From assembly GCF_001684965.1 (NCBI RefSeq), contig NZ_MAYG01000032.1:62001-126000 (forward strand): a stretch of 64,000 nucleotides of DNA. Direction: 5' to 3'. The position numbers and the translations under genes are program-made. Shown piece by piece: positions 1-64,000 of this stretch (within the stretch, counting starts at the first letter, position 1; each line of letters opens with the position of its first letter). This stretch comes from Chryseobacterium arthrosphaerae. Its GTDB lineage: Bacteria; Bacteroidota; Bacteroidia; Flavobacteriales; Weeksellaceae. Below the pieces are notes generated by a model. It had not been told where the DNA came from, did not search any database, and saw only the letters and a program-made list of their open reading frames with translations.

Positions 1-49
1 GTCTTACACGGCTTTCGAATTCTTTATTGAGCTGACTTATTTTAATCAT
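1..49 (-). CDS. Winged-helix transcriptional regulator, 5' end only
   Basis: Only the first 16 codons lie in the window; the ATG is at 49-47 and the gene runs off the left edge. The visible start, MIKISQLNKEFESRVR, is what I recall for small winged-helix DNA-binding proteins of Bacteroidota that are encoded directly after a membrane protein like the one at 853-1470. That neighbour supports the call. It lies 156 bases downstream of the membrane gene ending at 206, so it may belong to the same transcript. Function beyond DNA binding cannot be judged from this fragment. Confidence 0.55.
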   Translation of the reverse strand, partial: MIKISQLNKEFESRVR

Positions 50-205
50 TTTACTGTTGTCTTATTTATTCTGAAATCGTCATCCCCTGACTATTTATAT
101 TTCCCTATCCTGCACAAGCTCCGTCTTAGCAGCTTTTCTCCGTTTCAAAAAACGGTGCAAAAATAAGGATTAAAAACAGGATCTATTTCTTCACGATTAT
201 GATTT

Positions 206-853
206 CTATTTTAATGTATGTACTTTTCCAAAAAGACCATCAATGATCAGTTTCAAAATACAGACTGTTCCCCCACTGATGATCAGAGATAAAATCCCGA
301 TACAGAACGGCCATAAGCCCATTATACGGTCTTTTCTTTCCGAATAAAATTCAGTGACCTCTGCCAGATTGGGCTTCTTACCTGAATACACCGCAATCAA
401 TTCTTTTTCTGTATTAAAAGTTTTTACCTCATCTGTTGTTGTATCTAACAAAAAGTACCCGTTATCAAAAGTTTTACCCAGGATCTTATTTCCATCTTCT
501 TCAATTTCTGCAACCATTGAAACCTGAGTTTCTCCGTTTTTCCCGTTAATACTTGCCTGCTCCGGAATATCAATAAATAGCAGCTGATGATTATTCCTCA
601 AAGGAACATACCATGCATCACCAATCCCTATATCTACTTTCTTTTTATCCGTAACTAATGAAAACCCGATAATTCCACAAATATAGAATGTATACAATCC
701 TACAAATGGCGCTGCTATTGCCAGTATTGTTTTTCTCTTTCTCCTGTTTTTATTACTGACAAAATATGTAACAATGCCTGCTATAACAGCACAGATCAAA
801 CTCAGAATAAAGAGAATGACAAGATGTATCAGTATGACAAACCCTATTCCCAT
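206..853 (-). CDS. Hypothetical membrane protein, 215 aa
   Basis: I do not recognise a named family. The N-terminus holds two hydrophobic segments (about residues 5-31 and 43-66). A hydrophilic domain of roughly 110 residues follows, and another hydrophobic helix lies near the C-terminus (about 183-205). The central part is probably extracytoplasmic. The start codon overlaps the stop of the upstream gene by one base (TAATG), so the two are translationally coupled and probably work together. A regulator start lies downstream. No catalytic motif is evident. Confidence 0.7.
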   Translation of the reverse strand: MGIGFVILIHLVILFILSLICAVIAGIVTYFVSNKNRRKRKTILAIAAPFVGLYTFYICGIIGFSLVTDKKKVDIGIGDAWYVPLRNNHQLLFIDIPEQASINGKNGETQVSMVAEIEEDGNKILGKTFDNGYFLLDTTTDEVKTFNTEKELIAVYSGKKPNLAEVTEFYSERKDRIMGLWPFCIGILSLIISGGTVCILKLIIDGLFGKVHTLK

Positions 854-1470
854 TATTGATATTTCTTATGCATGATCAATCCATACACAATATGCAGGAC
901 ACCGAAGCCAATTGCCCAGAAAACCAATCCCCAACCCAAAAAGAAAAGAGATATCAATCCCAAAATAATTTCAAAATATCCTAAATATTTTACATCCGTC
1001 AGGGTATATCTTTCCGCATTTACCAAAGCTAACCCATAAAAGATCAGCGTAGCCGGTGCAATAAATACAAACAGGTGGTGATAAAGAAGCGCCAGGCAGA
1101 AAAATCCTCCCGCTACCAAAGGCACAGCAAAAGCAGCCAAAAGCCGTTTGGTGGTTGCATCCCAGATTTTGAGTCCTTTCTTTTTACTTTTATTGGCTGT
1201 AAAAATATATCCGCTGAAAATAGCTGCCACTAAAATAGCGATACCGATCCATACAAGTTCTCTCACTAAGGCAGGTTTGAAAATATTCCTGTCACCATCA
1301 AAGTAATCAATCCCTTCTCTTTTAAAAACAAAATAGACATATGCCGCACCAATAATAGCTGCCAGCCCTGCCACAACTCCGGATAATCCGCTCAAAGAAA
1401 TAAATCTGGAAGACCGCTCCATCATGGAACGGATATGGGATAAGTCTTCGTGATAGTTTTTTGTTTCCAT
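853..1470 (-). CDS. Conserved multi-pass membrane protein, 205 aa
   Basis: The protein has about six hydrophobic segments after a 20-residue N-terminal tail that includes HIRSMMERSSRFISLSG. The tail and the glycine/alanine-rich first helix are typical of an uncharacterised Bacteroidota membrane family usually found next to a small winged-helix regulator, and one begins at the window edge. It is the first gene of a coupled pair (TAATG junction at 851-855) and probably of a three-gene unit. No enzymatic motif is visible. The role is unknown; a membrane sensor partner of the regulator is only a guess. Confidence 0.7.
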   Translation of the reverse strand: METKNYHEDLSHIRSMMERSSRFISLSGLSGVVAGLAAIIGAAYVYFVFKREGIDYFDGDRNIFKPALVRELVWIGIAILVAAIFSGYIFTANKSKKKGLKIWDATTKRLLAAFAVPLVAGGFFCLALLYHHLFVFIAPATLIFYGLALVNAERYTLTDVKYLGYFEIILGLISLFFLGWGLVFWAIGFGVLHIVYGLIMHKKYQ

Positions 1471-1558
1471 AGAAAGAACTTTGAATTACAAAGTTATAAT
1501 TTTTTATGAACCTGCAAAATATTTTTTTGAAAATATATTATATAAAGACAGCCATCAA

Positions 1559-1591
1559 TAAAAAAACCGCTGATGAAATCAACGGCTGTCT
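1559..1591 (-). terminator. Rho-independent terminator of the enoyl-CoA hydratase gene
   Basis: Read on the minus strand, CCGTTGAT-TTC-ATCAGCGG (1567-1585) forms an eight-pair stem with one G-U pair, followed by eight T residues (1559-1566). It starts 26 bases past the stop of the gene at 1611-2375. Confidence 0.75.
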
Positions 1592-1610
1592 GTTTTTATG
1601 AGTGGAAAAA

Positions 1611-2375
1611 CTATTTTGCTCTCAGTCTTTCTTTAATCGCTTCAATATTTTTCTTTGCAGAATCTTCCAGGATAAGGCTTGCACTCATGTGGATTCTTGC
1701 CGGCATCAGTTCATTGAAATGATCTGTTCCTTCCCACGACACTTTTTTGATCAGTGCCAGGGCCTCACTGCTTCTTGAGGCCAGTGTCTGTAAAAATTTC
1801 TCCAGCTTTTCATCCATTTCCTGAATATTCTCTGATACGGAATGGTAAATATTGTGCTGCTCTGCCCATTCAGCAGATCTGAAATCTGCATCAATAGCCA
1901 TTGCCGAGAACTGTGATTTACCGATCTTTCTTTCTACGTAAGGGCCAATCACAAAAGGACCAATTCCCAGATTGATCTCTGTAAGTGCCAATGCTGAATC
2001 TTTTGTTGCAAAACAGTAATCTGCCCCACAGGCAATTCCTACTCCTCCACCTGTTGTTTTTCCCTGAACTCTTACCACCACTATTTTTCCGCAGTTTCTC
2101 ATGGCGTTCAGTACTTTGGCAAAACCACCGAAGAATTGGGTGGAAGCTTCCAGCTCTTCAATAGCCAAAAGCTCATCGAAGCTCGCTCCTGCGCAGAACG
2201 CTTTTTCACCTTCGCTTTTTACCAGGATAGCCTTTACCTCATCTTTTGCCCCTTCTTCCAGAATGGTCTGAGCCAGTTTTTCTAAAATGGCACCCGGAAG
2301 GGAGTTGCTTTTTGGGGTTCCGAAAGTAATTTCGGCAATATTATTTTTAATTTCTGATGCTACAAATTCGCTCAT
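1611..2375 (-). CDS. Enoyl-CoA hydratase/isomerase family protein
   Basis: This is a crotonase-fold protein of 254 residues, a usual size. The two oxyanion-hole segments are visible: FCAGASFDEL (60-69) and GKTTGGGVGIA (105-115). Glu133 in LTEINLGIG occupies the position of the first catalytic acid. The second acid of classical hydratases (the PD-x-GG type motif present in PaaG) is not seen; the sequence there is GPFVIGPYV. The activity may therefore be isomerase-like or act on an unusual substrate. It is a single-gene unit with its own terminator, about 6 kb from the paa cluster. Involvement in branched-chain or phenylacetate acyl-CoA breakdown is possible but not shown. Confidence 0.85.
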   Translation of the reverse strand: MSEFVASEIKNNIAEITFGTPKSNSLPGAILEKLAQTILEEGAKDEVKAILVKSEGEKAFCAGASFDELLAIEELEASTQFFGGFAKVLNAMRNCGKIVVVRVQGKTTGGGVGIACGADYCFATKDSALALTEINLGIGPFVIGPYVERKIGKSQFSAMAIDADFRSAEWAEQHNIYHSVSENIQEMDEKLEKFLQTLASRSSEALALIKKVSWEGTDHFNELMPARIHMSASLILEDSAKKNIEAIKERLRAK

Positions 2376-2690
2376 TTTTATTGTTATTGGATTATTACAA
2401 AAATACGAATTACAGTGCTTTCCGGGAAACTTAAACGGAATTTTTTGAAAGGGAATGGAGATGGAAGCAGGAAGTTGGAAGTACTGGCAGAAGAAGTACG
2501 GCTCTTATCTTTGTTTTCGGATTCTTTCAGTTATCAGTAGGTAGAAATACGTAATATTTAATTTGGTATTTTCTACGCTAGCATCACTTTTCCATTAATC
2601 GTTCCTTTGACTTAACAAAATTAACCAACGGCGGTCTCCGAAAAGCCATTGAAAAAGAGTAGGAAAAACTAAACTGAAAACTATTTTACC
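2376..2690. other. 315-bp spacer between divergent genes
   Basis: The spacer separates the divergently read hydratase and collar-protein genes, so promoters for both should lie here. I could not fix a convincing TTTG/TANNTTTG pair. A GGAAG-rich stretch (2455-2510) looks like degenerate intergenic repeat sequence. No small ORF or RNA gene was recognised. Confidence 0.5.
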
Positions 2691-3242
2691 ATGGAAGAAT
2701 ACATTGGAATTGTCAAATTATTTGCAGGAAATTTCGCACCAAGAGGATGGATGTTCTGTGACGGAAGTTTACTAAGTATTGCACAAAACAGTGCTTTATT
2801 CTCAATCTTAGGAACCACTTACGGTGGGGACGGAAGAACTACGTTTGCTCTGCCTAATCTGAAAGGGCGTATGGCATTAGGCGCCGGAACTGTAAACTCC
2901 AGCGAAAATTATCCTTTGGGAATAGTTTCGGGAACGACTCAAAACACACTTTTAGCATCAAATCTCCCAAGTATTGGAGGAGGTTTTCAATTGAAAGTAG
3001 CGAATAAAAATGCAAACACATCCACTCCCAGCGCCGCAGTATCTATTGCGATCACAGGAACACAGGTTGGAAGGGATTTCAATGTTGTCCCAAGCTTTGT
3101 GAATAATGCCAATCCTGATACGGCTATCAACGGCCAGAGTATTTCATTTGTAGGTCAGAATTTACCCGTGAATAATATGCCTCCTTACCTTGGGCTCAAT
3201 TATATCATCTGTGTTGAAGGTATTTATCCTCCACGCAGCTAA
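2691..3242 (+). CDS. Phage tail-collar domain protein (microcystin-dependent protein family)
   Basis: The 183-residue protein begins EEYIGIVKLFAGNFAPRGW, followed by CDGSLLSIAQNSALFSILGTTYGGDGRTTFALPNLKGRM. This is the hallmark of the tail-collar domain (PF07484 family) found both in phage tail fibres and in free-standing bacterial microcystin-dependent protein homologues. The C-terminus, MPPYLGLNYIICVEGIYPP, is also typical. No signal peptide is present and no other phage gene lies nearby, so this is probably a chromosomal stand-alone member rather than prophage debris. Such genes often occur in small tandem sets; only one copy is present here. The ATG at 2691 follows an A-rich stretch. The function of the family is not settled. 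Confidence 0.9.
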   Translation: MEEYIGIVKLFAGNFAPRGWMFCDGSLLSIAQNSALFSILGTTYGGDGRTTFALPNLKGRMALGAGTVNSSENYPLGIVSGTTQNTLLASNLPSIGGGFQLKVANKNANTSTPSAAVSIAITGTQVGRDFNVVPSFVNNANPDTAINGQSISFVGQNLPVNNMPPYLGLNYIICVEGIYPPRS

Positions 3243-3279
3243 ATCATTCATAAACAACCTAACATTTAAAACAGAAATC

Positions 3280-4101
3280 ATGAAAAGCACTACCTTTTTA
3301 ATTATTTGTAGTCTGCTCATTTCAATTTTTTCATTCGGGCAGACCAGTACAGAGTATTTTGAAACGGAATCACACGGAAGTACAAGTTTTACTGATAACG
3401 GTGTAATATTCAATATTATCTCTCATGTAAGCGTTTTTGATATTCAGGGTAACTTCCCCGGTACCGGCTGGAGTGGAACGGCAAATGATAACAGATATAT
3501 TGATAATTCCAACAATCAGGAATTCCCTCCTTCTTTCAGCATCAGGACAACATCCAATCTGTTTAAAGTAAGTAAGTTCTGGATGTATCTTTCTGCTTTG
3601 AATCTGGATCCGAATGTAACAGGTACACTTACCATAACCGGGAAACTGAGTGGGATAACAAAATTTACCCAAACAAAAACAAGCGGGTTCAATACGAGTA
3701 CCACCACCAATAACGGATACACATTGATCGACCTTGCCAACCTGAATGGCCAGAATTATTCAAATATCGTCATTGATGAGCTTGTTATCACTGCAAACGG
3801 AGGATTCAGATATGTTGGCCTTGATGCCTTCACCTGGGTAAAAGACAGCAATCTTGTACTGGGCGCTACTGAAGCAAAAGTTTCTGAAAAAAATAAGGCT
3901 ATTTATCCTAATCCAACCAAAGGTCCACTTACCATTCAAACGGATAAGGCTTCAGAAACCGGTATTTATAGCCAGGAAGGAAAGCTGATGAGAAAGGTAG
4001 CCACTCAAAAAGGCACCAACGAAACTGATATTTCTGATCTTCCGAAAGGGGTTTATTTTATCAGGACAGGAAATGAATCTACCAAGGTTATTAAAGATTA
4101 A
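3280..4101 (+). CDS. Secreted protein with T9SS type A sorting domain
   Basis: The start was set at the ATG at 3280 because it opens a clear signal peptide (MKSTTFLIICSLLISIFSFGQ); upstream in-frame codons overlap the preceding gene. The mature protein has a beta-rich domain of about 190 residues with no motif I can name. It ends in a C-terminal type IX sorting domain (about residues 205-273) beginning IYPNPTKGPLTIQ and ending PKGVYFIRTGNESTKVIKD. It should be exported by Sec and then secreted or surface-attached by the T9SS. The gene follows the collar protein by 37 bases and may be cotranscribed. Adhesion is a plausible role but is not shown by sequence. Confidence 0.88.
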   Translation: MKSTTFLIICSLLISIFSFGQTSTEYFETESHGSTSFTDNGVIFNIISHVSVFDIQGNFPGTGWSGTANDNRYIDNSNNQEFPPSFSIRTTSNLFKVSKFWMYLSALNLDPNVTGTLTITGKLSGITKFTQTKTSGFNTSTTTNNGYTLIDLANLNGQNYSNIVIDELVITANGGFRYVGLDAFTWVKDSNLVLGATEAKVSEKNKAIYPNPTKGPLTIQTDKASETGIYSQEGKLMRKVATQKGTNETDISDLPKGVYFIRTGNESTKVIKD

Positions 4102-4156
4102 TAAAGACAGTTCACATTCGTATTTGTTCTCATAAAGATTCTAATTCATGAATGAC

Positions 4157-4183
4157 AATCCCTTAGCAATAAGGGATTTTGTT
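4157..4183. terminator. Terminator between convergent genes
   Basis: AATCCCTTA (4157-4165) and TAAGGGATT (4170-4178) form a perfect nine-pair stem closed by a GCAA tetraloop and followed by TTTTGTT on the plus strand. It serves the T9SS cargo gene and lies four bases past the helicase stop. Confidence 0.8.
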
Positions 4184-4186
4184 ATT

Positions 4187-6868
4187 TTATCTGGTCCATT
4201 TATGAAGATGTTCTATTCTTCCGTTTCTTTTTAACAAAGCCTGAAATCTTAGTTTTAACAGAATTTTGCGGCCTTCGATGGTTCTTGTAAAGATCAGTTC
4301 AGCGTTTCCGATCATTTTGTCCCAGGTCTTTTTAAAGAATTCTGCACTTTTCTTATTTTTTGCAAAGATTTCCGGAACCGGATAATAAAGATCTTTTTTA
4401 AAAAAGGCTGAATTATTTTTCTGCTTCACGATATACCTGGGATTATCAATCTGAGAAACCAGCTCCTGCAGTGTCTGAATAAACTGAGCGTTTTCATACT
4501 GACTTCCGCCCTCAAGGTAGCAGAACGCATTTTTTTCCTTTTTGGATGAGCTTACAATTCTCAACTTATCAATAGAGCTGCGGATTATTTTTTCATGGAT
4601 CAGACTGCTCATAACAACATTGGCAAGTGATTCAAGCTGGCTGGCAAGATTCTTACATTTCCTGTATTGGTGTACGGATAAGTATAGTTTTCTTCCATAC
4701 ACTATAAAACCGGCAATCCCCAGTAAAGAAGCCAGAATAGAAAAACTTTTCACAGAGCTTACGGAATCTATATTTTTGAGCAGTCCCAACAGCAGATCCT
4801 GGAAGAACAAGAGTATGGAAGAAACGATCAGTTTAGCAGAAGTTACGGTCATCCTGGCAAGATAATCCATTCTCATTTCGTTCATTGCCCTCATATTTTC
4901 CTTAGGAACCTGAATTTCTTCTACCAGAATATTTCCTTTATCCAATGCCAGTTTCCAACGCCTGGCAAGTCCTGTTCTGTCTTGTGCCATGGCAAAGGTT
5001 GCCTGATTAACGGCGGGGATTCTTTCTGTATTTTCTATAACCTGAAGATTGAGTCTTTCAAAGTTATTTTCGATCGTGGGCTCCTCCTTATGGGAAATTC
5101 CTACAAAGGTTTTGAATCGCCGTTTCATGATATTGAGATCCTGACCTCCATTGCCGTCTGCTGCATCAAAGCATACCAGATGCCAGATATTCCCAGTTTT
5201 ATGAAGGTTGTCTTTGTCTGTCCTGATTACCCGCCCCCGCATCTGATTGGAAAGAACAAAAGAACTCACAAAACTTGCCAGAATCAGGGTATTCATTTTA
5301 GGGGCATCCCAACCTTCTCCCAGCAGAGATTTGGTTCCGGTCAATATCTGTATTTCCCCAGCCTGAAAAATGTCTGTGATGATATGAACTATAGTATGCC
5401 GGATCTGCTCTGTAAGACCAATCATCAGATAGTTCTTATCATAGGTAAGTGGAAAGCATGCAACGGCTGATACATTTTTCCGGGCACAGCATTCATCAAA
5501 CATATCTTTTGCACTCACAGGAATAATGACCAGGCTGCCGGTGAGTACTCCTAATTTTTTATTTTGAACGTTTTCTCTTCTTAGTTTTTCAAAAACCGGA
5601 ACAGCTCCTATTTTGTCAAGATTCAGGCTGTTCTCTTCTGTGGTGCTTAAGTATTCTTTTTTAATAAAATCCGTAAGAATTACCATCCTGAGCTCGTCTT
5701 TAAGGACAGAAAATTCAAAGTCAGCAATATCTTGTATTCCCTGAAGCTTACCAATGCTTGAGTTCAGGATCTGATTCAGATTTTTACTGTTGAAAAAACT
5801 GATTGTCTTTTGCTCAAAAAAGCCCAGTCTTTTCAACCGGTTTCCGAGGTTTGTACGATGTTCTTCATAATCTTTAAAACCGGCGTCATCTGTCAGCAGG
5901 TAAAAGTCAAGAAGTTCTTCCATCCAGAAGAAATCAAATTCGGGAACATATTTCTGCTGATCACCAATAATTTCAAAATGAATATCCGGAATTTCTATTT
6001 CTCTGAAATGAAGATAAACGAGTCCTGAAGTGTAAGACGATATATTGTCATAGATCCAGTCCAGATGCTCCGTCGGATCCTGATAAACCGGATGCTGCCC
6101 AATAGCGTTGAGAAGGACTTTATCTTTTTTTATTTCTTCAAAGAAAGCGGATGCCTGTGTATGGTAATATTCGATCTTCTTCTGTTCTTCCTGTGAGGGT
6201 AAAGTAAAATGAACCAAATCCTGATGTGGGCACAGGTCTCCTTCTATCATCAGCTCCGGGACAGATATTTCTGCATCAATAGGGCCGTTGAGCCTGATGT
6301 ATTTTTGCCATTCTGCACCGGAAACATCAAAAGGAGGAGTTGCCGTAAGGGCTACAACGATAGGATTGATCTCCTCTTTCAGCTCCATCAAAGTCTGCCA
6401 CCAGGCATTTTTCAAGTGATGGGCTTCGTCAAGGATGAGGGTTCCTACTTTTTGTTTTTTTAATCGTTTAATGATTTCTGCAGGGGAGACTTTTGAAGAT
6501 TTTTCTGTTGCAGATTCTTCTTCATCCGTTCCTGAAGCGGAATGAAGTCCCTGATAGGTTGTTACCGTAATGATTCCCGGCTTTTTAATATCTGAAGAGA
6601 TCCATTCCGGAACGGTTTCCGTATTCAGGAAGAGTTCACAGAACCGGTGAATCCATTGATTTTTGATCGCTAACGTTGGGGCAACGATGAGTGTGGGCCT
6701 GCCTAGTCTCAGCATCATTTCCAGCCCAAGAACTGTTTTCCCGGATCCCGGAGGTGCTGAAACGTGTAAATGACTGTCTGCAAGATATTCTTCAAAATGG
6801 TCCAGAAACTTTTTCTGGTAAGTTCGCCAACTGTATTTGAAACCTGCATCTTTTGGGAAAACATTCAT
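4187..6868 (-). CDS. Membrane-anchored superfamily II DEAH-box helicase
   Basis: This 893-residue protein has a complete SF2 helicase core. It shows Walker A APPGSGKT (38-45), the Ia segment LIVAPTLAIKNQW, DEAH (147-150) in LILDEAHHLKN, motif III ALTATPP, the motif V region LLGEGWDAPKMNTL and motif VI SNQMRGRVIRTDK. Unusually, about residues 680-735 hold two hydrophobic helices (LIVSSILLFFQDLLLGLL and SFSILASLLGIAGFIVYG), followed by a roughly 150-residue tail. This suggests tethering to the inner membrane. An alternative GTG start two codons upstream is possible; the ATG at 6868 was chosen. It sits 53 bases downstream of a uracil-DNA-glycosylase-like gene on the same strand, so a joint role in DNA repair or defence is likely. 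The exact function is unknown. Confidence 0.85.
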   Translation of the reverse strand: MNVFPKDAGFKYSWRTYQKKFLDHFEEYLADSHLHVSAPPGSGKTVLGLEMMLRLGRPTLIVAPTLAIKNQWIHRFCELFLNTETVPEWISSDIKKPGIITVTTYQGLHSASGTDEEESATEKSSKVSPAEIIKRLKKQKVGTLILDEAHHLKNAWWQTLMELKEEINPIVVALTATPPFDVSGAEWQKYIRLNGPIDAEISVPELMIEGDLCPHQDLVHFTLPSQEEQKKIEYYHTQASAFFEEIKKDKVLLNAIGQHPVYQDPTEHLDWIYDNISSYTSGLVYLHFREIEIPDIHFEIIGDQQKYVPEFDFFWMEELLDFYLLTDDAGFKDYEEHRTNLGNRLKRLGFFEQKTISFFNSKNLNQILNSSIGKLQGIQDIADFEFSVLKDELRMVILTDFIKKEYLSTTEENSLNLDKIGAVPVFEKLRRENVQNKKLGVLTGSLVIIPVSAKDMFDECCARKNVSAVACFPLTYDKNYLMIGLTEQIRHTIVHIITDIFQAGEIQILTGTKSLLGEGWDAPKMNTLILASFVSSFVLSNQMRGRVIRTDKDNLHKTGNIWHLVCFDAADGNGGQDLNIMKRRFKTFVGISHKEEPTIENNFERLNLQVIENTERIPAVNQATFAMAQDRTGLARRWKLALDKGNILVEEIQVPKENMRAMNEMRMDYLARMTVTSAKLIVSSILLFFQDLLLGLLKNIDSVSSVKSFSILASLLGIAGFIVYGRKLYLSVHQYRKCKNLASQLESLANVVMSSLIHEKIIRSSIDKLRIVSSSKKEKNAFCYLEGGSQYENAQFIQTLQELVSQIDNPRYIVKQKNNSAFFKKDLYYPVPEIFAKNKKSAEFFKKTWDKMIGNAELIFTRTIEGRKILLKLRFQALLKRNGRIEHLHKWTR

Positions 6869-6921
6869 AAGCACAATTTAATAAAAAACAGTCATTCCAT
6901 TGTGGAAAATAAAAGGAGCGT

Positions 6922-7608
6922 TTATTTTTTCAGGGCCAGGATGTATTTGTCTATATACAGCTGTTTTTCTTTTGATTTATACTGCTGAATGTATCTCGGA
7001 TGCTCCAGAACAGTCATGCGATCGAACAGTTTTGCTTCTTTGTTTAATTTTGCAATAAAATCAGCATTCTTTTTCCCCAGAATGAAAACTTCCGAAGTGT
7101 CCAGATTCAGGCTGATATGCTTCTTCAGGGATTCAATCATGAAATCTTTAACGGCTTCAAATAATTGTTTATCATCGTAATAATTGGCATTAAGCCATCC
7201 GTTTTTTGTTTTCCTTACGATAGCCAGAGGAAATGGAGAATTGATATACACATCTTTGTAAAATAATTCTGCACCGCCATATTCTGCAATCATATCATAT
7301 ATAAAAACCGAAGAAACTTCATGGGTATAGGCAGATCTCATTGGTATTCCGCAGACACTTTCCAGTCTTTTGGTATCTGTAAACGGAACTCCTGTAATTC
7401 CTGCTCCGTGACGGCTGGGATTGATTCCCACAATAAATTTTCTTTTATCGGAGTCATCATAATATTTGTGATAAAATTTCTGCATCACTTCCATCGTTTC
7501 CGGATTATCCAGATACGGGTTTAAAACGGCAAAATCTTCAGGAAGCTCTCCTGCATAGGTAAGATTCCGGTTAAAATCGATGACCTGGTCTGCGAAAGTT
7601 TTACTCAT
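6922..7608 (-). CDS. Uracil-DNA glycosylase superfamily protein (SMUG2-like)
   Basis: The 228-residue protein carries the UDG-superfamily active-site segment FIVGINPSRHGAG followed by GVPFTDTKRL (about residues 59-82). The second conserved loop is represented by LEHPRYIQQY near residue 203. The GINP...GVPF layout and the length resemble the SMUG2 branch seen in Bacteroidota. It would remove uracil or related damaged bases from DNA. The ATG at 7608 was preferred to an upstream TTG. It is the first gene of a pair with the membrane-tethered helicase downstream. The Asp or Asn that would activate water cannot be assigned with certainty. Confidence 0.75.
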   Translation of the reverse strand: MSKTFADQVIDFNRNLTYAGELPEDFAVLNPYLDNPETMEVMQKFYHKYYDDSDKRKFIVGINPSRHGAGITGVPFTDTKRLESVCGIPMRSAYTHEVSSVFIYDMIAEYGGAELFYKDVYINSPFPLAIVRKTKNGWLNANYYDDKQLFEAVKDFMIESLKKHISLNLDTSEVFILGKKNADFIAKLNKEAKLFDRMTVLEHPRYIQQYKSKEKQLYIDKYILALKK

Positions 7609-7750
7609 TAACAATAGATCCGGTTTTCGTTCATGATTGAAATTTAAAGATAATTTTTTTGGATCATAATAGCCTTATCATTCGTAGCCTTTTTTTTATT
7701 AACTTCGTTTTCAATGGAATAAGACTTCATCAACTCAAAAACTTTTAACC

Positions 7751-8440
7751 ATGATCGGAATTATAACTGAACTTATCATCTCGTGGCTCCTGCTTCGGTT
7801 CATTGCAAAAAAGGATTTGTCTGTTTTAGGATTGAAACCCAATTCAATAAGACTCATTCATTGGAGCGTTGGTTTTATTCTGGCTGCAGCGGTTTGCAGT
7901 CTTTATCATTTGATGACAACCGCATTGATCAGCAACAGCTGGATCCTGAATAAACAATTCACATTATCAGCCGCATTGATGAGTTTATGGTGGGTTCTGA
8001 AATCTGTGTTGTTTGAAGAATTACTTTTCAGAGGTGCTTTGCTCTATCTTGCCATCGAAAAATGGGGAAGTACTAAAGCCTGTATTTTTTCTGCAGTCTG
8101 CTTTGGAGTCTATCACTGGTTTTCCTATAATGCTTTCGGAAATCCTTTTCAGATGGGGATTATCTTTGTGATGACAGCTATCTTTGGATGGATGCTTGCA
8201 GTGTCTTTCGCTAAGACAAAATCGATGTATCTGCCAATAGGCCTTCATCTGGGCTGGAATCTGTTTAATATTGTCCTATTCTCTAACGGCCCGCTTGGTA
8301 AGCAACTCTTTATGAAAGCAAATGAAAGTCACCTGGAAGGTATTCCTTCACTGCTTGTTTTTTTGTTTCAGATAGTGGCTTTGCCGCTTTTGGTGTTTGG
8401 GTATTTTAAGTTTAAGGAACGGGCTAGGGGTAAGAATTGA
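7751..8440 (+). CDS. CPBP family intramembrane metalloprotease
   Basis: This is a 229-residue multi-spanning protein. All three motifs of the CAAX/Rce1-like CPBP family (PF02517) are visible: FEELLFRG with the paired glutamates and arginine, FGVYHWF with the first histidine, and HLGWNLFN with the second histidine and asparagine. The active site is expected within the inner membrane. Substrates in bacteria are mostly unknown; roles in peptide maturation, bacteriocin immunity and abortive infection are known for the family. The gene is monocistronic and converges on paaZ. Confidence 0.88.
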   Translation: MIGIITELIISWLLLRFIAKKDLSVLGLKPNSIRLIHWSVGFILAAAVCSLYHLMTTALISNSWILNKQFTLSAALMSLWWVLKSVLFEELLFRGALLYLAIEKWGSTKACIFSAVCFGVYHWFSYNAFGNPFQMGIIFVMTAIFGWMLAVSFAKTKSMYLPIGLHLGWNLFNIVLFSNGPLGKQLFMKANESHLEGIPSLLVFLFQIVALPLLVFGYFKFKERARGKN

Positions 8441-8485
8441 GAATAGCCTTGAGAAGTCATCCTTGTCAAGTATACATATAGAACA

Positions 8486-8521
8486 AAAAAACAGCATCTT
8501 ATTTCTAAAATGCTGTTTTTT
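8486..8521. terminator. Bidirectional terminator between CPBP gene and paaZ
   Basis: AAAAAACAGCAT (8486-8497) pairs perfectly with ATGCTGTTTTTT (8510-8521). A run of T follows the stem on either strand, so it can end both the plus-strand protease transcript and the minus-strand paa transcript. Confidence 0.9.
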
Positions 8522-8540
8522 ATGGTATTCTTATTCTGAA

Positions 8541-11036
8541 TTATATCAATCCGAATTGTTCGAAGTGGTGAGTAAAATGTTTTTTATGCATCAGTTCCCA
8601 CATTTCCTTATTCAGTTTTCCAAATACGAAATTCATATGTTCTGCCTGTGGATTTTCTTTGTAGTAAACCACAAATCTCTTCAGGTTGTCAATGAATGAC
8701 TGTTTTGCCACCTCAAAATTCTTATGTACCGGATCCGGCAGGCTACCATCTGCCGGCAGGAACGGTGCTGTAAATTCTTTTGGCATTTTTCTATGATTGT
8801 AAAGGGAATCCTGCCATTTTTCCAGGTGTTCTTCAGGGGTGAAGCATTGATCTGCTTCCGGGTCGCCCAGACTTACCAACAGAGCCTGTTCAAGATGCTC
8901 AATCATCTGCTGCGGAGACATTTTACCCCAAAGAGCAGGAGTATTTTCTTTTAATCCGCTGACTATTTTCTGAACATTTTTTACAGTCAGATCAATGAAC
9001 GGAGATTGTTTTGCTACTAAAGTTAAGATTGTTGCTACACAAACGACCTCATCTCTCTGGTTAACAACCTCAACCAGCCATTTTACAACACCGGAAGGAA
9101 TATTTCTTCCTTTTACTCCCCTGTTGATCTTTTCTTTTGCTGTAAGATAAACCGTAATGGTATCTCCTGCGTATACAGGTTTAAAGAAGCTGCATTCTTC
9201 AAGTCCGTAATTCGCAATTACAGGCCCCTTTTTACCGGAAACAAATAATCCTGCTGCTGCTGACAGAATGAAGTATCCGTGAGCTACTGTTTTGTCAAAG
9301 ATTGTTCCCGTTAAACTTGTAGCATCGGTATGGGCATAAAAATGATCCCATGAAACGTTGGAGAAGTTTACGATATCTGCCTCAGTAACTGTTCTTCCTG
9401 CCGTTTCTAAAGAATCACCCACTTCTACCTCTTCAAAATATTTCTGGAAAGGATGTTTGTCTGAGAATTTCTTCTCAGCTCCCTGCTGATAGATTTTAGT
9501 AATTGCTTTCAATACATCCGGAGACCCCTGAATGGCTGTTTTCTGTAAAAAGAAATGCAAACCGCTTAATCCGCCCATTTCTTCTCCACCTCCTGCTCTG
9601 CCGGGTCCACCGTGCATCAATGTCGGAAGTGGGGAACCATGACCTGTGCTTTCCTTTGCATTGTCTCTGTTCAGAACGAAAATCCTTCCGTGCTGGGAAG
9701 CCATTTTCCATGAAGTTTCTGCGATAAAGTCTTCATCATGAGAGACGATAGATCCTACCAAACTTCCTTTTCCTCTTTTTGCCAATGCAGCCGCTTCTTC
9801 AGCATCTTTATACGGCATCAGGGTTGAAACCGGGCCAAAAGCTTCTACATCATGAGATATATTTTTTTCGAAAGGTTTATCGTTCAGGAATAACTTCGGA
9901 CTCATAAATGCCCCGTTTTCGTAATCTGCATCTACCAGTTCGTGTTTTCCGTCATACACAAGCTCTGTTTCGGACTTTAAAATATTGACCTTTCTCAGTA
10001 CTTCTTCATACTGCTGTCTTCCCACCAAAGATCCCATTCTTGTTTCCCTGCTCAGCGGGTTTCCAATCTTCGTCTGATCTAAAGCTTTAGATAAAGCATT
10101 CTGAACATCCCCGATTAAATGCTCAGGTACTATAATTCTTCTGATAGCCGTACACTTCTGTCCCGCTTTTGTAGTCATTTCGTTGCGGACTTCTTTGATG
10201 AATAAGTCAAATTCAGGAGTTCCCGGCTTTGCTTCCAATCCCAGAATAGAACAGTTCAACGAATCTGCTTCCATATTGAAACGCACTGCATTTCCAGCAA
10301 CAGACGGAAGGGATTTTAATTTTCTCCCTGTGTGGGCTGAACCTGTAAACAATACGGAATCTCCATCCTGAACATAATCCAGAATATTTCCGGGCTCTCC
10401 ACATACTAACTGAACAGCACCTTCCGGTAATACCCCGCTTTCAATCATATCCTGAAATACTGCATTGGTAAGATAAGACCCGAAAGGAGACGGTTTAACA
10501 ATAGACGGAACACCCGCCAACAATGATGTGGATAATTTTTCCAGCATTCCCCAAACCGGGAAGTTATAGGCATTGATCTGCACAGAAACTCCTTCACTCG
10601 GCGTTAATATATGAGTTCCAAGGTGAGTTCCATTGGCAGAAATTTTCTGTGTATCCCCATCTACCCAGAACGGTGTATTGGGAAGCATTCTCTTCGCCAG
10701 CCCTGAATAGGTAAAGAATGTACCGAAACCTCCTTCGATATCTACCCATGAATCCACATGTGTAGCACCTGTTTTATATGATAATTCGTAATATTTTTTC
10801 TTTCTTTCCAACAGGTAAAGGGCTACTTTTTTCAACATTTCCCCACGGTCGTAGAAAGTCATTGAAGAAAGATTTTTGTATCCTACTGTTCTTCCGTAGT
10901 CAAGAGCCTGTTCAAAGTTCAGCCCTTCCGTATCGGAAACAGCTACCTGTTCTCCGGTAACAGCATTGTACAAAGGAACTCCGTTTCCTGTTCCTTCTAC
11001 CCATTGGCCGTAGATATAGTTTTTCAGTTTTTCCAT
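8541..11036 (-). CDS. paaZ: PaaZ: oxepin-CoA hydrolase / semialdehyde dehydrogenase with extra C-terminal domain
   Basis: PaaZ opens the oxepin-CoA ring and oxidises the resulting aldehyde to 3-oxo-5,6-dehydrosuberyl-CoA. The N-terminal aldehyde dehydrogenase part (about 1-515) has Glu256 (FNMEAD) and the nucleophile Cys295 (AGQKCTAIRR). A MaoC/hotdog hydratase domain follows (about 530-670), with HFYAHTD and AHGYFILSAAAG. The family is normally about 680 residues; this protein has 831. The additional 157 residues (from about 675) include LWGKMSPQQMIEHL and end HKKHFTHHFEQFGLI. They resemble a DUF1569/DinB-like metal-binding helical bundle. It is the last gene of the paa cluster, separated from paaY by a RAYT transposase gene. 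Confidence 0.95.
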   Translation of the reverse strand: MEKLKNYIYGQWVEGTGNGVPLYNAVTGEQVAVSDTEGLNFEQALDYGRTVGYKNLSSMTFYDRGEMLKKVALYLLERKKKYYELSYKTGATHVDSWVDIEGGFGTFFTYSGLAKRMLPNTPFWVDGDTQKISANGTHLGTHILTPSEGVSVQINAYNFPVWGMLEKLSTSLLAGVPSIVKPSPFGSYLTNAVFQDMIESGVLPEGAVQLVCGEPGNILDYVQDGDSVLFTGSAHTGRKLKSLPSVAGNAVRFNMEADSLNCSILGLEAKPGTPEFDLFIKEVRNEMTTKAGQKCTAIRRIIVPEHLIGDVQNALSKALDQTKIGNPLSRETRMGSLVGRQQYEEVLRKVNILKSETELVYDGKHELVDADYENGAFMSPKLFLNDKPFEKNISHDVEAFGPVSTLMPYKDAEEAAALAKRGKGSLVGSIVSHDEDFIAETSWKMASQHGRIFVLNRDNAKESTGHGSPLPTLMHGGPGRAGGGEEMGGLSGLHFFLQKTAIQGSPDVLKAITKIYQQGAEKKFSDKHPFQKYFEEVEVGDSLETAGRTVTEADIVNFSNVSWDHFYAHTDATSLTGTIFDKTVAHGYFILSAAAGLFVSGKKGPVIANYGLEECSFFKPVYAGDTITVYLTAKEKINRGVKGRNIPSGVVKWLVEVVNQRDEVVCVATILTLVAKQSPFIDLTVKNVQKIVSGLKENTPALWGKMSPQQMIEHLEQALLVSLGDPEADQCFTPEEHLEKWQDSLYNHRKMPKEFTAPFLPADGSLPDPVHKNFEVAKQSFIDNLKRFVVYYKENPQAEHMNFVFGKLNKEMWELMHKKHFTHHFEQFGLI

Positions 11037-11056
11037 TTCTTTTTTATTGTTTACAG

Positions 11057-11089
11057 AAACCTGACAGGTTTTAAAAACCTGTCAGGTTT
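11057..11089. repeat. REP-like hairpin downstream of the RAYT gene
   Basis: AAACCTGACAGGTTTT (11057-11072) is followed after one base by its exact reverse complement (11074-11089). Each arm also holds a small palindrome, ACCTGACAGGT. A closely related hairpin lies on the other side of the transposase gene, as expected for REP elements of a RAYT. Confidence 0.8.
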
Positions 11090-11104
11090 AGCTATTTTTA
11101 AGTA

Positions 11105-11683
11105 TTATTCTAAGCTTAGAAAATCATATTCCACATTAGATCTGTGATAAGCAATAAAGTTCTCTAATGTATCAAAATATTGCATAATTTCCGATCTATA
11201 AAGTTTACTTGGCTTATCCTGATTCATATATGAGTTATATGATGAATGTTTCCAATCTACAATCTGATCTACAAAACCATGATTAATGTGATTGTTATGA
11301 ATATAATGCAGTACTTTGATTAAGTATTTTTCGTCCTGAACTTTTTTCCTTTTTACAGTATTCAGAAAAAGGGCGCCTTTTCTGTTATATACCTTATTGA
11401 ACGCTTTGGAATAAGCATTAAGGCAGTTACTAAAGTGTTTCATTAGAAACTGATGTTCACCCTCTGTTTCTATCTCTTTAAAGCTTTTAAATCTTACCAA
11501 GAGATGAAAATGATTGGGCATTAGACAATAAGCATAAATATCAGCGACAGGAAGGATATATTTTTCTAATTTTTCCAGAAAATATTGATAATTTGAAGTT
11601 TCACGAAAAATCATTTCTTTCCCGTTGCCATGAGAAAAAATGTGGTAAGTGCCTTCAAATTCAAAATTTTCTGTATTAATCAT
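11105..11683 (-). mobile_element. RAYT: REP-associated tyrosine transposase (Y1_Tnp family)
   Basis: The 192-residue protein has the IS200/Y1 transposase core: the HUH pair in CLMPNHFHLLVRF (His58, His60) and a helix with the tyrosine-type motif LHYIHNNHINHGF. Single-copy chromosomal members flanked by palindromes are called RAYTs and are thought to mobilise REP sequences through single-stranded DNA. Imperfectly conserved 15-16 bp hairpins flank it at 11057-11089 and 11712-11744. The frame is intact. It interrupts the paa cluster between paaY and paaZ in the same orientation as the operon, so it may be read through rather than polar. Confidence 0.9.
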
Positions 11684-11711
11684 TCTATTTTAAATTGATG
11701 TTTTATGTTAA

Positions 11712-11744
11712 AAACCTAACAGGTTTTTGAAACCTGTTAGGTTT
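11712..11744. repeat. REP-like hairpin upstream of the RAYT gene
   Basis: AAACCTAACAGGTTT (11712-11726), a TTG loop, then the perfect complement AAACCTGTTAGGTTT (11730-11744). Compared with the copy at 11057, the central G:C pair has become A:T on both arms, so pairing is preserved. Confidence 0.8.
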
Positions 11745-11754
11745 AGAGTGCTCA

Positions 11755-12348
11755 TTACTTCACATCGTCCCAGATGCTGTAATCAACAGTTTTTGTTGGG
11801 GTCTGCTGAACATATTCAGTAAAAGGTTCGCAAGGCAGAATAGCTTCTTTGCCTTCTCTTGCCAGTTCCTGATACAGCTTTGTTCCTTCTGTTTTCCAGT
11901 GGATCATTTCGTCAGAAACGTCACGGATTATTTTTGCAGGACTTCCTACGATCAGTTTTCTGGGTTCGCATCTGAAATTGGCAGGAACAAAAGCTAAAGC
12001 ACCGACGATACTCTCATCACCGATATACGCTTTGTCCATCACTACAGCATTCATTCCGATCAGGCAATTTTTCCCGATGTGTCCGGAATGGATAATAGCG
12101 CCGTGGCCAATATGGGCAGATTCCTCCAATATGGTTTCGATATTCGGGAAAACATGCAGGGTACAGTTTTCCTGAACATTGGCTCCGTCTTTAATGATAA
12201 TTTTCCCCCAGTCACCACGAATGACTGCATTAGGTCCGATATATACTTCTTCACCAATTTCCACATTCCCAATGATAACTGCCTGCGGATGAATATAAGC
12301 AGAAGGTTTTATGATGGGACGGATTCCGTGGTACGAATAGATGTTCAT
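11755..12348 (-). CDS. paaY: PaaY, hexapeptide-repeat thioesterase/acyltransferase-like protein
   Basis: This is a left-handed beta-helix protein of 197 residues, the usual PaaY size. The hexapeptide pattern runs from IIGNVEIGEEVYIGPNAVIR through AHIGHGAIIHSGHIGKNCLIG, with the gamma-carbonic-anhydrase-type histidines in GHGAIIH. PaaY is known as a CoA-thioesterase-like repair enzyme of the phenylacetate pathway that hydrolyses dead-end ring-hydroxylated CoA esters. It lies downstream of paaJ with a repeat-filled 115-base spacer. Confidence 0.92.
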   Translation of the reverse strand: MNIYSYHGIRPIIKPSAYIHPQAVIIGNVEIGEEVYIGPNAVIRGDWGKIIIKDGANVQENCTLHVFPNIETILEESAHIGHGAIIHSGHIGKNCLIGMNAVVMDKAYIGDESIVGALAFVPANFRCEPRKLIVGSPAKIIRDVSDEMIHWKTEGTKLYQELAREGKEAILPCEPFTEYVQQTPTKTVDYSIWDDVK

Positions 12349-12356
12349 ATTTTTTG

Positions 12357-12460
12357 ATTTGAAAATTTGAGAATAGGATAATTTGAAAGTGAATTTAAAA
12401 GATTGCCGTAATTCCGGTAAAATTTTAGTCAGGAATTTTCAAATTACCTCATTTTCAAAT
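12357..12460. repeat. AT-rich inverted repeat (paa spacer family, copy 1)
   Basis: The left part begins ATTTGAAAATTTGAGAATA and includes GGATAATTTGAAA (to 12388). The right part holds TTTTCAAATTACC and ATTTTCAAAT (12435-12460). The two sides are mutually complementary at both ATTTGAAAA blocks. Related elements lie in three other paa spacers. Confidence 0.65.
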
Positions 12461-12463
12461 TGA

Positions 12464-13669
12464 TTATACTTTTTCAATTACCATTGCATATCCCTGGCCT
12501 ACCCCAATACAAAGTGTACACAAGGCATATTTCTTATTCTGTTTCTGAAGTTCCATTGCAGCAGAACCGATAATTCTGGCGCCGGAAACTCCCAGCGGGT
12601 GACCGATAGCGATAGCTCCTCCGTTCGGATTTATTCTTGAATCGTCATCTTTTAACCCTAAAGTTCTTGTTACTGCTAAAGCCTGCGCTGCAAATGCTTC
12701 GTTCAGTTCAATGATATCCATATCTTCTAAGGAAAGATCCAGTCTTTTAAGCAGTTTCTGTGTTGCTTCCACCGGTCCTATTCCCATAATTCTCGGTTCT
12801 ACTCCTGCTACGGATGAACCTAAAATTCTAGCTTTTGGTTTTAACCCATATTTTTTTACAGCTTCTTCACTTGCCAGAATAAGGGCTGCAGCACCGTCAT
12901 TCATTCCTGAAGCATTTCCTGCCGTTACGGTTCCTTCTTTTCTGAAAGCCGGACGAAGTTTTCCTAAACCTTCCATAGAAGAACCGGGTTTGATAAATTC
13001 ATCTTTTTCAAAAATAACAGGTTCTCCTTTTCTCTGTGGGATTTCAACTTTTACAATTTCTTCAGCCAATCTTCCGCTTTCCTGAGCTTTTGTAGCTTTC
13101 TGCTGAGACCAGAGAGCAAATTTATCCTGATCTTCTCTGCTGATATGGTGCATATCTGCAAGGTTTTCGGCAGTTTCTCCCATTCCGTCCACACCATACA
13201 TTTCTTTCATCTTAGGATTGATAAAACGCCATCCGAAAGTAGTATCAAACATCTGGCTGTCTCTTCCGAAAGCAGCGCCGGGTTTTGACATGACATAAGG
13301 TGAGCGGGTCATATGCTCTACGCCACCTGCAATATAAATTTCTCCTTCCCCTGAAGCAATGGAACGGAATGCATTCGCTACGGCTGACATTCCTGAAGCA
13401 CAAAGCCTGTTGACTGTTTCGCCCCCGATTTTATAAGGAAGCCCTGCCAATAAAAGTCCCATCCTGGCCACGTTTCTGTTGTCTTCCCCTGCCTGGTTGG
13501 CACAGCCGAAAATAACGTCTTCAATTTCTTCAACAGGTACTTCCGGGTTTCTTGCAACCACTTCTTTAATAACAATAGCAGCCAGATCATCTGCCCTTAC
13601 TTCTGATAGCCCTCCCTGTAGTTTTGAGATGGGAGTCCTTACGTAATCTATGATGTATACGTTGTTCAT
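12464..13669 (-). CDS. paaJ: PaaJ, 3-oxoadipyl-CoA / 3-oxo-5,6-dehydrosuberyl-CoA thiolase
   Basis: This is an acetyl-CoA acetyltransferase-family thiolase of 401 residues. The nucleophile is Cys90 in RLCASGMSAV. The second-half catalytic residues are His357 in AIGHPLGVSGARI and Cys387 in CTLCIGVGQG. In the phenylacetate pathway it cleaves 3-oxo-5,6-dehydrosuberyl-CoA and later 3-oxoadipyl-CoA, releasing acetyl-CoA. The position inside the paa cluster supports PaaJ over a generic beta-oxidation thiolase. Confidence 0.92.
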   Translation of the reverse strand: MNNVYIIDYVRTPISKLQGGLSEVRADDLAAIVIKEVVARNPEVPVEEIEDVIFGCANQAGEDNRNVARMGLLLAGLPYKIGGETVNRLCASGMSAVANAFRSIASGEGEIYIAGGVEHMTRSPYVMSKPGAAFGRDSQMFDTTFGWRFINPKMKEMYGVDGMGETAENLADMHHISREDQDKFALWSQQKATKAQESGRLAEEIVKVEIPQRKGEPVIFEKDEFIKPGSSMEGLGKLRPAFRKEGTVTAGNASGMNDGAAALILASEEAVKKYGLKPKARILGSSVAGVEPRIMGIGPVEATQKLLKRLDLSLEDMDIIELNEAFAAQALAVTRTLGLKDDDSRINPNGGAIAIGHPLGVSGARIIGSAAMELQKQNKKYALCTLCIGVGQGYAMVIEKV

Positions 13670-13676
13670 AATTTTG

Positions 13677-13709
13677 ATTTGAAAATTTGATAATGGGATA
13701 ATTTGAAAT
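13677..13709. repeat. AT-rich repeat (paa spacer family, half copy)
   Basis: ATTTGAAAATTTGATAATG followed by GGATAATTTGAAA matches the left part of the element at 12357 almost base for base. No complementary right arm follows, so this is a half element just upstream of paaJ. Confidence 0.6.
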
Positions 13710-13792
13710 TATTTCATTAGCTCAATTATTATTAATCTTATTTATTTTTTTAATGATGATATCCTGTTTTTTCATTATCCGGTTCAATTTTA

Positions 13793-14509
13793 TCAGTGCC
13801 GATGGCGCCTGTCTTCTTTGATTTCGATCTTACCGTTTTTTACATCATCCAAAGTATATACTTTATACACAAAATCTTTCCCGTAAATATCTTTGGCATA
13901 TTCTTCCACGGTCTTGGTAAAGCCTGCTTCTTTCCTTATTTTATTCACATTTTCCGGATCTTTGATCGGCCAGATGTACTCGGTTTTGTAATCTTTTCCG
14001 TTTTCATTCCAAAAGCTTCCATATCCCTGGGTACCGTAGATCTGCTCTTTCCCCTGGTCCATAAGATACCTGTCTTCCATAGTTGCCACCTGTCTGAACG
14101 GAATTTCATTCTTTTTACCGGCTTCTTTAATTAAGGGAAGATACTTTCCTATTTTCTTTGAATGCTGAATAACGAACCAGACCGTTTTATTTTCCGGTTC
14201 TCCCACCATTGTTTTTCCCGGATAACCATATTCTTCAATAATCTTTTCCACCCTGATCATGTTGGCACTGTCTTTTTCCACCGCTAATGCCCAGGTCATT
14301 TTGGTGGTATCAACCCCTTTTTTGAAAAGTTCATTTTTAATCTCCGATTTCCTTTTTGCTGAAATCGAGTTATCAAAATATTCCCGATAGATCTGATCCC
14401 AATAATAAATATCCTTCAACTCTTTCTTCAGTGTTTCATTAAGTTTCTGCTGCTGAGCACTCATCAGAAATGAAGATAGTCCTAAAAAAAGTAAAAATAT
14501 TTTTTTCAT
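13793..14509 (-). CDS. Exported DUF6624-type hypothetical protein
   Basis: The 238-residue protein has a signal peptide (MKKIFLLFLGLSSFLMSAQ). The body includes GYPGKTMVGE and WFVIQHSKKIGKYLPLIKEAG, a pattern I associate with DUF6624 proteins of Bacteroidota. Their function is unknown. It sits between paaI and paaJ, yet an exported protein has no evident role in cytoplasmic phenylacetate breakdown, so it is probably a passenger gene. The C-terminus is basic and histidine-rich (RRHRH). Confidence 0.65.
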   Translation of the reverse strand: MKKIFLLFLGLSSFLMSAQQQKLNETLKKELKDIYYWDQIYREYFDNSISAKRKSEIKNELFKKGVDTTKMTWALAVEKDSANMIRVEKIIEEYGYPGKTMVGEPENKTVWFVIQHSKKIGKYLPLIKEAGKKNEIPFRQVATMEDRYLMDQGKEQIYGTQGYGSFWNENGKDYKTEYIWPIKDPENVNKIRKEAGFTKTVEEYAKDIYGKDFVYKVYTLDDVKNGKIEIKEDRRHRH

Positions 14510-14563
14510 GATAATTGTTTTTTACCGGAATATGAGTTTTTTACAATATTGATCTCTGGACGG

Positions 14564-14986
14564 CTAAAGTTCTGTTACTTTTTTCCCTATTTTATAAACT
14601 GTCCCCACAAATTTTGCAATCAATTCATTATTCTGATTGGTTATTTTAATGTCATAAACGGCTGTTTTTCTGGTATCATTCACCAAAATACTTTCTGCCC
14701 TGAAAACATCTCCCTCCCGGCCGGCTTTGGTAAAATTGATGATACAGTTCAGTGCAACTGCTGCATCCCCGGTATTGTTGGATGAAAATGCCAGTGCGGA
14801 ATCGGCAAAGGCAAATGTAACACCGCCATGTACCGTTTTAAGCCCATTAATCATATTTTTCCTGATGGGCATTTCTATTAAACAATAGTTTTCTTTTACT
14901 TCAATCAGTCTGATATTCATCCACTGGGAAAACTCATCCTGATTGAGCATATAATCTGCTACCTGTCTTGGGTTCATTTCTGTCAT
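14564..14986 (-). CDS. paaI: PaaI, hotdog-fold phenylacetyl-CoA thioesterase
   Basis: This is a hotdog thioesterase of 140 residues. The core motif TVHGGVTFAFADSALAFSSN (about 51-70) includes the HGG turn and the catalytic Asp. PaaI releases CoA from stalled ring-hydroxylated phenylacetyl-CoA intermediates. The start codon overlaps the stop of the gene upstream (ATGA at 14983-14986), showing translational coupling. An alternative start is Met4. Confidence 0.92.
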   Translation of the reverse strand: MTEMNPRQVADYMLNQDEFSQWMNIRLIEVKENYCLIEMPIRKNMINGLKTVHGGVTFAFADSALAFSSNNTGDAAVALNCIINFTKAGREGDVFRAESILVNDTRKTAVYDIKITNQNNELIAKFVGTVYKIGKKVTEL

Positions 14987-15291
14987 AGGTTTGTTATTTC
15001 TTCATACAGCTCATCGGATAATCTGTCATAAACATTCATAGTTTTTCCCAGAATGATCTGCTCATATGAAAGAGCTTTTGAATCTGATGAATTTTCTGCT
15101 GGATAGGAAGCCTCTAAATCAATTCCATTTTCCTGAGCTAATCTTCTGATCACCTCTTTATATTTTTCGTTAAACTTCCCCAATAATTCAAGCCTTTCCT
15201 GCTTATCTACAGAATAGGCTTCCTGAGCTAAATACTGTTTTTCTATCGAAAGCCTTGTTTCCAGCTCAGCCCTGAATTCATCTATATTCAT
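14983..15291 (-). CDS. Hypothetical protein of the paa operon, 102 aa
   Basis: A small, highly charged, helical protein (MNIDEFRAELETRLSIEKQ...), probably cytoplasmic. I do not recognise a family. The ATG at 15291 was chosen because the longer frame would need a TTG start. It overlaps paaI by four bases (ATGA) and lies 72 bases after paaH, so it is very likely expressed with the paa enzymes. Confidence 0.75.
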   Translation of the reverse strand: MNIDEFRAELETRLSIEKQYLAQEAYSVDKQERLELLGKFNEKYKEVIRRLAQENGIDLEASYPAENSSDSKALSYEQIILGKTMNVYDRLSDELYEEITNL

Positions 15292-15363
15292 TTTTCTCAA
15301 TGTAACTACCAATATATCTCAGTTTATCAATAAGCTAGTTTGACATATTGGTAAAATTTTTTT

Positions 15364-16497
15364 TTATAGTTTACGAAGTAAAGGACTCTGTCTGTACCTT
15401 TCTTCCTGATATTCTCCGTAAAGATCCTGCAGGGTTCCGGAAATTTTAGAATACCCGATTTCTTTTCCCCAGCTCAGTAATCCTTTCGGATAATTTACTC
15501 CTTTCTGCATGGCCAGTTCAATATCTTCATCATTGGCCACGCCTAATCTTTTGGCTTCTACAGCTTCGTTAATCAGCATTGAAATGATTCTTAAAAAGAT
15601 TTGCTGATAAAGTGCATCATCCTTTTGGACTTCTGATTTTACTGCTCCTTCACTGTAATCATAGAATCCTTTTCCTGTCTTTCTTCCATGCAGTCTGGCT
15701 TCAGACATTCTCTGCTGAAGTAAAGACGGCTTGTATTTAGGATCGTAGAAATAGTCTTTGTAAACGGTTGTTGTCACAGCAAAGTTGACATCAACACCAA
15801 TAAGGTCCATCAGTTCGAAAGGACCCATTTTGAAGTTTCCAAGGGTTTTCATCGCATCATCCACCTGTTCAGGAGTTGCGATATTTTCTTCAACAATTCT
15901 CAGCGCTTCTCCATAATAAGGTCTTGCAATTCTATTGACAATAAACCCTGGAATATCTTTAGCGATTACAGGTACTTTTCCCCACTCTTTCATGAGGCTG
16001 TAGATTTTCTCCGGTAAGCTCTTTTCTGTTAATAAAGATGGAATAACTTCTACCAAAGGCATCAGTGGAGCAGGATTGAAGAAATGTATCCCAATAAAAC
16101 GCTCCGGCTTTCTGAGCTCGGCACCAAGTGAGGTGATGGAAATGGATGAAGTATTGGAACCAATGATACAGTTTTCAGAAACATGGGTTTCAAGTTCTGT
16201 AAAAACTTTGGTCTTAATTTCTTTGTTTTCAATAATCGCTTCAATGATCAGTTCACAATCTTTGAAGTCTTTCAGTTCTGTAGCAATGGAAATATTGGAT
16301 AAAATTTCAACCATTTTTTCTGATGAAATTTTCTGTTTATCAACAAGCTTTGTTAATGTTTTTTCCAGACCTACGGTTGCCGTTTCTACCTGTTTCGGAT
16401 TGGCATCATATACCCAAACCTTACATCCGTTCGTTGCGGCTACCTGTGCAATGCCGATTCCCATTGTTCCGGCACCGATAATTCCTACATTTTTCAT
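15364..16497 (-). CDS. paaH: PaaH, 3-hydroxyacyl-CoA dehydrogenase
   Basis: The NAD-binding motif GIIGAGTMGIG opens the protein (residues 5-15). The catalytic His138 sits in IGIHFFNPAPLMPLVE, with Glu150 in the usual partner position. The C-terminal helical domain contains FKMGPFELMDLIGVD and HGRKTGKGFYDY. It oxidises 3-hydroxyadipyl-CoA to 3-oxoadipyl-CoA. The 377 residues are shorter than proteobacterial PaaH (about 475), which carry a longer C-terminal region. The ATG at 16497 puts the Rossmann motif at the expected distance from the N-terminus. Confidence 0.92.
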   Translation of the reverse strand: MKNVGIIGAGTMGIGIAQVAATNGCKVWVYDANPKQVETATVGLEKTLTKLVDKQKISSEKMVEILSNISIATELKDFKDCELIIEAIIENKEIKTKVFTELETHVSENCIIGSNTSSISITSLGAELRKPERFIGIHFFNPAPLMPLVEVIPSLLTEKSLPEKIYSLMKEWGKVPVIAKDIPGFIVNRIARPYYGEALRIVEENIATPEQVDDAMKTLGNFKMGPFELMDLIGVDVNFAVTTTVYKDYFYDPKYKPSLLQQRMSEARLHGRKTGKGFYDYSEGAVKSEVQKDDALYQQIFLRIISMLINEAVEAKRLGVANDEDIELAMQKGVNYPKGLLSWGKEIGYSKISGTLQDLYGEYQEERYRQSPLLRKL

Positions 16498-16516
16498 TTT
16501 TAATAGATGATGCAAA

Positions 16517-16570
16517 AAACCAAAAGTTAGAAGTTCGATTCACTAAGATCTCACTTCTAACTTCTGGTTT
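16517..16570. repeat. Inverted repeat between paaG and paaH
   Basis: AAACCAAAAGTTAGAAGT (16517-16534) is complementary to ACTTCTAACTTCTGGTTT (16553-16570) except at one position, with an 18-base loop. It fills almost the whole spacer. It may be a processing or attenuating hairpin, or a mobile palindromic element; its sequence differs from the AATTTGAAAA family. Confidence 0.75.
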
Positions 16571-16577
16571 CTATTAT

Positions 16578-17378
16578 TTATTTTCCTTTATAATTAGGTT
16601 TTCTTTTCTGTAAAAAGGCATTTACACCTTCGATGAAGTCCTCAGTTTCTGCAGCTTCCTGCTGAAGATCTCCTTCCAGTTCCAACTGTTCTTTCAAGGT
16701 ATTCGTATAAGAATGAGCAAAGGCTTTCTTGGTCAGCTTAAGTGCTGCTGTCGGCATATTAGCCATTCTCTCAAGGATTTCCATTGATTTTGGTCCGAAT
16801 TCTTCTTCGCTGAAAACTTCTGCTACCAGGCCATAAGATTTAGATTCTTCAGCGGATAACTTCTTCCCTGTAAAGGCTAAATAATTGGCCAGCTGTCTGC
16901 CTAAAAGTTTCGGTAAGAAATATGTTCCTCCTGTATCAGGGATCAAACCGATATTTGAAAACGCCTGTGCAAAATAAGCTTTCTCATGTGCCAGCACAAA
17001 ATCACTGATCAATGCCAGCATTGCACCTGCTCCTACTGCAGGACCGTTTACCAAAGCAATAACCGGTTTTTTGCAACGGGTCACCTCCATTACCAATGGG
17101 TTGTAGTAATCTACTACAATTTTTCTGATAATGTCATTATCATGATGCTCTTTTCCCACTACAAACGCCTCATCCAGGTTCTGCCCTGAGCAGAACGCTC
17201 TTCCTCTTCCGGAAATGGCAACACATCTTACGGTTTCGTCTTCGCTGCATTCTTTGACAAAATCTTTCAGATCTGCCAAAGCCGGCTTTGTAAGGGCATT
17301 CATCGTTTCAGGCTGATTTAGATAAGCGATTTTGAGCTTTCCGTCAAAATGCGTTTCAATATCAAGTTGTGTATACAT
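16578..17378 (-). CDS. paaG: PaaG, 1,2-epoxyphenylacetyl-CoA isomerase
   Basis: This is a crotonase-fold enzyme of 266 residues. Oxyanion-hole segments are FCSGQNLDEAF (about 62-72) and NGPAVGAGAML (111-121). Asp148 in LIPDTGGTYFLP is the signature acid of PaaG-type isomerases, replacing the usual glutamate. It converts the ring epoxide to oxepin-CoA and also shifts double bonds later in the pathway. It follows the two beta-helix genes after a 192-base AT-rich gap with no visible terminator. Confidence 0.93.
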   Translation of the reverse strand: MYTQLDIETHFDGKLKIAYLNQPETMNALTKPALADLKDFVKECSEDETVRCVAISGRGRAFCSGQNLDEAFVVGKEHHDNDIIRKIVVDYYNPLVMEVTRCKKPVIALVNGPAVGAGAMLALISDFVLAHEKAYFAQAFSNIGLIPDTGGTYFLPKLLGRQLANYLAFTGKKLSAEESKSYGLVAEVFSEEEFGPKSMEILERMANMPTAALKLTKKAFAHSYTNTLKEQLELEGDLQQEAAETEDFIEGVNAFLQKRKPNYKGK

Positions 17379-17570
17379 AAAAAATCATTTTTAAATCAGA
17401 TAAATATAATCATTTAACGGCATATGCATTAACAATTCACAAATGAAAAGCTGAATATTTCAATGCTATACATTATTGATGCTGTTGTATTTTCACATTG
17501 TTAAATAAATATATTCATGACTAAATAATTATAAATTCGTTTTGGTGATATTTTATTTATTCTTTTTAAT

Positions 17571-19478
17571 TTAGACTGGAATATTATTATAATAATTATT
17601 GAACTTTATATTATCTATATAATCTTCCAGAAGTGGTTGTACACTGCAGTTAAAGAGAATATTTTCTTTTGCTATTGTTTTATGAGCTCTTAAATAGAGT
17701 CCATATTTAACATCATTAATTTCATTCCCGGAAACGGTTACTTTGCCATCTAATGAGCTTCCTAAGATTGGAAGAGTCTGTCCTCCTGAGGTTGGGACCG
17801 GCCAAATTTCAGGGACTGAATTTACGATAACCCCATATCCTTCATTATTACTATACAATAGATTATCTGAAATTACAATACGTTTTGTCGAGTTTTTATA
17901 ATGATCTAAGTTTTGTTGTGAAAGTATACTTAGTCCATCTACTTGAACTCCAACAAACCCTTCACCTGTTGTTATTGATTTAAAATTGTTATTATTTACC
18001 ATCACTTTTCCTAAAGGTACTGCAATGCGATGTACTGATGATATTATATTTCCATTAGAATCATAAGTATGGATTGAAGTATGAGCTTTAAAATCAACAG
18101 CAACTCCACTCATATTAGTAGCTATATTATTTGAAACATTTATATTATTCATGCTTCCAACAATCAGTACAGCTGTTTTTAAATAATCAAAAGTATTATT
18201 CGATATATTAACATTCTCCACTATTGTGTTATTGACCTGTGATTGTACAAGAATTCCATAACTATTACCAACAACTCCTTCAATAATATTATTACAAATT
18301 GAGAAGTTTTTGACAACACCACCCTCTATTTCTCTAGTCGCTGAATTAATAATACCACTATCATTTGTAATCAATTGATGGATATAATTATCCGTAATAA
18401 TCGCATTCATTCTAGTGCCATCAAAACGTATTGCCCCCCATGTTGTATTTTTGAAAATATTATTTGAAATGATAAAATTATCTACATTATCATAAAAATC
18501 TATTGCAAATAGTCTATGGTGACCAGTATTATCACGTCCACAAAGTTCAAAATAATTATTATTTACCAACAATGAACCAACCAGTCCACAATCGGAAGCA
18601 GAAATACCACAAGGCATTTGAGCCGAGTTAGGTATTGGAGTACCGTTTGCTTCTCTTAGAACTTTATTTTTGAAAACGTTATTTTCAATTGTAAAGTTTA
18701 TATTATGGGACTGAGAAAGCGTCAGGTGTTCCATTCTATACATTTGGGTCTGTATCTCACTCTCAAAATAATTATCTGTAATTTTTATTTCTCCCTCCGT
18801 ATTACAATTATAGAACTGCAATCCTCTCGTATACAGATCCAAAAAACTACAATTCTTAATTTCTATATTGATGGTTCCTCCGGTATAACTATCCTGAATA
18901 AATGTTATATAAATACCTCCATTAAAGTCTCTTAATGTATCATCACTCCCTATAATGTTATAATCAGCTTCAGTATAAACCTGAGAAATATGGCTTTTAT
19001 TCTGATCGATTTTAATTCCGTCTATAATGAAGTTATTACAATTAACAAATTTCAGATAATAAGACCGGAAACGCTCAGTTGTATCTGACTTAATCAAAGT
19101 ATGCTGTTTGTCTCCCAAAAGTTTAAAACAATTGAGATTTTCAAAAGCAAGCTGTCTGTTTACAATATACTCTCTTGCATCAAATCTTAACGTTGCTCCT
19201 AAATATGCTGCAGTTTTAATCGCCTGAGTGATCATAGCCTCATCATTGGTATATCTTTTATTACACCTATACCATTCAATATTAATAGTATTTTCGTTTA
19301 AAAGAGCTTTATAATACTCTCCATTTCTAAGAATGATAACTACGTCATCTTCCGGCAAATTACTTCCCGTGATTTTCTGATAATAAACTTCTTCTCCTGT
19401 GTTCATGAAAAATTCCTTGTGCCCATAATTGCCAATGGTACACGTTGAAGGAAATTTCTGGCTGTTACAATTTGTCAT
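17571..19478 (-). CDS. Right-handed parallel beta-helix repeat protein, copy A
   Basis: The 635-residue protein has no signal peptide, lipobox or T9SS domain. An N-terminal module of about 90 residues ends in a pectate-lyase-3-type segment (NDEAMITQAIKTAAYLGATLRF, DAREYIVNRQL). A long series of Asn-rich beta-helix rungs follows, for example NNNYFEL, ISNNIFKN, ITDNYIHQ and ISNNTFDY. This fold is found in polysaccharide lyases and phage tailspikes, but no catalytic residues could be assigned. It is a paralogue of the next gene upstream, and the two share an 86-bp identical stretch. The gene is visibly more AT-rich than the paa genes around it and has no link to phenylacetate metabolism. Confidence 0.85.
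   Translation of the reverse strand: MTNCNSQKFPSTCTIGNYGHKEFFMNTGEEVYYQKITGSNLPEDDVVIILRNGEYYKALLNENTINIEWYRCNKRYTNDEAMITQAIKTAAYLGATLRFDAREYIVNRQLAFENLNCFKLLGDKQHTLIKSDTTERFRSYYLKFVNCNNFIIDGIKIDQNKSHISQVYTEADYNIIGSDDTLRDFNGGIYITFIQDSYTGGTINIEIKNCSFLDLYTRGLQFYNCNTEGEIKITDNYFESEIQTQMYRMEHLTLSQSHNINFTIENNVFKNKVLREANGTPIPNSAQMPCGISASDCGLVGSLLVNNNYFELCGRDNTGHHRLFAIDFYDNVDNFIISNNIFKNTTWGAIRFDGTRMNAIITDNYIHQLITNDSGIINSATREIEGGVVKNFSICNNIIEGVVGNSYGILVQSQVNNTIVENVNISNNTFDYLKTAVLIVGSMNNINVSNNIATNMSGVAVDFKAHTSIHTYDSNGNIISSVHRIAVPLGKVMVNNNNFKSITTGEGFVGVQVDGLSILSQQNLDHYKNSTKRIVISDNLLYSNNEGYGVIVNSVPEIWPVPTSGGQTLPILGSSLDGKVTVSGNEINDVKYGLYLRAHKTIAKENILFNCSVQPLLEDYIDNIKFNNYYNNIPV
19153..19238. repeat. 86-bp direct repeat, copy A
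   Basis: This block within the beta-helix gene is identical base for base to 21012-21097 in the paralogue. It encodes most of the segment EAMITQAIKTAAYLGATL through IVNRQ. The surrounding coding sequence is much less alike. Confidence 0.9.
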
Positions 19479-19515
19479 AATTATTTTTTTTCGATTATTT
19501 TAAATAAGATTTAAA

Positions 19516-19558
19516 AATGATACTGAAGCTAAGCGCTATCAACAACAAAACTTGTCGT
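19516..19558 (-). promoter_or_regulatory. Conserved upstream element of beta-helix gene A
   Basis: The region holds AATGATACTG (19516-19525) and the inverted repeat ACAAC-AAAACTT-GTCGT (19542-19558, one wobble). Both recur at similar distances in front of the paralogous gene. It lies 38-80 bases upstream of the start codon, so an operator or promoter element is likely. Confidence 0.55.
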
Positions 19559-19588
19559 ATCATTTTTATCTACTATAATGCAATCATT

Positions 19589-21343
19589 TTAAATCATTAC
19601 ATTATTATTAAAATTTTCATGATAAATTGTTTGGCCGGGTACATCTGCATCGCTAATAGGTTCAGAGGTATTATAAATCAAATTATCTTTAACAAACACC
19701 TGTTTTGTTCGTATGAAAAAACCTGTTTTCAGTTTTTCAAGAGTATTATTTGCAATAGTAACAACGTTTTCAAGTGTTTTACCAATATTAATAACTACTC
19801 CCATTCCTGTAGTATTCCCCGAAATAAAGTTATTATTAATGAGTACCCTACCCATGAATTTATCTGCAACATCTAATCCATCTATTTGGATTCCTACAAA
19901 TCCATTGTAACTAAGTTCCTGTCTCCCATTCAGATGGTTATCATTAATATAAATTTTTTCTATTTTCTTAGGCTGTAAAGGAACATCTCCATGTCCTGTT
20001 TTAAATCCTTTTACCCTAATACCAATTCCTATAAGATTAAAAGCCTGATTATTACTTATTGATACAACACTTACATCTCCATGAATTGTAATTCCATATC
20101 TTAGATTGTACATTGTATTATTTGAAATATCAATATTTTCTGCTGCACAAAAAGGAGAAAGACCTTGTACTGTAATACCGTAGCTTAGTTCATTTTCAGA
20201 GTCCAGGATATTGTTATGAATTCTGATATTTTTGAACACTGTTTGATTATATTTTTCTTCTTCTCTTGAAGCTACCATAATCATTCCGTCCTCATCTGCG
20301 ATCAATTGATGAAAAATATTATCACAGATAATGCCATTTTTTCGGGTTCCATCAAATCTAATAGCTCCCCAGGTTAAGTTTTTAAATGTATTATTTGAAA
20401 TAATAAAATTATCGACATAATCATAGAAATCAATTGCATAAAGCCTGTGCCCCCCCGCATGATTTCTTCCACAATATTCAAAATTATTGTTATTTATTAG
20501 CACAGATCCAAACTCACCAAGTTCAAAAGCATAAATAGCTACCACTCCATGATCAGGATTATGGTTTTCAGCATTTATGAAATTATTATTTTCTACAACT
20601 ACATTTGCCCAGCTACATTGCGCAATTACCAAATGCTCCATCATGTAAGATTGTTCCTGGAGCCCGCTTTCAAAAAGATTATCACTAACAATAATATTCC
20701 CTTTAAGACAAGAATAAATATGTACTGCACGATTATACAAATCAAAAAAGTGACAGTTTGTAATTTTTATATTGTATGATTTAGTAATGAATATTCCCCC
20801 ATTATATTCTTTATCTGTAGAATTATCTACAGAATTATAAACAGGTAGATTACTTTTATTCAGGTCAAACTTCAAACCTTCTATAATAAAATTATCACAG
20901 TCCGTAAAATTGAAATAAGCTCCTTCAATCTTTTCTTTACTACTTGATTTGATCCATGTACGCTGTCCATCTCCCAAAAGCTTGAAGCAGGAAAGATTTT
21001 GAAATTCCAATTGTCTGTTTACAATATACTCTCTTGCATCAAATCTTAACGTTGCTCCTAAATATGCTGCAGTTTTAATCGCCTGAGTGATCATAGCTTC
21101 ATCATTATCAATCAACGGGTTTGTATAAAGACATCTGTACCATTCAATATTGATGGTGTTTTCTGTGTAAATCGCTTTATAATAGTTTCCGTTTCTTTCA
21201 AGAAGAACTACTCCATCTACATGGCTGGCATGCACAGGATCAATTTTCTGATAATAGATCTGCTCTCCCGTATTGTGAAATAGCTCGCTAAAATCTGCAT
21301 CATTACAAATTAAAGGAAATGTAGGTTTGTTACAATTTGTCAT
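19589..21343 (-). CDS. Right-handed parallel beta-helix repeat protein, copy B
   Basis: The 584-residue protein is built like copy A. The N-terminus is MTNCNKPTFPLICND, then TGEQIYYQKID, then the EAMITQAIKTAAYLGATLRF segment, and Asn-rich beta-helix rungs such as ISNNTFKN, ICDNIFHQ and ISNNTMYN run to the C-terminus. Shared blocks such as RLYAIDFYDYVDNFIISNN and WGAIRFDGTR show recent common ancestry with copy A. No export signal is visible. The two copies lie head to tail with a 110-base gap and conserved upstream motifs, so they arose by tandem duplication. Carbohydrate binding or cleavage is possible but not proven. Confidence 0.85.
   Translation of the reverse strand: MTNCNKPTFPLICNDADFSELFHNTGEQIYYQKIDPVHASHVDGVVLLERNGNYYKAIYTENTINIEWYRCLYTNPLIDNDEAMITQAIKTAAYLGATLRFDAREYIVNRQLEFQNLSCFKLLGDGQRTWIKSSSKEKIEGAYFNFTDCDNFIIEGLKFDLNKSNLPVYNSVDNSTDKEYNGGIFITKSYNIKITNCHFFDLYNRAVHIYSCLKGNIIVSDNLFESGLQEQSYMMEHLVIAQCSWANVVVENNNFINAENHNPDHGVVAIYAFELGEFGSVLINNNNFEYCGRNHAGGHRLYAIDFYDYVDNFIISNNTFKNLTWGAIRFDGTRKNGIICDNIFHQLIADEDGMIMVASREEEKYNQTVFKNIRIHNNILDSENELSYGITVQGLSPFCAAENIDISNNTMYNLRYGITIHGDVSVVSISNNQAFNLIGIGIRVKGFKTGHGDVPLQPKKIEKIYINDNHLNGRQELSYNGFVGIQIDGLDVADKFMGRVLINNNFISGNTTGMGVVINIGKTLENVVTIANNTLEKLKTGFFIRTKQVFVKDNLIYNTSEPISDADVPGQTIYHENFNNNVMI
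21012..21097. repeat. 86-bp direct repeat, copy B
   Basis: Identical to 19153-19238. The exact match inside otherwise diverged genes suggests gene conversion or very strong constraint at the DNA level. Confidence 0.9.
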
Positions 21344-21387
21344 AATTAATGTTTGTGTTAGTTAATTTTTTAATCTGATCATTAAAG

Positions 21388-21435
21388 AATGATACTGTAA
21401 CAAAACTAATGGCCGTTAACGACAAAACTCGTCGT
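21388..21435 (-). promoter_or_regulatory. Conserved upstream element of beta-helix gene B
   Basis: It contains AATGATACTG (21388-21397) and a perfect inverted repeat ACGAC-AAAACTC-GTCGT (21419-21435), matching the element before copy A. On the minus strand, TAGTTTTG (21401-21408) fits the Bacteroidota TANNTTTG box. The TTTG within the inverted repeat is only 14 bases further upstream, shorter than usual. Confidence 0.55.
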
Positions 21436-21500
21436 ATTATTTTTTTATTTAAAAAGTAAATTGAGATCTCACAGAACATAAACAGGCAACACGAATTATT

Positions 21501-21968
21501 CTAATGACATTTAAAATAATCGAACGGCTCCAGGCAGTCTAAACACTGGTAAGAAGCCTTACAAAGTGTAGACCCGAAACGGCTGATCTGTTTGGTATGT
21601 TCAGAACCGCAACGCGGGCATTTTTTCGGTTTCCCGATGTGGTGTTCGTCTGCTCCTTTTTCCGGGGGAGTGATTCCATAGGCCCGGAGTTTTTCTCTCG
21701 CTTCATCTGTCAACCAGTCTGTTGTCCATATCGGGAACATTTTGGTGACTACTTTGGCATCCCATCCGTTCTCTTTCATCATTTTGATAATATCCTCTTC
21801 AATGGTAAACATTGCAGGACATGCAGAATAAGTAGGCGTAATCGTTACTTCACAAGTATTCTCACCTGTGATTTGTGCATCTCTTACGATTCCCAGCTCC
21901 ACGATATCAATCACCGGGATTTCCGGATCGGGAATGGTTTTTAATAAGTTTAAAATATTGTTTTGCAT
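21501..21968 (-). CDS. paaD: PaaD, phenylacetyl-CoA epoxidase maturation protein
   Basis: The protein has 155 residues: an N-terminal MIP18/DUF59-like domain (IPDPEIPVIDIVELGIVRD, with TYSACPAM containing the conserved cysteine) and a C-terminal zinc-ribbon-like region with CPRCGSEH and CLDC followed by a terminal CH. PaaD is needed for a functional epoxidase and probably acts in iron-sulfur or metal-centre assembly. It is normally directly next to paaC; here a large secreted-protein gene lies between them, 21 bases upstream. Confidence 0.93.
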   Translation of the reverse strand: MQNNILNLLKTIPDPEIPVIDIVELGIVRDAQITGENTCEVTITPTYSACPAMFTIEEDIIKMMKENGWDAKVVTKMFPIWTTDWLTDEAREKLRAYGITPPEKGADEHHIGKPKKCPRCGSEHTKQISRFGSTLCKASYQCLDCLEPFDYFKCH

Positions 21969-21989
21969 ATTTTAAATTTGAAAATACTA

Positions 21990-24848
21990 TTAATCAAGTA
22001 TTTTCTTAGTTGAAATTTTATTATTAATATCAGATACTTTTACAATATAGTTTCCTTTTAAAATATCAAACCTGAATCGGTTTGAAAAAATCCCAGTGTA
22101 TTCCTGTATCACCTTACCTGAGAAATCAACAATCTGTATACTTTTTATTTTCTCCTGAGATACCACTTCATAGAAGCCGGAATCTTTATATATCCTGATG
22201 TCCGAAATTTTATCTGAAGTATCCTTTTCTGAAGGTCTACCGACCATTCTGCTTACGCTTGACGGTACATGCTGATTCTGTAAATTGACATCCCCATAAC
22301 ATGTATTCTTCCACCAGTCCTTTACCTCACTGAGCGCAAAATTCGGCGGTGTGTTGTACATATTATTTTTAAATACCTGTAGTTTTGAATCTTTGTTTGA
22401 AACATTATACATGGCAAAAATCTGGGATTTATCATCATTTTCAATATTGAAATCAACAAGTTTTCCTTTTATCTTTTTGGAATCATAGTTTGTGGACGCC
22501 CAATATCCTGTAGATCCTAAATAATTAAAGTGATCTCCCTTTCCCTGGAAAAGCTGCAGATTTGTATGCTCCGGATCAGATTCATAAAGTACCGCAATAT
22601 CATCTCTTTTGTTTCCATCATAAAAATTACCGGAAACAATCCTTTTGGCAAACTGATTAAAAGGATAGCCGCTATCAGCCCACCATTGATGAAAAACAAA
22701 ACTTGAGCCCATTCCTTGAAACACATGTACAGCAGTGGCATCGTTACTATTTTTATAGAAAACTGCAATATCATTATGTCTGCCGTCATTATCAAAATTT
22801 CCGGATACAATATTACTTATGATATTATTTGCTGGATAGGATGTACTTTTCCAAAAACCATCCGCCCCAAGGTATTTAAAAGACTTATTACTTCCCTGTC
22901 CTTGAAATACATGTATTATTGTTTCTCCATTTCCATAATCATACATTACAGCTATATCATTATGAATGTTATTATTATCAAAATCTCCGGATACCATCCT
23001 GTCACCAATCAGATTAGCATAATAACCTGTCTCTTTCCACCATCCCTGGGCTTCATTACTATAAATAAAACCGGATCCGGTTCCTTCAAATACATGTATC
23101 CTTGTTTCTCCTCCTCCATAATAATACATCACAGCTATATCATCAAAATAGCCATCACCGTTAAAATCTCCGGAAACGATTCTATCTGAAAATAATTCAA
23201 GCGGATATCCCGCGGATCCCCAAACATTTTTCACGGAAGATATAGATCCGTCAGGGGCCATTTTAGCCACATTTAAAAATGTTTTATCCCCATTGGTACT
23301 GAAATAGGCTACCTCATCTCTTACCCCATCATGATCAAAATCTAAAGAAACAGGTTTTGATGTTTTTTCTGAATCAAAGAAGTTGGTATTGTCTACTTCA
23401 AAGACTTTTGTATTGTTTTTAATTGCTTTTGTATAGTCTAAATAGTAAGCTAATGAGGCCATCTGATCGACTGCTCTTCTTTTTTGGTCTTCTTTTTTTT
23501 CATCAGGAGTCAACTCTGGAGGTACACCATTATTATCCGGATCTATTCGTGTTTGTGCATGAATACTTATGATATTTAGAAGTTTCTTTAACCTATCATT
23601 TTCTGCTTGACTAAAATTATCTTTATTAAAATTTGCATAATATGCCAAAAGCGCAAACATCTCAACAATATCATCAGAGTACAAAAAAGAATAATAGTCT
23701 TTGTTATTCAAATTAGCTATTTTCTCACACTCTATGGTACTATAAAAAGTGCTTAAAGTTCCTAAATAAGAAGCATTTTCATATTCCACCCTATATTTAA
23801 TAATATGATTAATACCCTTTTTAATACCTGCAATCAGTCTCTCTCTTAATACAACATTTGACTTGGGGATCCCGTCTAAAGACTCAATTAGTCCCCTTAA
23901 AATAATTGCATGGTAATTAATTTTTGATTCATGATATACTTTTTGACCATTAGGAAGTGTTTCTACACCATTCTTCCAGGTGCCATTACATATCCCTGTT
24001 TCATTGGACTGCTGATCTAGCAACCAATTACTAAGCTGAATAATTTTTTCTAAATACTTACAGTTCTGTGTTATTTTATAAGCCTTTGTAAGCCCCCATA
24101 ATCCAAAAGCAGTGTAATTTTCAGAATTATATCCAATTAGATCTACCGTATTTAAGTTATCCGCAGCATTAACAATAGCGTCATATAAACCTCCCGGAAG
24201 TTGAATATTATTTTTTTTCAAATATAGATACCCTTCACAAAGCCCTGCTATAGCACTGCCTGTTTCAAATACATGTACGCTATTCTGGGATATATTTCCT
24301 AGGGTATCAATTTGGTCAAATATATCTTTACCTTCTCTTGACCACCAGTAAATATAACCACCAAATGCTAAACTATTAGCTGGATTTTTAACCTGTTGTG
24401 ATATTAAATATTCTAATCCTTGAATAATTGTAGGAGAATTCTGGGAGTTTGAATAATAATTATCATAGTGAATCATAGCACGTATCTGCTTACTTGTATC
24501 TCTTGGTTGGGGATGGCTACTCCAGAAACCAGAATACTTTGCATCCGGATCATATTCATAGAATTTTTTGTAGTTCCCTATATATCCACTAAAATAACCT
24601 CTTGACCATGCACCTGGCGGCCACGTATCACTGCTAAAAACCGGTTGATAATTATTAGCCGTATCAATCTTTATTAGTTTAGGAAGTCCTCTAAATGTTT
24701 TACTAAGCGTAATTACATTTTGTATTGTAGTATTATTAGCCTTAATAGTATCATTCCCCAGGTTTAGAGCTATGGTATCATAGATAACAGGTTGCACCTG
24801 TGCTCCTAAGGTGGCAGAAAAAAGTAATAGGCTGCAAAAGTATTTCAT
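21990..24848 (-). CDS. Secreted FG-GAP/VCBS-repeat protein with T9SS sorting domain
   Basis: The 952-residue protein has a signal peptide (MKYFCSLLLFSATLGAQ). Residues of about 60-470 form a helical region that may be an alpha/alpha toroid. From about 500 to 850 there are six repeats of the form D-F-(N/D)-x-D-G...D-(D/E)-I-A-V-x-Y...HVF-(E/Q)-G, with calcium-binding-like aspartates as in FG-GAP/VCBS propellers. The C-terminus (about 880-952) is a type IX sorting domain. It is probably surface-exposed or released, perhaps binding glycans. It lies exactly between paaC (39-base gap) and paaD (21-base gap). It is noticeably AT-rich, indicating insertion into the operon. Confidence 0.85.
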   Translation of the reverse strand: MKYFCSLLLFSATLGAQVQPVIYDTIALNLGNDTIKANNTTIQNVITLSKTFRGLPKLIKIDTANNYQPVFSSDTWPPGAWSRGYFSGYIGNYKKFYEYDPDAKYSGFWSSHPQPRDTSKQIRAMIHYDNYYSNSQNSPTIIQGLEYLISQQVKNPANSLAFGGYIYWWSREGKDIFDQIDTLGNISQNSVHVFETGSAIAGLCEGYLYLKKNNIQLPGGLYDAIVNAADNLNTVDLIGYNSENYTAFGLWGLTKAYKITQNCKYLEKIIQLSNWLLDQQSNETGICNGTWKNGVETLPNGQKVYHESKINYHAIILRGLIESLDGIPKSNVVLRERLIAGIKKGINHIIKYRVEYENASYLGTLSTFYSTIECEKIANLNNKDYYSFLYSDDIVEMFALLAYYANFNKDNFSQAENDRLKKLLNIISIHAQTRIDPDNNGVPPELTPDEKKEDQKRRAVDQMASLAYYLDYTKAIKNNTKVFEVDNTNFFDSEKTSKPVSLDFDHDGVRDEVAYFSTNGDKTFLNVAKMAPDGSISSVKNVWGSAGYPLELFSDRIVSGDFNGDGYFDDIAVMYYYGGGETRIHVFEGTGSGFIYSNEAQGWWKETGYYANLIGDRMVSGDFDNNNIHNDIAVMYDYGNGETIIHVFQGQGSNKSFKYLGADGFWKSTSYPANNIISNIVSGNFDNDGRHNDIAVFYKNSNDATAVHVFQGMGSSFVFHQWWADSGYPFNQFAKRIVSGNFYDGNKRDDIAVLYESDPEHTNLQLFQGKGDHFNYLGSTGYWASTNYDSKKIKGKLVDFNIENDDKSQIFAMYNVSNKDSKLQVFKNNMYNTPPNFALSEVKDWWKNTCYGDVNLQNQHVPSSVSRMVGRPSEKDTSDKISDIRIYKDSGFYEVVSQEKIKSIQIVDFSGKVIQEYTGIFSNRFRFDILKGNYIVKVSDINNKISTKKILD

Positions 24849-24887
24849 ATTTTTCGGTTATTAGTGTGAATGAAAGGGAAACTTAAT

Positions 24888-25637
24888 CTACCACGTACAC
24901 CCAGGATACGCTCTCTGCATATACTGAAGCTCACAAAGAATATATCCGAAGTATTCCGTATGATATCCTGTTCTCGATTTTGGCTGCATAAACAGATTGG
25001 TTGGATATTCTAGCCCAAAGTCCTGGAAATCTTTCTTCGTTATCGTAAGAAAGTCTTCATAAAGAACATCTGTATCCGGAACGATATTTAAAGCAACAAG
25101 ATCGTCTTCACCTTCTGTTTTGGCAAAAAGGCCTTTGGTATATTCCCAGATATTTTCGATGGCTTTCTCCAGACGCTGGCGGCTTTCTTCTGTTCCCTGG
25201 GCAAAGATTTTCATCCAGGAAGAAGCGTGCGTATAGTGGTATCTTACCTCTTTCAGTGATTTCTGGGCAATTGCAGAAAGTTCATCATTAGAAGAATTTG
25301 ACAATGCTTCATACATCAGCTTCTGATATACAGAAAACACATATACTTTAAGAATTGTCTGTGCATAGTCTTCGTTGGGAAGTTCTGTCCAGTGGGCATT
25401 TAGATATTCGTGCTCATATCTCAAAAATGCGATATCATCTTCACTTTTGCCGTTGTCAATCACTCTTGAAGCATACACATAAAAGTTATTCGCCTGACCA
25501 AGTTCATCCAACGCAATATTCGTCAATGCGATATCTTCCTCCAGATAAGGACCTTCACCGCACCACGCAGACAGACGCTGTCCCATAATGAAACTGTCGT
25601 CTGCTAATTTTAATAGATAATTATATAATGGGTTCAT
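24888..25637 (-). CDS. paaC: PaaC, phenylacetyl-CoA 1,2-epoxidase structural subunit
   Basis: The 249-residue ferritin-like protein opens LYNYLLKLADDSFIMGQRLSAWCGEGPYLEEDIALTNIALDELGQA, as is typical of PaaC. PaaC pairs with PaaA in the epoxidase but lacks an active diiron site and has a structural role. It stands in the usual order A-B-C, with spacers of 70-100 bases. Confidence 0.95.
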   Translation of the reverse strand: MNPLYNYLLKLADDSFIMGQRLSAWCGEGPYLEEDIALTNIALDELGQANNFYVYASRVIDNGKSEDDIAFLRYEHEYLNAHWTELPNEDYAQTILKVYVFSVYQKLMYEALSNSSNDELSAIAQKSLKEVRYHYTHASSWMKIFAQGTEESRQRLEKAIENIWEYTKGLFAKTEGEDDLVALNIVPDTDVLYEDFLTITKKDFQDFGLEYPTNLFMQPKSRTGYHTEYFGYILCELQYMQRAYPGCTW

Positions 25638-25656
25638 TATTTTTAGCTTTTGTTTT

Positions 25657-25699
25657 TTGGCGTATAGCTTTTGGCAGGTTGCAGGCAGCTATCAGCCAA
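25657..25699. repeat. Imperfect inverted repeat between paaB and paaC
   Basis: TTGGCGTATAGCT (25657-25669) and AGCTATCAGCCAA (25687-25699) are complementary at 11 of 13 positions. The sequence differs from the neighbouring AATTTGAAAA elements, so this is another palindrome type in the same operon. Confidence 0.55.
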
Positions 25700-25707
25700 T
25701 AGATGTT

Positions 25708-25989
25708 TTACATATTTTTTACATCGTTTGGGATTTCGTAGAAAGTAGGGTGACGGTACAGTTTGTCATCAGCCGGATCAAAGAAAGCTTCTTTGTCTAC
25801 TCCTTCTGAAGTCACGATATACTTACTTGGTACTACCCATACAGAAGTTCCTTCTTTTCTTCTTGTGTATACGTCTCTTGCGTTTTGTAAGGCCATTTCT
25901 GCTGTTGGCGCCTGTACAATTCCAACGTGTTTGTGAGATAATCCCGGTTTAGTCTGAATAAACACTTCCCACATATCTAAATTTGCCAT
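25708..25989 (-). CDS. paaB: PaaB, phenylacetyl-CoA 1,2-epoxidase subunit
   Basis: The 93-residue protein begins DMWEVFIQTKPGLSHKHVG and contains NARDVYTRR and the C-terminal KLYRHPTFYEIP, all characteristic of PaaB. It bridges PaaAC dimers in the epoxidase complex. It is preceded by an AT-rich inverted repeat and followed by a second palindrome. Confidence 0.95.
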   Translation of the reverse strand: MANLDMWEVFIQTKPGLSHKHVGIVQAPTAEMALQNARDVYTRRKEGTSVWVVPSKYIVTSEGVDKEAFFDPADDKLYRHPTFYEIPNDVKNM

Positions 25990-26001
25990 ATTTTAATTGA
26001 G

Positions 26002-26080
26002 AATTTGAAAATTTGAAAATCAGGTAATTTGAAAATTAATCTGCAGCAGCTACATTTTCAAATTTGCCCATTTTCAAACG
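26002..26080. repeat. AT-rich inverted repeat (paa spacer family, copy 3)
   Basis: AATTTGAAAATTTGAAAATC then AGGTAATTTGAAAATT (26002-26037) is followed by ATTTTCAAATTTGCCC and ATTTTCAAACG (26054-26080), which can fold back on the left part. It fills the paaA-paaB spacer. Confidence 0.7.
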
Positions 26081-26091
26081 AATGCATTAAA

Positions 26092-27030
26092 TTATATTAC
26101 TTCTTTTTGTTGTTTCTCTGCAAAGGCTATTGCCGCTTCTTTTACCCAGGAATTCTCTCTCTGCGCTTTTCTCTTTGTTTCGATACGTTTTTTATTACAA
26201 GGTCCGTTTCCTTTTAAGATTTCCATGAATTCATCCCAGGGAAGTTCTCCGAAATCATAATGCTGTCTTTCCTCGTTCCATTTCAGATCTTTATCAGGAA
26301 TCGTCAATCCCAGGAATTCAGCCTGAGAAACGGTAACGTCGATAAACCTCTGACGAAGGCTGTCATTACTTTCTCTCTTTACCCTGTAGTTCATAGAGAT
26401 TTTAGAGTTGGGTGAGCTGTCATCATTCGGGCCAAACATCATTAAAGCCGGCCACCAGAAACGGTTTAACGAAGCCTGAGCCATTTCTTTCTGCTGTTTG
26501 GTACCACGGCAAAGTGCCATCAGGATTTCATATCCCTGTCTTTGATGAAAAGATTCTTCTTTACAGATCTTCACCATCGCTCTTGAATAAGGCCCGTAAG
26601 AATTCCCCATCAGCATTACCTGGTTCATAATAGCCGCTCCATCTACCAGCCAGCCGATCGCACCGATATCTGCCCAGCTTAGCGTTGGATAATTGAAGAT
26701 GCTTGAGTACTTTGCTTTTCCTTCCAGCATATCATCATAAGTAGCATCTCTGTCTGCCCTGATGCTTCCGTCTCCCAAGGTTTCAGTAGCAGAATACAGG
26801 TATAAACCATGTCCTGCCTCATCCTGAACTTTAGCCAGAAGAGCCATTTTTCTTCTCAATGAAGGGGCTCTGGAGATCCAGTTGGCTTCCGGCAGCATTC
26901 CTACAATTTCAGAATGGGCATGCTGTGAAATCTGACGAACCAATAGTTTTCTGTAATCATCCGGCATTACATCTTTGGGTTCTACTTTATTTTCTTCGTG
27001 AACGTATTGAACAAATTTTTCTAAGTCCAT
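26092..27030 (-). CDS. paaA: PaaA, phenylacetyl-CoA 1,2-epoxidase catalytic subunit
   Basis: This is a ferritin-like diiron oxygenase of 312 residues. The carboxylate-His ligand motifs are visible as [10 protein letters not shown] (about 69-78) and [11 protein letters not shown] (about 159-169). With PaaB, PaaC and reductase PaaE it epoxidises the aromatic ring of phenylacetyl-CoA using O2. The gene follows paaE here, so the reductase precedes the oxygenase, unlike the A-B-C-D-E order of Escherichia coli. Confidence 0.96.
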
Positions 27031-27056
27031 AATTTTTTAATTTGAAAAATTAATTA

Positions 27057-27143
27057 ATTTGAAAATTTGAGAATCAGGCAATTTGAAAATTAAAATACGA
27101 TAATGACATTTTCAAATTTACCCATTGACTCATTTTCAAATTA
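27057..27143. repeat. AT-rich inverted repeat (paa spacer family, copy 4)
   Basis: AATTTGAAAATTTGAGAATC with AGGCAATTTGAAAATT (27057-27092) pairs with ATTTTCAAATTTACCC and CATTTTCAAATT (27108-27143). It occupies the paaE-paaA spacer and is the most complete copy. Confidence 0.7.
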
Positions 27144-27145
27144 TC

Positions 27146-28231
27146 CTAAACATCATAATTAAGCATCACCACATTTGTCGTCGGGTGACATTGGCAGGTA
27201 AGAACATAGCCTCTTGCTACTTCTTCTTCGGTAAGTGCGTAGTTTTTCTCCATGAAAACTTCTCCTTCCAGAACTTCCGCCTTACACGTACAACAAACTC
27301 CTCCTTTACATGCAAAAGGAACAGGAAGATTGTCTTTCAATGCTTTATCTAAGATACTCTCTTTTTTGGAATTAAGATGGAACGAATATTCATCATCATC
27401 AATGATCACCGTTACCATACTTTCAATATTGGCAATTGCCTTGAATTCATCACTCATCTCCTCTGTATTTTCTTCGTCAGGAGCGGTGAAATATTCAAAT
27501 AAAACCTGGATGGCAGGTACTTTTTTATCTTTCTTTAAGTAATCTGCAATTCCTTTGATCATTTCTGAAGGACCACAGATAAAATAAGTTGCTTCTTTTA
27601 CATCGATCTCTGAATATCTTTCAAACAGCTGATCTAATTTTTCAGCAGAAATTCTTCCCTCAAAAACAGGATCTTCATGCTTCTCACGGCTTACCAGATA
27701 AATCACTTTAAGCCTTCCGTTGAACTGCTCTACCAGCTTATCAATCTCAGCTTTTCTCAAAACATGGTTCATACTTCTGTTGCTGTAGAAAAGATAAGCA
27801 TTGCTTTTAGGCTCCTGATAAAGACTTTCTTTAATATTGGACAACACCGGAGTAATTCCGCTTCCTGCTGCCAACCCGATATAAGTTTTTACGTTGGTCG
27901 GGTGGTAAGACGTATTAAAACCACCCATCGGAGGCATTACTTCCAGCATTTCATCCATATGAAGATGCTCATTGAAATATCCTGATACCTTTCCTCCCTC
28001 CAATAATTTCACCAATACTTCCAGGGTATTCCCCTTTTCGCTTGGAGCGTTACAGATGGAGTAAGAACGTCTCTCTTCGTTTCCGTTAATCATCATCCGG
28101 AAATTAAGGTACTGTCCTTGTTTGAACCTGAACTTGTCTTTCAGCTCTTCAGGAATTTCCACCGCTACGTTAACAGCGTCTGAAGTATCTTTCTGAACTC
28201 TGACCGTTTTAAGTTTATAAAATGAATTCAT
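27146..28231 (-). CDS. paaE: PaaE, phenylacetyl-CoA epoxidase reductase
   Basis: The 361-residue flavin and iron-sulfur reductase has an FAD-binding segment (RRSYSICNAP) and an NAD(P)-binding part (YIGLAAGSGITPVLS). Its C-terminal plant-type [2Fe-2S] domain holds CKGGVCCTCKA and a final LTCQC. It passes electrons from NADPH to PaaA. The start codon overlaps the paaK stop by one base (TAATG at 28229-28233). Confidence 0.95.
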   Translation of the reverse strand: MNSFYKLKTVRVQKDTSDAVNVAVEIPEELKDKFRFKQGQYLNFRMMINGNEERRSYSICNAPSEKGNTLEVLVKLLEGGKVSGYFNEHLHMDEMLEVMPPMGGFNTSYHPTNVKTYIGLAAGSGITPVLSNIKESLYQEPKSNAYLFYSNRSMNHVLRKAEIDKLVEQFNGRLKVIYLVSREKHEDPVFEGRISAEKLDQLFERYSEIDVKEATYFICGPSEMIKGIADYLKKDKKVPAIQVLFEYFTAPDEENTEEMSDEFKAIANIESMVTVIIDDDEYSFHLNSKKESILDKALKDNLPVPFACKGGVCCTCKAEVLEGEVFMEKNYALTEEEVARGYVLTCQCHPTTNVVMLNYDV

Positions 28232-29547
28232 TATTTTTTTAGTATTCTATTAATTTTTCCACCTTCGCACTTCGGCAAACTGTCCTGGGCATGAACTTTC
28301 ACTTTTGTAGTGATGCCAACCCTTTTCTTGATTTCGTTTTCTATATTTTTTCCGAAGCTTCCGACAAAATTAAAATAATCGTCGGTATCTGCTTCTATTT
28401 TCTGAGCCTTTACCAGTTCGTCATCAATTTCAACGTCAATATCTAAGGCTACACACATCTGTTCTTTTTCAACCGGTGTAAGATAGTAATTGGGAACCAC
28501 TCCTTTTACATGTGAAAAAGCATCTTCAATCTGGCTGGGATAAACGTTTACTCCTCTTACGATCAGCATATCATCTGCTCTGCCAATAATCGGTTTCATT
28601 TTCACCATGGTTCTTTTGGCATTTTCGTCATAATAAAGGCTTGTGATATCATTTGTCCAGTACCGTAAAAGCGGCATCGCCTGCTTCGTTAAAGTAGTGA
28701 TCACCAAAACTCCTTCTTCTCCGAAAGGTAACGGCTGTTTCGTTACCGGATCCAGAATTTCAGGATAAAAATGGTCTTCCCAGATGTAAGAGCCGCCTTT
28801 TTCTTCAAAATCCTCCATGGAAACTCCCGGCCCGATAATTTCACTTAATCCATAAATATTGGTGGCATGAACTCCTAACCTCTCCTCAATGTGACCTCTG
28901 ATAATTTCCGTCCAGGGTTCTGATCCTAATACAGCATATTTAAGGCTGATATCTTGTGCAGAGATCCCCCTGTTAGCAAATTCATCAGCGATGGTCAACG
29001 CATAAGACGGCGAACAGCAGATCACTTCAGGTTTAAAGTCCATAATCAGATCCACCTGTCTGGCTGTCATACCTCCCGAGATAGGAAGAACACTCATCCC
29101 GAGCTTTTCAGCACCATAATGAAGTCCCAGTCCGCCTGTAAAAATTCCATAGCCATAGGCATTGTGAAGCTGCATCCCAGGTCTGGCTCCGGCTGCATAT
29201 AAAGATCTGGCCACCACTTCGCTGAAAAGGTCTACATCTTCTTTTGTATATCCCACTACTGTTGGTTTCCCGGTTGTTCCGCTTGAACAGTGAATTCTCT
29301 GAAGCTCACTTTTAGGAACAGTAAACAGTCCGAAGGGATAGTTATCTCTTAAATCCTGCTTGTAAGTAATCGGAAGTTTCGTAATATCTTCTATCGACCT
29401 TATTTCCTGTGGAGAGATCTGCAATTCATCAAATTTCTTTTTATAAAATTCCGACTTCTCTCCCAAATAATCGATCAGACTGATCAACCGGCCGGATTGA
29501 AGCTGTCTCAACTGATCCAGCTCCAGATATTCAACTGAAAAATCCAT
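28231..29547 (-). CDS. paaK: PaaK, phenylacetate-CoA ligase
   Basis: This is an adenylate-forming enzyme of 438 residues. The phosphate-binding loop IHCSSGTTGKPTVVGYT, the segment YGLSEIIGPG and the C-terminal KCEGGKINRI with its catalytic lysine are all visible. It makes phenylacetyl-CoA from phenylacetate, ATP and CoA, the entry step of the pathway. A second ATG at 29562 is in frame, but it lies inside the presumed operator. The ATG at 29547 (MDFSVEYLE) is therefore preferred. It is the promoter-proximal gene of the paa cluster. Confidence 0.95.
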   Translation of the reverse strand: MDFSVEYLELDQLRQLQSGRLISLIDYLGEKSEFYKKKFDELQISPQEIRSIEDITKLPITYKQDLRDNYPFGLFTVPKSELQRIHCSSGTTGKPTVVGYTKEDVDLFSEVVARSLYAAGARPGMQLHNAYGYGIFTGGLGLHYGAEKLGMSVLPISGGMTARQVDLIMDFKPEVICCSPSYALTIADEFANRGISAQDISLKYAVLGSEPWTEIIRGHIEERLGVHATNIYGLSEIIGPGVSMEDFEEKGGSYIWEDHFYPEILDPVTKQPLPFGEEGVLVITTLTKQAMPLLRYWTNDITSLYYDENAKRTMVKMKPIIGRADDMLIVRGVNVYPSQIEDAFSHVKGVVPNYYLTPVEKEQMCVALDIDVEIDDELVKAQKIEADTDDYFNFVGSFGKNIENEIKKRVGITTKVKVHAQDSLPKCEGGKINRILKK

Positions 29548-29555
29548 AAAACTAA

Positions 29556-29569
29556 CTAACATTTGTTAG
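29556..29569 (-). promoter_or_regulatory. Candidate TetR/PaaR operator before paaK
   Basis: CTAAC-ATTT-GTTAG is a perfect five-base inverted repeat directly downstream of the predicted promoter. It agrees with the CNAACN4GTTNG layout I recall for TetR-type PaaR repressors of phenylacetate genes. Binding here would block transcription initiation. Confidence 0.65.
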
Positions 29570-29572
29570 GTG

Positions 29573-29603
29573 TAAATTTAAAAAGATTTTGGAAGGTGAC
29601 AAA
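29573..29603 (-). promoter_or_regulatory. Promoter of the paa operon
   Basis: On the minus strand, TTTG (29603-29600) and TAAATTTA (29580-29573) are separated by 19 bases. This fits the Bacteroidota -33 TTTG and -7 TANNTTTG elements. Transcription would start near the operator at 29556-29569. Confidence 0.7.
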
Positions 29604-29722
29604 ATTTTTATGATTTTCGTCATATTTTGAATGATTCTAAATAACCTGCCTGAAATTGTGAGCTGTTAAGACACAGAAGTTTAATACTGTGACCTTCGAT
29701 TGTCAGAAGAGCAAAGAGGGTC

Positions 29723-30301
29723 TTATCTATTCTGGTTTCCTAAAAGTCCATAAAGGATCTTATCCCTTATTTCTTCTGTAATTTCATCTGTAGAATCACT
29801 GTTTCTTTTGAACCAGAAATAGGAATTGTTAAGCGTATGAAGAATAAATCTTGTAGTAAATGACGGGGATTTCAGTTCCCATTTTTCAGCCTGATAAATT
29901 TCTGAGATCAGCGATTCCACTTCCTGCTGATAATTTTTCCTGAGTTCTACAAATTCGGGAAGTCTTTCTTCCAGGTGTCTCCACTCATTGGAATAGATAT
30001 GAGTAACATCTCTGTTTTTAAGAACAACAGACAGGTGTTTATCCAGAAAAAGGTTCAGTTTTTCTTTGGGTTCAATCTCAGTATTTTTAACCTCCTGAAG
30101 CTCATCGAAAAACTCCTGAGCAATCCCAAAGCAGATCCATTCCAGAATTTCTTCCTTTGAACGGATATGTGCATACAGCGATGCCGCCTTGATATTGAGT
30201 TTCGTAGCGAGATCCCTTACAGAGCTTCCCATATAACCTTTCTCTTTGAAAAGTTCTACGGCTACGTCTAATATTTTTCTTTGTTTTTCTTTAAGTTCCA
30301 T
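29723..30301 (-). CDS. paaR: TetR/AcrR family regulator, probable repressor of paa genes
   Basis: The 192-residue protein has an N-terminal TetR helix-turn-helix: KILDVAVELFKEKGYMGSSVRDLATKLNIKAASLYAHIRSKEEIL (about 9-53). The C-terminal ligand-binding half is not specific enough to name the effector. Position directly before the paa operon and the TetR-like operator at 29556 suggest it is the phenylacetyl-CoA-responsive repressor. It begins five bases after the membrane gene at 30307, so it is probably transcribed with the upstream ABC genes. The symbol is an inference from context. Confidence 0.75.
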   Translation of the reverse strand: MELKEKQRKILDVAVELFKEKGYMGSSVRDLATKLNIKAASLYAHIRSKEEILEWICFGIAQEFFDELQEVKNTEIEPKEKLNLFLDKHLSVVLKNRDVTHIYSNEWRHLEERLPEFVELRKNYQQEVESLISEIYQAEKWELKSPSFTTRFILHTLNNSYFWFKRNSDSTDEITEEIRDKILYGLLGNQNR

Positions 30302-30306
30302 ATTTC

Positions 30307-31749
30307 TCAGTTTCCTGGAAGGGCTTTACGATTCCGTACCGTTTTCAGTAAAAAGAACAATACCATACCTACTACAATAAGATTTACGGCTGCCACATCT
30401 CTTAAAAAACTGTCATTACTATAGTATTCACCCTGAATGTATGGTATCTCAAACTGGCGATCCTGCAAACTCCCAAACACTTTATAAACTACAATAGCGA
30501 TAAAAGGAACCACAAAAGGAAAGCCTAAAATAAGTACATTCAGTGCCACTGCAGACAGATTTTTCCTGTATCCGGATACAAGAATGAGCAACACGAAAAT
30601 AATTAATTCCGCGAGCAAAGCTATCAAAAAATTTTTAAAGTCGGTGAAATAGTCTCCGGTAAGCCCCAGTAAAGCAGCATTAATTAGAACCATCACTAAT
30701 ACTGTGACTAAAGAAACAAACCACTGCCGTATTGAAGAAACCCTGAATGCAATAACAACCGTAGAAAGGCTAAGCGCCAGATATAATAAGGCTACAAAAA
30801 CCTCAGGATTAAAAATCTCAGTTTCCCGGCTGTTGATGATTTTTTCATAATAGCTCTTCAGCAGATAGGATTCTACATACAGCTGTTTTGTATTTATAGA
30901 TTCCTCAGGAAATGAAACAGTATATTCGCTTCCGTCGTAAATATGTACGTTGGATACAAAATCCGGTTTATGATAGAAATACTTAAACCATATTGCGGGA
31001 GTAACGTTAGTTTTTAAGTCATGCCTTTTAAGCAGTTCAAAAAACTGTTTCAATGTTTTTTCCAACCGTACAGAATCATTATTATAATAAAGCATCCTGA
31101 CCTGATCCGTATATAAAGAATCCATATCGCTATTGAAATAATAAACATCCCGGTCCTGGTTGGCGATCATGCTTTTCCAGGGATACTCACGGCCTTTATA
31201 TTTGAAGACATCACTGTCTGCGCTGTAGCTTATAGAATCCACCGGATCTTTAAAATAAAGAACCTGTTGCCTTTCTTTATTATAATCGTCATTCAGCAAA
31301 AGCAACCTGCCTTTATAGGCAATTTCAGCATTCCGCTTGAGCTCATCCTGTGAAAAGACAGTCAGGGCGGCGTATTTACTTCCAAGCATCACACAAAAGA
31401 ATGCCATTGAAAGAAAAGACAGGATGATAAATACGATCAGCCATTCCTTAAAAAGATCCGTTTTCTTTTTGGGATATAATGATTTGAAACCGTTATTCCT
31501 GATATAAAAGAAAAACCATACAAGTGCAATAACTCCTCCTGTAATTCCGGTTCCTGCTGCTGCAATATCCCGGTTTCTATTAAAATAAGTATTCTGATCA
31601 TACAGGTTTTCACCAAAATCATTGAACCAGAAACCTATAAAGAAGGCGAGCAGCCAAAACAGGAGTCCTATTATAATCATATAAGGAAACTTGGTATTCC
31701 ATAGCATGGGGAAACGAAGCAGTAATGCAGTATCAATTTTTTTAAACAT
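30307..31749 (-). CDS. Multi-pass membrane protein, partner of the adjacent ABC ATPase
   Basis: The 480-residue protein starts with a cytoplasmic tail, then a first helix (YMIIIGLLFWLLAFFIGFWF), two further helices, a large soluble region of about 200 residues (150-330), and five to six C-terminal helices. This layout resembles an ABC-2-like permease with a big extracytoplasmic domain, but no family signature was recognised. It follows the ATPase gene by six bases and precedes the TetR gene by five, forming a compact operon. The transported substrate is unknown. Confidence 0.7.
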   Translation of the reverse strand: MFKKIDTALLLRFPMLWNTKFPYMIIIGLLFWLLAFFIGFWFNDFGENLYDQNTYFNRNRDIAAAGTGITGGVIALVWFFFYIRNNGFKSLYPKKKTDLFKEWLIVFIILSFLSMAFFCVMLGSKYAALTVFSQDELKRNAEIAYKGRLLLLNDDYNKERQQVLYFKDPVDSISYSADSDVFKYKGREYPWKSMIANQDRDVYYFNSDMDSLYTDQVRMLYYNNDSVRLEKTLKQFFELLKRHDLKTNVTPAIWFKYFYHKPDFVSNVHIYDGSEYTVSFPEESINTKQLYVESYLLKSYYEKIINSRETEIFNPEVFVALLYLALSLSTVVIAFRVSSIRQWFVSLVTVLVMVLINAALLGLTGDYFTDFKNFLIALLAELIIFVLLILVSGYRKNLSAVALNVLILGFPFVVPFIAIVVYKVFGSLQDRQFEIPYIQGEYYSNDSFLRDVAAVNLIVVGMVLFFLLKTVRNRKALPGN

Positions 31750-31755
31750 AAGACT

Positions 31756-32889
31756 CTATTTTAAAAAGAAAACCCGGCTTGATTTTGAAATATCACGGAA
31801 ATAAGCAATATTGACAGCTTGTTCCAGACAGAAACGGATAAAATCCTCCCTTTTCATTTCTTTGTGGAAAACAGCTACAAAAGTACTTCCGTTCTGTTCC
31901 AGAGATTGAAGAGGAAGCTGTGAGAGCTTACACTTAAGTTCGGTAATATTTTCATCAGTTTCAAACTCTATAATAAGGGATACAACTTCGCCCCTGTTCA
32001 GATCCTGCTGTTTTCCGTTCTTAAGAAAGATAATCTGGCTGGAATTCTTTTCAACTTCATACAGCTGCTGGGAACTGAGCACTACCGCCAAAGGTCTGAA
32101 CGGTGAACCTGCGATCTGCCTGAGGTCTTCCAAAACGGTTTGCTGAGCAATGATATCCAGATTGGCAAGCGGCTCATCAATCAGCAGGATCTTTGGCTTT
32201 CTTAAAAGCATTCTGGCCAGTTCAAACCGCATTTTATATCCTGAGCTCAGATTTTTCCAGGAATATTCTCTGAATCTTCTCAGTCCGAGTCTTGCCATGA
32301 TAAGTTCTGTAACTTCAACCGCTTCACCTGGAGAATAACCATATGAAACTGCTGTAAATAAAAGATTCTGCAGAAGACCTCCCCGCCATGATGGGGTACG
32401 CTGTGGAATATAAATCAGTTTGGAACGTAAGTCATAGGTATCCGTATAGGGAAAAAGATAATAAAGCTCTCCTTTATCAGCCCTCAGTTCGCCACACAAA
32501 GACCGGAGGAGTGTGGTCTTCCCGTTACCGTTTTCCCCTACCAGGCCTACAATCTCACCGGTTCTGATCTCCAGGTTCATGGGTCCCAGTGTAAAAGCTT
32601 TGGAGTATTTTTTCTCCCATCCGATCATTTTGGTAAGGATATGGCGGTCCAAGGGCTCTTTTTTCTGCAGCTCACTGCTGATTTCAGACAAAAGTGCCGT
32701 AAGCTTCCGGGACAGTTCCTCAGAATTCTGGTGAGAATCATACCATGCAAGAAATGCATTGGTCTTTTTATACAGTTTGATATTTTCGGTATCCAGGGTA
32801 AAATCTATGATCCGCTTCAGGGCGTGGTCATAGTTTCCGGAACTGATCTGTTCCGTTACTTCTTCCTTATGCTCATGAAAAGTTTTCAT
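31756..32889 (-). CDS. ABC transporter ATP-binding protein with N-terminal helical extension
   Basis: The 377-residue protein has about 95 residues of helical sequence (EQISSGNYDHALKRIIDF...) ahead of the ABC domain. The ABC domain has Walker A GENGNGKTT, Q-loop YIPQRTP, the signature NLSSGYKMR (variant of LSGGQ) and Walker B ILLIDEPLANLD. The switch position normally occupied by His in SSHxLxEVE is Gln here (SSQQLYEVE). A further 80-residue C-terminal domain follows. It is probably the motor for the membrane protein encoded six bases downstream. The start fits the divergent promoter region shared with clpB. Confidence 0.85.
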   Translation of the reverse strand: MKTFHEHKEEVTEQISSGNYDHALKRIIDFTLDTENIKLYKKTNAFLAWYDSHQNSEELSRKLTALLSEISSELQKKEPLDRHILTKMIGWEKKYSKAFTLGPMNLEIRTGEIVGLVGENGNGKTTLLRSLCGELRADKGELYYLFPYTDTYDLRSKLIYIPQRTPSWRGGLLQNLLFTAVSYGYSPGEAVEVTELIMARLGLRRFREYSWKNLSSGYKMRFELARMLLRKPKILLIDEPLANLDIIAQQTVLEDLRQIAGSPFRPLAVVLSSQQLYEVEKNSSQIIFLKNGKQQDLNRGEVVSLIIEFETDENITELKCKLSQLPLQSLEQNGSTFVAVFHKEMKREDFIRFCLEQAVNIAYFRDISKSSRVFFLK

Positions 32890-32943
32890 CGGTTTTTATT
32901 TCGGACGAAAAGATATTAAATATTTGTTTTTCCTCCACAATAC

Positions 32944-33005
32944 CAAATCCGGAAATTTTGTCAAGTTAATTTTACGTTAAAAATAACAAATCCGGAAATT
33001 TTGTC
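32944..33005. repeat. Paired 19-bp direct repeats upstream of clpB
   Basis: CAAATCCGGAAATTTTGTC occurs exactly at 32944-32962 and 32987-33005, a 43-bp offset (about four helical turns). Each copy holds the palindrome TCCGGA. The pair lies between the divergent ABC and clpB genes, so a regulator-binding site is likely. Confidence 0.75.
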
Positions 33006-33166
33006 CTAATTTTTTGTAAATTTAATAATTGAACAGTTTTTGCGATAAGCTAATCGATTAAATGATTAAATAATTGATGGCATTAAGAAACTGAGCCTGA
33101 AAATTTAGTTTCTTGATGTTTTTAGGAAAATTAAACCGGAACATATCATTACAAAAATATAAAAAT

Positions 33167-35761
33167 ATGAACTTAAACCAATATACTGTAAAATCACAAG
33201 AAGCCATCCAGGCAGCACAACAGGTTGCCATGGAACTCGGCAACCAAAGTATTGAACCTCAACACCTACTTGAAGGTATCTTTCAGGTAGATGAAAATAT
33301 ATCACCTTTCTTACTTAAAAAATCTGAAGCAGATGCCAACCTGGTGAGAGAGCGTAACCGTGAAAGCCTGGAAAAACTCCCTAAAGTACAGGGAGGGAAC
33401 ATCTACCTTTCACAATCCGCCAACAAAGTTTTGCTGGACGCACCCAATATTGCCAAAAAAATGGGCGATGAATATGTAACGATTGAACATTTATGGCTAT
33501 CCCTTTTGGAGACAGGTTCTGAAGTTTCCAAAATGCTGAAAGATATGGGCGTAACCAAAAGCTTACTGGAGGGAGCAATTAAAGAATTAAGAAAAGGGAG
33601 CAAAGCCACTTCTGCAAGCTCTGAAGAGACTTACCAATCCCTGAATAAATATGCTAAAAACTTCAATGAATTAGCAGCGGAAGGAAAACTGGATCCTGTG
33701 ATCGGACGTGATGAAGAGATCAGAAGGGTTTTGCAGATTCTTTCCCGAAGAACAAAAAACAACCCGATCCTCATTGGTGAACCGGGTGTAGGTAAAACAG
33801 CAATTGCTGAAGGAATTGCCCACAGAATCATCAGCGGTGACGTTCCTGAAAATCTGATGGATAAAACTTTATACTCATTGGATATGGGAGCACTGATCGC
33901 CGGCGCCAAATACAAAGGTGAATTTGAAGAGCGTCTGAAATCTGTAGTCAACGAAGTGATTAAATCAGACGGGCAGATCATCCTGTTCATCGATGAGATC
34001 CACACATTGGTAGGTGCCGGTGGCGGCGAAGGCGCCATGGATGCTGCCAACATTCTGAAACCGGCTTTGGCAAGAGGTGAGCTGAGAGCCATCGGAGCCA
34101 CAACGCTGAATGAGTATCAGAAGTATTTTGAAAAGGATAAAGCATTAGAAAGACGTTTCCAGAAGGTAATGGTAGAAGAGCCGGATACGGAGTCTGCAAT
34201 TTCCATTCTTCGTGGGATCAAAGATAAATATGAAGCTCACCATAAGGTAAGAATCAAAGATGAAGCGATTATTGCTGCTGTAGAAATGTCCCAGCGATAT
34301 ATTTCTGACCGTTTTTTACCGGATAAGGCGATTGACCTTATTGATGAGGCTTCTGCCAAACTGAGAATGGAGATCAACTCCAAGCCGGAAGAACTGGATG
34401 TTTTAGACAGAAGACTGATGCAGCTGGAAATTGAACTGGCAGCAATCTCAAGGGAGGGTAACCAGACAAAAATCGACCATTTAAAAGAAGATATTGCTAA
34501 AATTTCTGAAGAGAGAAATGAAATCAATGCCAAATGGCTGAAAGAAAAACAAAAAAGTGAAGATCTTACCCAGATCAAAAAAGATATTGAATCTCTGAAA
34601 TTAGAGGCAGAAAGAGCTTCCAGAGCCGGAGATTATGCAAAGGTAGCGGAGATCCAATATGGAAAACTCCGTGAAAAAGAAGACGAGCTTGCCAAAGTGG
34701 AACTGGAAATGCAGAACCACCAGAATGAGCTGATCAAGGAAGAAGTAACCGCAGAAAATATATCCGAAGTTATTGCTAAATGGACAGGCATTCCTGTTAC
34801 CAAGTTATTGCAATCAGAAAGAGATAAACTGTTGAATCTGGAGTCTGAGCTCCATCACAGAGTGGTAGGACAGGATGAAGCCATTGAAGCCGTAGCGGAT
34901 GCTATCCGAAGAAACAGAGCCGGGCTGAGCGATGATAAGAAACCTATCGGATCTTTCTTATTCCTCGGAACAACCGGAGTCGGAAAAACCGAGCTTGCCA
35001 AAGCACTTGCAGAATTCCTGTTTGATGATGAAAATAATATGACAAGGATTGATATGAGTGAATATCAGGAACGCCACAGTGTTTCCAGGCTGGTAGGTGC
35101 GCCTCCGGGATACGTGGGATATGATGAAGGCGGGCAGCTTACTGAAGCTGTGAGAAGAAGACCTTATTCGGTTGTACTTCTGGATGAGATTGAAAAAGCG
35201 CATCCTGATGTTTTCAATACATTACTGCAGGTTTTGGATGACGGACGTCTGACTGACAACAAGGGGCGTGTGGTGAATTTCAAAAATTCAATCATCATCA
35301 TGACTTCGAATTTAGGATCGCATCTGATTCAGGAGAATTTTGAAAATCTTACCGAGCAAAACCAGGATGAGATTGTGGAAAAAACCAAAGAAGAGGTTTT
35401 TGATCTTCTGAAACAGACTTTACGTCCTGAATTCCTGAACAGGATTGATGAGATCGTATTGTTCCAGCCTTTAAGAAAAAAAGAAATCGGAAAAATCGTT
35501 CAGTATCAGTTGAGAGGATTCAATGATATGTTAGCAAAACGGAATATCGTGATGACATTTACCCAGGATGCCGTAGATTATCTGATGGATAAAGGTTATG
35601 ATCCGGCTTTCGGGGCAAGACCTTTAAAAAGAGTGATCCAGCAGGAAGTGCTGAACAAGCTTTCTAAAGAAATCCTTGCCGGAAAAGTGAACGACGGTGA
35701 CAGAATTACACTGGATTACTTCGTTGAAACAGGCCTGGTATTCAGACCTACCGAACAATAA
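33167..35761 (+). CDS. clpB: ClpB, ATP-dependent disaggregase
   Basis: The 864-residue protein is a class I AAA+ disaggregase. It has an N-terminal Clp-N double repeat (about 1-145), AAA1 with GEPGVGKT (204-211), a coiled-coil middle domain (about 405-525), and AAA2 with GTTGVGKT (601-608) and the C-terminal D2 small domain. It dissolves heat-damaged protein aggregates together with the DnaK system. The ATG at 33167 gives MNLNQYTVKSQEAIQAAQQ, the normal family N-terminus; the frame is open further upstream without family similarity. It is monocistronic with a strong terminator. Confidence 0.97.
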   Translation: MNLNQYTVKSQEAIQAAQQVAMELGNQSIEPQHLLEGIFQVDENISPFLLKKSEADANLVRERNRESLEKLPKVQGGNIYLSQSANKVLLDAPNIAKKMGDEYVTIEHLWLSLLETGSEVSKMLKDMGVTKSLLEGAIKELRKGSKATSASSEETYQSLNKYAKNFNELAAEGKLDPVIGRDEEIRRVLQILSRRTKNNPILIGEPGVGKTAIAEGIAHRIISGDVPENLMDKTLYSLDMGALIAGAKYKGEFEERLKSVVNEVIKSDGQIILFIDEIHTLVGAGGGEGAMDAANILKPALARGELRAIGATTLNEYQKYFEKDKALERRFQKVMVEEPDTESAISILRGIKDKYEAHHKVRIKDEAIIAAVEMSQRYISDRFLPDKAIDLIDEASAKLRMEINSKPEELDVLDRRLMQLEIELAAISREGNQTKIDHLKEDIAKISEERNEINAKWLKEKQKSEDLTQIKKDIESLKLEAERASRAGDYAKVAEIQYGKLREKEDELAKVELEMQNHQNELIKEEVTAENISEVIAKWTGIPVTKLLQSERDKLLNLESELHHRVVGQDEAIEAVADAIRRNRAGLSDDKKPIGSFLFLGTTGVGKTELAKALAEFLFDDENNMTRIDMSEYQERHSVSRLVGAPPGYVGYDEGGQLTEAVRRRPYSVVLLDEIEKAHPDVFNTLLQVLDDGRLTDNKGRVVNFKNSIIIMTSNLGSHLIQENFENLTEQNQDEIVEKTKEEVFDLLKQTLRPEFLNRIDEIVLFQPLRKKEIGKIVQYQLRGFNDMLAKRNIVMTFTQDAVDYLMDKGYDPAFGARPLKRVIQQEVLNKLSKEILAGKVNDGDRITLDYFVETGLVFRPTEQ

Positions 35762-35794
35762 ATAGTTTTTTTTCATATACATTAATTTTTGTAG

Positions 35795-35832
35795 ATAAGT
35801 GCTGTAGAGAAATCTGCGGCACTTATTTTTTC
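35795..35832 (+). terminator. clpB terminator
   Basis: ATAAGTGCTGTAGA (35795-35808), a GAAA tetraloop, and TCTGCGGCACTTAT (35813-35826) form a 14-pair stem with two G-U pairs, followed by six T residues. Confidence 0.9.
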
Positions 35833-35858
35833 TGTACTTTTAAGGCAAATTTTTGCTG

Positions 35859-36764
35859 ATGCATAGAAAATTAATAACCTTTTTATTTTTATTAACATCA
35901 CTTCTTGCCAGTGCTCAGAATAAACTGACATCCCCGTTTTCTCTTACCGATTATCAGAATATGCGTACTGAGTACCTTGAAGCCATCAAGAATAATCCGG
36001 ATATTGTTCCTGAAAACAGATTCTACTATTCAAAAAAGAAACTGGACAGTGTCAATGCCATAAAGCATGACATCATAAGACAGGAATGGATCAGAAAAGG
36101 GGTTGATCCTTCTGCAATTACCGGGGAAGCTCTTCAGAATGCAGAAAGCAACAAGCAATATTATCTGCAATATGCCTATTTTACCACGAACAGAAAAGGA
36201 TATGATTTCTATATTTACGATACCCTGAAACTGATTCTTTCTGATCATAAGAATGTAACAATAGAATATGTATTCGGAAAAGATACAGACACTGAATATC
36301 TTCATAATAAAAAAATAGCCACAGTCAATCAATATTTCAACAGCAACGGCCAGCTGAAAAGAACCGATTCCTATATTCTTCCAACACAGGAAGGCGCAGA
36401 ACGGGAGATCACAGGAATTTCGAAAGAGTACAACATGATCGGAAAACTTCTGTTTGAAGCTGACTGGGAAAAGGAATTCAGACACAATAAAGCCCAGGTG
36501 CTGGCAGCCGGTGATCAATTAGTCCGGCAGCATATCCTGAAAAAGATCAAAAGTAATGATAGCCGGATCAGTGATTTTCAGGCTAAAGAAATGGCAGCCA
36601 ATTTTTTAAAGTACGCCCAAAAAAGCACTCAAAAATTTAAAAGTGATGACAGAATTCCGATGTGGTATATAACGTATTGGACCGTAAGTTCCCGGACAGA
36701 GCTCAAAATCAATGACAAAACACTGCAGATGACTGACATCCGTGACTTTAAGATGCAGGAGTAA
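35859..36764 (+). CDS. Exported hypothetical protein, 301 aa
   Basis: A signal peptide is evident (MHRKLITFLFLLTSLLASAQ). The body is mixed helix and strand without a family motif I recognise. The segment DSVNAIKHDIIRQEWIRKGVDPSAI resembles the region ELFKKGVDTTKMTWA in the DUF6624 protein at 13793-14509, so a distant relationship is possible. The ATG at 35859 was preferred over a TTG two codons earlier. It is periplasmic or surface-exposed, function unknown. Confidence 0.75.
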   Translation: MHRKLITFLFLLTSLLASAQNKLTSPFSLTDYQNMRTEYLEAIKNNPDIVPENRFYYSKKKLDSVNAIKHDIIRQEWIRKGVDPSAITGEALQNAESNKQYYLQYAYFTTNRKGYDFYIYDTLKLILSDHKNVTIEYVFGKDTDTEYLHNKKIATVNQYFNSNGQLKRTDSYILPTQEGAEREITGISKEYNMIGKLLFEADWEKEFRHNKAQVLAAGDQLVRQHILKKIKSNDSRISDFQAKEMAANFLKYAQKSTQKFKSDDRIPMWYITYWTVSSRTELKINDKTLQMTDIRDFKMQE

Positions 36765-36904
36765 TCCGTATTTTTAATATAAACATCATCTATTCCCGGT
36801 AATAAATTAATCTATCCAACAATTCCAGATCATATTTATCCTTTTAATGTGAAATATTACTATCTTTAATACACCAACAAATTATTAACTAAAACAAAAT
36901 CAGT

Positions 36905-37057
36905 ATGAAAAAGTTAAAAAGAAGTGAATTAAAGAAAATTGACGGCGGAGTCATTGCGCCGATCATCATGTGTGATGAAAATATGAACTGCCCACCCAAT
37001 CTGTGCTGCACTCAAGGATACATCTGCAGGGACTGGAGGAAATACCCTTGCATTTAA
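36905..37057 (+). CDS. Double-glycine leader peptide with six-cysteine knottin-like core, 50 aa
   Basis: This short gene encodes MKKLKRSELKKIDGG followed by a 35-residue core. The leader matches the Bacteroidota/Chryseobacterium bacteriocin-like type (LKRSELKKIDGG), with cleavage expected after Gly15. The core has six cysteines spaced C-x5-C-x4-CC-x5-C-x7-C, the C-C-CC-C-C order of inhibitor cystine knots. The stretch CPPNLCCTQGYIC resembles the hevein chitin-binding motif. A TATCTTTA box (36861-36868) lies 36 bases upstream and a strong terminator 10 bases downstream, supporting a real gene. No C39-peptidase exporter is adjacent, so processing would act in trans. Toxin, signal or lectin roles are all open. 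Confidence 0.8.
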   Translation: MKKLKRSELKKIDGGVIAPIIMCDENMNCPPNLCCTQGYICRDWRKYPCI

Positions 37058-37067
37058 GGAAAATTTT

Positions 37068-37093
37068 AAAGCGGAGATCATTCTCCGCTTTTT
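37068..37093 (+). terminator. Terminator of the leader-peptide gene
   Basis: AAAGCGGAGA (37068-37077), loop TCAT, TCTCCGCTTT (37082-37091), then more T. The stem is a perfect ten pairs. Confidence 0.9.
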
Positions 37094-37242
37094 ATATCAT
37101 TCACAACTGTTTCTGTACTTGCACAATCCGTAAAAACCCGGTAAAATTAACAGTATAATTCCCATTTCATCCATGTGTTTTCTAGGAAATTTTTCACGAA
37201 ATTTGCATATTAACTGAAATGTATATTATAAACACTAAAGCT

Positions 37243-37782
37243 ATGAGTACAGAATCAAACAACCCCCTACAACCAGGTGTAATGTCTAACAGTCTTATTA
37301 AAGTTTTAGTAGACAATTATCGCCAGAACCACTTGACTGTTATTAAAAATAACTTAGGAATAGAAGACGCTCATTCTATATGGTTTGATCTTCCGAAACT
37401 GAAAAGGTTTATTGCAATGGTAGAAGCAGAAGCCCTTAAAACCAATCCTGAAACTACCGATGAGGATCTTGGGATCAGATTTTACTACGCTTCCTATCCC
37501 AAAGCTGAAAACTGGGATATCATGGCTTCCCATCCGGTCCCTAAGGAATATGCTGAAAAACATACATTGGTGATGATTCCTACAGTGAAAAGCACCAATG
37601 AAGATGGAAATGTTCTTCATTCTGACTTCAATACACTTCAGGCCAGCGGCAGGTCTTTAGGATTAAGTGCAGCCAAAAGAGGAGGAACTTCCAATGACGG
37701 GTCTTCAGATGATGACGGAACCATCGGGGAAAATCACGGACTGCTTATCCCGCCATCAGCACCTATGGGTGAATCTTATTAA
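37243..37782 (+). CDS. Hypothetical protein linked to a two-component module, 179 aa
   Basis: This is a soluble protein without a signal peptide. Visible features are LPKLKRFIAMVEAEALKTNPE and a Gly/Ser/Asp-rich C-terminal tail (SNDGSSDDDGTIGENHG). I know no family name, though similar small proteins occur before membrane-protein/NarL-kinase modules in flavobacteria. The ATG at 37243 (MSTESNN) was chosen; an earlier in-frame ATG at 37219 is possible. It precedes the membrane protein by 26 bases and is probably in the same operon as the kinase and regulator. Confidence 0.7.
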   Translation: MSTESNNPLQPGVMSNSLIKVLVDNYRQNHLTVIKNNLGIEDAHSIWFDLPKLKRFIAMVEAEALKTNPETTDEDLGIRFYYASYPKAENWDIMASHPVPKEYAEKHTLVMIPTVKSTNEDGNVLHSDFNTLQASGRSLGLSAAKRGGTSNDGSSDDDGTIGENHGLLIPPSAPMGESY

Positions 37783-37808
37783 TTACCATTTATATTTCAA
37801 AACACAAC

Positions 37809-38453
37809 ATGACTGATTTCCAGGTATTTGTTCAAAACAGCATGCTTTTCTCTGAAGGGCTTGCTGCATTCGTTGCACTTTTATATTACAGGCGTTTAAA
37901 AGAACTACAATGGAAGCTCCTTGTGGTGTATCTGGTTATCATTTTTCTGGGGGAAGCATATAGTAAATGGGGATACTTTTCTCATGTTACCAAAGCCCAG
38001 TATTATAATTATCTTTTAATACCTATCCAGTTCATATTTTTATATTGGCTGTACGCAGCAAAATCTTTAGGAAGACCTAAGCTGTTCTGGATATTATCCA
38101 TCTTATATTTACTTTCATTTATTCCCAACGAGCTGTATTTTGCGAAGAATAAAATAGTATTTGCCTTCAATTACACATTTGGGTGCTTTATGCTGATGAT
38201 ACTGGTAATCATGGAGTATTATAAACAAATTACTTCACAGGAAATTCTCAATTTTTATAAGAACAAAATGTTTTATATTAACCTGGGGATTACATTGGCC
38301 TATATAGGAACGTTACCTTTTATGGCATTTATGTCACTTCTGGTAAAATACAAAGAGATCTGGGATATCTATTTCAGTTATTTCCTGATCTCCGGGTTCG
38401 TATTGTATATTTTATTTGCAAGTTCATTCATATGGGGAAAACGGAGCTCTTAA
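37809..38453 (+). CDS. Seven-helix membrane protein of a two-component module
   Basis: The 214-residue protein has about seven hydrophobic helices with short loops (for example LLVVYLVIIFLGEAY and LLIPIQFIFLYWLYA) and no catalytic motif. Its gene overlaps the downstream histidine kinase gene by 22 bases, so the two are coupled. It may act as the sensing membrane component for the kinase, which has only one short transmembrane helix and no sensor domain of its own. Confidence 0.75.
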   Translation: MTDFQVFVQNSMLFSEGLAAFVALLYYRRLKELQWKLLVVYLVIIFLGEAYSKWGYFSHVTKAQYYNYLLIPIQFIFLYWLYAAKSLGRPKLFWILSILYLLSFIPNELYFAKNKIVFAFNYTFGCFMLMILVIMEYYKQITSQEILNFYKNKMFYINLGITLAYIGTLPFMAFMSLLVKYKEIWDIYFSYFLISGFVLYILFASSFIWGKRSS

Positions 38454-39217
38454 TCGTCATCATTCTGTTTAATATACTTTTTGTAATGTTCATCGTTGCA
38501 GTGATGATCTATATCATCAACTACAGACGGCGCAAAAAGGAATACCTGAATGAAATTGAGATGAAAAATGAACTTCATCAGCGGGAACTCCTGTCTACCC
38601 AGCTGGAGATTCAGCAGGCCACCATGCAGCAGATCGGGCGTGAGCTTCATGACAATATTGGCCAAAAGCTGACATTGGTAAGCCTGTACGTACAGCAGAT
38701 GCTCTACGAAAATAGGGCACCGGAAGCCAATGAAAGGATTGATCAGGTCTCGCAGATCATCAACCAGTCTCTGCAGGATCTCAGGAGTCTTTCAAAAACC
38801 TTAACGGATGACAATATCAACCAGAAGGAAATTGTAACTTTGATTCAGGAAGAAGTAGACAATACCAATTCATTCAGGAAATGTAAAGTAAGTTTTAAAC
38901 ATAATTTCAATCAGCTTGATCTGGGTTTTGTTCATAAAAATGTACTTCTGAGAATTACCCAGGAATTTATCCAGAACAGTATAAAACACTCCGGCTGTCA
39001 GAATATTTTCATCAGCCTGAATACATCGGAGGATATTCTCTGGGAACTTACCATTCATGATGACGGTAAAGGATTTGACACCACAAAACTAACTTCCAAC
39101 GGGATCGGCCTTACCAATATGAAGAACAGGGCCGAGATCATAGGTGCCCAATTCTGTCTTGAAAGCCAGGAAAACAAAGGGACCACACTTAATATTATTT
39201 TTAAAAAGCAGTCATGA
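38432..39217 (+). CDS. NarL-type sensor histidine kinase
   Basis: The 261-residue protein has one N-terminal transmembrane helix (LLIVIILFNILFVMFIVAVMI), a coiled linker and a HisKA_3 dimerisation helix with the phospho-acceptor His73 in GRELHDNIGQKL. The HATPase part has the N-box QEFIQNSIKHS, the G1 box DDGKGFD and the G2 box GIGLTNMKNRAE. There is no periplasmic sensor domain. It ends in an ATGA overlap with the response regulator gene, a direct indication of a cognate pair. Confidence 0.92.
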   Translation: MGKTELLIVIILFNILFVMFIVAVMIYIINYRRRKKEYLNEIEMKNELHQRELLSTQLEIQQATMQQIGRELHDNIGQKLTLVSLYVQQMLYENRAPEANERIDQVSQIINQSLQDLRSLSKTLTDDNINQKEIVTLIQEEVDNTNSFRKCKVSFKHNFNQLDLGFVHKNVLLRITQEFIQNSIKHSGCQNIFISLNTSEDILWELTIHDDGKGFDTTKLTSNGIGLTNMKNRAEIIGAQFCLESQENKGTTLNIIFKKQS

Positions 39218-39852
39218 AAAAATCTATTGTAATCGTTGACGACCATATACTTATCGCCAAAGCCCTGGAAGGCATTATCAGTAATTTCAGTGAATTTGAG
39301 GTCATTTACGTCTGTGAAAACGGCAAAGACCTTATTGAAAAATTCGAAGAAGGTAACCGCATTCCGGATATTATCCTTTTAGACATCAGCATGCCGATCA
39401 TGGATGGCTTTGAAACGGCAGCATGGCTTACAAAAAACCATCCTGACATCAAGGTCATGGCCCTCAGTATGCAGGGTGACGACAACAGCGTGATCAAAAT
39501 GATCAAAAACGGCGCAAAAGGCTATCTTCTGAAAAACACACATCCGAAAGATCTTGAAACAGCACTTTCCAGACTGAATACCGATGGATTCTTCTATCCT
39601 GAGTGGGCATCAAAAATCATCTTCTCCAATCTTGGCAAAGAAGAATCGGAAGTGTCGATAAAGATTTCCGAACGCGAAAAAGAATTTCTGAAATATACTG
39701 TGACAGAACTAAGTTACAAGGAAATTGCAGACAGAATGTGCTGCAGCCCGAGAACCGTAGAAAGCTACAGGGATCAGCTTTGTGAAAAACTGGATCTTAA
39801 AACCCGTGTGGGGCTGGCTGTTTTTGCTATTAAAAATGGATTTGCAGGCTAA
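39214..39852 (+). CDS. NarL/LuxR-family response regulator
   Basis: The 212-residue regulator has a receiver domain with acidic pocket VDDH and phospho-acceptor Asp57 in LLDISMPIMDG. The C-terminal LuxR-type helix-turn-helix contains LSYKEIADRMCCSPRTVESYRDQLCEKLDLKTR. It is the cognate partner of the overlapping kinase gene. Its targets are unknown; the three M43 protease genes start 250 bases downstream behind their own promoter. Confidence 0.93.
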   Translation: MKKSIVIVDDHILIAKALEGIISNFSEFEVIYVCENGKDLIEKFEEGNRIPDIILLDISMPIMDGFETAAWLTKNHPDIKVMALSMQGDDNSVIKMIKNGAKGYLLKNTHPKDLETALSRLNTDGFFYPEWASKIIFSNLGKEESEVSIKISEREKEFLKYTVTELSYKEIADRMCCSPRTVESYRDQLCEKLDLKTRVGLAVFAIKNGFAG

Positions 39853-40043
39853 AAAGATACATTAAAAATATTCTTACAATAATAATTAATATTGAAATTA
39901 TTTCTTAAAAAGAATCACAAAAACTAAAAACAAAAACCATTTTTACAAAATTAAATAAAATTCAATATTAAATTAAAAATAATAAAATATATTCAATAAA
40001 AACAATCATTAAATAGGAATAATTTAAATAAATAATAAAATCA

Positions 40044-40075
40044 TTTGCATATTAATTTCAAATAATATAATTTCA
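40044..40075 (+). promoter_or_regulatory. Promoter of M43 protease gene 1
   Basis: TTTG (40044-40047) and TAATTTCA (40068-40075) are 20 bases apart and close to the Bacteroidota consensus. They lie in a very AT-rich 250-base leader. The same pair with the same spacing precedes the second protease gene. Confidence 0.6.
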
Positions 40076-40104
40076 TACCCTCAAAAAAATAAAAAAATTG
40101 TGAT

Positions 40105-41115
40105 ATGAAAAAAATCTTATTTGGAACGCTTATGCTTGGTTTAATGACAGCCTGTAACAGTGACAATGTGAATAATCAGAATGAAGAATCCACAGATACT
40201 TCTGTTCCGGCTGCAGGAGCTGCCTCTCTGAGCAGAAGCTGTCTTTCTGAGGAGATAAGACAGGAAGCTTTACAGAACAGTCCGGAACTGAGACAGAGAT
40301 TTGCCGAACTGGAAGCCAATACCCAAAAATTCTCCGATGAAATACAACTGGGAAAAGTTCTTACAGACGGTACTGTTGAAATTCCTGTAGTGGTAAATGT
40401 TTTATACAGCAATGCTGCCGAAAATATTTCTGACGCAAGAATTGCAGAACAAATTGAAGTATTGAATGCTGATTACAGCGGCACCAATACAGACATCACA
40501 AAAGTTCCTTCAGAATTCCAGCCTGTAAAAGCCGGAGATGTAAAAGTAAAATTCAGACTGGCCAATACCGTAAGAAAGTCCACAACCACTACAAGCTGGG
40601 TAAAAGACACCATGAAAAAATCAGCTAACGGCGGAATAGATGCTACCAGCCCGGCCAATTATCTTAATATATGGATAGTGGGTAAAGTAGTAAGCAGTGA
40701 CGGAAGAACCATTCTTGGATACGCCACCTTCCCTGAGTCTGCCGGATTATGGAATGACGGAGTTGTAATTCCTGCCCCTTATTTTGGAAAAACAGGAGCC
40801 GCAGCCAACTTCAACCTGGGAAGAACAGCAACCCATGAGGTAGGACACTATCTTAATCTAAGACATATATGGGGGGATGCAAAATGTGGTGATGACCTGG
40901 TAGCTGATACCCCAACACAAACCTCAGAAAATTACGATACCCCTACTTACCCGCTTTACAATCGTTGTAACGGGAAAAACAGATCCGTAATGTTTATGAA
41001 TTATATGGATTATGTAAACGACGCAGCTATGTTTATGTTTACAGCCGGACAAAAAACAAGAATGCAGTCTGTAGTAGCTTCTAACGGTGCCAGATCCGGA
41101 TTAAGAGAATACTAA
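40105..41115 (+). CDS. M43 family zinc metalloprotease lipoprotein 1
   Basis: This is a pappalysin/cytophagalysin-type metalloprotease of 336 residues. A lipoprotein signal ends at Cys17 (GLMTACNSDN). The zinc site is HEVGH (244-248) with His254, extended as HEVGHYLNLRHIWG. C-terminal M43 features are CGDDLVADTP and the Met-turn region FMNYMDY. No sorting domain is present, so it is a membrane-anchored lipoprotein, possibly on the cell surface given the acidic residues after Cys. It is the first of three tandem paralogues and is closest to copy 3. Confidence 0.92.
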   Translation: MKKILFGTLMLGLMTACNSDNVNNQNEESTDTSVPAAGAASLSRSCLSEEIRQEALQNSPELRQRFAELEANTQKFSDEIQLGKVLTDGTVEIPVVVNVLYSNAAENISDARIAEQIEVLNADYSGTNTDITKVPSEFQPVKAGDVKVKFRLANTVRKSTTTTSWVKDTMKKSANGGIDATSPANYLNIWIVGKVVSSDGRTILGYATFPESAGLWNDGVVIPAPYFGKTGAAANFNLGRTATHEVGHYLNLRHIWGDAKCGDDLVADTPTQTSENYDTPTYPLYNRCNGKNRSVMFMNYMDYVNDAAMFMFTAGQKTRMQSVVASNGARSGLREY

Positions 41116-41138
41116 GCCCATAACCTTTAAAATATTTT

Positions 41139-41172
41139 AAATCTATCTCGGTTTCTGAGATAGATTTTTTTT
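41139..41172 (+). terminator. Terminator of M43 gene 1
   Basis: AAATCTATCTC (41139-41149) pairs perfectly with GAGATAGATTT (41157-41167), followed by further T residues. Nearly the same hairpin follows the other two protease genes. Confidence 0.9.
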
Positions 41173-41503
41173 ATCCTTTTACGCCTGTTAAATCTCAGAA
41201 AATCAGCAAAAACAACAATAGAATGATAATATTATTATAAAAACATTAAAAAGAAGAATAAACCATGACATTCAGACCTTTTGTTTTGCTTAAAAAATAG
41301 TTTTCTGATTGAAATTATAGTAAAAAACATTCTACTAATTAAACAAAAAACAAAATTATTTACATTTAAAAATACACTTAACAGTGAAATACAACTAAAA
41401 ATCTATAAAATTGATTAAAATTCAAAATATAATCAATTAATATAAAATATAATCAATTAAAACACTGATTAAATAAGAATAATTTAAATAAAATGTAAAA
41501 TAA
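41173..41503. other. AT-rich spacer before M43 gene 2
   Basis: This stretch has no ORF or RNA gene that I can support. After a short TTTTACGCC-containing segment that recurs after copy 3, it becomes almost pure A/T, with repeated AATCAATTAA words (around 41430-41460). It matches the leader of copy 1 in its last 100 bases. Confidence 0.55.
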
Positions 41504-41535
41504 TTTGTATATCAATTTTAAATAATATAATTTCA
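41504..41535 (+). promoter_or_regulatory. Promoter of M43 protease gene 2
   Basis: TTTG (41504-41507), 20 bases, TAATTTCA (41528-41535), 26 bases before the ATG. Sequence and spacing are nearly identical to the promoter of copy 1. Confidence 0.6.
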
Positions 41536-41561
41536 CATCCTCAAATTCAAAATATAGTGAT

Positions 41562-42578
41562 ATGAAAAAATTCATGTTTGGAGCCCTGATTCTGGGCTTA
41601 CTGTCGGCCTGTAATACCGACAGCCTTACCAATCAAAATGAAACCCCTATGAACCAGGATGAGGTTCCTGCAGGAAGCGCTGCGAAAAGAAGCTGTCTTT
41701 CAGAAGAAATAAGAGAGAAAATGCTGCAGAAAAACCCTGCCCTGAGACAAAAAATGAATGAAATTGAAGTCGGAGCCGAGAGATATGCCAATAACCTTGC
41801 ACTAGGCAAAGTTCTGGCAGATGGAACCGTAGAGATCCCGGTTGTTTTTAATGTAATCTACAACACTGCAACCCAGAATGTTTCTGATGCAAGAATCGCA
41901 GAACAGATCGCTGTTCTGAATGCTGATTACGGCGGCACCAACTCCGATGTTACTAAGATCCCTTCAGCATTTCAGCCCTCAGCAGCAGGTGATGTAAAAA
42001 TCCGTTTCAAACTGGTGGCGACCAACCGGAAGCAAAGCTCAAAAACAGGCTGGCGATCTGATCTTGAAGAAATGAAAAAAGCCAGTACAGGAGGGATTAC
42101 AGCTACTGATGTAACCAAAAACATGAATATCTGGGTAGTCAACTCAATACTTGACGAAAATAATCAGCCGGGGACCTTAGGGTATGCTTATTATCCTGAA
42201 CATGCAGGACAATGGTATGACGGTCTTGTAATTGGCTACAACTATATCGGGAAAACAGGAGCTTCTGCCCCATTCAATCTTGGAAGAACAGTAACGCATG
42301 AAGTAGGACATTACCTGAATCTTCCACACCTTTGGGGATCAAGCGATGCAGGATGCCAGACAGATTACTCTAATGACACACCGCTTTCTCCCGGCCCTAA
42401 CTATGGAACTCCAACTTATCCCCTTAACAGATCCTGCGGAGGCGTAAGCCGTTCTCAGATGTTTATGAACTATATGGATTATGTAGATGATAAAGCCATG
42501 TTCATGTTCTCTGCCAACCAGAAAACAAGAATGCAGGCTGTAGTTTCAGCATCTGGCCCAAGATCCGGTTTAAGATAA
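41562..42578 (+). CDS. M43 family zinc metalloprotease lipoprotein 2
   Basis: The 338-residue protein has a lipobox ending at Cys17 (GLLSACNTDS). The zinc motif is HEVGHYLNLPHLWG, and DAGCQTDYSNDTP and FMNYMDY follow. It is the most diverged of the three: the specificity region differs (SSKTGWRSDLEEMKKASTGG) and Pro replaces Arg in the zinc motif. A conserved promoter and terminator suggest separate transcription. It is probably a cell-envelope protease with a substrate range different from copies 1 and 3. Confidence 0.92.
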   Translation: MKKFMFGALILGLLSACNTDSLTNQNETPMNQDEVPAGSAAKRSCLSEEIREKMLQKNPALRQKMNEIEVGAERYANNLALGKVLADGTVEIPVVFNVIYNTATQNVSDARIAEQIAVLNADYGGTNSDVTKIPSAFQPSAAGDVKIRFKLVATNRKQSSKTGWRSDLEEMKKASTGGITATDVTKNMNIWVVNSILDENNQPGTLGYAYYPEHAGQWYDGLVIGYNYIGKTGASAPFNLGRTVTHEVGHYLNLPHLWGSSDAGCQTDYSNDTPLSPGPNYGTPTYPLNRSCGGVSRSQMFMNYMDYVDDKAMFMFSANQKTRMQAVVSASGPRSGLR

Positions 42579-42609
42579 TCACCATCTTCATTAACAATAA
42601 AAACATTTA

Positions 42610-42640
42610 AAATCTATCTCTATCAGGGATAGATTTTTTT
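42610..42640 (+). terminator. Terminator of M43 gene 2
   Basis: AAATCTATCTC (42610-42620), loop TATCA, GGGATAGATTT (42626-42636) and further T residues; the stem has 11 pairs including one G-U. Confidence 0.85.
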
Positions 42641-42989
42641 CAGGTCCATAGTGAACGTATCATAACGCATATTTTATTGGGATCAGGTTCAAAAACCGGG
42701 GAACACATGATCCATTTTATGACAAAACAAAAATCACATCTATCCTGATCTTCATTTCTATTAAAAATATTCTATATATTTAATAAAAAATAAAATTATT
42801 TACATTTAAAAACAAACTTTAATTTGAAATCCATCAACTTTAAATTAAATTAATTAAAATTCAAAACAAATATAAATACAGTGAATTATACTCAAATAAA
42901 ACGTAATTAAATTAATAATTACAAATATAATTTGTAAATAAAGTAAAAAGTACATAAATTAGTTTTCTCAAAAATTCAAAATAATGATT
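42641..42989. other. AT-rich spacer before M43 gene 3
   Basis: About 350 bases without an ORF or RNA gene that I can support. The last 200 bases are very AT-rich but diverged from the leaders of copies 1 and 2. A TAGTTTTC box (42958-42965) is a possible -7 element 24 bases before the start. Confidence 0.45.
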
Positions 42990-43994
42990 ATGAAAAAACT
43001 ATTTTTTGGAGCACTTATGCTCGGCGTAATGTCTGCCTGTAACAGCGACAACATTAATAATCAAAGTGAAGCTCCGGCTGATGAAACTGCCTTTTCCGCT
43101 GGTATAGCCCAGAGAGGATGTGCTTCTGAAGAAATACGTCAGGAAGCTTTAAAAAACAGCCCTGAACTCAGACAAAGGTTCGCAGCCCTGGAAAACAATA
43201 CAGAAAAATTCAGTAACGATATCAAACTCGGAAGAGTGCTTGCTGACGGAACCGTGGAAATCCCTGTAGTTGTCAATGTCATCTACAAAACAACAGCAGA
43301 AAATGTTTCCGATTCAAGGATTGCAGAGCAGATTGCTGTTTTAAATGCCGATTACTCCGGTACAAACAGTGATGTCAGCAAAATTCCTTCGGAATTTCAG
43401 TCTGTAAGCTCCGGTGATACGAAGGTAAAGTTCAGATTGGTAAACACCATCAGAAAATCGACCTCCAAAACAAGCTGGTCTACGAATGACGATATGAAAA
43501 AGGCATCGAAAGGAGGAATTAATGCTACCAATCCTACAAATTATCTGAACATCTGGGTGGTAGGCAAAATGACCAGCCAGGGAAGAACAATCCTGGGATA
43601 CGCTACATTCCCTGAATCTGCCGGATTATCCAATGACGGTGTTGTAATTGCCGCACCATTTTTTGGCAAAACAGGCGCATCTTCTCCTTTCAACTTAGGA
43701 AGAACAGCGACTCATGAAGTAGGGCATTACCTGAATCTAAGACACATCTGGGGAGATGCCAATTGCGGAAATGACCAGGTAAGCGACACCCCTACCCAGA
43801 CAACGGCTAATTACGGAAAACCTACTTATCCTCTTTATAATACCTGCGGTGGTGTCAACAGATCTGTGATGTTCATGAATTATATGGATTATGTAGATGA
43901 CGGAGCCATGTTTATGTTCTCTGCCGGCCAAAAAACAAGAATGCAGGCTGTAGTAGCTTCTACCGGTGCCAGATCCGGATTAAGAGTATATTAA
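42990..43994 (+). CDS. M43 family zinc metalloprotease lipoprotein 3
   Basis: This is the third tandem paralogue, 334 residues from the ATG at 42990 (an ATG two codons earlier is possible). The lipobox is GVMSACNSDN. The zinc motif HEVGHYLNLRHIWG, then NDQVSDTP and FMNYMDY, matches copy 1, and most of the mature sequence is shared with copy 1. The closest relation of copies 1 and 3, with copy 2 between them, implies more than one duplication or a conversion event. Confidence 0.92.
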   Translation: MKKLFFGALMLGVMSACNSDNINNQSEAPADETAFSAGIAQRGCASEEIRQEALKNSPELRQRFAALENNTEKFSNDIKLGRVLADGTVEIPVVVNVIYKTTAENVSDSRIAEQIAVLNADYSGTNSDVSKIPSEFQSVSSGDTKVKFRLVNTIRKSTSKTSWSTNDDMKKASKGGINATNPTNYLNIWVVGKMTSQGRTILGYATFPESAGLSNDGVVIAAPFFGKTGASSPFNLGRTATHEVGHYLNLRHIWGDANCGNDQVSDTPTQTTANYGKPTYPLYNTCGGVNRSVMFMNYMDYVDDGAMFMFSAGQKTRMQAVVASTGARSGLRVY

Positions 43995-44015
43995 AATCAA
44001 TTTTTTATATATTTA

Positions 44016-44048
44016 AAATCTATCTCATCTATGGGATAGATTTTTTTT
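44016..44048 (+). terminator. Terminator of M43 gene 3
   Basis: AAATCTATCTC (44016-44026), loop ATCTAT, GGGATAGATTT (44033-44043), then T residues. This is the third member of the conserved hairpin set. Confidence 0.85.
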
Positions 44049-44085
44049 ATACTTTTACGCCACTTAAATCTCAGGGATCATAGCG

Positions 44086-45471
44086 ATGAAAAAAATAGCA
44101 CTGGCATCATGCATATTACTGCATCTGTACTGTTATAAAGCACAAGACACCATTCAGACCAGAAATCTCCAGGCAGATCTTGAAATGATCCGTTCCGATA
44201 TGCCTTTCCAGGAAAAAAAGCCATTCTTTAAAAAGGAATGGGTAAAGAAATCGGTGGCACCTGCTATTCTTTTCACAGCTGCCGCTGCTACATGGGGCGA
44301 AAAAGAAAATATCCGTGAGGTAAGAAACCGCTATCTTCCTAATTTTAAAGTCAAATATGACGACTATCTTCAGTATGCGCCTGCTGTGGCCGTATACGGA
44401 TTAAAACTCTCCGGAGTAAAGGGTCGGAACAACCTTGGGAGAGCTACGCTTTCATATGGTACCAGTTTGGCAATCATGGCTATTTTGGTAAACTCCATTA
44501 AATATACATCAAAAGTAGAGAGACCGGATGGTTCCAAAAATAATTCATTCCCTTCCGGACATGCGGCCATGGCTTTCACCAATGCAAGTTTCCTTCATAA
44601 AGAATATGGACTCGTAAACCCGGCATACAGCATTGGCGGGTATAGTGCCGCAACCATTACCGGTCTTGGCCGGAACTTAAATAACAGGCACTGGGTTCCT
44701 GATATTCTTGCCGGTGCAGGGATCGGGATTATTTCTACAGAATTAGGCTATTTCTTCATCGATAAAATTTATAAAAACAAAGGAGATAATTTAAGTATTC
44801 TGTCCAGAATACAAGGCAACGACTACCCATCTTTCCTTTCTCTAAAAATGGGGGCAGCATTAGGTACCACCAATTTCCTTCGGGAATCAGAACTGGATGA
44901 CAAAAAACAAACCGGTTTTGAAGGCGGGCTTGAGGGCGCTTACTTCTTTTCAAAAAAATGGGGTGTAGGAGCAGATATCACTTTCAGCAGTTTTCCTATT
45001 AAGCCTCAAAGAATAACTTTTGATGACGGACAGGACTTTGGGGACCATAGCATCAGAACCCAGTCTATGGGGTTCCTGGCAGCGGGGATAGGTCCTTATT
45101 TTTCTCATGAATTTTCAGATAAATGGCAGCTTATGGTAAAAGCAACTGCCGGATATTCTGCAACCGCCAGTGGCAAAGTGTTTGTAAAAGGAGATGAGAT
45201 TGATGCTCCCAACCATGAGCTCCAGATAGCGAAATACAAGCCTAAACCGGCTTTCCGATGGAATACAGGAGCTTCTATGACCTATAAATTTAATCCGGGA
45301 CTTGGACTTACTTTTTATACAGATTATACTCAGATCAACTCTACTATACGTTATCATTTCAGTGACGACATCAAAGAAAGTGCTGAAATGAATGAAGAAC
45401 TCAATCATCTGATCACCAAAGAAAAGATCAATTACGTCACGTTAGGTTTACGGTTAACTGCGTATTTTTAA
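44086..45471 (+). CDS. PAP2 phosphatase fused to an outer-membrane beta-barrel domain
   Basis: The 461-residue protein has a signal peptide (about 1-19). The type 2 phosphatidic acid phosphatase signature is complete: K139-x6-R146-P, FPSGHA (155-160) and R-x5-H-x3-D at R196, H202 and D206. From about residue 250 the sequence changes to alternating amphipathic strands (MGAALGTTNFL, WGVGADITFSSFPI) and ends with an aromatic residue (LRLTAYF), typical of an outer-membrane barrel. It probably dephosphorylates lipid-linked or lipid A phosphates at the envelope. The ATG lies 38 bases after the last M43 terminator. Confidence 0.85.
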   Translation: MKKIALASCILLHLYCYKAQDTIQTRNLQADLEMIRSDMPFQEKKPFFKKEWVKKSVAPAILFTAAAATWGEKENIREVRNRYLPNFKVKYDDYLQYAPAVAVYGLKLSGVKGRNNLGRATLSYGTSLAIMAILVNSIKYTSKVERPDGSKNNSFPSGHAAMAFTNASFLHKEYGLVNPAYSIGGYSAATITGLGRNLNNRHWVPDILAGAGIGIISTELGYFFIDKIYKNKGDNLSILSRIQGNDYPSFLSLKMGAALGTTNFLRESELDDKKQTGFEGGLEGAYFFSKKWGVGADITFSSFPIKPQRITFDDGQDFGDHSIRTQSMGFLAAGIGPYFSHEFSDKWQLMVKATAGYSATASGKVFVKGDEIDAPNHELQIAKYKPKPAFRWNTGASMTYKFNPGLGLTFYTDYTQINSTIRYHFSDDIKESAEMNEELNHLITKEKINYVTLGLRLTAYF

Positions 45472-45477
45472 AATAAA

Positions 45478-45505
45478 AAAGCCTTCAGATATTTATGAAG
45501 GCTTT
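45478..45505. terminator. Bidirectional terminator between PAP2 and M1 genes
   Basis: AAAGCCTTCA (45478-45487) and TGAAGGCTTT (45496-45505) form a perfect ten-pair stem. A-rich sequence on its left provides the T tail for the minus strand, and CATTTTT follows on the plus strand. Confidence 0.85.
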
Positions 45506-45510
45506 CATTT

Positions 45511-47376
45511 TTATAATGTTTTTGTATTGTCTCCCGGGGTATAATCCATGAAAATATCACCATCAAGCTTTACAGATTTCACTTTTTTCTTGATAGGAAT
45601 GACCAGATCTGTCATTTTCTGATCTTTTTCCCAGATAGAAGGTGAGAAATGCAGTTTTTCAGTTGTTCCGTCTTCATAGGTCAGCACTGCATCAAATGGA
45701 ATAGCGAATCCTCCTACATTCGTTACATTCACTGTAAGCAGGTCATTCAGCTGAGAAGCTCTTTCCACTTTCAGATCTATATAATTATTGGTATAGAACC
45801 AGTTCTGGAAAAACCAGTTAAGATTTTTTCCGGAACCTGTGTTCATCGAGTTGAAATAATCCCATGGCACAGGATGTTTACCGTTCCAGTTATCCATATA
45901 ATGATGTAATGCTTTTTTGAATAACTCGTCCCCGAGATAATCTTTCAGGGCCAGATAAGAAAGGGAAGCTTTTACATAAGAATTGTTTCCGTATCCGGCT
46001 CCGCTTACCTGGGTACTCATGGTAATCAAAGGCTGATCCTGTTCTGCTGAAGGATCAGTGATCCATTTTTTGACACGGAAATTTTTATAAAATTCTTTAG
46101 CTGCTTCTTCTCCGTTCTCATCAATTCCGATAAGATATTCAAGTGTAGTTGCCCAGCCTTCATCCATAAAAGCATATCTCGTTTCGTTGATTCCCATATA
46201 AAAAGGGAAATAGGTATGGGCTATTTCATGGTCAGCCGTAAGCCTTGCATCTCTCAAATCATCAGGAATGCTGGTATCATTGATCATCATTGGGTATTCC
46301 ATATCGGCATATCCCTGGATTGCAGTCATTACATTATAAGGGTATTCTACTCCCGGCCAGTTTTTAGAAAACCAATCCAGGTTATACTGCATCCACCCTA
46401 CATACTGTTCGAAATCTTTTGCTCCGTTTTTGTATCCGGCCTGTACGCTGGCCCGCTTTGTTTTCAGCTGAACACTGGCCGCATCCCATACATAGTGATT
46501 GCTCATAGCAAAACAGAAGTCTGTAATATGATTAGCTTTGAATTTCCAGGTATTCCATTTGTTCTGGCGGGTAACTTTCCCGGATTTCATTTCCTGTTCC
46601 GTAGCAATATGCATTACTTTATCACTCTTCAACGAAGCTTTATACCTTTTCAGGTATTCTGTGCTAAGCACATCTTCCGGATTAAGGAAATCACCGGTTG
46701 CCCAGACTACATAATTCTTCGGAGCCGTGATGGCAAAGCTGTAATCATTAAAGTCATTGTAAAATTCCTGCCTGTCTGAATGCGGAAGCATATCCCATCC
46801 GTTATAATCATCGTATACGGAAATCCTCGGGAAAGAATACGCTACATAGAACGTTTCAGGATCTATTTGCCCTTCCCTTCCGCTCTGTACAGAAAGGGGA
46901 TATTCCCATTCTATCTTAACCTCAGCTTTAGATTTTGATTTCAGAGCTGATTTTAATTTTACTTTTTCCACAGTCCCCCAGTCATCGCTGTCAATATCAT
47001 ATTTCTCATTATTCACAATGAAAGATTTGATTCTGAGCCCGGAAGAGAGAAAATCTTTAGATACAAATCCAGATCTTGGCGACTGCGGCTTATGAAGGTT
47101 GTTCACAAATCTTATAGCCAGCTCATTCAATGCATCCGGACTGTTGTTGGTATACACAATTGTTTCTTTTCCGGAAACTACCTTTGTTCCGGCATCCACT
47201 TTTACTTCTACATTATATACTCCTTTATTCTGCCAGTAGTTTTTACCAGGTGCTCCTGAAACATCACGGGTTCCTTTTTCATAGGCTTTTTTGATATTTC
47301 TGGGCATATATAACTCCTGCGCAGACCATTGCATCAGCGAAACGACCACCAGCATTCCGGAAAAAATTTTCTTCAT
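45511..47376 (-). CDS. Exported M1 family metallopeptidase (first copy)
   Basis: The 621-residue protein has a signal peptide (MKKIFSGMLVVVSLMQWSAQ). The gluzincin site HEIAH lies in ADHEIAHTYFPFYMG, with a downstream Glu in FMDEGWATTLEY as the third zinc ligand. YADMEYPMM stands in for the GAMEN substrate-binding motif. It would trim N-terminal residues from peptides in the periplasm or at the surface. No T9SS domain is present. The ATG at 47376 gives a proper signal peptide. A related enzyme lies at 56818-58755. Confidence 0.92.
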   Translation of the reverse strand: MKKIFSGMLVVVSLMQWSAQELYMPRNIKKAYEKGTRDVSGAPGKNYWQNKGVYNVEVKVDAGTKVVSGKETIVYTNNSPDALNELAIRFVNNLHKPQSPRSGFVSKDFLSSGLRIKSFIVNNEKYDIDSDDWGTVEKVKLKSALKSKSKAEVKIEWEYPLSVQSGREGQIDPETFYVAYSFPRISVYDDYNGWDMLPHSDRQEFYNDFNDYSFAITAPKNYVVWATGDFLNPEDVLSTEYLKRYKASLKSDKVMHIATEQEMKSGKVTRQNKWNTWKFKANHITDFCFAMSNHYVWDAASVQLKTKRASVQAGYKNGAKDFEQYVGWMQYNLDWFSKNWPGVEYPYNVMTAIQGYADMEYPMMINDTSIPDDLRDARLTADHEIAHTYFPFYMGINETRYAFMDEGWATTLEYLIGIDENGEEAAKEFYKNFRVKKWITDPSAEQDQPLITMSTQVSGAGYGNNSYVKASLSYLALKDYLGDELFKKALHHYMDNWNGKHPVPWDYFNSMNTGSGKNLNWFFQNWFYTNNYIDLKVERASQLNDLLTVNVTNVGGFAIPFDAVLTYEDGTTEKLHFSPSIWEKDQKMTDLVIPIKKKVKSVKLDGDIFMDYTPGDNTKTL

Positions 47377-47483
47377 ATCGATCCTTTTAAAGATAGGTAT
47401 CAAAAATAGCGAAAAAGTGACAGCGGGTGGTAATTTCTTTTGTAATAATGTTTTATGATAATTAATTTTTCACTTATAATATT

Positions 47484-49853
47484 TTACAGCCTTTCTTGCT
47501 CAGAAGTCTTCCTGATTGTTTTAACATTTTTCACAGACTGGTTTCCGAAATTGAATTTCAATGAAAACGTAACGCCCTGTGCATCTGTATAATCCAGGAA
47601 GTAATTGTCCTGATTGGCATACTTTGTACTGACCTTCTGGCCTGTTGTCCTGAAAATATCACTGAATATCAGAGATGCTTCAAGCTTTTTATTAAAGAAT
47701 TTCCTGTTCATCACAAAATATGCGGACCAGTTACTTGAAATTCTGAAAGGTCCCTGGATTCCCGGAGAATAATAACGGTGACCCATTTCCATTTTCCAGT
47801 CGCTTGCCTTATCCAAAGTAAAACTTGTAGAAATATTGGAACTCAGGTTCCATACTTTATTCCGGTGCAGGATTCCGTCAACTCCATTAAAATAGTTTTC
47901 ATTATGCTCAAGGTTTTCAGACACAATAATATTCCACCAGGGCTTTATCTCGAAATTTTTATATAAGCTTAAGCCAAATGCCTGTCCTTTTTCAATATTG
48001 GTGAAATGATACACTACATTATTGGTCTCAGGCACCTGATAAGAAATTTCCATAGACGGAAACAGTTCTTTACGGTAGTACAGATCCACATTCCAGTTCT
48101 TCCAGGAATAGGTAAGATTGAGATTGTGCGTAATCGTTGCCTTTAGCCGTGGATCTCCCTGAAAGTATGAAAACAAATTATAGTAAGATTTCGCCGGATT
48201 CAGCCATGAATAGGAAGGCCTGCTGATTCTTTTACCATACGAAAATCCGAATTCCTGTTTATTTTCTGTGGTATATTGTGCATAAAAGGTTGGAAAAAAC
48301 TTCCAGTAATCGCTTTTATTAAGTTCGTAAGGCTCAGAGACGACCCCTTCAAGACTGGTCATTTCAGCACGAAGTCCACCTTTGAAATTCCACTTTCCGA
48401 TGTTGTAGGAAAGTGAAGAATACAGGGCAAAATTATGTTCCTTATAATCAAAAATACTGCTCTTTTCAGGTCTGTATTCCAATGATCCGTTTTCATTGTC
48501 TGAAAAATCCAGTATACTGCCGGTTTTTACAAAACTGTATTTTGTACCGGACTCCAGTTCCCACTGCTCATTTTTCCACTGATAATCGAGCTGAGTAGAA
48601 TACAGCTGCACATCTGCTTTATTCTGGGTCATGAAATTATCTTCTCTCGGCGGCTGACCAGCAAAATTCAGGTGGGTTGCCACATTCTGATATTTTCTGG
48701 CATTATTTCCTGTAAAGTAACTGATCCAGGACAAACTGCTTTTCTTATTCAGTTTCCGGTCTATCTGAAAGCTCAAAGAATTATTGATTGCCCGGGAGTG
48801 ATGATCGTTAATCGTAGCATAGTCAGACTCTGCTATGTCCTGTGCATTGTAGATATAGGTGGGAACGTTGTAAGTTCCAAAAGATTTCGGAGAAAAATAC
48901 CCTGAATAGTTGAGGCTTAAGTTGGTCAGACTGTCCAACTCATACTCCACGTTGAAGTTCAGGGTATTCTGGTTATTGTTTTTATCCTTCCTGTTCATCG
49001 TACTGCCCCATCTGGTCTGGCTCTCAGAGTAGCTGACATAGTCTGTCCCTTCTCTGTAGTACGTTCCTAAGCCCCTGTAATAGCTTGCCATAACGGAAAG
49101 CTTATCTTTTTTATAATATTGGGAAAGGCCAAAAACTCCTTTCGCATATTGAGTCTGTATATACCTGGACGAAAGAATTCCCCGGTAGCCTTCAATCTTA
49201 TTCTTTTTCATCACAATATTCAGCACGGCACTTCCCGAAGCTTCATATTTTGCAGGCGGGTTTGTGATCACTTCTACAGATCTGATCTCATCTCCCTGTG
49301 TATTTTCCAGAAGGTTTTTGAGTTCGTCTCCCGTCAACATTACTTTTTTATCATTGATTGTCACAAGGATTCCCGTGCTTCCTTTCACTGTAAGTACGTT
49401 ATTGCTGACACTCACATTGGGAGTATTCTTTAAAATTTCCCAGGCATTCAGTGAAGAAATATTGCTGTTTTCCACATTGAATTCCAGGCGGTCCACTTTT
49501 CTTTTCACCAGTGGTTTTCTTTTCGTCATGACAACCCCTTCTATTTCCCGGGTTTCCCTTTTAAGGATAATCCGCAGGTCTTCAGGGTTTTCCAGGTTCA
49601 GCAGTTCTTCATATAAAGAATATCCTTTCACCGTAGCCACCAGTTTTATATTCTGTTCTGCAATCCCTTCTAAAATAAAGTTCCCTTTGCTGTCTGTTTT
49701 CAATTCTTTGATCAGTTCATTCTTAGAATTAAAAAGCTCAATTTTTACCGCCTGGAGTTTTTCATTTTCCGGGTTTTCAACTGTTCCGCCAATCTTTTGC
49801 TTCTGGGCAAAAACCAACACGGGAAAACACAGAAAAAGAATAATTTTGTTCAT
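47484..49853 (-). CDS. Outer-membrane beta-barrel receptor, TonB-dependent-receptor-like
   Basis: The protein is about 789 residues. It has a signal peptide (MNKIILFLCFPVLVFAQ), a carboxypeptidase-regulatory-like domain (about 20-105), a plug-like region (NAWEILKNTPNVSVSNN, IRSVEVITNPPAKYEASGSAVLNIVMKK), then a long barrel of the OMP_b-brl_3 type ending near SLKFNFGNQSVKN. It is the outer-membrane family common in Bacteroidota. It is probably an uptake channel or peptide receptor; there is no SusD partner. It is read divergently from a histidine kinase, across a 251-base region with five GTTAAT sites, so regulation by that two-component system is likely. Confidence 0.85.
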   Translation of the reverse strand: MNKIILFLCFPVLVFAQKQKIGGTVENPENEKLQAVKIELFNSKNELIKELKTDSKGNFILEGIAEQNIKLVATVKGYSLYEELLNLENPEDLRIILKRETREIEGVVMTKRKPLVKRKVDRLEFNVENSNISSLNAWEILKNTPNVSVSNNVLTVKGSTGILVTINDKKVMLTGDELKNLLENTQGDEIRSVEVITNPPAKYEASGSAVLNIVMKKNKIEGYRGILSSRYIQTQYAKGVFGLSQYYKKDKLSVMASYYRGLGTYYREGTDYVSYSESQTRWGSTMNRKDKNNNQNTLNFNVEYELDSLTNLSLNYSGYFSPKSFGTYNVPTYIYNAQDIAESDYATINDHHSRAINNSLSFQIDRKLNKKSSLSWISYFTGNNARKYQNVATHLNFAGQPPREDNFMTQNKADVQLYSTQLDYQWKNEQWELESGTKYSFVKTGSILDFSDNENGSLEYRPEKSSIFDYKEHNFALYSSLSYNIGKWNFKGGLRAEMTSLEGVVSEPYELNKSDYWKFFPTFYAQYTTENKQEFGFSYGKRISRPSYSWLNPAKSYYNLFSYFQGDPRLKATITHNLNLTYSWKNWNVDLYYRKELFPSMEISYQVPETNNVVYHFTNIEKGQAFGLSLYKNFEIKPWWNIIVSENLEHNENYFNGVDGILHRNKVWNLSSNISTSFTLDKASDWKMEMGHRYYSPGIQGPFRISSNWSAYFVMNRKFFNKKLEASLIFSDIFRTTGQKVSTKYANQDNYFLDYTDAQGVTFSLKFNFGNQSVKNVKTIRKTSEQERL

Positions 49854-49932
49854 AATCATTGTTTTTTATGGATGCAAACAATATTGCGGTTGTTTTACGG
49901 GGCAAAATTCTACATTGGCGGGGAGAATTTCA

Positions 49933-50056
49933 GTTAATGGAAGGTTAATAATGGGTTAATGCCATTTTGCCTGAAAATTTCCCGGCAAACCACCTTATTC
50001 TCTTACGGACTTACTTTTACAGTTCACCTCTATCATATGGTTAATGAAAGGTTAAT
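49933..50056. promoter_or_regulatory. GTTAAT direct-repeat array (likely OmpR-family regulator sites)
   Basis: GTTAAT occurs at 49933, 49944 and 49955, then at 50040 and 50051. Within each group the pitch is exactly 11 bp (six-base half-site plus five-base spacer), as in PhoP-type boxes. The array lies between the divergent receptor and kinase genes. A similar array lies at 60386-60423. Confidence 0.7.
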
Positions 50057-50104
50057 CCCTCAATATTATTTCAGGAAAATGGCTAAAGCTTTATCTTTGT
50101 TTAG

Positions 50105-51424
50105 ATGATATCCAAGAGCAAAAATCTGATCTTCCTCTTTGCCACCTTATTCCTTCTTCTGCTGGGAATACAGGTTTACTTTATGTACAAAACCTACCAG
50201 GTCAAGGAAAGAGATATTTACAGATCCGTAAGTGACGGTCTTAGCAGCTATGCGGACAAGCTTGAAAACATTCACGATGCTGAGGAAATGAAAAGTGATA
50301 CCCTTCAGAGGAACATCAGCAAATACTATAATAAGGAAATCAGCCAGAAGGAATTTATCCGTCATTTTATAGAAGACAGAAAAGCTTCAAAAGAAAGACT
50401 GAATAATTATATCGAGGACCGCCTGAAAAAAGACGGTTATCAAATATCTGCCAGAATTCAGTACACTTCTATCATTCATCTTCCGGACAGCATTAAACTG
50501 ATCAGTCAGCCCATCATTATTTTCGAAACAAAAGTTAAAGTAAAAAAGCCTAAAATTACTACTACAGGAACCTGGAGAACTTCTTCTACCAAGGAAAATA
50601 TAGGGAAAGAAATTAACCGGGAGAGAGAAACATTTTTTGTCAGCAGCCAGACCGATTTTGAAATTCAGAATATAAAATTTCTTGTTTTCAAAGAACTTAC
50701 CCTGTTGATTTTATGCTGCATTATCCTGCTTGCCAGTGTATTGCTTCTCTATATTTTTACGATCAGGAACCTGATCAGACAGCAAAAGCAGGTAGAAGTT
50801 CTCCATACCGTTGTGGATAATATTTCCCATGAGTTTAAAACCCCTATAGCCACTTTAAAGATAGCTTCCAAAACTTTAAAAAAAGGCTGGAACCCTGATA
50901 CCCTTCCCCTTATTGACCGGCAGATTTCCAGACTTGAAAGTTTGATGTACCAGCTCCACAAGGATGAGATACCTGAAGAAATCACAGCTGTACAACCTGA
51001 AGACTGGGATTTTTTCATTCAGGACCTGGCATTCACCTATCCCCAGACAGAATTTACATTCGAAAATAAGGTCACAGGAAAGCTTCCTTTTGATAAAAAC
51101 CTTATGGAAACCGTCATTAAAAATCTTTGTGAAAACAGTATCAAATACGGCGCTTCCCTTGTCAGGGTAAAAACCGGTTGCGCCGCTCAAAACCTGGAAA
51201 TTGAAATTTCAGACAATGGCCAGGGCATGGAAAACAAGGAACTTGCCAACATTTTTGAAAAGTTCTACAGAATACAGTCCAATAATGTGCACAACAGTAA
51301 AGGACTTGGGCTCGGGCTTTATTTTGTCAAAAAAATAATCACTTCTTATCACGGTAAAATAGATGTTTCCAGCCAGCCTGGTATGGGAAGTACTTTTAAA
51401 ATATCAATTCCTTATGAAAACTAA
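50105..51424 (+). CDS. Sensor histidine kinase (HisKA type), system 1
   Basis: The 439-residue kinase has two transmembrane helices (about 8-27 and 197-219) enclosing a roughly 170-residue periplasmic sensor of unknown ligand. The HisKA helix has His242 in DNISHEFKTPIATLK. The HATPase domain has ENSIKYG, SDNGQGM and GLGLGLYFVKK. Its gene overlaps the response regulator gene by 11 bases. The architecture resembles RprX-type kinases of Bacteroidota. It faces an outer-membrane receptor gene, hinting at envelope sensing. Confidence 0.93.
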   Translation: MISKSKNLIFLFATLFLLLLGIQVYFMYKTYQVKERDIYRSVSDGLSSYADKLENIHDAEEMKSDTLQRNISKYYNKEISQKEFIRHFIEDRKASKERLNNYIEDRLKKDGYQISARIQYTSIIHLPDSIKLISQPIIIFETKVKVKKPKITTTGTWRTSSTKENIGKEINRERETFFVSSQTDFEIQNIKFLVFKELTLLILCCIILLASVLLLYIFTIRNLIRQQKQVEVLHTVVDNISHEFKTPIATLKIASKTLKKGWNPDTLPLIDRQISRLESLMYQLHKDEIPEEITAVQPEDWDFFIQDLAFTYPQTEFTFENKVTGKLPFDKNLMETVIKNLCENSIKYGASLVRVKTGCAAQNLEIEISDNGQGMENKELANIFEKFYRIQSNNVHNSKGLGLGLYFVKKIITSYHGKIDVSSQPGMGSTFKISIPYEN

Positions 51425-52100
51425 AATCCTTCTGGCAGAAGACGATCCGGATTTCGGAATGATCCTGAAACAATATCTGGAACTGGAAGATTTTGAAGTC
51501 ACCTGGTTTCAGAATCCTGAAGATATTGTTCCTCTTGTAACTTCAGGTTTCCCTTTCCATATTGGTATTTTAGATGTGATGATGCCCCATATGGACGGTT
51601 TTTCTCTGGCTAAAATCATTGTAAAGGAAAGAAGTAATTTTCCGCTTCTGTTCCTTACTGCAAAAAATCAGAAAATAGACCGGCTGACCGGGCTGAAAAT
51701 AGGGGCTGATGACTATATTCCCAAACCGTGTGACCCGGAAGAACTGGTTTTAAGAATTAAAAATATCCTGAAGAGAACCTTACCGGCTGTTACAGAAACT
51801 CACATCAGAATCGGGCAATATCAATTGGATACCCAGAAACTTCAGCTTTCGCATCCTGAAGGGAATGTGCGGCTGACAGTTCGTGAACAGGAACTGCTTC
51901 TCTATCTTCTGAAGCATAATCATTCTATGATCACAAGAGATAATATCCTGGATAACCTCTGGGAAACCAACGATTACTTCACGGGAAGAAGCCTGGATGT
52001 ATTTATCAGCAGAATCCGGAAATATTTCAGCCATGATCCTGAAGTAAAAATCCAATCCCTGAGAGGAATTGGATTTGAGGTTGATTTTCCAGCCGGATGA
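51414..52100 (+). CDS. OmpR-family response regulator, system 1
   Basis: The 228-residue protein has a receiver with LLAEDD and phospho-acceptor Asp54 (ILDVMMPHMDG), followed by a winged-helix DNA-binding domain (LTVREQELLLYLLKH, GRSLDVFISRIRKY, LRGIGFEVDF). The ATG at 51414 puts MKTKILLAEDD at the N-terminus. Likely targets are the GTTAAT arrays in front of its own operon. It ends two bases from the convergent phosphatase-family gene. Confidence 0.93.
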   Translation: MKTKILLAEDDPDFGMILKQYLELEDFEVTWFQNPEDIVPLVTSGFPFHIGILDVMMPHMDGFSLAKIIVKERSNFPLLFLTAKNQKIDRLTGLKIGADDYIPKPCDPEELVLRIKNILKRTLPAVTETHIRIGQYQLDTQKLQLSHPEGNVRLTVREQELLLYLLKHNHSMITRDNILDNLWETNDYFTGRSLDVFISRIRKYFSHDPEVKIQSLRGIGFEVDFPAG

Positions 52101-52102
52101 TT

Positions 52103-52930
52103 TTATAGGGAAAGATTCACAATAACCGGGAAATGGTCTGACGGATAAAGAAGGTTTTCTCTTCTGTCATTGATATGCCTGTGAGATCTTATGGTAAATC
52201 CTTTTGTGAAAATATAATCGATTCTGTCTTTTGGAATTTCATTCACATTGAAAGCCGTAAAGGTTCCTACCGGACCGTAATGTTTGGTTTCTGAGTGATA
52301 GAAAGTATCTTTCATATTTTTGGAAAGTATTTTAATCGGTTCGGAATCATCGGTCAGGTTAAAGTCACCGCTCAACGTTACCGGAAGATTTTTTGGATTA
52401 AGCTCTTTGATCTTTTTAAGGATCAGTTCTGAAGATTTTACCCTTGCCACATTTCCCACATGATCGAAATGAAGATTCATGGCCAGGAATTCTTTTTTTG
52501 ATTTTTTATCTTTAAAAACCGCATAGGTACAGATTCTGTTCAGTGCTGCATCCCATCCTTTTGAAGGTTTCTCCGGAGTTTCGGACAGCCAGAATGTTCC
52601 TGATTTTACCACATCAAGCCTGCCGGTATCATAAAAAATAGCAGAAAATTCCCCCTGTTCTTTCCCGTCATCTCTTCCTACGCCAATATAGTTATAATTT
52701 TTCAGCCCGGTTTTGAGGTCTTTCATCTGCTCCGGCAATGCTTCCTGCACGCCGAAATAATCAGGATGATAATAGGTCAGCAGGTCAGCAACGTCCTGCT
52801 TTCTTTGCGGCCAGGCATTTTCTTTATCCGATTCAACATTCAGCCTGATGTTGAAGCTCATTACGGTGAGGTCCTGCGAAAATCCCAATACTGAAAGCAT
52901 CAGGAGCATCATTGAAAATCTGAAATTCAT
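52103..52930 (-). CDS. Exported endonuclease/exonuclease/phosphatase family protein
   Basis: The 275-residue protein has a signal peptide (MNFRFSMMLLMLSVLGFSQ). The EEP fold motifs are visible: MSFNIRLN with the metal-binding Asn, FGVQEALPEQ with the metal-binding Glu, LSGDFNLTDDSEP and the C-terminal YPSDHFPVIVNL. It could cleave nucleic acids, phosphoesters or sphingolipid-like substrates outside the cytoplasm; the motifs do not distinguish these. It has no T9SS domain. It converges with the response regulator gene with no room for a separate terminator. Confidence 0.9.
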   Translation of the reverse strand: MNFRFSMMLLMLSVLGFSQDLTVMSFNIRLNVESDKENAWPQRKQDVADLLTYYHPDYFGVQEALPEQMKDLKTGLKNYNYIGVGRDDGKEQGEFSAIFYDTGRLDVVKSGTFWLSETPEKPSKGWDAALNRICTYAVFKDKKSKKEFLAMNLHFDHVGNVARVKSSELILKKIKELNPKNLPVTLSGDFNLTDDSEPIKILSKNMKDTFYHSETKHYGPVGTFTAFNVNEIPKDRIDYIFTKGFTIRSHRHINDRRENLLYPSDHFPVIVNLSL

Positions 52931-52997
52931 ACGCTTATTTTATCAATAAGAGACAAAAATAAAACTTATCTGTGACAGGGAAGCCTTACTGATATGA

Positions 52998-53207
52998 TTA
53001 TATTGTTAAATTATTCTGATCTTCTTCTACCGATAGGAAGTAATCCTGAAATCCGTCAGCTGAAATTGGCTGTTCACACTCCAGTTTCATAACTCCGATG
53101 GCTGTATAATGAGCAGCAAGTCTGATATGTCTGCTTTTGAGAAGGATTTTCAGTTTTTCCAGATTGATCTCTTTTTTTAAAACTGCCAGATAAGTGATCA
53201 TATTCAT
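52998..53207 (-). CDS. Small protein resembling a subtilisin propeptide/inhibitor (I9-like), 69 aa
   Basis: It starts inside the subtilase stop codon (ATGA at 53204-53207) and is the last gene of a five-gene operon. The pattern YLAVLKKEINLEKLKILLKS...HYTAIGVMKLE...FLSVEEDQ has the strand-helix-strand-strand-helix-strand rhythm of I9 propeptides, including a final V-E-E-D like their VxSVEPD end. Free-standing I9 proteins are known as subtilisin inhibitors or chaperones. The match is by eye and weak. No signal peptide is present, so it would act in the cytoplasm like its partner. Confidence 0.6.
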   Translation of the reverse strand: MNMITYLAVLKKEINLEKLKILLKSRHIRLAAHYTAIGVMKLECEQPISADGFQDYFLSVEEDQNNLTI

Positions 53208-54460
53208 ATTTGTATTAGTCCGTTTCCTATGTCTCTATATTTAATTCCCTCAATGGGTCTGGCTTTATTTTCAATAAGTGCCCAGATCTCTTTTGCTGAT
53301 GAACCGGAAAACTGTTCCATATATAAAGCAGCAAGTCCTGAAACATGCGGTGCAGCCATACTGGTACCGCTCATAGCGTAGTAAAAATAATTTTTATTCT
53401 TTGCATTTTTGGGATAAGCACTCACAATGTCTACGCCGGGTGCACATACATTGATATTTCCTCCTGTGGAAGGATTAAGCCCTGCATTTGAAAATTTAGC
53501 AACCTTCATCTGCATATCAATCGCTGCCACTGCCATAATCGATTTTGAATTTGCCGGCATTGAAACCGGTTGCGGAACCTGCGGTCTGCTGCTGTCATTA
53601 CCTGCCGCCGCTATAATAAGGCAGTTATTTTCCAAAGCTCTTTCCCCTATGGTTTCAAAAAGGATGGAAGGCTGATCATTGAGTCTCACCGGGGATGCGA
53701 GTGAAAGGGATAATATCCTGAACTTTTTTGTAATAGCCCAGTCTATAGCATCAATCACGCTACTGGTAGTACCTCTTCCGCTATCGGAGAGTACTTTGGC
53801 GATCTTCAGATTACAGCCGCCTGCAATTCCGTATCGTATATTCTTATCATTTCTGGTATTTCCTGTTGCAATGCCTGCGCAGTGTGTTCCGTGGCCATTG
53901 GGATCTCTGTTCCAGTCTTCTCCATCTATGAAAGATTTACCTTCAATTTCCCTGGATGAAAAATCCGGGTGGGAAACTTCAAGCCCTGTATCCAGAATAC
54001 AAACATCGACTCCTTTTCCTGTATACAAAGCATTTTCAAGACCAATTGCTTTTAATCCCCATTCCATTTCAACCGGTGTTTTCTGAGGCAGAGGTTTGCC
54101 GGCCATGTATTTTTCAAGCTCTGAAATTTTTTCTGTAAGCCCTGCTGACTGTTTTTTAAGTTCACTGATGAGCTGCCATTCATCTGCAGGGAAAAACTCC
54201 CGTTCTTTTTCATAATAAATGACAGGATTTGATTCGTTATCCACCGCACTCTTCAATTGCTCTTCATCCCCAGTTTCTACTACCAGAACGCCAAGATTTT
54301 TGTACAAAACACCATTATCCTTATTAATGATTTCATAAGAACGGTTGTCACTGGAGAGAAATTCAGAGGAAGTAATACTCACCTCCAGCTCTTTCTCAAC
54401 TTTTTTGATTGCGGTTTTCTGCTGATCTTCCAGCAGGACAATATATCTTCCGGTTTCCAT
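53204..54460 (-). CDS. Subtilisin-like S8 peptidase without signal peptide
   Basis: The 418-residue protein has the catalytic triad Asp157 (VCILDTGLEVSHPDF), His190 (DPNGHGTHCAG) and Ser367 (SGTSMAAPHVSG), plus the oxyanion Asn in AAAGNDSS. About 90 N-terminal residues (YIVLLEDQ...NPVIYYEKEREF) look like an I9-type prodomain and are followed by a short coiled linker. There is no signal peptide or sorting domain, so it is probably intracellular or released by another route. It is fourth in an operon with a DUF2589 protein and two unknowns, and overlaps the small I9-like gene. The target is unknown. Confidence 0.9.
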   Translation of the reverse strand: METGRYIVLLEDQQKTAIKKVEKELEVSITSSEFLSSDNRSYEIINKDNGVLYKNLGVLVVETGDEEQLKSAVDNESNPVIYYEKEREFFPADEWQLISELKKQSAGLTEKISELEKYMAGKPLPQKTPVEMEWGLKAIGLENALYTGKGVDVCILDTGLEVSHPDFSSREIEGKSFIDGEDWNRDPNGHGTHCAGIATGNTRNDKNIRYGIAGGCNLKIAKVLSDSGRGTTSSVIDAIDWAITKKFRILSLSLASPVRLNDQPSILFETIGERALENNCLIIAAAGNDSSRPQVPQPVSMPANSKSIMAVAAIDMQMKVAKFSNAGLNPSTGGNINVCAPGVDIVSAYPKNAKNKNYFYYAMSGTSMAAPHVSGLAALYMEQFSGSSAKEIWALIENKARPIEGIKYRDIGNGLIQI

Positions 54461-54474
54461 AACGATCGTTTTTT

Positions 54475-55053
54475 TTAAATTAACTTCAGAAATACCTTTT
54501 CCAGAATAAGGAAAATATCTTCCGGAATCACTGTCAGCCTGAGCTTCTTATTCACTCCCGAGATGGCTGTATTCTGTGCGATCAGAGAAGTCCAGAAACT
54601 TTCAATCTTTATAACAGAATTCAGCTCCTTCAGTTTTTCATCATCCAAAATACCGTTCTGGTATAAGGAAACAATGATCCCTGAAACAAGCTCTTCAGCA
54701 TCTTCCAGCTTTTTATTTTCCTTCGCATATATTTCCATCAGAATATCATAAATGTCTTCTATCCCATTGAATGAAAATCCCCAGAGAAGCTCACGTCTAC
54801 CGGTGTTTATTTTTTCCATTTTTATAGGATTAAAGCCTCTTTTAACCGTCGCAATCCTATTCATGATTTTCAGAACTTCAGATTCGTGGCTGGTGTTCCC
54901 TTTTGTTTTGAAATACTCCAGGGTTTCATTTAAGAAAATATCAAAGCGGGAATCAAAGTCAAAGGATTTTGACAGGTATAAAGCCTGCACTTCATTGAAA
55001 TCTTCCAGAAGCTCCTTCAGTTTCTGCACTGTATGATGAATAAGTTCCTGCAT
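54475..55053 (-). CDS. Hypothetical helical protein of the DUF2589/subtilase operon, 192 aa
   Basis: This is an all-helical, acidic, cytoplasmic-looking protein without a recognised family. Features include KLKELLEDFNEVQALYLSKSFDFDSRFDIF near the N-terminus and a hydrophobic C-terminal helix (IPEDIFLILEKVFLKLI). Its start codon overlaps the stop of the gene upstream by one base (TAATG at 55051-55055), and 14 bases separate it from the subtilase gene. Tight coupling implies that it works with its neighbours. Confidence 0.75.
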   Translation of the reverse strand: MQELIHHTVQKLKELLEDFNEVQALYLSKSFDFDSRFDIFLNETLEYFKTKGNTSHESEVLKIMNRIATVKRGFNPIKMEKINTGRRELLWGFSFNGIEDIYDILMEIYAKENKKLEDAEELVSGIIVSLYQNGILDDEKLKELNSVIKIESFWTSLIAQNTAISGVNKKLRLTVIPEDIFLILEKVFLKLI

Positions 55054-55751
55054 TACTCAAAAGTTATCTGTTCTATTTCCTTACCGTCTTTATCTTTGTA
55101 TGACACAATCCTTATTCCTTCTTCCTCCATTTCAACATGAAGGTTGATGAATAATTTATCTCTGTCTTCCGCCGCGCTTGTGTTGGGATCAATGTAAATA
55201 TTGTTCAGTTTGGCATTGACCAGCGTATATCTATTGAGTAAAACTTTTGAAAAAATCTCTTTCAGTTCTTCTATTTCATCTTCACCAGTTCCTTCCTGTG
55301 GCCGGAAGATTCCGGAATTAAGAATTTTGATTTTATTTCTGAGATCAAGCTTAAGCACTTCATTGGCGGGAACTTTACCAAACTTCTGATCATTTTTTTC
55401 CAGTCTGCTAAAGAGTGATTTGAATTCTTCAGTCTGGATCTGTCTTTTTGTGATCTCAGGAATATTCAGTTTTTTCTCTTTATTTACGAGACGGATTCTT
55501 TCATTCATTTCTGTAACAAACTGATCCTGATTCAGTTTAAAGTTATACTTGGGTTCCGAATCTATATCTGTAATTTTAATGGGAATATCCATTTTCACAC
55601 AGGGCAGCGCATACCGTGGCACTTTAAAATACTTAAGGTATTCGTGACGGGCATATTCTTTGGCAATAAGAACGGCATTTTCGTCAGCCTTTTTACGAGC
55701 CTGAATTATCTCATTGTTGAGATAATCCAGGTAATCTGATAATTTGATCAT
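55053..55751 (-). CDS. DUF2589-associated hypothetical protein, 232 aa
   Basis: The soluble protein begins IKLSDYLDYLNNEIIQARKKADENAVLIAKEYARHEYLKYFKVPRYALPCVKMDIPI. An N-terminal helix followed by a strand rich in Pro and Val resembles partners of DUF2589 proteins that I have seen elsewhere, but I cannot name the family. A beta-rich C-terminus (LNNIYIDPNT, INLHVEMEEEGIRIV) contains another candidate structural repeat. It lies 15 bases after the DUF2589 gene and overlaps the next gene by one base. Confidence 0.7.
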   Translation of the reverse strand: MIKLSDYLDYLNNEIIQARKKADENAVLIAKEYARHEYLKYFKVPRYALPCVKMDIPIKITDIDSEPKYNFKLNQDQFVTEMNERIRLVNKEKKLNIPEITKRQIQTEEFKSLFSRLEKNDQKFGKVPANEVLKLDLRNKIKILNSGIFRPQEGTGEDEIEELKEIFSKVLLNRYTLVNAKLNNIYIDPNTSAAEDRDKLFINLHVEMEEEGIRIVSYKDKDGKEIEQITFE

Positions 55752-55766
55752 TCTTCGTAAATTTTA

Positions 55767-56654
55767 TTATTGCGAAAGAAGTCCAAGAACTTTTTCAAGA
55801 CCTGCAGGCATTTCGTCATTGGTCGCCCTTACTTTTACGCCAAGGGAATATTCTTTTTCAACCTTGATCCCTGTGCTGGACGATCTTTTGTATGACACAT
55901 CCACTTTGAACTTTACAGGACCAAAGCCACCGGACGCTCCTGCGTTGATCCCGAATTCATCACTTACATCTTTAGTGTATGTTGAATTCAGCTTAACGTT
56001 AAAGTCTACTTCACAGGTTTCAATCCTGAAACTCGGAACATTCAGTAAGGCTACAAAAGGAACGACAATCTCTACCGGATCAGATTTTGTTTTTGGATTG
56101 TCATTGCTTACGGGTTTATCAGGATCGAAGTCCGGATTGGGAATCGTCTTGGTATATTTAAACTCTGCCATTCTCAATTTTTTCGGGCTATTGGCGTTGG
56201 CAGGGTCCGTAAGCTCAAAACCGACTTCATTAATGAAATTCACCGTAGCAATAGAGGCATTAGACTGTGCTTTTACACAAGCATCCAAAGGTCCGCCAAT
56301 AATGGTTGCGAAATCTATACTTCCCAATTCTGCGGCAAAATCTGCACTGGCAGCATCCGAAGTTTTGAAGATTTCTTCATCTGCAGCCATCTTACCAGCT
56401 ATCAGTTTCATAATTTCTGAAGAGGCACCGGAAAAAGATTTTTCCCACTTTTCATCATAATTCTTTTTGAAGTCATCTACAATATTCAACAGCTCCTTGT
56501 TGGTAAGTGTTCCCAATTCGGATACTTCAATTCCGGATACTTTTTCGTAGACTGCAGGGGTAAGCACTTTTTCCACTCCTGATAAAAGATCGATCAACTC
56601 ATTTTTTGTTTTTTTGGCGTGACTTGTTTCAAGCACTGATTTTAATGTTTCCAT
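55767..56654 (-). CDS. DUF2589 domain protein, first gene of a five-gene operon
   Basis: The 295-residue protein carries the DUF2589 signature at about 115-295: DFATIIGGPLDACVKAQS, ATVNFINEVGF, VPFVALLNVPSFRIETCEVDFNVKLNSTY and the C-terminal DEMPAGLEKVLGLLSQ. The first 110 residues form a helical extension (SVLETSHAKKTKNELIDLLSG...). The family is uncharacterised; the repeated beta strands suggest a shell or filament-like subunit, which is only an inference. It leads an operon with two unknowns, a subtilase and a small propeptide-like protein. Confidence 0.85.
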   Translation of the reverse strand: METLKSVLETSHAKKTKNELIDLLSGVEKVLTPAVYEKVSGIEVSELGTLTNKELLNIVDDFKKNYDEKWEKSFSGASSEIMKLIAGKMAADEEIFKTSDAASADFAAELGSIDFATIIGGPLDACVKAQSNASIATVNFINEVGFELTDPANANSPKKLRMAEFKYTKTIPNPDFDPDKPVSNDNPKTKSDPVEIVVPFVALLNVPSFRIETCEVDFNVKLNSTYTKDVSDEFGINAGASGGFGPVKFKVDVSYKRSSSTGIKVEKEYSLGVKVRATNDEMPAGLEKVLGLLSQ

Positions 56655-56685
56655 GTTTTTTTGTTTTTAAATTAATATTGTTCAG

Positions 56686-56693
56686 CAAAATTA
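56686..56693 (-). promoter_or_regulatory. Putative -7 box of the DUF2589 operon
   Basis: On the minus strand TAATTTTG is an exact TANNTTTG match, 32 bases before the start codon. A TTTTG motif lies only 13 bases further upstream, closer than the usual 17-23, so the -33 element is uncertain. Confidence 0.4.
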
Positions 56694-56762
56694 TTTCATT
56701 GCCGTTCAAAAGTTTACAGGAGAACCCCTTCACTTTACCCGGAAAAACACCCTAAAAAACAA

Positions 56763-56789
56763 AAGCCCGAACTGTAGAAGTTCAGGCTT
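56763..56789 (-). terminator. Terminator of the second M1 peptidase gene
   Basis: AAGCCCGAACT (56763-56773) and AGTTCAGGCTT (56779-56789) form an 11-pair stem with one mismatch. On the minus strand it is followed by TTGTTTTTTAG. Confidence 0.75.
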
Positions 56790-56817
56790 GTATTCTGTTG
56801 ATACCAACTCGCAAGTA

Positions 56818-58755
56818 TTACGCCGGTGTCATGCTGTTATTCTTAGGATTGATATCCGGAACTACAGAAGCGGGATCCAGTTTTACCTCATCGATCTCTT
56901 TGCCGGAATCTACTTTGAAAGTCCATTCTGTATTTCTCTTCCAGACTTCAACAGGAATTTTCACTGTTTTTGAAGTGCCGTCTTTGAATTTTACCTGTAC
57001 TGTTGTAGGCATTGGAAGCTGTCCAAGGTTTTCAACGGTAATCCGTACTCCGTTTTTGAAGTCTCCGTTAATGTATTTTACATCTTTAACAGCCTGATCA
57101 ATTTTCCATTTATTTAAAAACCATCCTCTCCAGTACCAGTTCAGTTCTTCTCCCGAAACATTTTCCATCGTATGGAAGAAATCCCATGGTGTAGGATGTT
57201 TGAAAGCCCAACGGTTGATATAGGTTCTGAACGCCTTGTCAAATTTTTCAGGTCCGAGAACTGCCTCTCTCAAAACAGCCAGCCCTGCTCCTGGTTTATA
57301 ATAGGCCAGAGCTCCGATGTTTCTTTCCTTCATATTATCAGGCCCTACCATAACGGGCTCCAGATTATCTCCCATCAGAAAACCTCCTGTTTTTGCCAGA
57401 TCTCTTTTTCTGTGATATTCACCTTTATTAAAAGCTTCCGTAGAAAGTCCGTTGATAAAGGTATTGAAACCTTCATCCATCCATGCAAATAATCTTTCGT
57501 TAGAGCCTACGATCATAGGAAACCAGTTGTGCCCGAATTCATGATCCGTTACTCCCCAAAGATCTTCTCCTTTTGAATCCATATGACAGAAAACAATTCC
57601 CGGATACTCCATTCCGCCTTCGTTTCCTGCAACATTGGTAGCTGCCGGATACGTATATTCATACCATTTCTGCGAGTAATGCTCTATCGCTGCTTTTGTA
57701 TATTCTGTAGATCTTCCCCAGGCTTTATCCCCTGCGCTTTCAACGGGATAAGCTGAGATGGCCAATGATTTTTTTCCGCTTGGAAGGTTAATTTTTGCCG
57801 CATCCAGGATAAATCCGGCTGAAGAAGCCCAGGCAAAATCCCTGGTCTGCGTAATTTTAAATTTCCAGGTCTTTGTTCCGGAAGAATTATTTTTCCCGAT
57901 TTCAGATTCAGGACGTATCATCACTGTTTTGTCACTGTTTCTGGCCTGATTCCATCTGCTGACTTCCTCTTTGCTGTAGACTTCCTTTTCATTCAGAAGC
58001 TCTCCGGATGCTACCACATAATGATTGGCCGGCACTGTAATATTGGCTGTAATATTTCCATATTCCAGATAAAATTCTGAAGCTCCCAGATAAGGCAGAG
58101 TGTTCCAGCCCATTACATCATCATATACGCACATTCTCGGATACCACTGTGCCATGGTAAAGATCTTCCCGTTCTTTGTTTCCTGTACTCCCATCCTGTC
58201 TGAACCGTATTCCGGAGAAATAAAAGAATACTCGATGGCGATTCTGGCCACACCTCCTTTTGCTTTCAGCTCTTTAGGCAGGTCTATCTGCATTCTGGTA
58301 TCTGTAATGGTGTATTTTACCGCTTTGCCATCAAGTTTTACTGATTTAATGGTATATCCTCCGTCAAATTCCTCACCGTGCGCTCCGTTTCTGCTTCCTG
58401 AAAGCGGTACGACTCCGTTTCCACGGGAATCTCTGGAAAACAGGTTCTGATCCAGCTGTAACCAAAGAAAACCTAATTGATCGGGGCTGTTATTGGTGTA
58501 AGTGATTTCTGCGGTACCCGTAATTTCTTTTTTATTTTCATTCAGGCTGACGTTCAAATGATAGTCTGCCGAGTTCTGCCAATAGGCATGACCGGGCTGA
58601 CCACTTGCAGAACGGGTTTCTGAACCCATCTGAGGATAAAAGAAAGGTTTGAATGCTTCTACATAATCATATTTCGGAGTTTCCTGTGCATATGCCGGTC
58701 CTGAAAACATCAAAACTGCAACTGCTGAAACAAGGGCTGGAAGTTTGAAATTCAT
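56818..58755 (-). CDS. Exported M1 family metallopeptidase (second copy)
   Basis: The 645-residue protein has a signal peptide ending PAYAQ (about 24 residues). The zinc site is HEFGH in TDHEFGHNWFPMIVG, with the third ligand in WMDEGFNTFIN and the GAMEN-like motif EGGMEYPG. The overall layout matches the M1 enzyme at 45511-47376, including the N-terminal ATGYWQN-type start seen there as YWQNSADYHLN. The catalytic-site flanks differ (HEFGHN against HEIAHT), so substrate range probably differs. It is monocistronic, with terminators on both sides. Confidence 0.92.
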   Translation of the reverse strand: MNFKLPALVSAVAVLMFSGPAYAQETPKYDYVEAFKPFFYPQMGSETRSASGQPGHAYWQNSADYHLNVSLNENKKEITGTAEITYTNNSPDQLGFLWLQLDQNLFSRDSRGNGVVPLSGSRNGAHGEEFDGGYTIKSVKLDGKAVKYTITDTRMQIDLPKELKAKGGVARIAIEYSFISPEYGSDRMGVQETKNGKIFTMAQWYPRMCVYDDVMGWNTLPYLGASEFYLEYGNITANITVPANHYVVASGELLNEKEVYSKEEVSRWNQARNSDKTVMIRPESEIGKNNSSGTKTWKFKITQTRDFAWASSAGFILDAAKINLPSGKKSLAISAYPVESAGDKAWGRSTEYTKAAIEHYSQKWYEYTYPAATNVAGNEGGMEYPGIVFCHMDSKGEDLWGVTDHEFGHNWFPMIVGSNERLFAWMDEGFNTFINGLSTEAFNKGEYHRKRDLAKTGGFLMGDNLEPVMVGPDNMKERNIGALAYYKPGAGLAVLREAVLGPEKFDKAFRTYINRWAFKHPTPWDFFHTMENVSGEELNWYWRGWFLNKWKIDQAVKDVKYINGDFKNGVRITVENLGQLPMPTTVQVKFKDGTSKTVKIPVEVWKRNTEWTFKVDSGKEIDEVKLDPASVVPDINPKNNSMTPA

Positions 58756-58785
58756 TTTTAAATTATTATTTAGTACATAGTTATA

Positions 58786-58824
58786 AAAAAACTCCCGGAA
58801 TTGTTATATATCCGGGAGTTTTTT
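58786..58824 (-). terminator. Terminator of the SDR gene
   Basis: AAAAAACTCCCGGA (58786-58799) is perfectly complementary to TCCGGGAGTTTTTT (58811-58824), with an 11-base loop. It lies 14 bases past the SDR stop and can also act in the other direction. Confidence 0.9.
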
Positions 58825-58838
58825 ACGTATAAGTGATG

Positions 58839-59720
58839 TTAATTCGACTTTTTAGCTTTAATCATTGCTTCCAGAGCATCCCACATTTCTTTCGGAATTG
58901 CTTCAAGCATATTGAATTCTCCTGCTCCCTGAAGCCATTCACCGCCATCAATGGTTACCACTTCCCCGTTCATATAAGCTGAATAATCTGACACCAGGTA
59001 GGCAGCAAGATTAGCAAGCTCCTGATGTTCTCCTACCCTTCTCAACGGAACTTTCTTTTTCATATCGAATTTTTCCTGGAGATCACCGGGAAGAAGTCTG
59101 TCCCACGCTCCTTTTGTAGGGAATGGTCCCGGAGCAATGGCATTGAAACGGATCCCGTATTTAGCCCATTCCACCGCTAAGGATCTGGTCATTGCCAAAA
59201 CCCCCGCCTTTGCGCAGGCTGATGGCACTACATATGCTGAACCTGTCCAGGCATAAGTTGTTACAATATTCAGAACGGTTCCCGGAGTTTTAGCATCTAT
59301 CCAGTGTTTTCCTACTGAAAGGGTACAGTTTTTTGTTCCTTTTAAAACAATATCAAGGATAGAGTCGAATGCAGAATGAGTCAGTTTTTCTGTTGGCGAG
59401 ATAAAGTTTCCGGCAGCATTATTCAACAGGATATCAATCTTCCCGAATTCTTTCAACGCTGCTTCTTTCATGGCTTCCACCTCATCCCAGTTTCTCACGT
59501 CACAAGCTACACAAAGTACCTTTCCCCCTGTTTCGTCTTCCAGTTCTTTAGCCGTTGCCTGTAACTTTTCAAGATTTCTGGAGGTAATGACCACATGGGC
59601 ACCCAATTCGAGAAAGTATTTGGTCATTGCTTTTCCAAGGCCGCTTCCGCCTCCTGTTACAATCGCTACTTTATCTTTCAGTGCCCCTTCACGAAGCATC
59701 GGCTGTGTATATAGACTCAT
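58839..59720 (-). CDS. SDR oxidoreductase, probable 2,4-dienoyl-CoA reductase
   Basis: This is a Rossmann-fold enzyme of 293 residues with TGGGSGLG (22-29) and NNAAGNF (100-106). The classical Y-x3-K motif is missing. Instead Tyr156, Ser167 and Lys171 (TTYAWTG and VVPSACAKAG) have the spacing used by mitochondrial 2,4-dienoyl-CoA reductase (Tyr, +11 Ser, +15 Lys). The following stretch LAVEWAKYGIRFNAIAPGPFPTKGAWDRL also resembles that enzyme. It would reduce dienoyl-CoA intermediates from unsaturated fatty acids using NADPH. It could also assist in phenylacetate-derived dehydrosuberyl-CoA metabolism, though it lies far from the paa genes. Confidence 0.85.
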   Translation of the reverse strand: MSLYTQPMLREGALKDKVAIVTGGGSGLGKAMTKYFLELGAHVVITSRNLEKLQATAKELEDETGGKVLCVACDVRNWDEVEAMKEAALKEFGKIDILLNNAAGNFISPTEKLTHSAFDSILDIVLKGTKNCTLSVGKHWIDAKTPGTVLNIVTTYAWTGSAYVVPSACAKAGVLAMTRSLAVEWAKYGIRFNAIAPGPFPTKGAWDRLLPGDLQEKFDMKKKVPLRRVGEHQELANLAAYLVSDYSAYMNGEVVTIDGGEWLQGAGEFNMLEAIPKEMWDALEAMIKAKKSN

Positions 59721-59831
59721 AAAATATTTTTTCTTAAAAATAATAAATATTGAAATGCAATCCTTTAAAATAGATTGATAAATAATGCAGCAAATAATAA
59801 AACAAGCGAACCACAGGCTTATTAAATAAAA

Positions 59832-59861
59832 AACAACCCAACCGTCAACGGTCAGATTGTT
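59832..59861 (-). terminator. Terminator of the DUF1573 gene
   Basis: AACAACCCAACCGT (59832-59845) pairs with ACGGTCAGATTGTT (59848-59861) over 14 positions, three of them wobble. A run of T follows on the minus strand. Confidence 0.75.
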
Positions 59862-59888
59862 CTTCTTTACTTTTTTTAAATATAATAA

Positions 59889-60299
59889 CTAGGAAACAAC
59901 TGTTCCTTTGAATGAAAGTGTCTTAGGTGTTTTGCTCTCACTCGTGGTAACGTTTACTGTTTTCATAAACGGCCCTGCAGCAGCAGCATTATAACTTGCT
60001 TCTACAAATCCTTTTTTCCCCGGCTGGATAGGAGTTTTGGTATAATCAGCGGTTGTACATCCGCATGAAGGGGCTACATTTTGTATAATGATCGGTTTTG
60101 AACTTGTATTGGTAAATTCAAATCTGATCAGCTTCGCTTTTCCCTGAGGAATATTGCCCACATCTATAGATTCTGACTTCCACTTAATGGCATCTGCCAC
60201 CATTTTTACAAGGGAAGGTGCATCTGTCGTAAGTATATTCGCATAGAACGGAGAAAATGCCAGAACAGCTAAAAGAGCGGTAATTTTTAATTTTTTCAT
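59889..60299 (-). CDS. Exported DUF1573 protein, 136 aa
   Basis: After a signal peptide (about 1-20), an immunoglobulin-like DUF1573 domain is evident: IDVGNIPQGKAKLIRFEFTNTSSKPIIIQNVAPSCGCTTADYTKTPIQPG. The CGC motif is characteristic. These small periplasmic proteins of Bacteroidota are of unknown function. It is read divergently from a two-component system with GTTAAT sites in between, so it is a likely target of that system. Confidence 0.88.
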   Translation of the reverse strand: MKKLKITALLAVLAFSPFYANILTTDAPSLVKMVADAIKWKSESIDVGNIPQGKAKLIRFEFTNTSSKPIIIQNVAPSCGCTTADYTKTPIQPGKKGFVEASYNAAAAGPFMKTVNVTTSESKTPKTLSFKGTVVS

Positions 60300-60385
60300 G
60301 AGTACAAATTTTTGTTAATAGTTAAAAGGCAACTGATATTTATCTTTTGATACAGCAAATGTAACGGTGATTACCGATCCTGCTT

Positions 60386-60423
60386 GTTAATCGCTTTCAA
60401 ACATTTGTTAATAAGTTGTTAAT
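60386..60423. promoter_or_regulatory. GTTAAT repeat array in front of two-component system 2
   Basis: GTTAAT occurs at 60386, 60407 and 60418, with steps of 21 and 11 bases, all on one DNA face. A further GTTAAT at 60314 is close to the DUF1573 start. The pattern repeats that at 49933-50056 before the other OmpR-type system. Confidence 0.65.
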
Positions 60424-60467
60424 GACAAAAAATAAATAGATATTTTTGGATAATATTGCCTCTGTAA

Positions 60468-61718
60468 ATGGGAATCAAAAAACTTAATATCATCATCAGC
60501 CTTGGGTTTGTTGCTATCATCGGAATTCTGATAGCTCAGCTTCTCTGGACCCGGCAGGCATATAATCTTGAAGATAAAAAGTTTAACCAAACCGTGAATA
60601 TTGCATTGCTGGAAGTAGTAGAAAAACTGTCAGGAGGAAAGACATCCTTTACAGAAAGTCCTATACAGAATATTTCCAATGACTATTATGTAGTCAATAT
60701 CAACAATGAATTCCATCCCACAGTACTTGAGTATTATCTGAAGACAGAATTTAACAGGTTTCAGATCAATACCAACTATGTTTATGCATTATATAATTGC
60801 CATAGTGACAGGATGATCTACGGAAAGTATGTTTCCACCCATCAGAAAAGTACCAATAAAACGGTTAACTTTCCGAAGCATAAGAATCTGGTCTATTATT
60901 TTTCTATACGCTTTCCGGATAAAGCTACCTATCTCATCAGCTCTTTACGGTTTTGGTATATCCTGACATTCGCCCTGATTATCATCCTTCTTGTATATGT
61001 ATATTCAATTTATACCATTATTCAGCAGAAAAAATTCTCAGAGCTTCAAAGGGATTTTATCAATAATATGACGCATGAGTTCAAAACTCCCCTATCTTCC
61101 ATACTTCTGGCATCGGAAGCGCTTACCAAGCAGGATACCATCAAGGAAAATCCTAAACTGAAGACCTATACTTCCATTATTACCGACCAGAGTTATAAGC
61201 TCAATAATCATATTGAAAAAATATTAAATATTGCAAAAACCGATGCATCCGGACTGTCCCTGAAACTCCAGAGAATTGTATTACTCCCCTTCATCACGGA
61301 AATTGCAGACTCTATACAACAGAAAAATGAAAACCTCAACATCCGGATAGAACTTGATGATACCGATGTCATCCTTGCAGATGAATTTCACTTTACCAAT
61401 ATCATCTACAATATTCTGGACAACTCCATAAAGTATTGTGATACGGCCCCTGATATTCTGATCTCTTCCTTTAAAGACTCAAAAGGGCTGCATTTAAAAT
61501 TTAAAGATAACGGAATTGGAATTCCTTCTAAAAACATGCCTCATATCTTTGATAAATTTTACAGGATAAATACCCAAAAAAGTGATGAAGTGAACGGTTT
61601 TGGACTGGGGCTTTTCTATGTAAAAAAAGTCGTCCAGCAGCATAACTGGAAAATATCGGTTGAAAATAATACGGATAAAGGAATTACAATTACCTTATTT
61701 TTACCGTTTGTAAATTAA
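60468..61718 (+). CDS. Sensor histidine kinase (HisKA type), system 2
   Basis: The 416-residue kinase has helices at about 8-27 and 162-185 enclosing a periplasmic sensor of about 135 residues. His203 lies in NNMTHEFKTPLSSILL. The HATPase boxes are NILDNSIKYCD, KDNGIGIPSK and GFGLGLFYVKK. It is a paralogue of the kinase at 50105-51424 with an unrelated sensor domain. The response regulator begins 12 bases downstream. The ligand is unknown. Confidence 0.93.
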   Translation: MGIKKLNIIISLGFVAIIGILIAQLLWTRQAYNLEDKKFNQTVNIALLEVVEKLSGGKTSFTESPIQNISNDYYVVNINNEFHPTVLEYYLKTEFNRFQINTNYVYALYNCHSDRMIYGKYVSTHQKSTNKTVNFPKHKNLVYYFSIRFPDKATYLISSLRFWYILTFALIIILLVYVYSIYTIIQQKKFSELQRDFINNMTHEFKTPLSSILLASEALTKQDTIKENPKLKTYTSIITDQSYKLNNHIEKILNIAKTDASGLSLKLQRIVLLPFITEIADSIQQKNENLNIRIELDDTDVILADEFHFTNIIYNILDNSIKYCDTAPDILISSFKDSKGLHLKFKDNGIGIPSKNMPHIFDKFYRINTQKSDEVNGFGLGLFYVKKVVQQHNWKISVENNTDKGITITLFLPFVN

Positions 61719-61730
61719 TCTGTATAACTC

Positions 61731-62411
61731 ATGGAAAAATCTAAAATTCTATATGCCGAAGATGATGAGACGATCGCTTTCCTGATTCAGGACAGCCTGG
61801 AAACGTATTATGACATTTCCTGTTATCCTGATGGAAAATCTGCCCTGGAAGCTTTCAATACCCGGAATTTTGACATCTGCCTTTTAGATATTATGATGCC
61901 CGGCATCAACGGATTTGAGCTGGCCCAGTACATCCGTGATAAAAATACAGAGATTCCCATCATCTTTATTTCTGCCAAAGCATTGAAGGAAGACCGGATC
62001 AAAGGGTTGAAAATAGGTGCAGATGATTATCTTGTAAAGCCCTTCAGTATTGAAGAACTCATCCTGAAAATTGAAGTTTTTCTGAAACGCACCAGAAAGA
62101 CGAACACTCATCCATTACAGTATAAAGTAGGGAAATATAATTTCGATCCTAAAAATTACACTTTACAGGATTCAGCCAATACCATTACTCTTACCCAAAG
62201 GGAATCTGAGCTGTTGCTATACTTTATCCGCCACAAAAATACGGTTGTAAAAAGACAGGAAATTCTGAAAGCGATCTGGGGAGATGACGATTATTTTATG
62301 GGAAGAAGTCTGGATGTATTTATTTCGAGGCTGAGAAAGGTATTTGTAAATGAAGAAAATATTTCCATAGAAAACCTTCACGGAATAGGTTTCCGGTTCT
62401 CTGAAAAATAA
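61731..62411 (+). CDS. OmpR-family response regulator, system 2
   Basis: The 226-residue regulator has a receiver with LYAEDDE and phospho-acceptor Asp53 (LLDIMMPGINGF) and a winged helix (LTQRESELLLYFIRH, GRSLDVFISRLRKVF, LHGIGFRFSE). The recognition helix GRSLDVFISR(I/L)RK is identical or nearly so in the regulator at 51414-52100. This fits recognition of the same GTTAAT sites by both. Confidence 0.93.
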   Translation: MEKSKILYAEDDETIAFLIQDSLETYYDISCYPDGKSALEAFNTRNFDICLLDIMMPGINGFELAQYIRDKNTEIPIIFISAKALKEDRIKGLKIGADDYLVKPFSIEELILKIEVFLKRTRKTNTHPLQYKVGKYNFDPKNYTLQDSANTITLTQRESELLLYFIRHKNTVVKRQEILKAIWGDDDYFMGRSLDVFISRLRKVFVNEENISIENLHGIGFRFSEK

Positions 62412-62487
62412 CCGGAACGTTTTTATATAAATTACAATACGTGAAGATTATTTTTTAATTATTTTTATCTTTTAATAATCCTATTTC

Positions 62488-64000
62488 ATGAAAAAAACCG
62501 GGTCTACTATTTTTCTTTCATTATTGTTTTTTGCTACAACTTTCAAGGCTCAAAAATTTGAAAAGCTGTATCAATATGTAAATCCACTGATCGGAACTGA
62601 AAAAATGGGACATACTTATCCCGGCGCTACCGCTCCTTTTGGAGCTGTACAGCTGAGTCCTGAAACAGATACCATTTCTTATGAGCTGAACGGCAAATAC
62701 AATGGTGAGGTTTATAAATACTGTGCAGGCTACCGTTATGAAGATAAAACAATTGCAGGCTTCAGCTCTACCCACTTCAGCGGTACGGGCCATTCTGACC
62801 TCGGAGATTTTCTTATCATGCCTACCGTAGGAAAACTACAGCTTAATCCGGGTACAGCTTCTCATCCCGAAAACGGTTACAGAAGCCGATTCTCACATCA
62901 GAATGAAACTGCAGAAGCAGGTTATTATAAAGTAAAACTTGATGACCACAATATCCTTGCAGAACTTACTGCAACCACCAGAGTGGGAGTTCACCGTTAC
63001 ACTTTTCCCAAATCTGACCAGGCCCACATTATTCTGGACCTGATGGCCGGAATTTACAATTATGACGGAAAAAATATCTGGACCTATGCACGTGTGGAAA
63101 ACGGAAATACCATCACCGGCTACAGACAGACCAATGGCTGGGCAAGAACCAGAACCGTTTATTTTGCCATGAAGTTTTCAAAGCCTTTCAAAGCTTACGG
63201 GCAAAAAAATTATGACGAAAAGCAGGTATATAAAGGATTCTGGAGAAAATTCGATCAGACAAAAAACTTCCCGGAGATCGCAGGAAAAAACCTGAAAATG
63301 TATTTTGATTTTGATACTCAGGAAAATGAAGCCATTGAAGTCAGACTCTCTATTTCTCCCGTCAGCCAGTCCAATGCATTGGAAAACCTGGAAAAGGAAA
63401 CAGGGAATTTATCTTTTGATCAGGTAAAGGCCCAGACCCAGGAAACCTGGAACAAAGAACTGAATAAAATTATCATCAAAGGTTCCGATACGGAAAAGAC
63501 CAATTTTTATACGGCCATGTACCATACTTTTATCAATCCTACTACTTATATGGATGTCAACGGGGAGTATAAAGGTCTGGATCAGAATATTCATAAAGCA
63601 ACAGGTTTTACTCATTATACTACATTTTCCCTGTGGGATACTTACCGTGCCCTTCATCCGCTATTCAATATCATCCAGCCTAAAAGAAACGGTGATATGG
63701 TGAAATCTATGATGGCTCATTACAATCAGTTTTCCATGAAAATGTTACCCATCTGGTCTCATTATGCCAACGACAACTGGTGTATGAGCGGCTATCACAG
63801 TGTAAGTGTAGTGGCTGACGCTATTATTAAAGGAAATTATAACGGCGATCCCAAAGAAGCCTTGAAAGCCTGTGTAGAAACGGCCAATAAAAGAGACTAC
63901 GAAGGCATAGGGCAATACATTGACCTAGGATATATTCCCGCTGAGAAAAACGGAACTTCAGTTTCCAATACTCTGGAATATGCTTATGATGACTGGGCTA
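62488..64000 (+). CDS. Glycoside hydrolase family 92 (alpha-mannosidase-like), 3' truncated by window
   Basis: The 504 visible residues start with a signal peptide (MKKTGSTIFLSLLFFATTFKAQ) and the GH92 opening YVNPLIGTEKMGHTYPGATAPFGAVQLSPET. Later GH92 landmarks include YEDKTIAGFSSTHFSGTGHSDLGDFLIMP, TFSLWDTYRALHPL and GNYNGDPKEALKACVETA. The family is calcium-dependent and mainly acts on alpha-1,2/1,3/1,4/1,6-linked mannose. The rest of the gene, including the C-terminal calcium and catalytic sites, lies beyond position 64000. It follows a two-component system after 76 bases, but no strong link is shown. Confidence 0.92.
   Translation, partial: MKKTGSTIFLSLLFFATTFKAQKFEKLYQYVNPLIGTEKMGHTYPGATAPFGAVQLSPETDTISYELNGKYNGEVYKYCAGYRYEDKTIAGFSSTHFSGTGHSDLGDFLIMPTVGKLQLNPGTASHPENGYRSRFSHQNETAEAGYYKVKLDDHNILAELTATTRVGVHRYTFPKSDQAHIILDLMAGIYNYDGKNIWTYARVENGNTITGYRQTNGWARTRTVYFAMKFSKPFKAYGQKNYDEKQVYKGFWRKFDQTKNFPEIAGKNLKMYFDFDTQENEAIEVRLSISPVSQSNALENLEKETGNLSFDQVKAQTQETWNKELNKIIIKGSDTEKTNFYTAMYHTFINPTTYMDVNGEYKGLDQNIHKATGFTHYTTFSLWDTYRALHPLFNIIQPKRNGDMVKSMMAHYNQFSMKMLPIWSHYANDNWCMSGYHSVSVVADAIIKGNYNGDPKEALKACVETANKRDYEGIGQYIDLGYIPAEKNGTSVSNTLEYAYDDWA

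Follow-up and report, generated by a model that had tools for sequence, protein, structure and literature searches.

A three-gene DUF2589 cassette joined to a predicted subtilase and a small propeptide-like protein in Chryseobacterium arthrosphaerae

A five-gene operon of Chryseobacterium arthrosphaerae has been found to follow a 3+2 plan, in which a DUF2589-p232-p192 cassette, recognised by profile comparison, is joined to a pair consisting of an S8 protease and a 69-aa protein, the five genes being inherited together. The window analysed is a stretch of 64,000 nucleotides. From the anatomy of the operon, which is observed directly, we infer a mechanism: the three-gene cassette would act as a chassis handling a linked hydrolase, here an intracellular subtilase that a propeptide-like partner would restrain. 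This reading is tentative, its probability being put at roughly 0.4. The gene system matches no described kind that was found; the sequence-only reading had named it a candidate undescribed system, and no description has been found in the open literature searched.

The operon consists of five minus-strand ORFs, all with ATG starts, encoding successively the DUF2589 protein (55767..56654, 295 aa, PF11655), the second cassette protein p232 (55053..55751, 232 aa, assigned by the second-gene family profile), the third cassette protein p192 (54475..55053, 192 aa, assigned by the p184 family profile), the S8 protease or subtilase (53204..54460, 418 aa, assigned by PF00082 and motifs) and the 69-aa propeptide-like small protein (52998..53207), whose start overlaps the S8 stop by 4 bases. 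The intergenic spacings along transcription (15, -1, 14 and -4 bases) bear out the tightly packed run described earlier. A minus-strand terminator-like hairpin matching the consensus (56763..56789) separates the operon from the gene upstream; it is the sole such site within 52880-56840, where shuffles average 3.1. The promoter is presumably located within the minus-strand leader (56655..56762). This leader carries a TAATTTTG box resembling the Bacteroidetes -7 element; the consensus -33 is absent at 17-23 bases, and the full Bacteroidetes-type pattern was not found in the leader. The largest mean Kyte-Doolittle value over 19-residue segments of the five proteins is 1.47, and no strongly hydrophobic segment of this length is present in any of them; therefore none appears membrane-bound or classically exported. 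Neither NCBIfam nor PADLOC matched p232, p192 or the 69-aa protein, and no Pfam family reached its cut-off with them; the former two had been described as uncharacterised soluble proteins.

The three-gene cassette is present in bacteria as well as in archaea. The order and strand of DUF2589-p232-p184 are kept in 72 of the 80 bacterial and archaeal loci fetched by DUF2589 alone, a count obtained with profiles built partly from those same loci; all three families are found in 73 of the 80, the third being missing from the other seven. With the seed profiles alone, 71, 65 and 64 ORFs, respectively, were recovered over 81 loci (L057-L137). In another search, one of 36 hits (G111; E 9.3e-4, 24% identity) was regarded as a non-relative and dropped, leaving 35 of 246. 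The same order is found in archaea such as Methanothrix and Bathyarchaeota and in bacteria such as Vibrio and Bacteroides, which presumably reflects a definite function, and in the window, too, the three families follow one another in this way on a single strand. The 295-aa protein scores 82.8 bits against PF11655 (cut-off 23) and 185 bits over residues 105-294 against the DUF2589 family profile, and is a clear member of the PF11655 family, although this family has no assigned function. Against the second-gene profile from other taxa p232 reaches 98 bits, whereas p192 gives 35.8 bits over residues 1-187 with the p184 profile and is, on this score, a divergent member of that family. Profile comparison thus shows p232 and p192 to be homologous to cassette proteins of other taxa. 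A search of 5.39 million open papers turned up DUF2589 only once, in passing (PMC3949148): the DUF2589-related Archaeoglobus genes AF0414-AF0417 are reported there to be up-regulated on lactate.

The DUF2589 protein comprises a helical N-terminal extension (about residues 1-105) followed by the conserved domain (about 105-295). The extension, already proposed from the letters, is present in the AF2 model (mean pLDDT 69.7), where residues 1-111 are mostly helical with a mean confidence by block of about 50-79; in the domain, the model predicts strands, helices at 115-145 and, C-terminally, at 281-294, and a long hairpin (214-275) whose tip is poorly modelled. The AF2 model of p232 (mean pLDDT 77.6) has an N-terminal helix (4-35), a strand (51-70), a helical insert and C-terminal strands. 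Comparison of these two models, both of modest confidence, with the PDB by Foldseek and VIA returned weak rows only and nothing significant, and a missing match of such models is no evidence of a new fold. A 36-column similarity between DUF2589 and p232 around 'xVPxxRIxExxIDF' was detected by hhalign (probability 32%); it is suggestive, and no homology is claimed.

A quick DUF2589 tree was calculated from 99 listed loci, from which 6 duplicates and 9 loci without a DUF2589 row were removed, so that 84 loci and the window make up its 85 rows. The mixing of phyla and domains in this tree suggests much horizontal transfer. The nine S8-linked rows cluster into a single supported group, which sits on a long branch; the S8 label needs 1 change, and the PG-binding/M15 partner label needs 4, 3 of them forced by supported branches. 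The linked hydrolases were surveyed over 97 loci (L022-L029, eight of L037-L050, and L057-L137), of which 16 were left out as duplicates, as having little or no cassette by the first ORF filter, or as the viral contig L137; 7 of the 81 entered were skipped for having fewer than two recognised cassette genes, 74 were examined, and the other fetched loci, including the S8-type ones, lie outside this survey. In eight of the 74 loci, three of them from Chryseobacterium, the cassette is adjoined on the same strand by patatin and M15_4, by CHAP, or by PG_binding_1, which in some cases has a VanY-like C-terminus. Among the 88 near genes considered out of 89 (one of more than 1,100 aa was left out), VanY matched 5, PG_binding_1 4, Patatin 3 and M15_4 3; none of these appears in the list of 25 families (of 166) drawn from the 88 far genes. 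Outside the Weeksellaceae the cassette mostly has no adjacent S8 gene; in the archaeal locus L068, a subtilase gene with all three motifs is located 640 bases upstream of the cassette.

The 69-aa gene is present in 44 of the 44 Chryseobacterium genomes having a p232 orthologue. The order DUF2589, p232, p192, S8 is kept in nine Chryseobacterium loci; in eight of these the 69-aa gene was called, and in the ninth (L176) a search located it. The five-gene order is retained in six loci of three other genera; the co-occurrence for which a search had been proposed is thereby confirmed. The median dN/dS values of the five genes (0.045-0.19) indicate that all of them are under purifying selection. Scattering of the genes in relatives, named at the outset as an argument against a single unit, is not seen within the family and is partly seen outside it. 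The five genes are co-inherited, as the idea of one functional unit implied, but they fall into two modules, the cassette and the S8/69-aa pair, each of which has been found separately; in 3 of 4 class-level relatives an S8 gene and a small gene occur without the cassette. This separate occurrence of both modules, together with p192-S8 gaps of 162 and 172 bases in two Chryseobacterium loci, speaks for another reading, in which the pair would be an ordinary intracellular protease and its inhibitor or chaperone, co-transcribed with the cassette for regulation and not physically coupled to it. Such an arrangement is somewhat less likely: pair and cassette are constantly associated in the genus and keep their order in three other genera, the S8-linked DUF2589 rows form a single group, and in the seed alignment A1 (14 members) the N-terminal extension is confined to the two S8-linked members, the three patatin-linked Chryseobacterium members being without it.

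The S8 protein matches PF00082 with 175.6 bits (cut-off 21.8) over residues 147-400 and has intact motifs, DTGL at 157, GHGTH at 189 and GTSMA at 365, which assign the catalytic residues to D157, H190 and S367. By profile and Asp-His-Ser motifs it is an S8 subtilase and a predicted protease. No signal peptide is visible, in agreement with the earlier description and with the lack of a strongly hydrophobic 19-residue segment. The catalytic domain is preceded by about 125-145 N-terminal residues, a feature absent from that description, which look propeptide-like by eye. The closest solved relative is 7y6m, an intracellular serine protease (ISP), aligned from residue 127, and 7xr8 and 2x8j are also among the 60 of 146 PDB matches listed. 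The S8 protein thus resembles bacterial ISPs in its best PDB match and lack of a visible signal peptide, and differs from them in its long N-terminal part and its other partners. The type VII mycosin model TIGR03921 gave 144.6 bits, below the equivalog cut-off of 278.75.

The 69-aa protein has been likened to a free-standing I9 propeptide. This resemblance, judged from the strand-helix order (by eye, alignment A10), a C-terminal VEED-like strand and the position beside S8, may stand, but membership of I9 is not confirmed: no I9 profile (PF05922) match was obtained for 22 members of the 69-aa family, nor with the Pfam I9 profile at the 69-aa locus in 13 genomes, and a PDB search with the 69-aa alignment found no propeptide. 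Comparison of the S8 N-terminus with the 69-aa family by hhalign gave a probability of 3%. When proteins were searched with the 69-aa sequence, only three sequences came back, too few for a deep alignment; the protein can be aligned with small proteins adjoining S8 in L168, L169 and L171. A match of the L171 protein to a designed 'protein origami' chain (E 1.6e-4) was taken as chance. In Plasmodium, the propeptide-like inhibitor SUB1-ProM is known to have a gene of its own next to subtilase genes (PMC6993865). SUB1-ProM is eukaryotic and acts in the parasitophorous vacuole, whereas the 69-aa protein is bacterial and apparently cytosolic, its gene overlaps the protease gene, and it is tied to a three-gene cassette.

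According to the chassis reading, the DUF2589 protein and p232 would co-assemble into an oligomer, in which p192 would take part as a helical adaptor or as a partner in assembly; the resulting complex would bind and position the linked hydrolase, in the Weeksellaceae version an intracellular subtilase. Since an active subtilase would turn on the cell that makes it, the 69-aa protein would do in trans what a subtilisin propeptide does, both helping the protease to fold and inhibiting it; S8 would be held inactive until that complex or a trigger, such as envelope damage or an attacker, frees it. A bolder form of the proposal, which we consider unlikely, treats DUF2589-p232-p184 as an undescribed, horizontally exchanged chassis of bacteria and archaea, in which two beta-rich proteins build an oligomeric ring, tube or pore. 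It would store interchangeable hydrolases, whether M15, CHAP, patatin or subtilase, and release them; the Weeksellaceae form would be armed with a protease and have its own lock in the propeptide-like 69-aa protein. The Weeksellaceae payload, a subtilase with a candidate in-trans propeptide, can be assayed, which makes it a practical starting point for learning what the whole family does.

Derivation from a phage lysis or tail module is very unlikely. Among PHROG profiles, those of endolysins are matched by two PG-binding partners and a protease family by S8 (4e-62), and the DUF2589 model is matched by one unnamed viral model (E 6.6e-5) and weakly by a second (E 5.9e-3); nevertheless, PHROG gives nothing below E 0.02 for the cassette proteins, tblastn of phage records gave 1/50,697, and two IMG/VR scans gave one identical contig, whose neighbours resemble by eye the M15-patatin Chryseobacterium locus. 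Plasmid records added 3/72,556, distant DUF2589 genes in other arrangements. With almost nothing for the cassette proteins in these collections, phage origin was rejected.

A defence role for the operon, whether anti-phage or by self-killing, in which the protease would be the toxic effector, is improbable. The mixed DUF2589 tree is like that of mobile accessory systems, and comparison with PADLOC shows S8 to be partly similar to IetS (E 1.2e-13) and a subtilase model (9e-26). The IetAS anti-phage system likewise has an S8 protease, but no AAA ATPase partner was found among the five operon proteins, nor any sensor, and the NCBIfam IteS model gives 22 bits against a cut-off of 900. Of 225 eligible neighbours, 139 were scanned; these proteins, encoded no more than 4 kb from cassettes, gave 25 PADLOC model-by-protein matches, including Cas8b, Cas7b, MADS and ShosA models, and 88 far proteins gave 6. 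This apparent, modest excess is to be read with several models able to match one protein and with length limits differing between the sets; the mad3 and RtcR models, some of the most frequent, occur in both. Moreover, the operon in Weeksellaceae loci mostly lies beside the same SDR gene and/or ClpB gene, which suggests a stable chromosomal place; in L179, L180, L181, L183 and L184, ClpB is encoded on the strand opposite to that of the nearby operon.

Separately, a ClpB-like gene was noticed by eye in the window at 33113-35761.

Five open reading frames lie on the minus strand at 52998-56654, all at the positions claimed by the sequence-only reading, and form a solidly defined operon. The genes follow in the order: DUF2589 (295 aa), p232 (232 aa), p192 (192 aa), S8 subtilase (418 aa) and a propeptide-like protein of 69 aa, with spacings of 15, -1, 14 and -4 bases in the direction of transcription. 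A terminator-like hairpin (56763-56789) parts the operon from the upstream gene, which by eye encodes an M1-type peptidase. When the five proteins were scanned, Pfam matches over the cut-off were obtained for the DUF2589 and S8 proteins only. The closest relatives of the operon proteins are Chryseobacterium proteins, the nearest named relative of p192 (98%) being from C. arthrosphaerae.

Matches to p232 were found in 63 of 148 Chryseobacterium genomes, 44 with the orthologue (broken in G063 and G046) and 19 with a distant paralogue only. The 69-aa protein was detected in 45 of the 148 genomes; comparison of the lists shows these to be all 44 with the p232 orthologue and one (G033) with nothing left at the locus but the small gene and an S8 fragment of 144 aa. 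At L172:7798-8451 an operon remnant consists of a C-terminal S8 fragment and the small gene; the DUF2589-p232-p184 gene trio, hereafter the cassette (p184 is its third-gene family elsewhere), was not seen there. Real p192 relatives number 35 in 246 genomes of the family (Weeksellaceae, to which Chryseobacterium belongs), six of them from three other genera. All six other-genus loci retain the order DUF2589, p232, p192 and S8, and a comparable small ORF comes next, identified in L181 and L183 by place and pattern instead of BLAST. At most family loci, L182 not among them, the operon is flanked by a conserved SDR gene and/or ClpB, a pattern that points to vertical inheritance and recurrent loss inside the family. 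Median dN/dS, from pairs with pS of 0.1-0.6, is 0.046 for DUF2589, 0.045 for p232, 0.072 for p192, 0.052 for S8 and 0.19 for the 69-aa protein, the fastest-evolving of the five, yet under purifying selection.

DUF2589, p232 and p192 recur as a unit far beyond this operon. In eight Chryseobacterium loci the distant p232 paralogue has a short DUF2589 gene on one side and a gene of 184 aa on the other; upstream, by eye, are a patatin-like gene (8/8) and an M15-like gene (7/8), backed by Pfam where run (PF01734, PF13539). Such a second DUF2589 cassette, linked to patatin and M15, occurs at L022-L029 in other Chryseobacterium genomes, and two genomes (G046, G128) carry it besides the S8-type locus; additional paralogue-like p232 matches are present in G026 and G117. 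DUF2589 was detected in 28 of 395 genomes across the phylum, at times in tandem copies. In an alignment scan of named genomes, the best 80 of 280 DUF2589 relatives were used, which makes them the nearest to a single query; arrangements differ in other subfamilies of DUF2589. With all ORFs of at least 100 aa considered, and with profiles built partly from those same loci, all three families are present in 73 of the 80 loci and share order and strand in 72, at median spacings of 56.5 and 7 bases. The remaining seven are without the third family only; in five cases the contig ends no more than about 1 kb away. The seed profiles alone found 71, 65 and 64 ORFs over 81 loci (L057-L137), and the window proteins, which are not rows in the cassette-family profiles, score 98 bits (p232) and 35.8 bits (p192) against them.

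Bacteria that carry the cassette include Bacteroides, Vibrio, Limnobacter, Aquabacterium, Treponema, Planctomycetota and Chloroflexota; archaeal carriers include Methanothrix, Methanoperedens and Bathyarchaeota, with one Bathyarchaeota copy on a contig of 2.15 Mb. In a quick maximum-likelihood DUF2589 tree of 85 rows, with SH-aLRT supports only, flagged long branches and many MAG rows, phyla and domains are intermixed: Methanoperedens groups with Geobacter (97), Limnobacter with a Clostridia MAG (96), and Bathyarchaeota fall among Smithella and Thiodiazotropha relatives (enclosing group 97). The nine S8-linked rows make one group (99), and a wider group (95) adds patatin-linked, CHAP-linked and two partnerless Bacteroidota rows. 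The PG-binding/M15 partner label requires four changes on the tree, three of them forced.

Several side features of the cassette were recorded. Across phyla p232 ends in a near-invariant Glu, most sequences closing with LxPE (alignment A5), as might be expected if the C-terminus were a recognition site. At L084:2636-3358 and L110:2685-3401 the cassette has a fourth gene 3' of it, uncharacterised and about 240 aa long, with an N-terminus that recalls p232 by eye; the L110 protein has no Pfam match. L036, L043, L047, L054 and L055 show other arrangements with short DUF2589-like genes, tandem in some cases; the neighbours in some of these are PG-binding or weakly C58-like.

Hydrolase or PG-binding genes with Pfam support adjoin the cassette, within a run on its strand, in 8 of 74 loci: L025, L027 and L028 (all Chryseobacterium), L041, L048, L067, L081 and L102. 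The PG-binding match in L102 scores below the curated cut-off, as do those to VanY in L067 and L081. Weaker or by-eye assignments are (i) a GH18-like neighbour in L087 (E 0.0016, below cut-off); (ii) an M15-like neighbour in L086 (E 0.31); (iii) DUF261 in L121 and L122; (iv) at L050:186-6818, a cassette with a 1398-aa SpvB/TcdB-like gene after it. In the same weaker class is an EHEQDH-containing protein of L061, L064 and L072, which has a shorter relative in L060; the two scanned gave no meaningful Pfam match. A subtilase gene of 1493 aa, all three motifs present, is found in a Methanocellales archaeon (L068:2879-7360). It shares the strand of the cassette and lies 640 bases upstream of it, beyond the 400-base limit used for neighbours, and is possibly a second S8-cassette pairing. 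Among 88 proteins encoded near cassettes, VanY was matched five times, PG_binding_1 four, Patatin three and M15_4 three; the capped list for 88 far proteins (25 of 166 families) includes none of the four, and a single match could escape it. The cassette-hydrolase association is recurrent, and it is not universal, because most cassettes have no hydrolase or PG-binding partner alongside and 25 of the 74 lack any neighbour on their strand.

The S8 protein has intact catalytic motifs, and its catalytic domain begins at about residue 127-147. The preceding part shows by eye two propeptide-like strand-helix-strand sections, and the I9 profile did not match it in the Pfam scan, nor does this profile pick up the 69-aa family. 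A search of 247 class-level genomes (E <= 1e-40) yielded four S8 relatives outside the family. Three (L168, L169, L171) have a small gene of 76-79 aa 3' of S8 on the same strand, and no small gene of at least 50 aa was seen there in the fourth (L170); in none of the four stretches were cassette genes found. The three small proteins align full-length with the 69-aa family at only 12-15% identity and share with it the order strand, helix, strand pair, helix and strand with a VEED-like end, which by eye fits that of subtilisin propeptides. As described for Plasmodium SUB1-ProM, a separately encoded propeptide-like protein can potently inhibit a subtilase (PMC6993865).

The operon had been proposed to be a five-gene device; the observation is real, and it is better read as a mobile chassis of three genes with a protease and its inhibitor as the Weeksellaceae payload. 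The chassis mechanism is a hypothesis. In its broad form, to which we assign a probability of about 0.4, the cassette would be a hydrolase-handling assembly with S8 and the 69-aa protein as its cargo; the boldest form of this mechanism is unlikely. In the library of open papers searched (preprints excluded, few subscription journals), DUF2589 is named in one paper, and "DUF2589 domain-containing protein" and "PF11655" do not occur. Queries on patatin/effector operons, stand-alone propeptides, subtilase defence and I9 conflict systems gave nothing on this gene combination among the matches listed, so that within this library it appears undescribed.

Elsewhere in the window, three tandem lipoprotein-like genes (336-338 aa; 40105-43994, plus strand) look paralogous by eye, and a stand-alone protein (2691-3242, plus strand) resembles by eye phage tail-collar or microcystin-dependent proteins.
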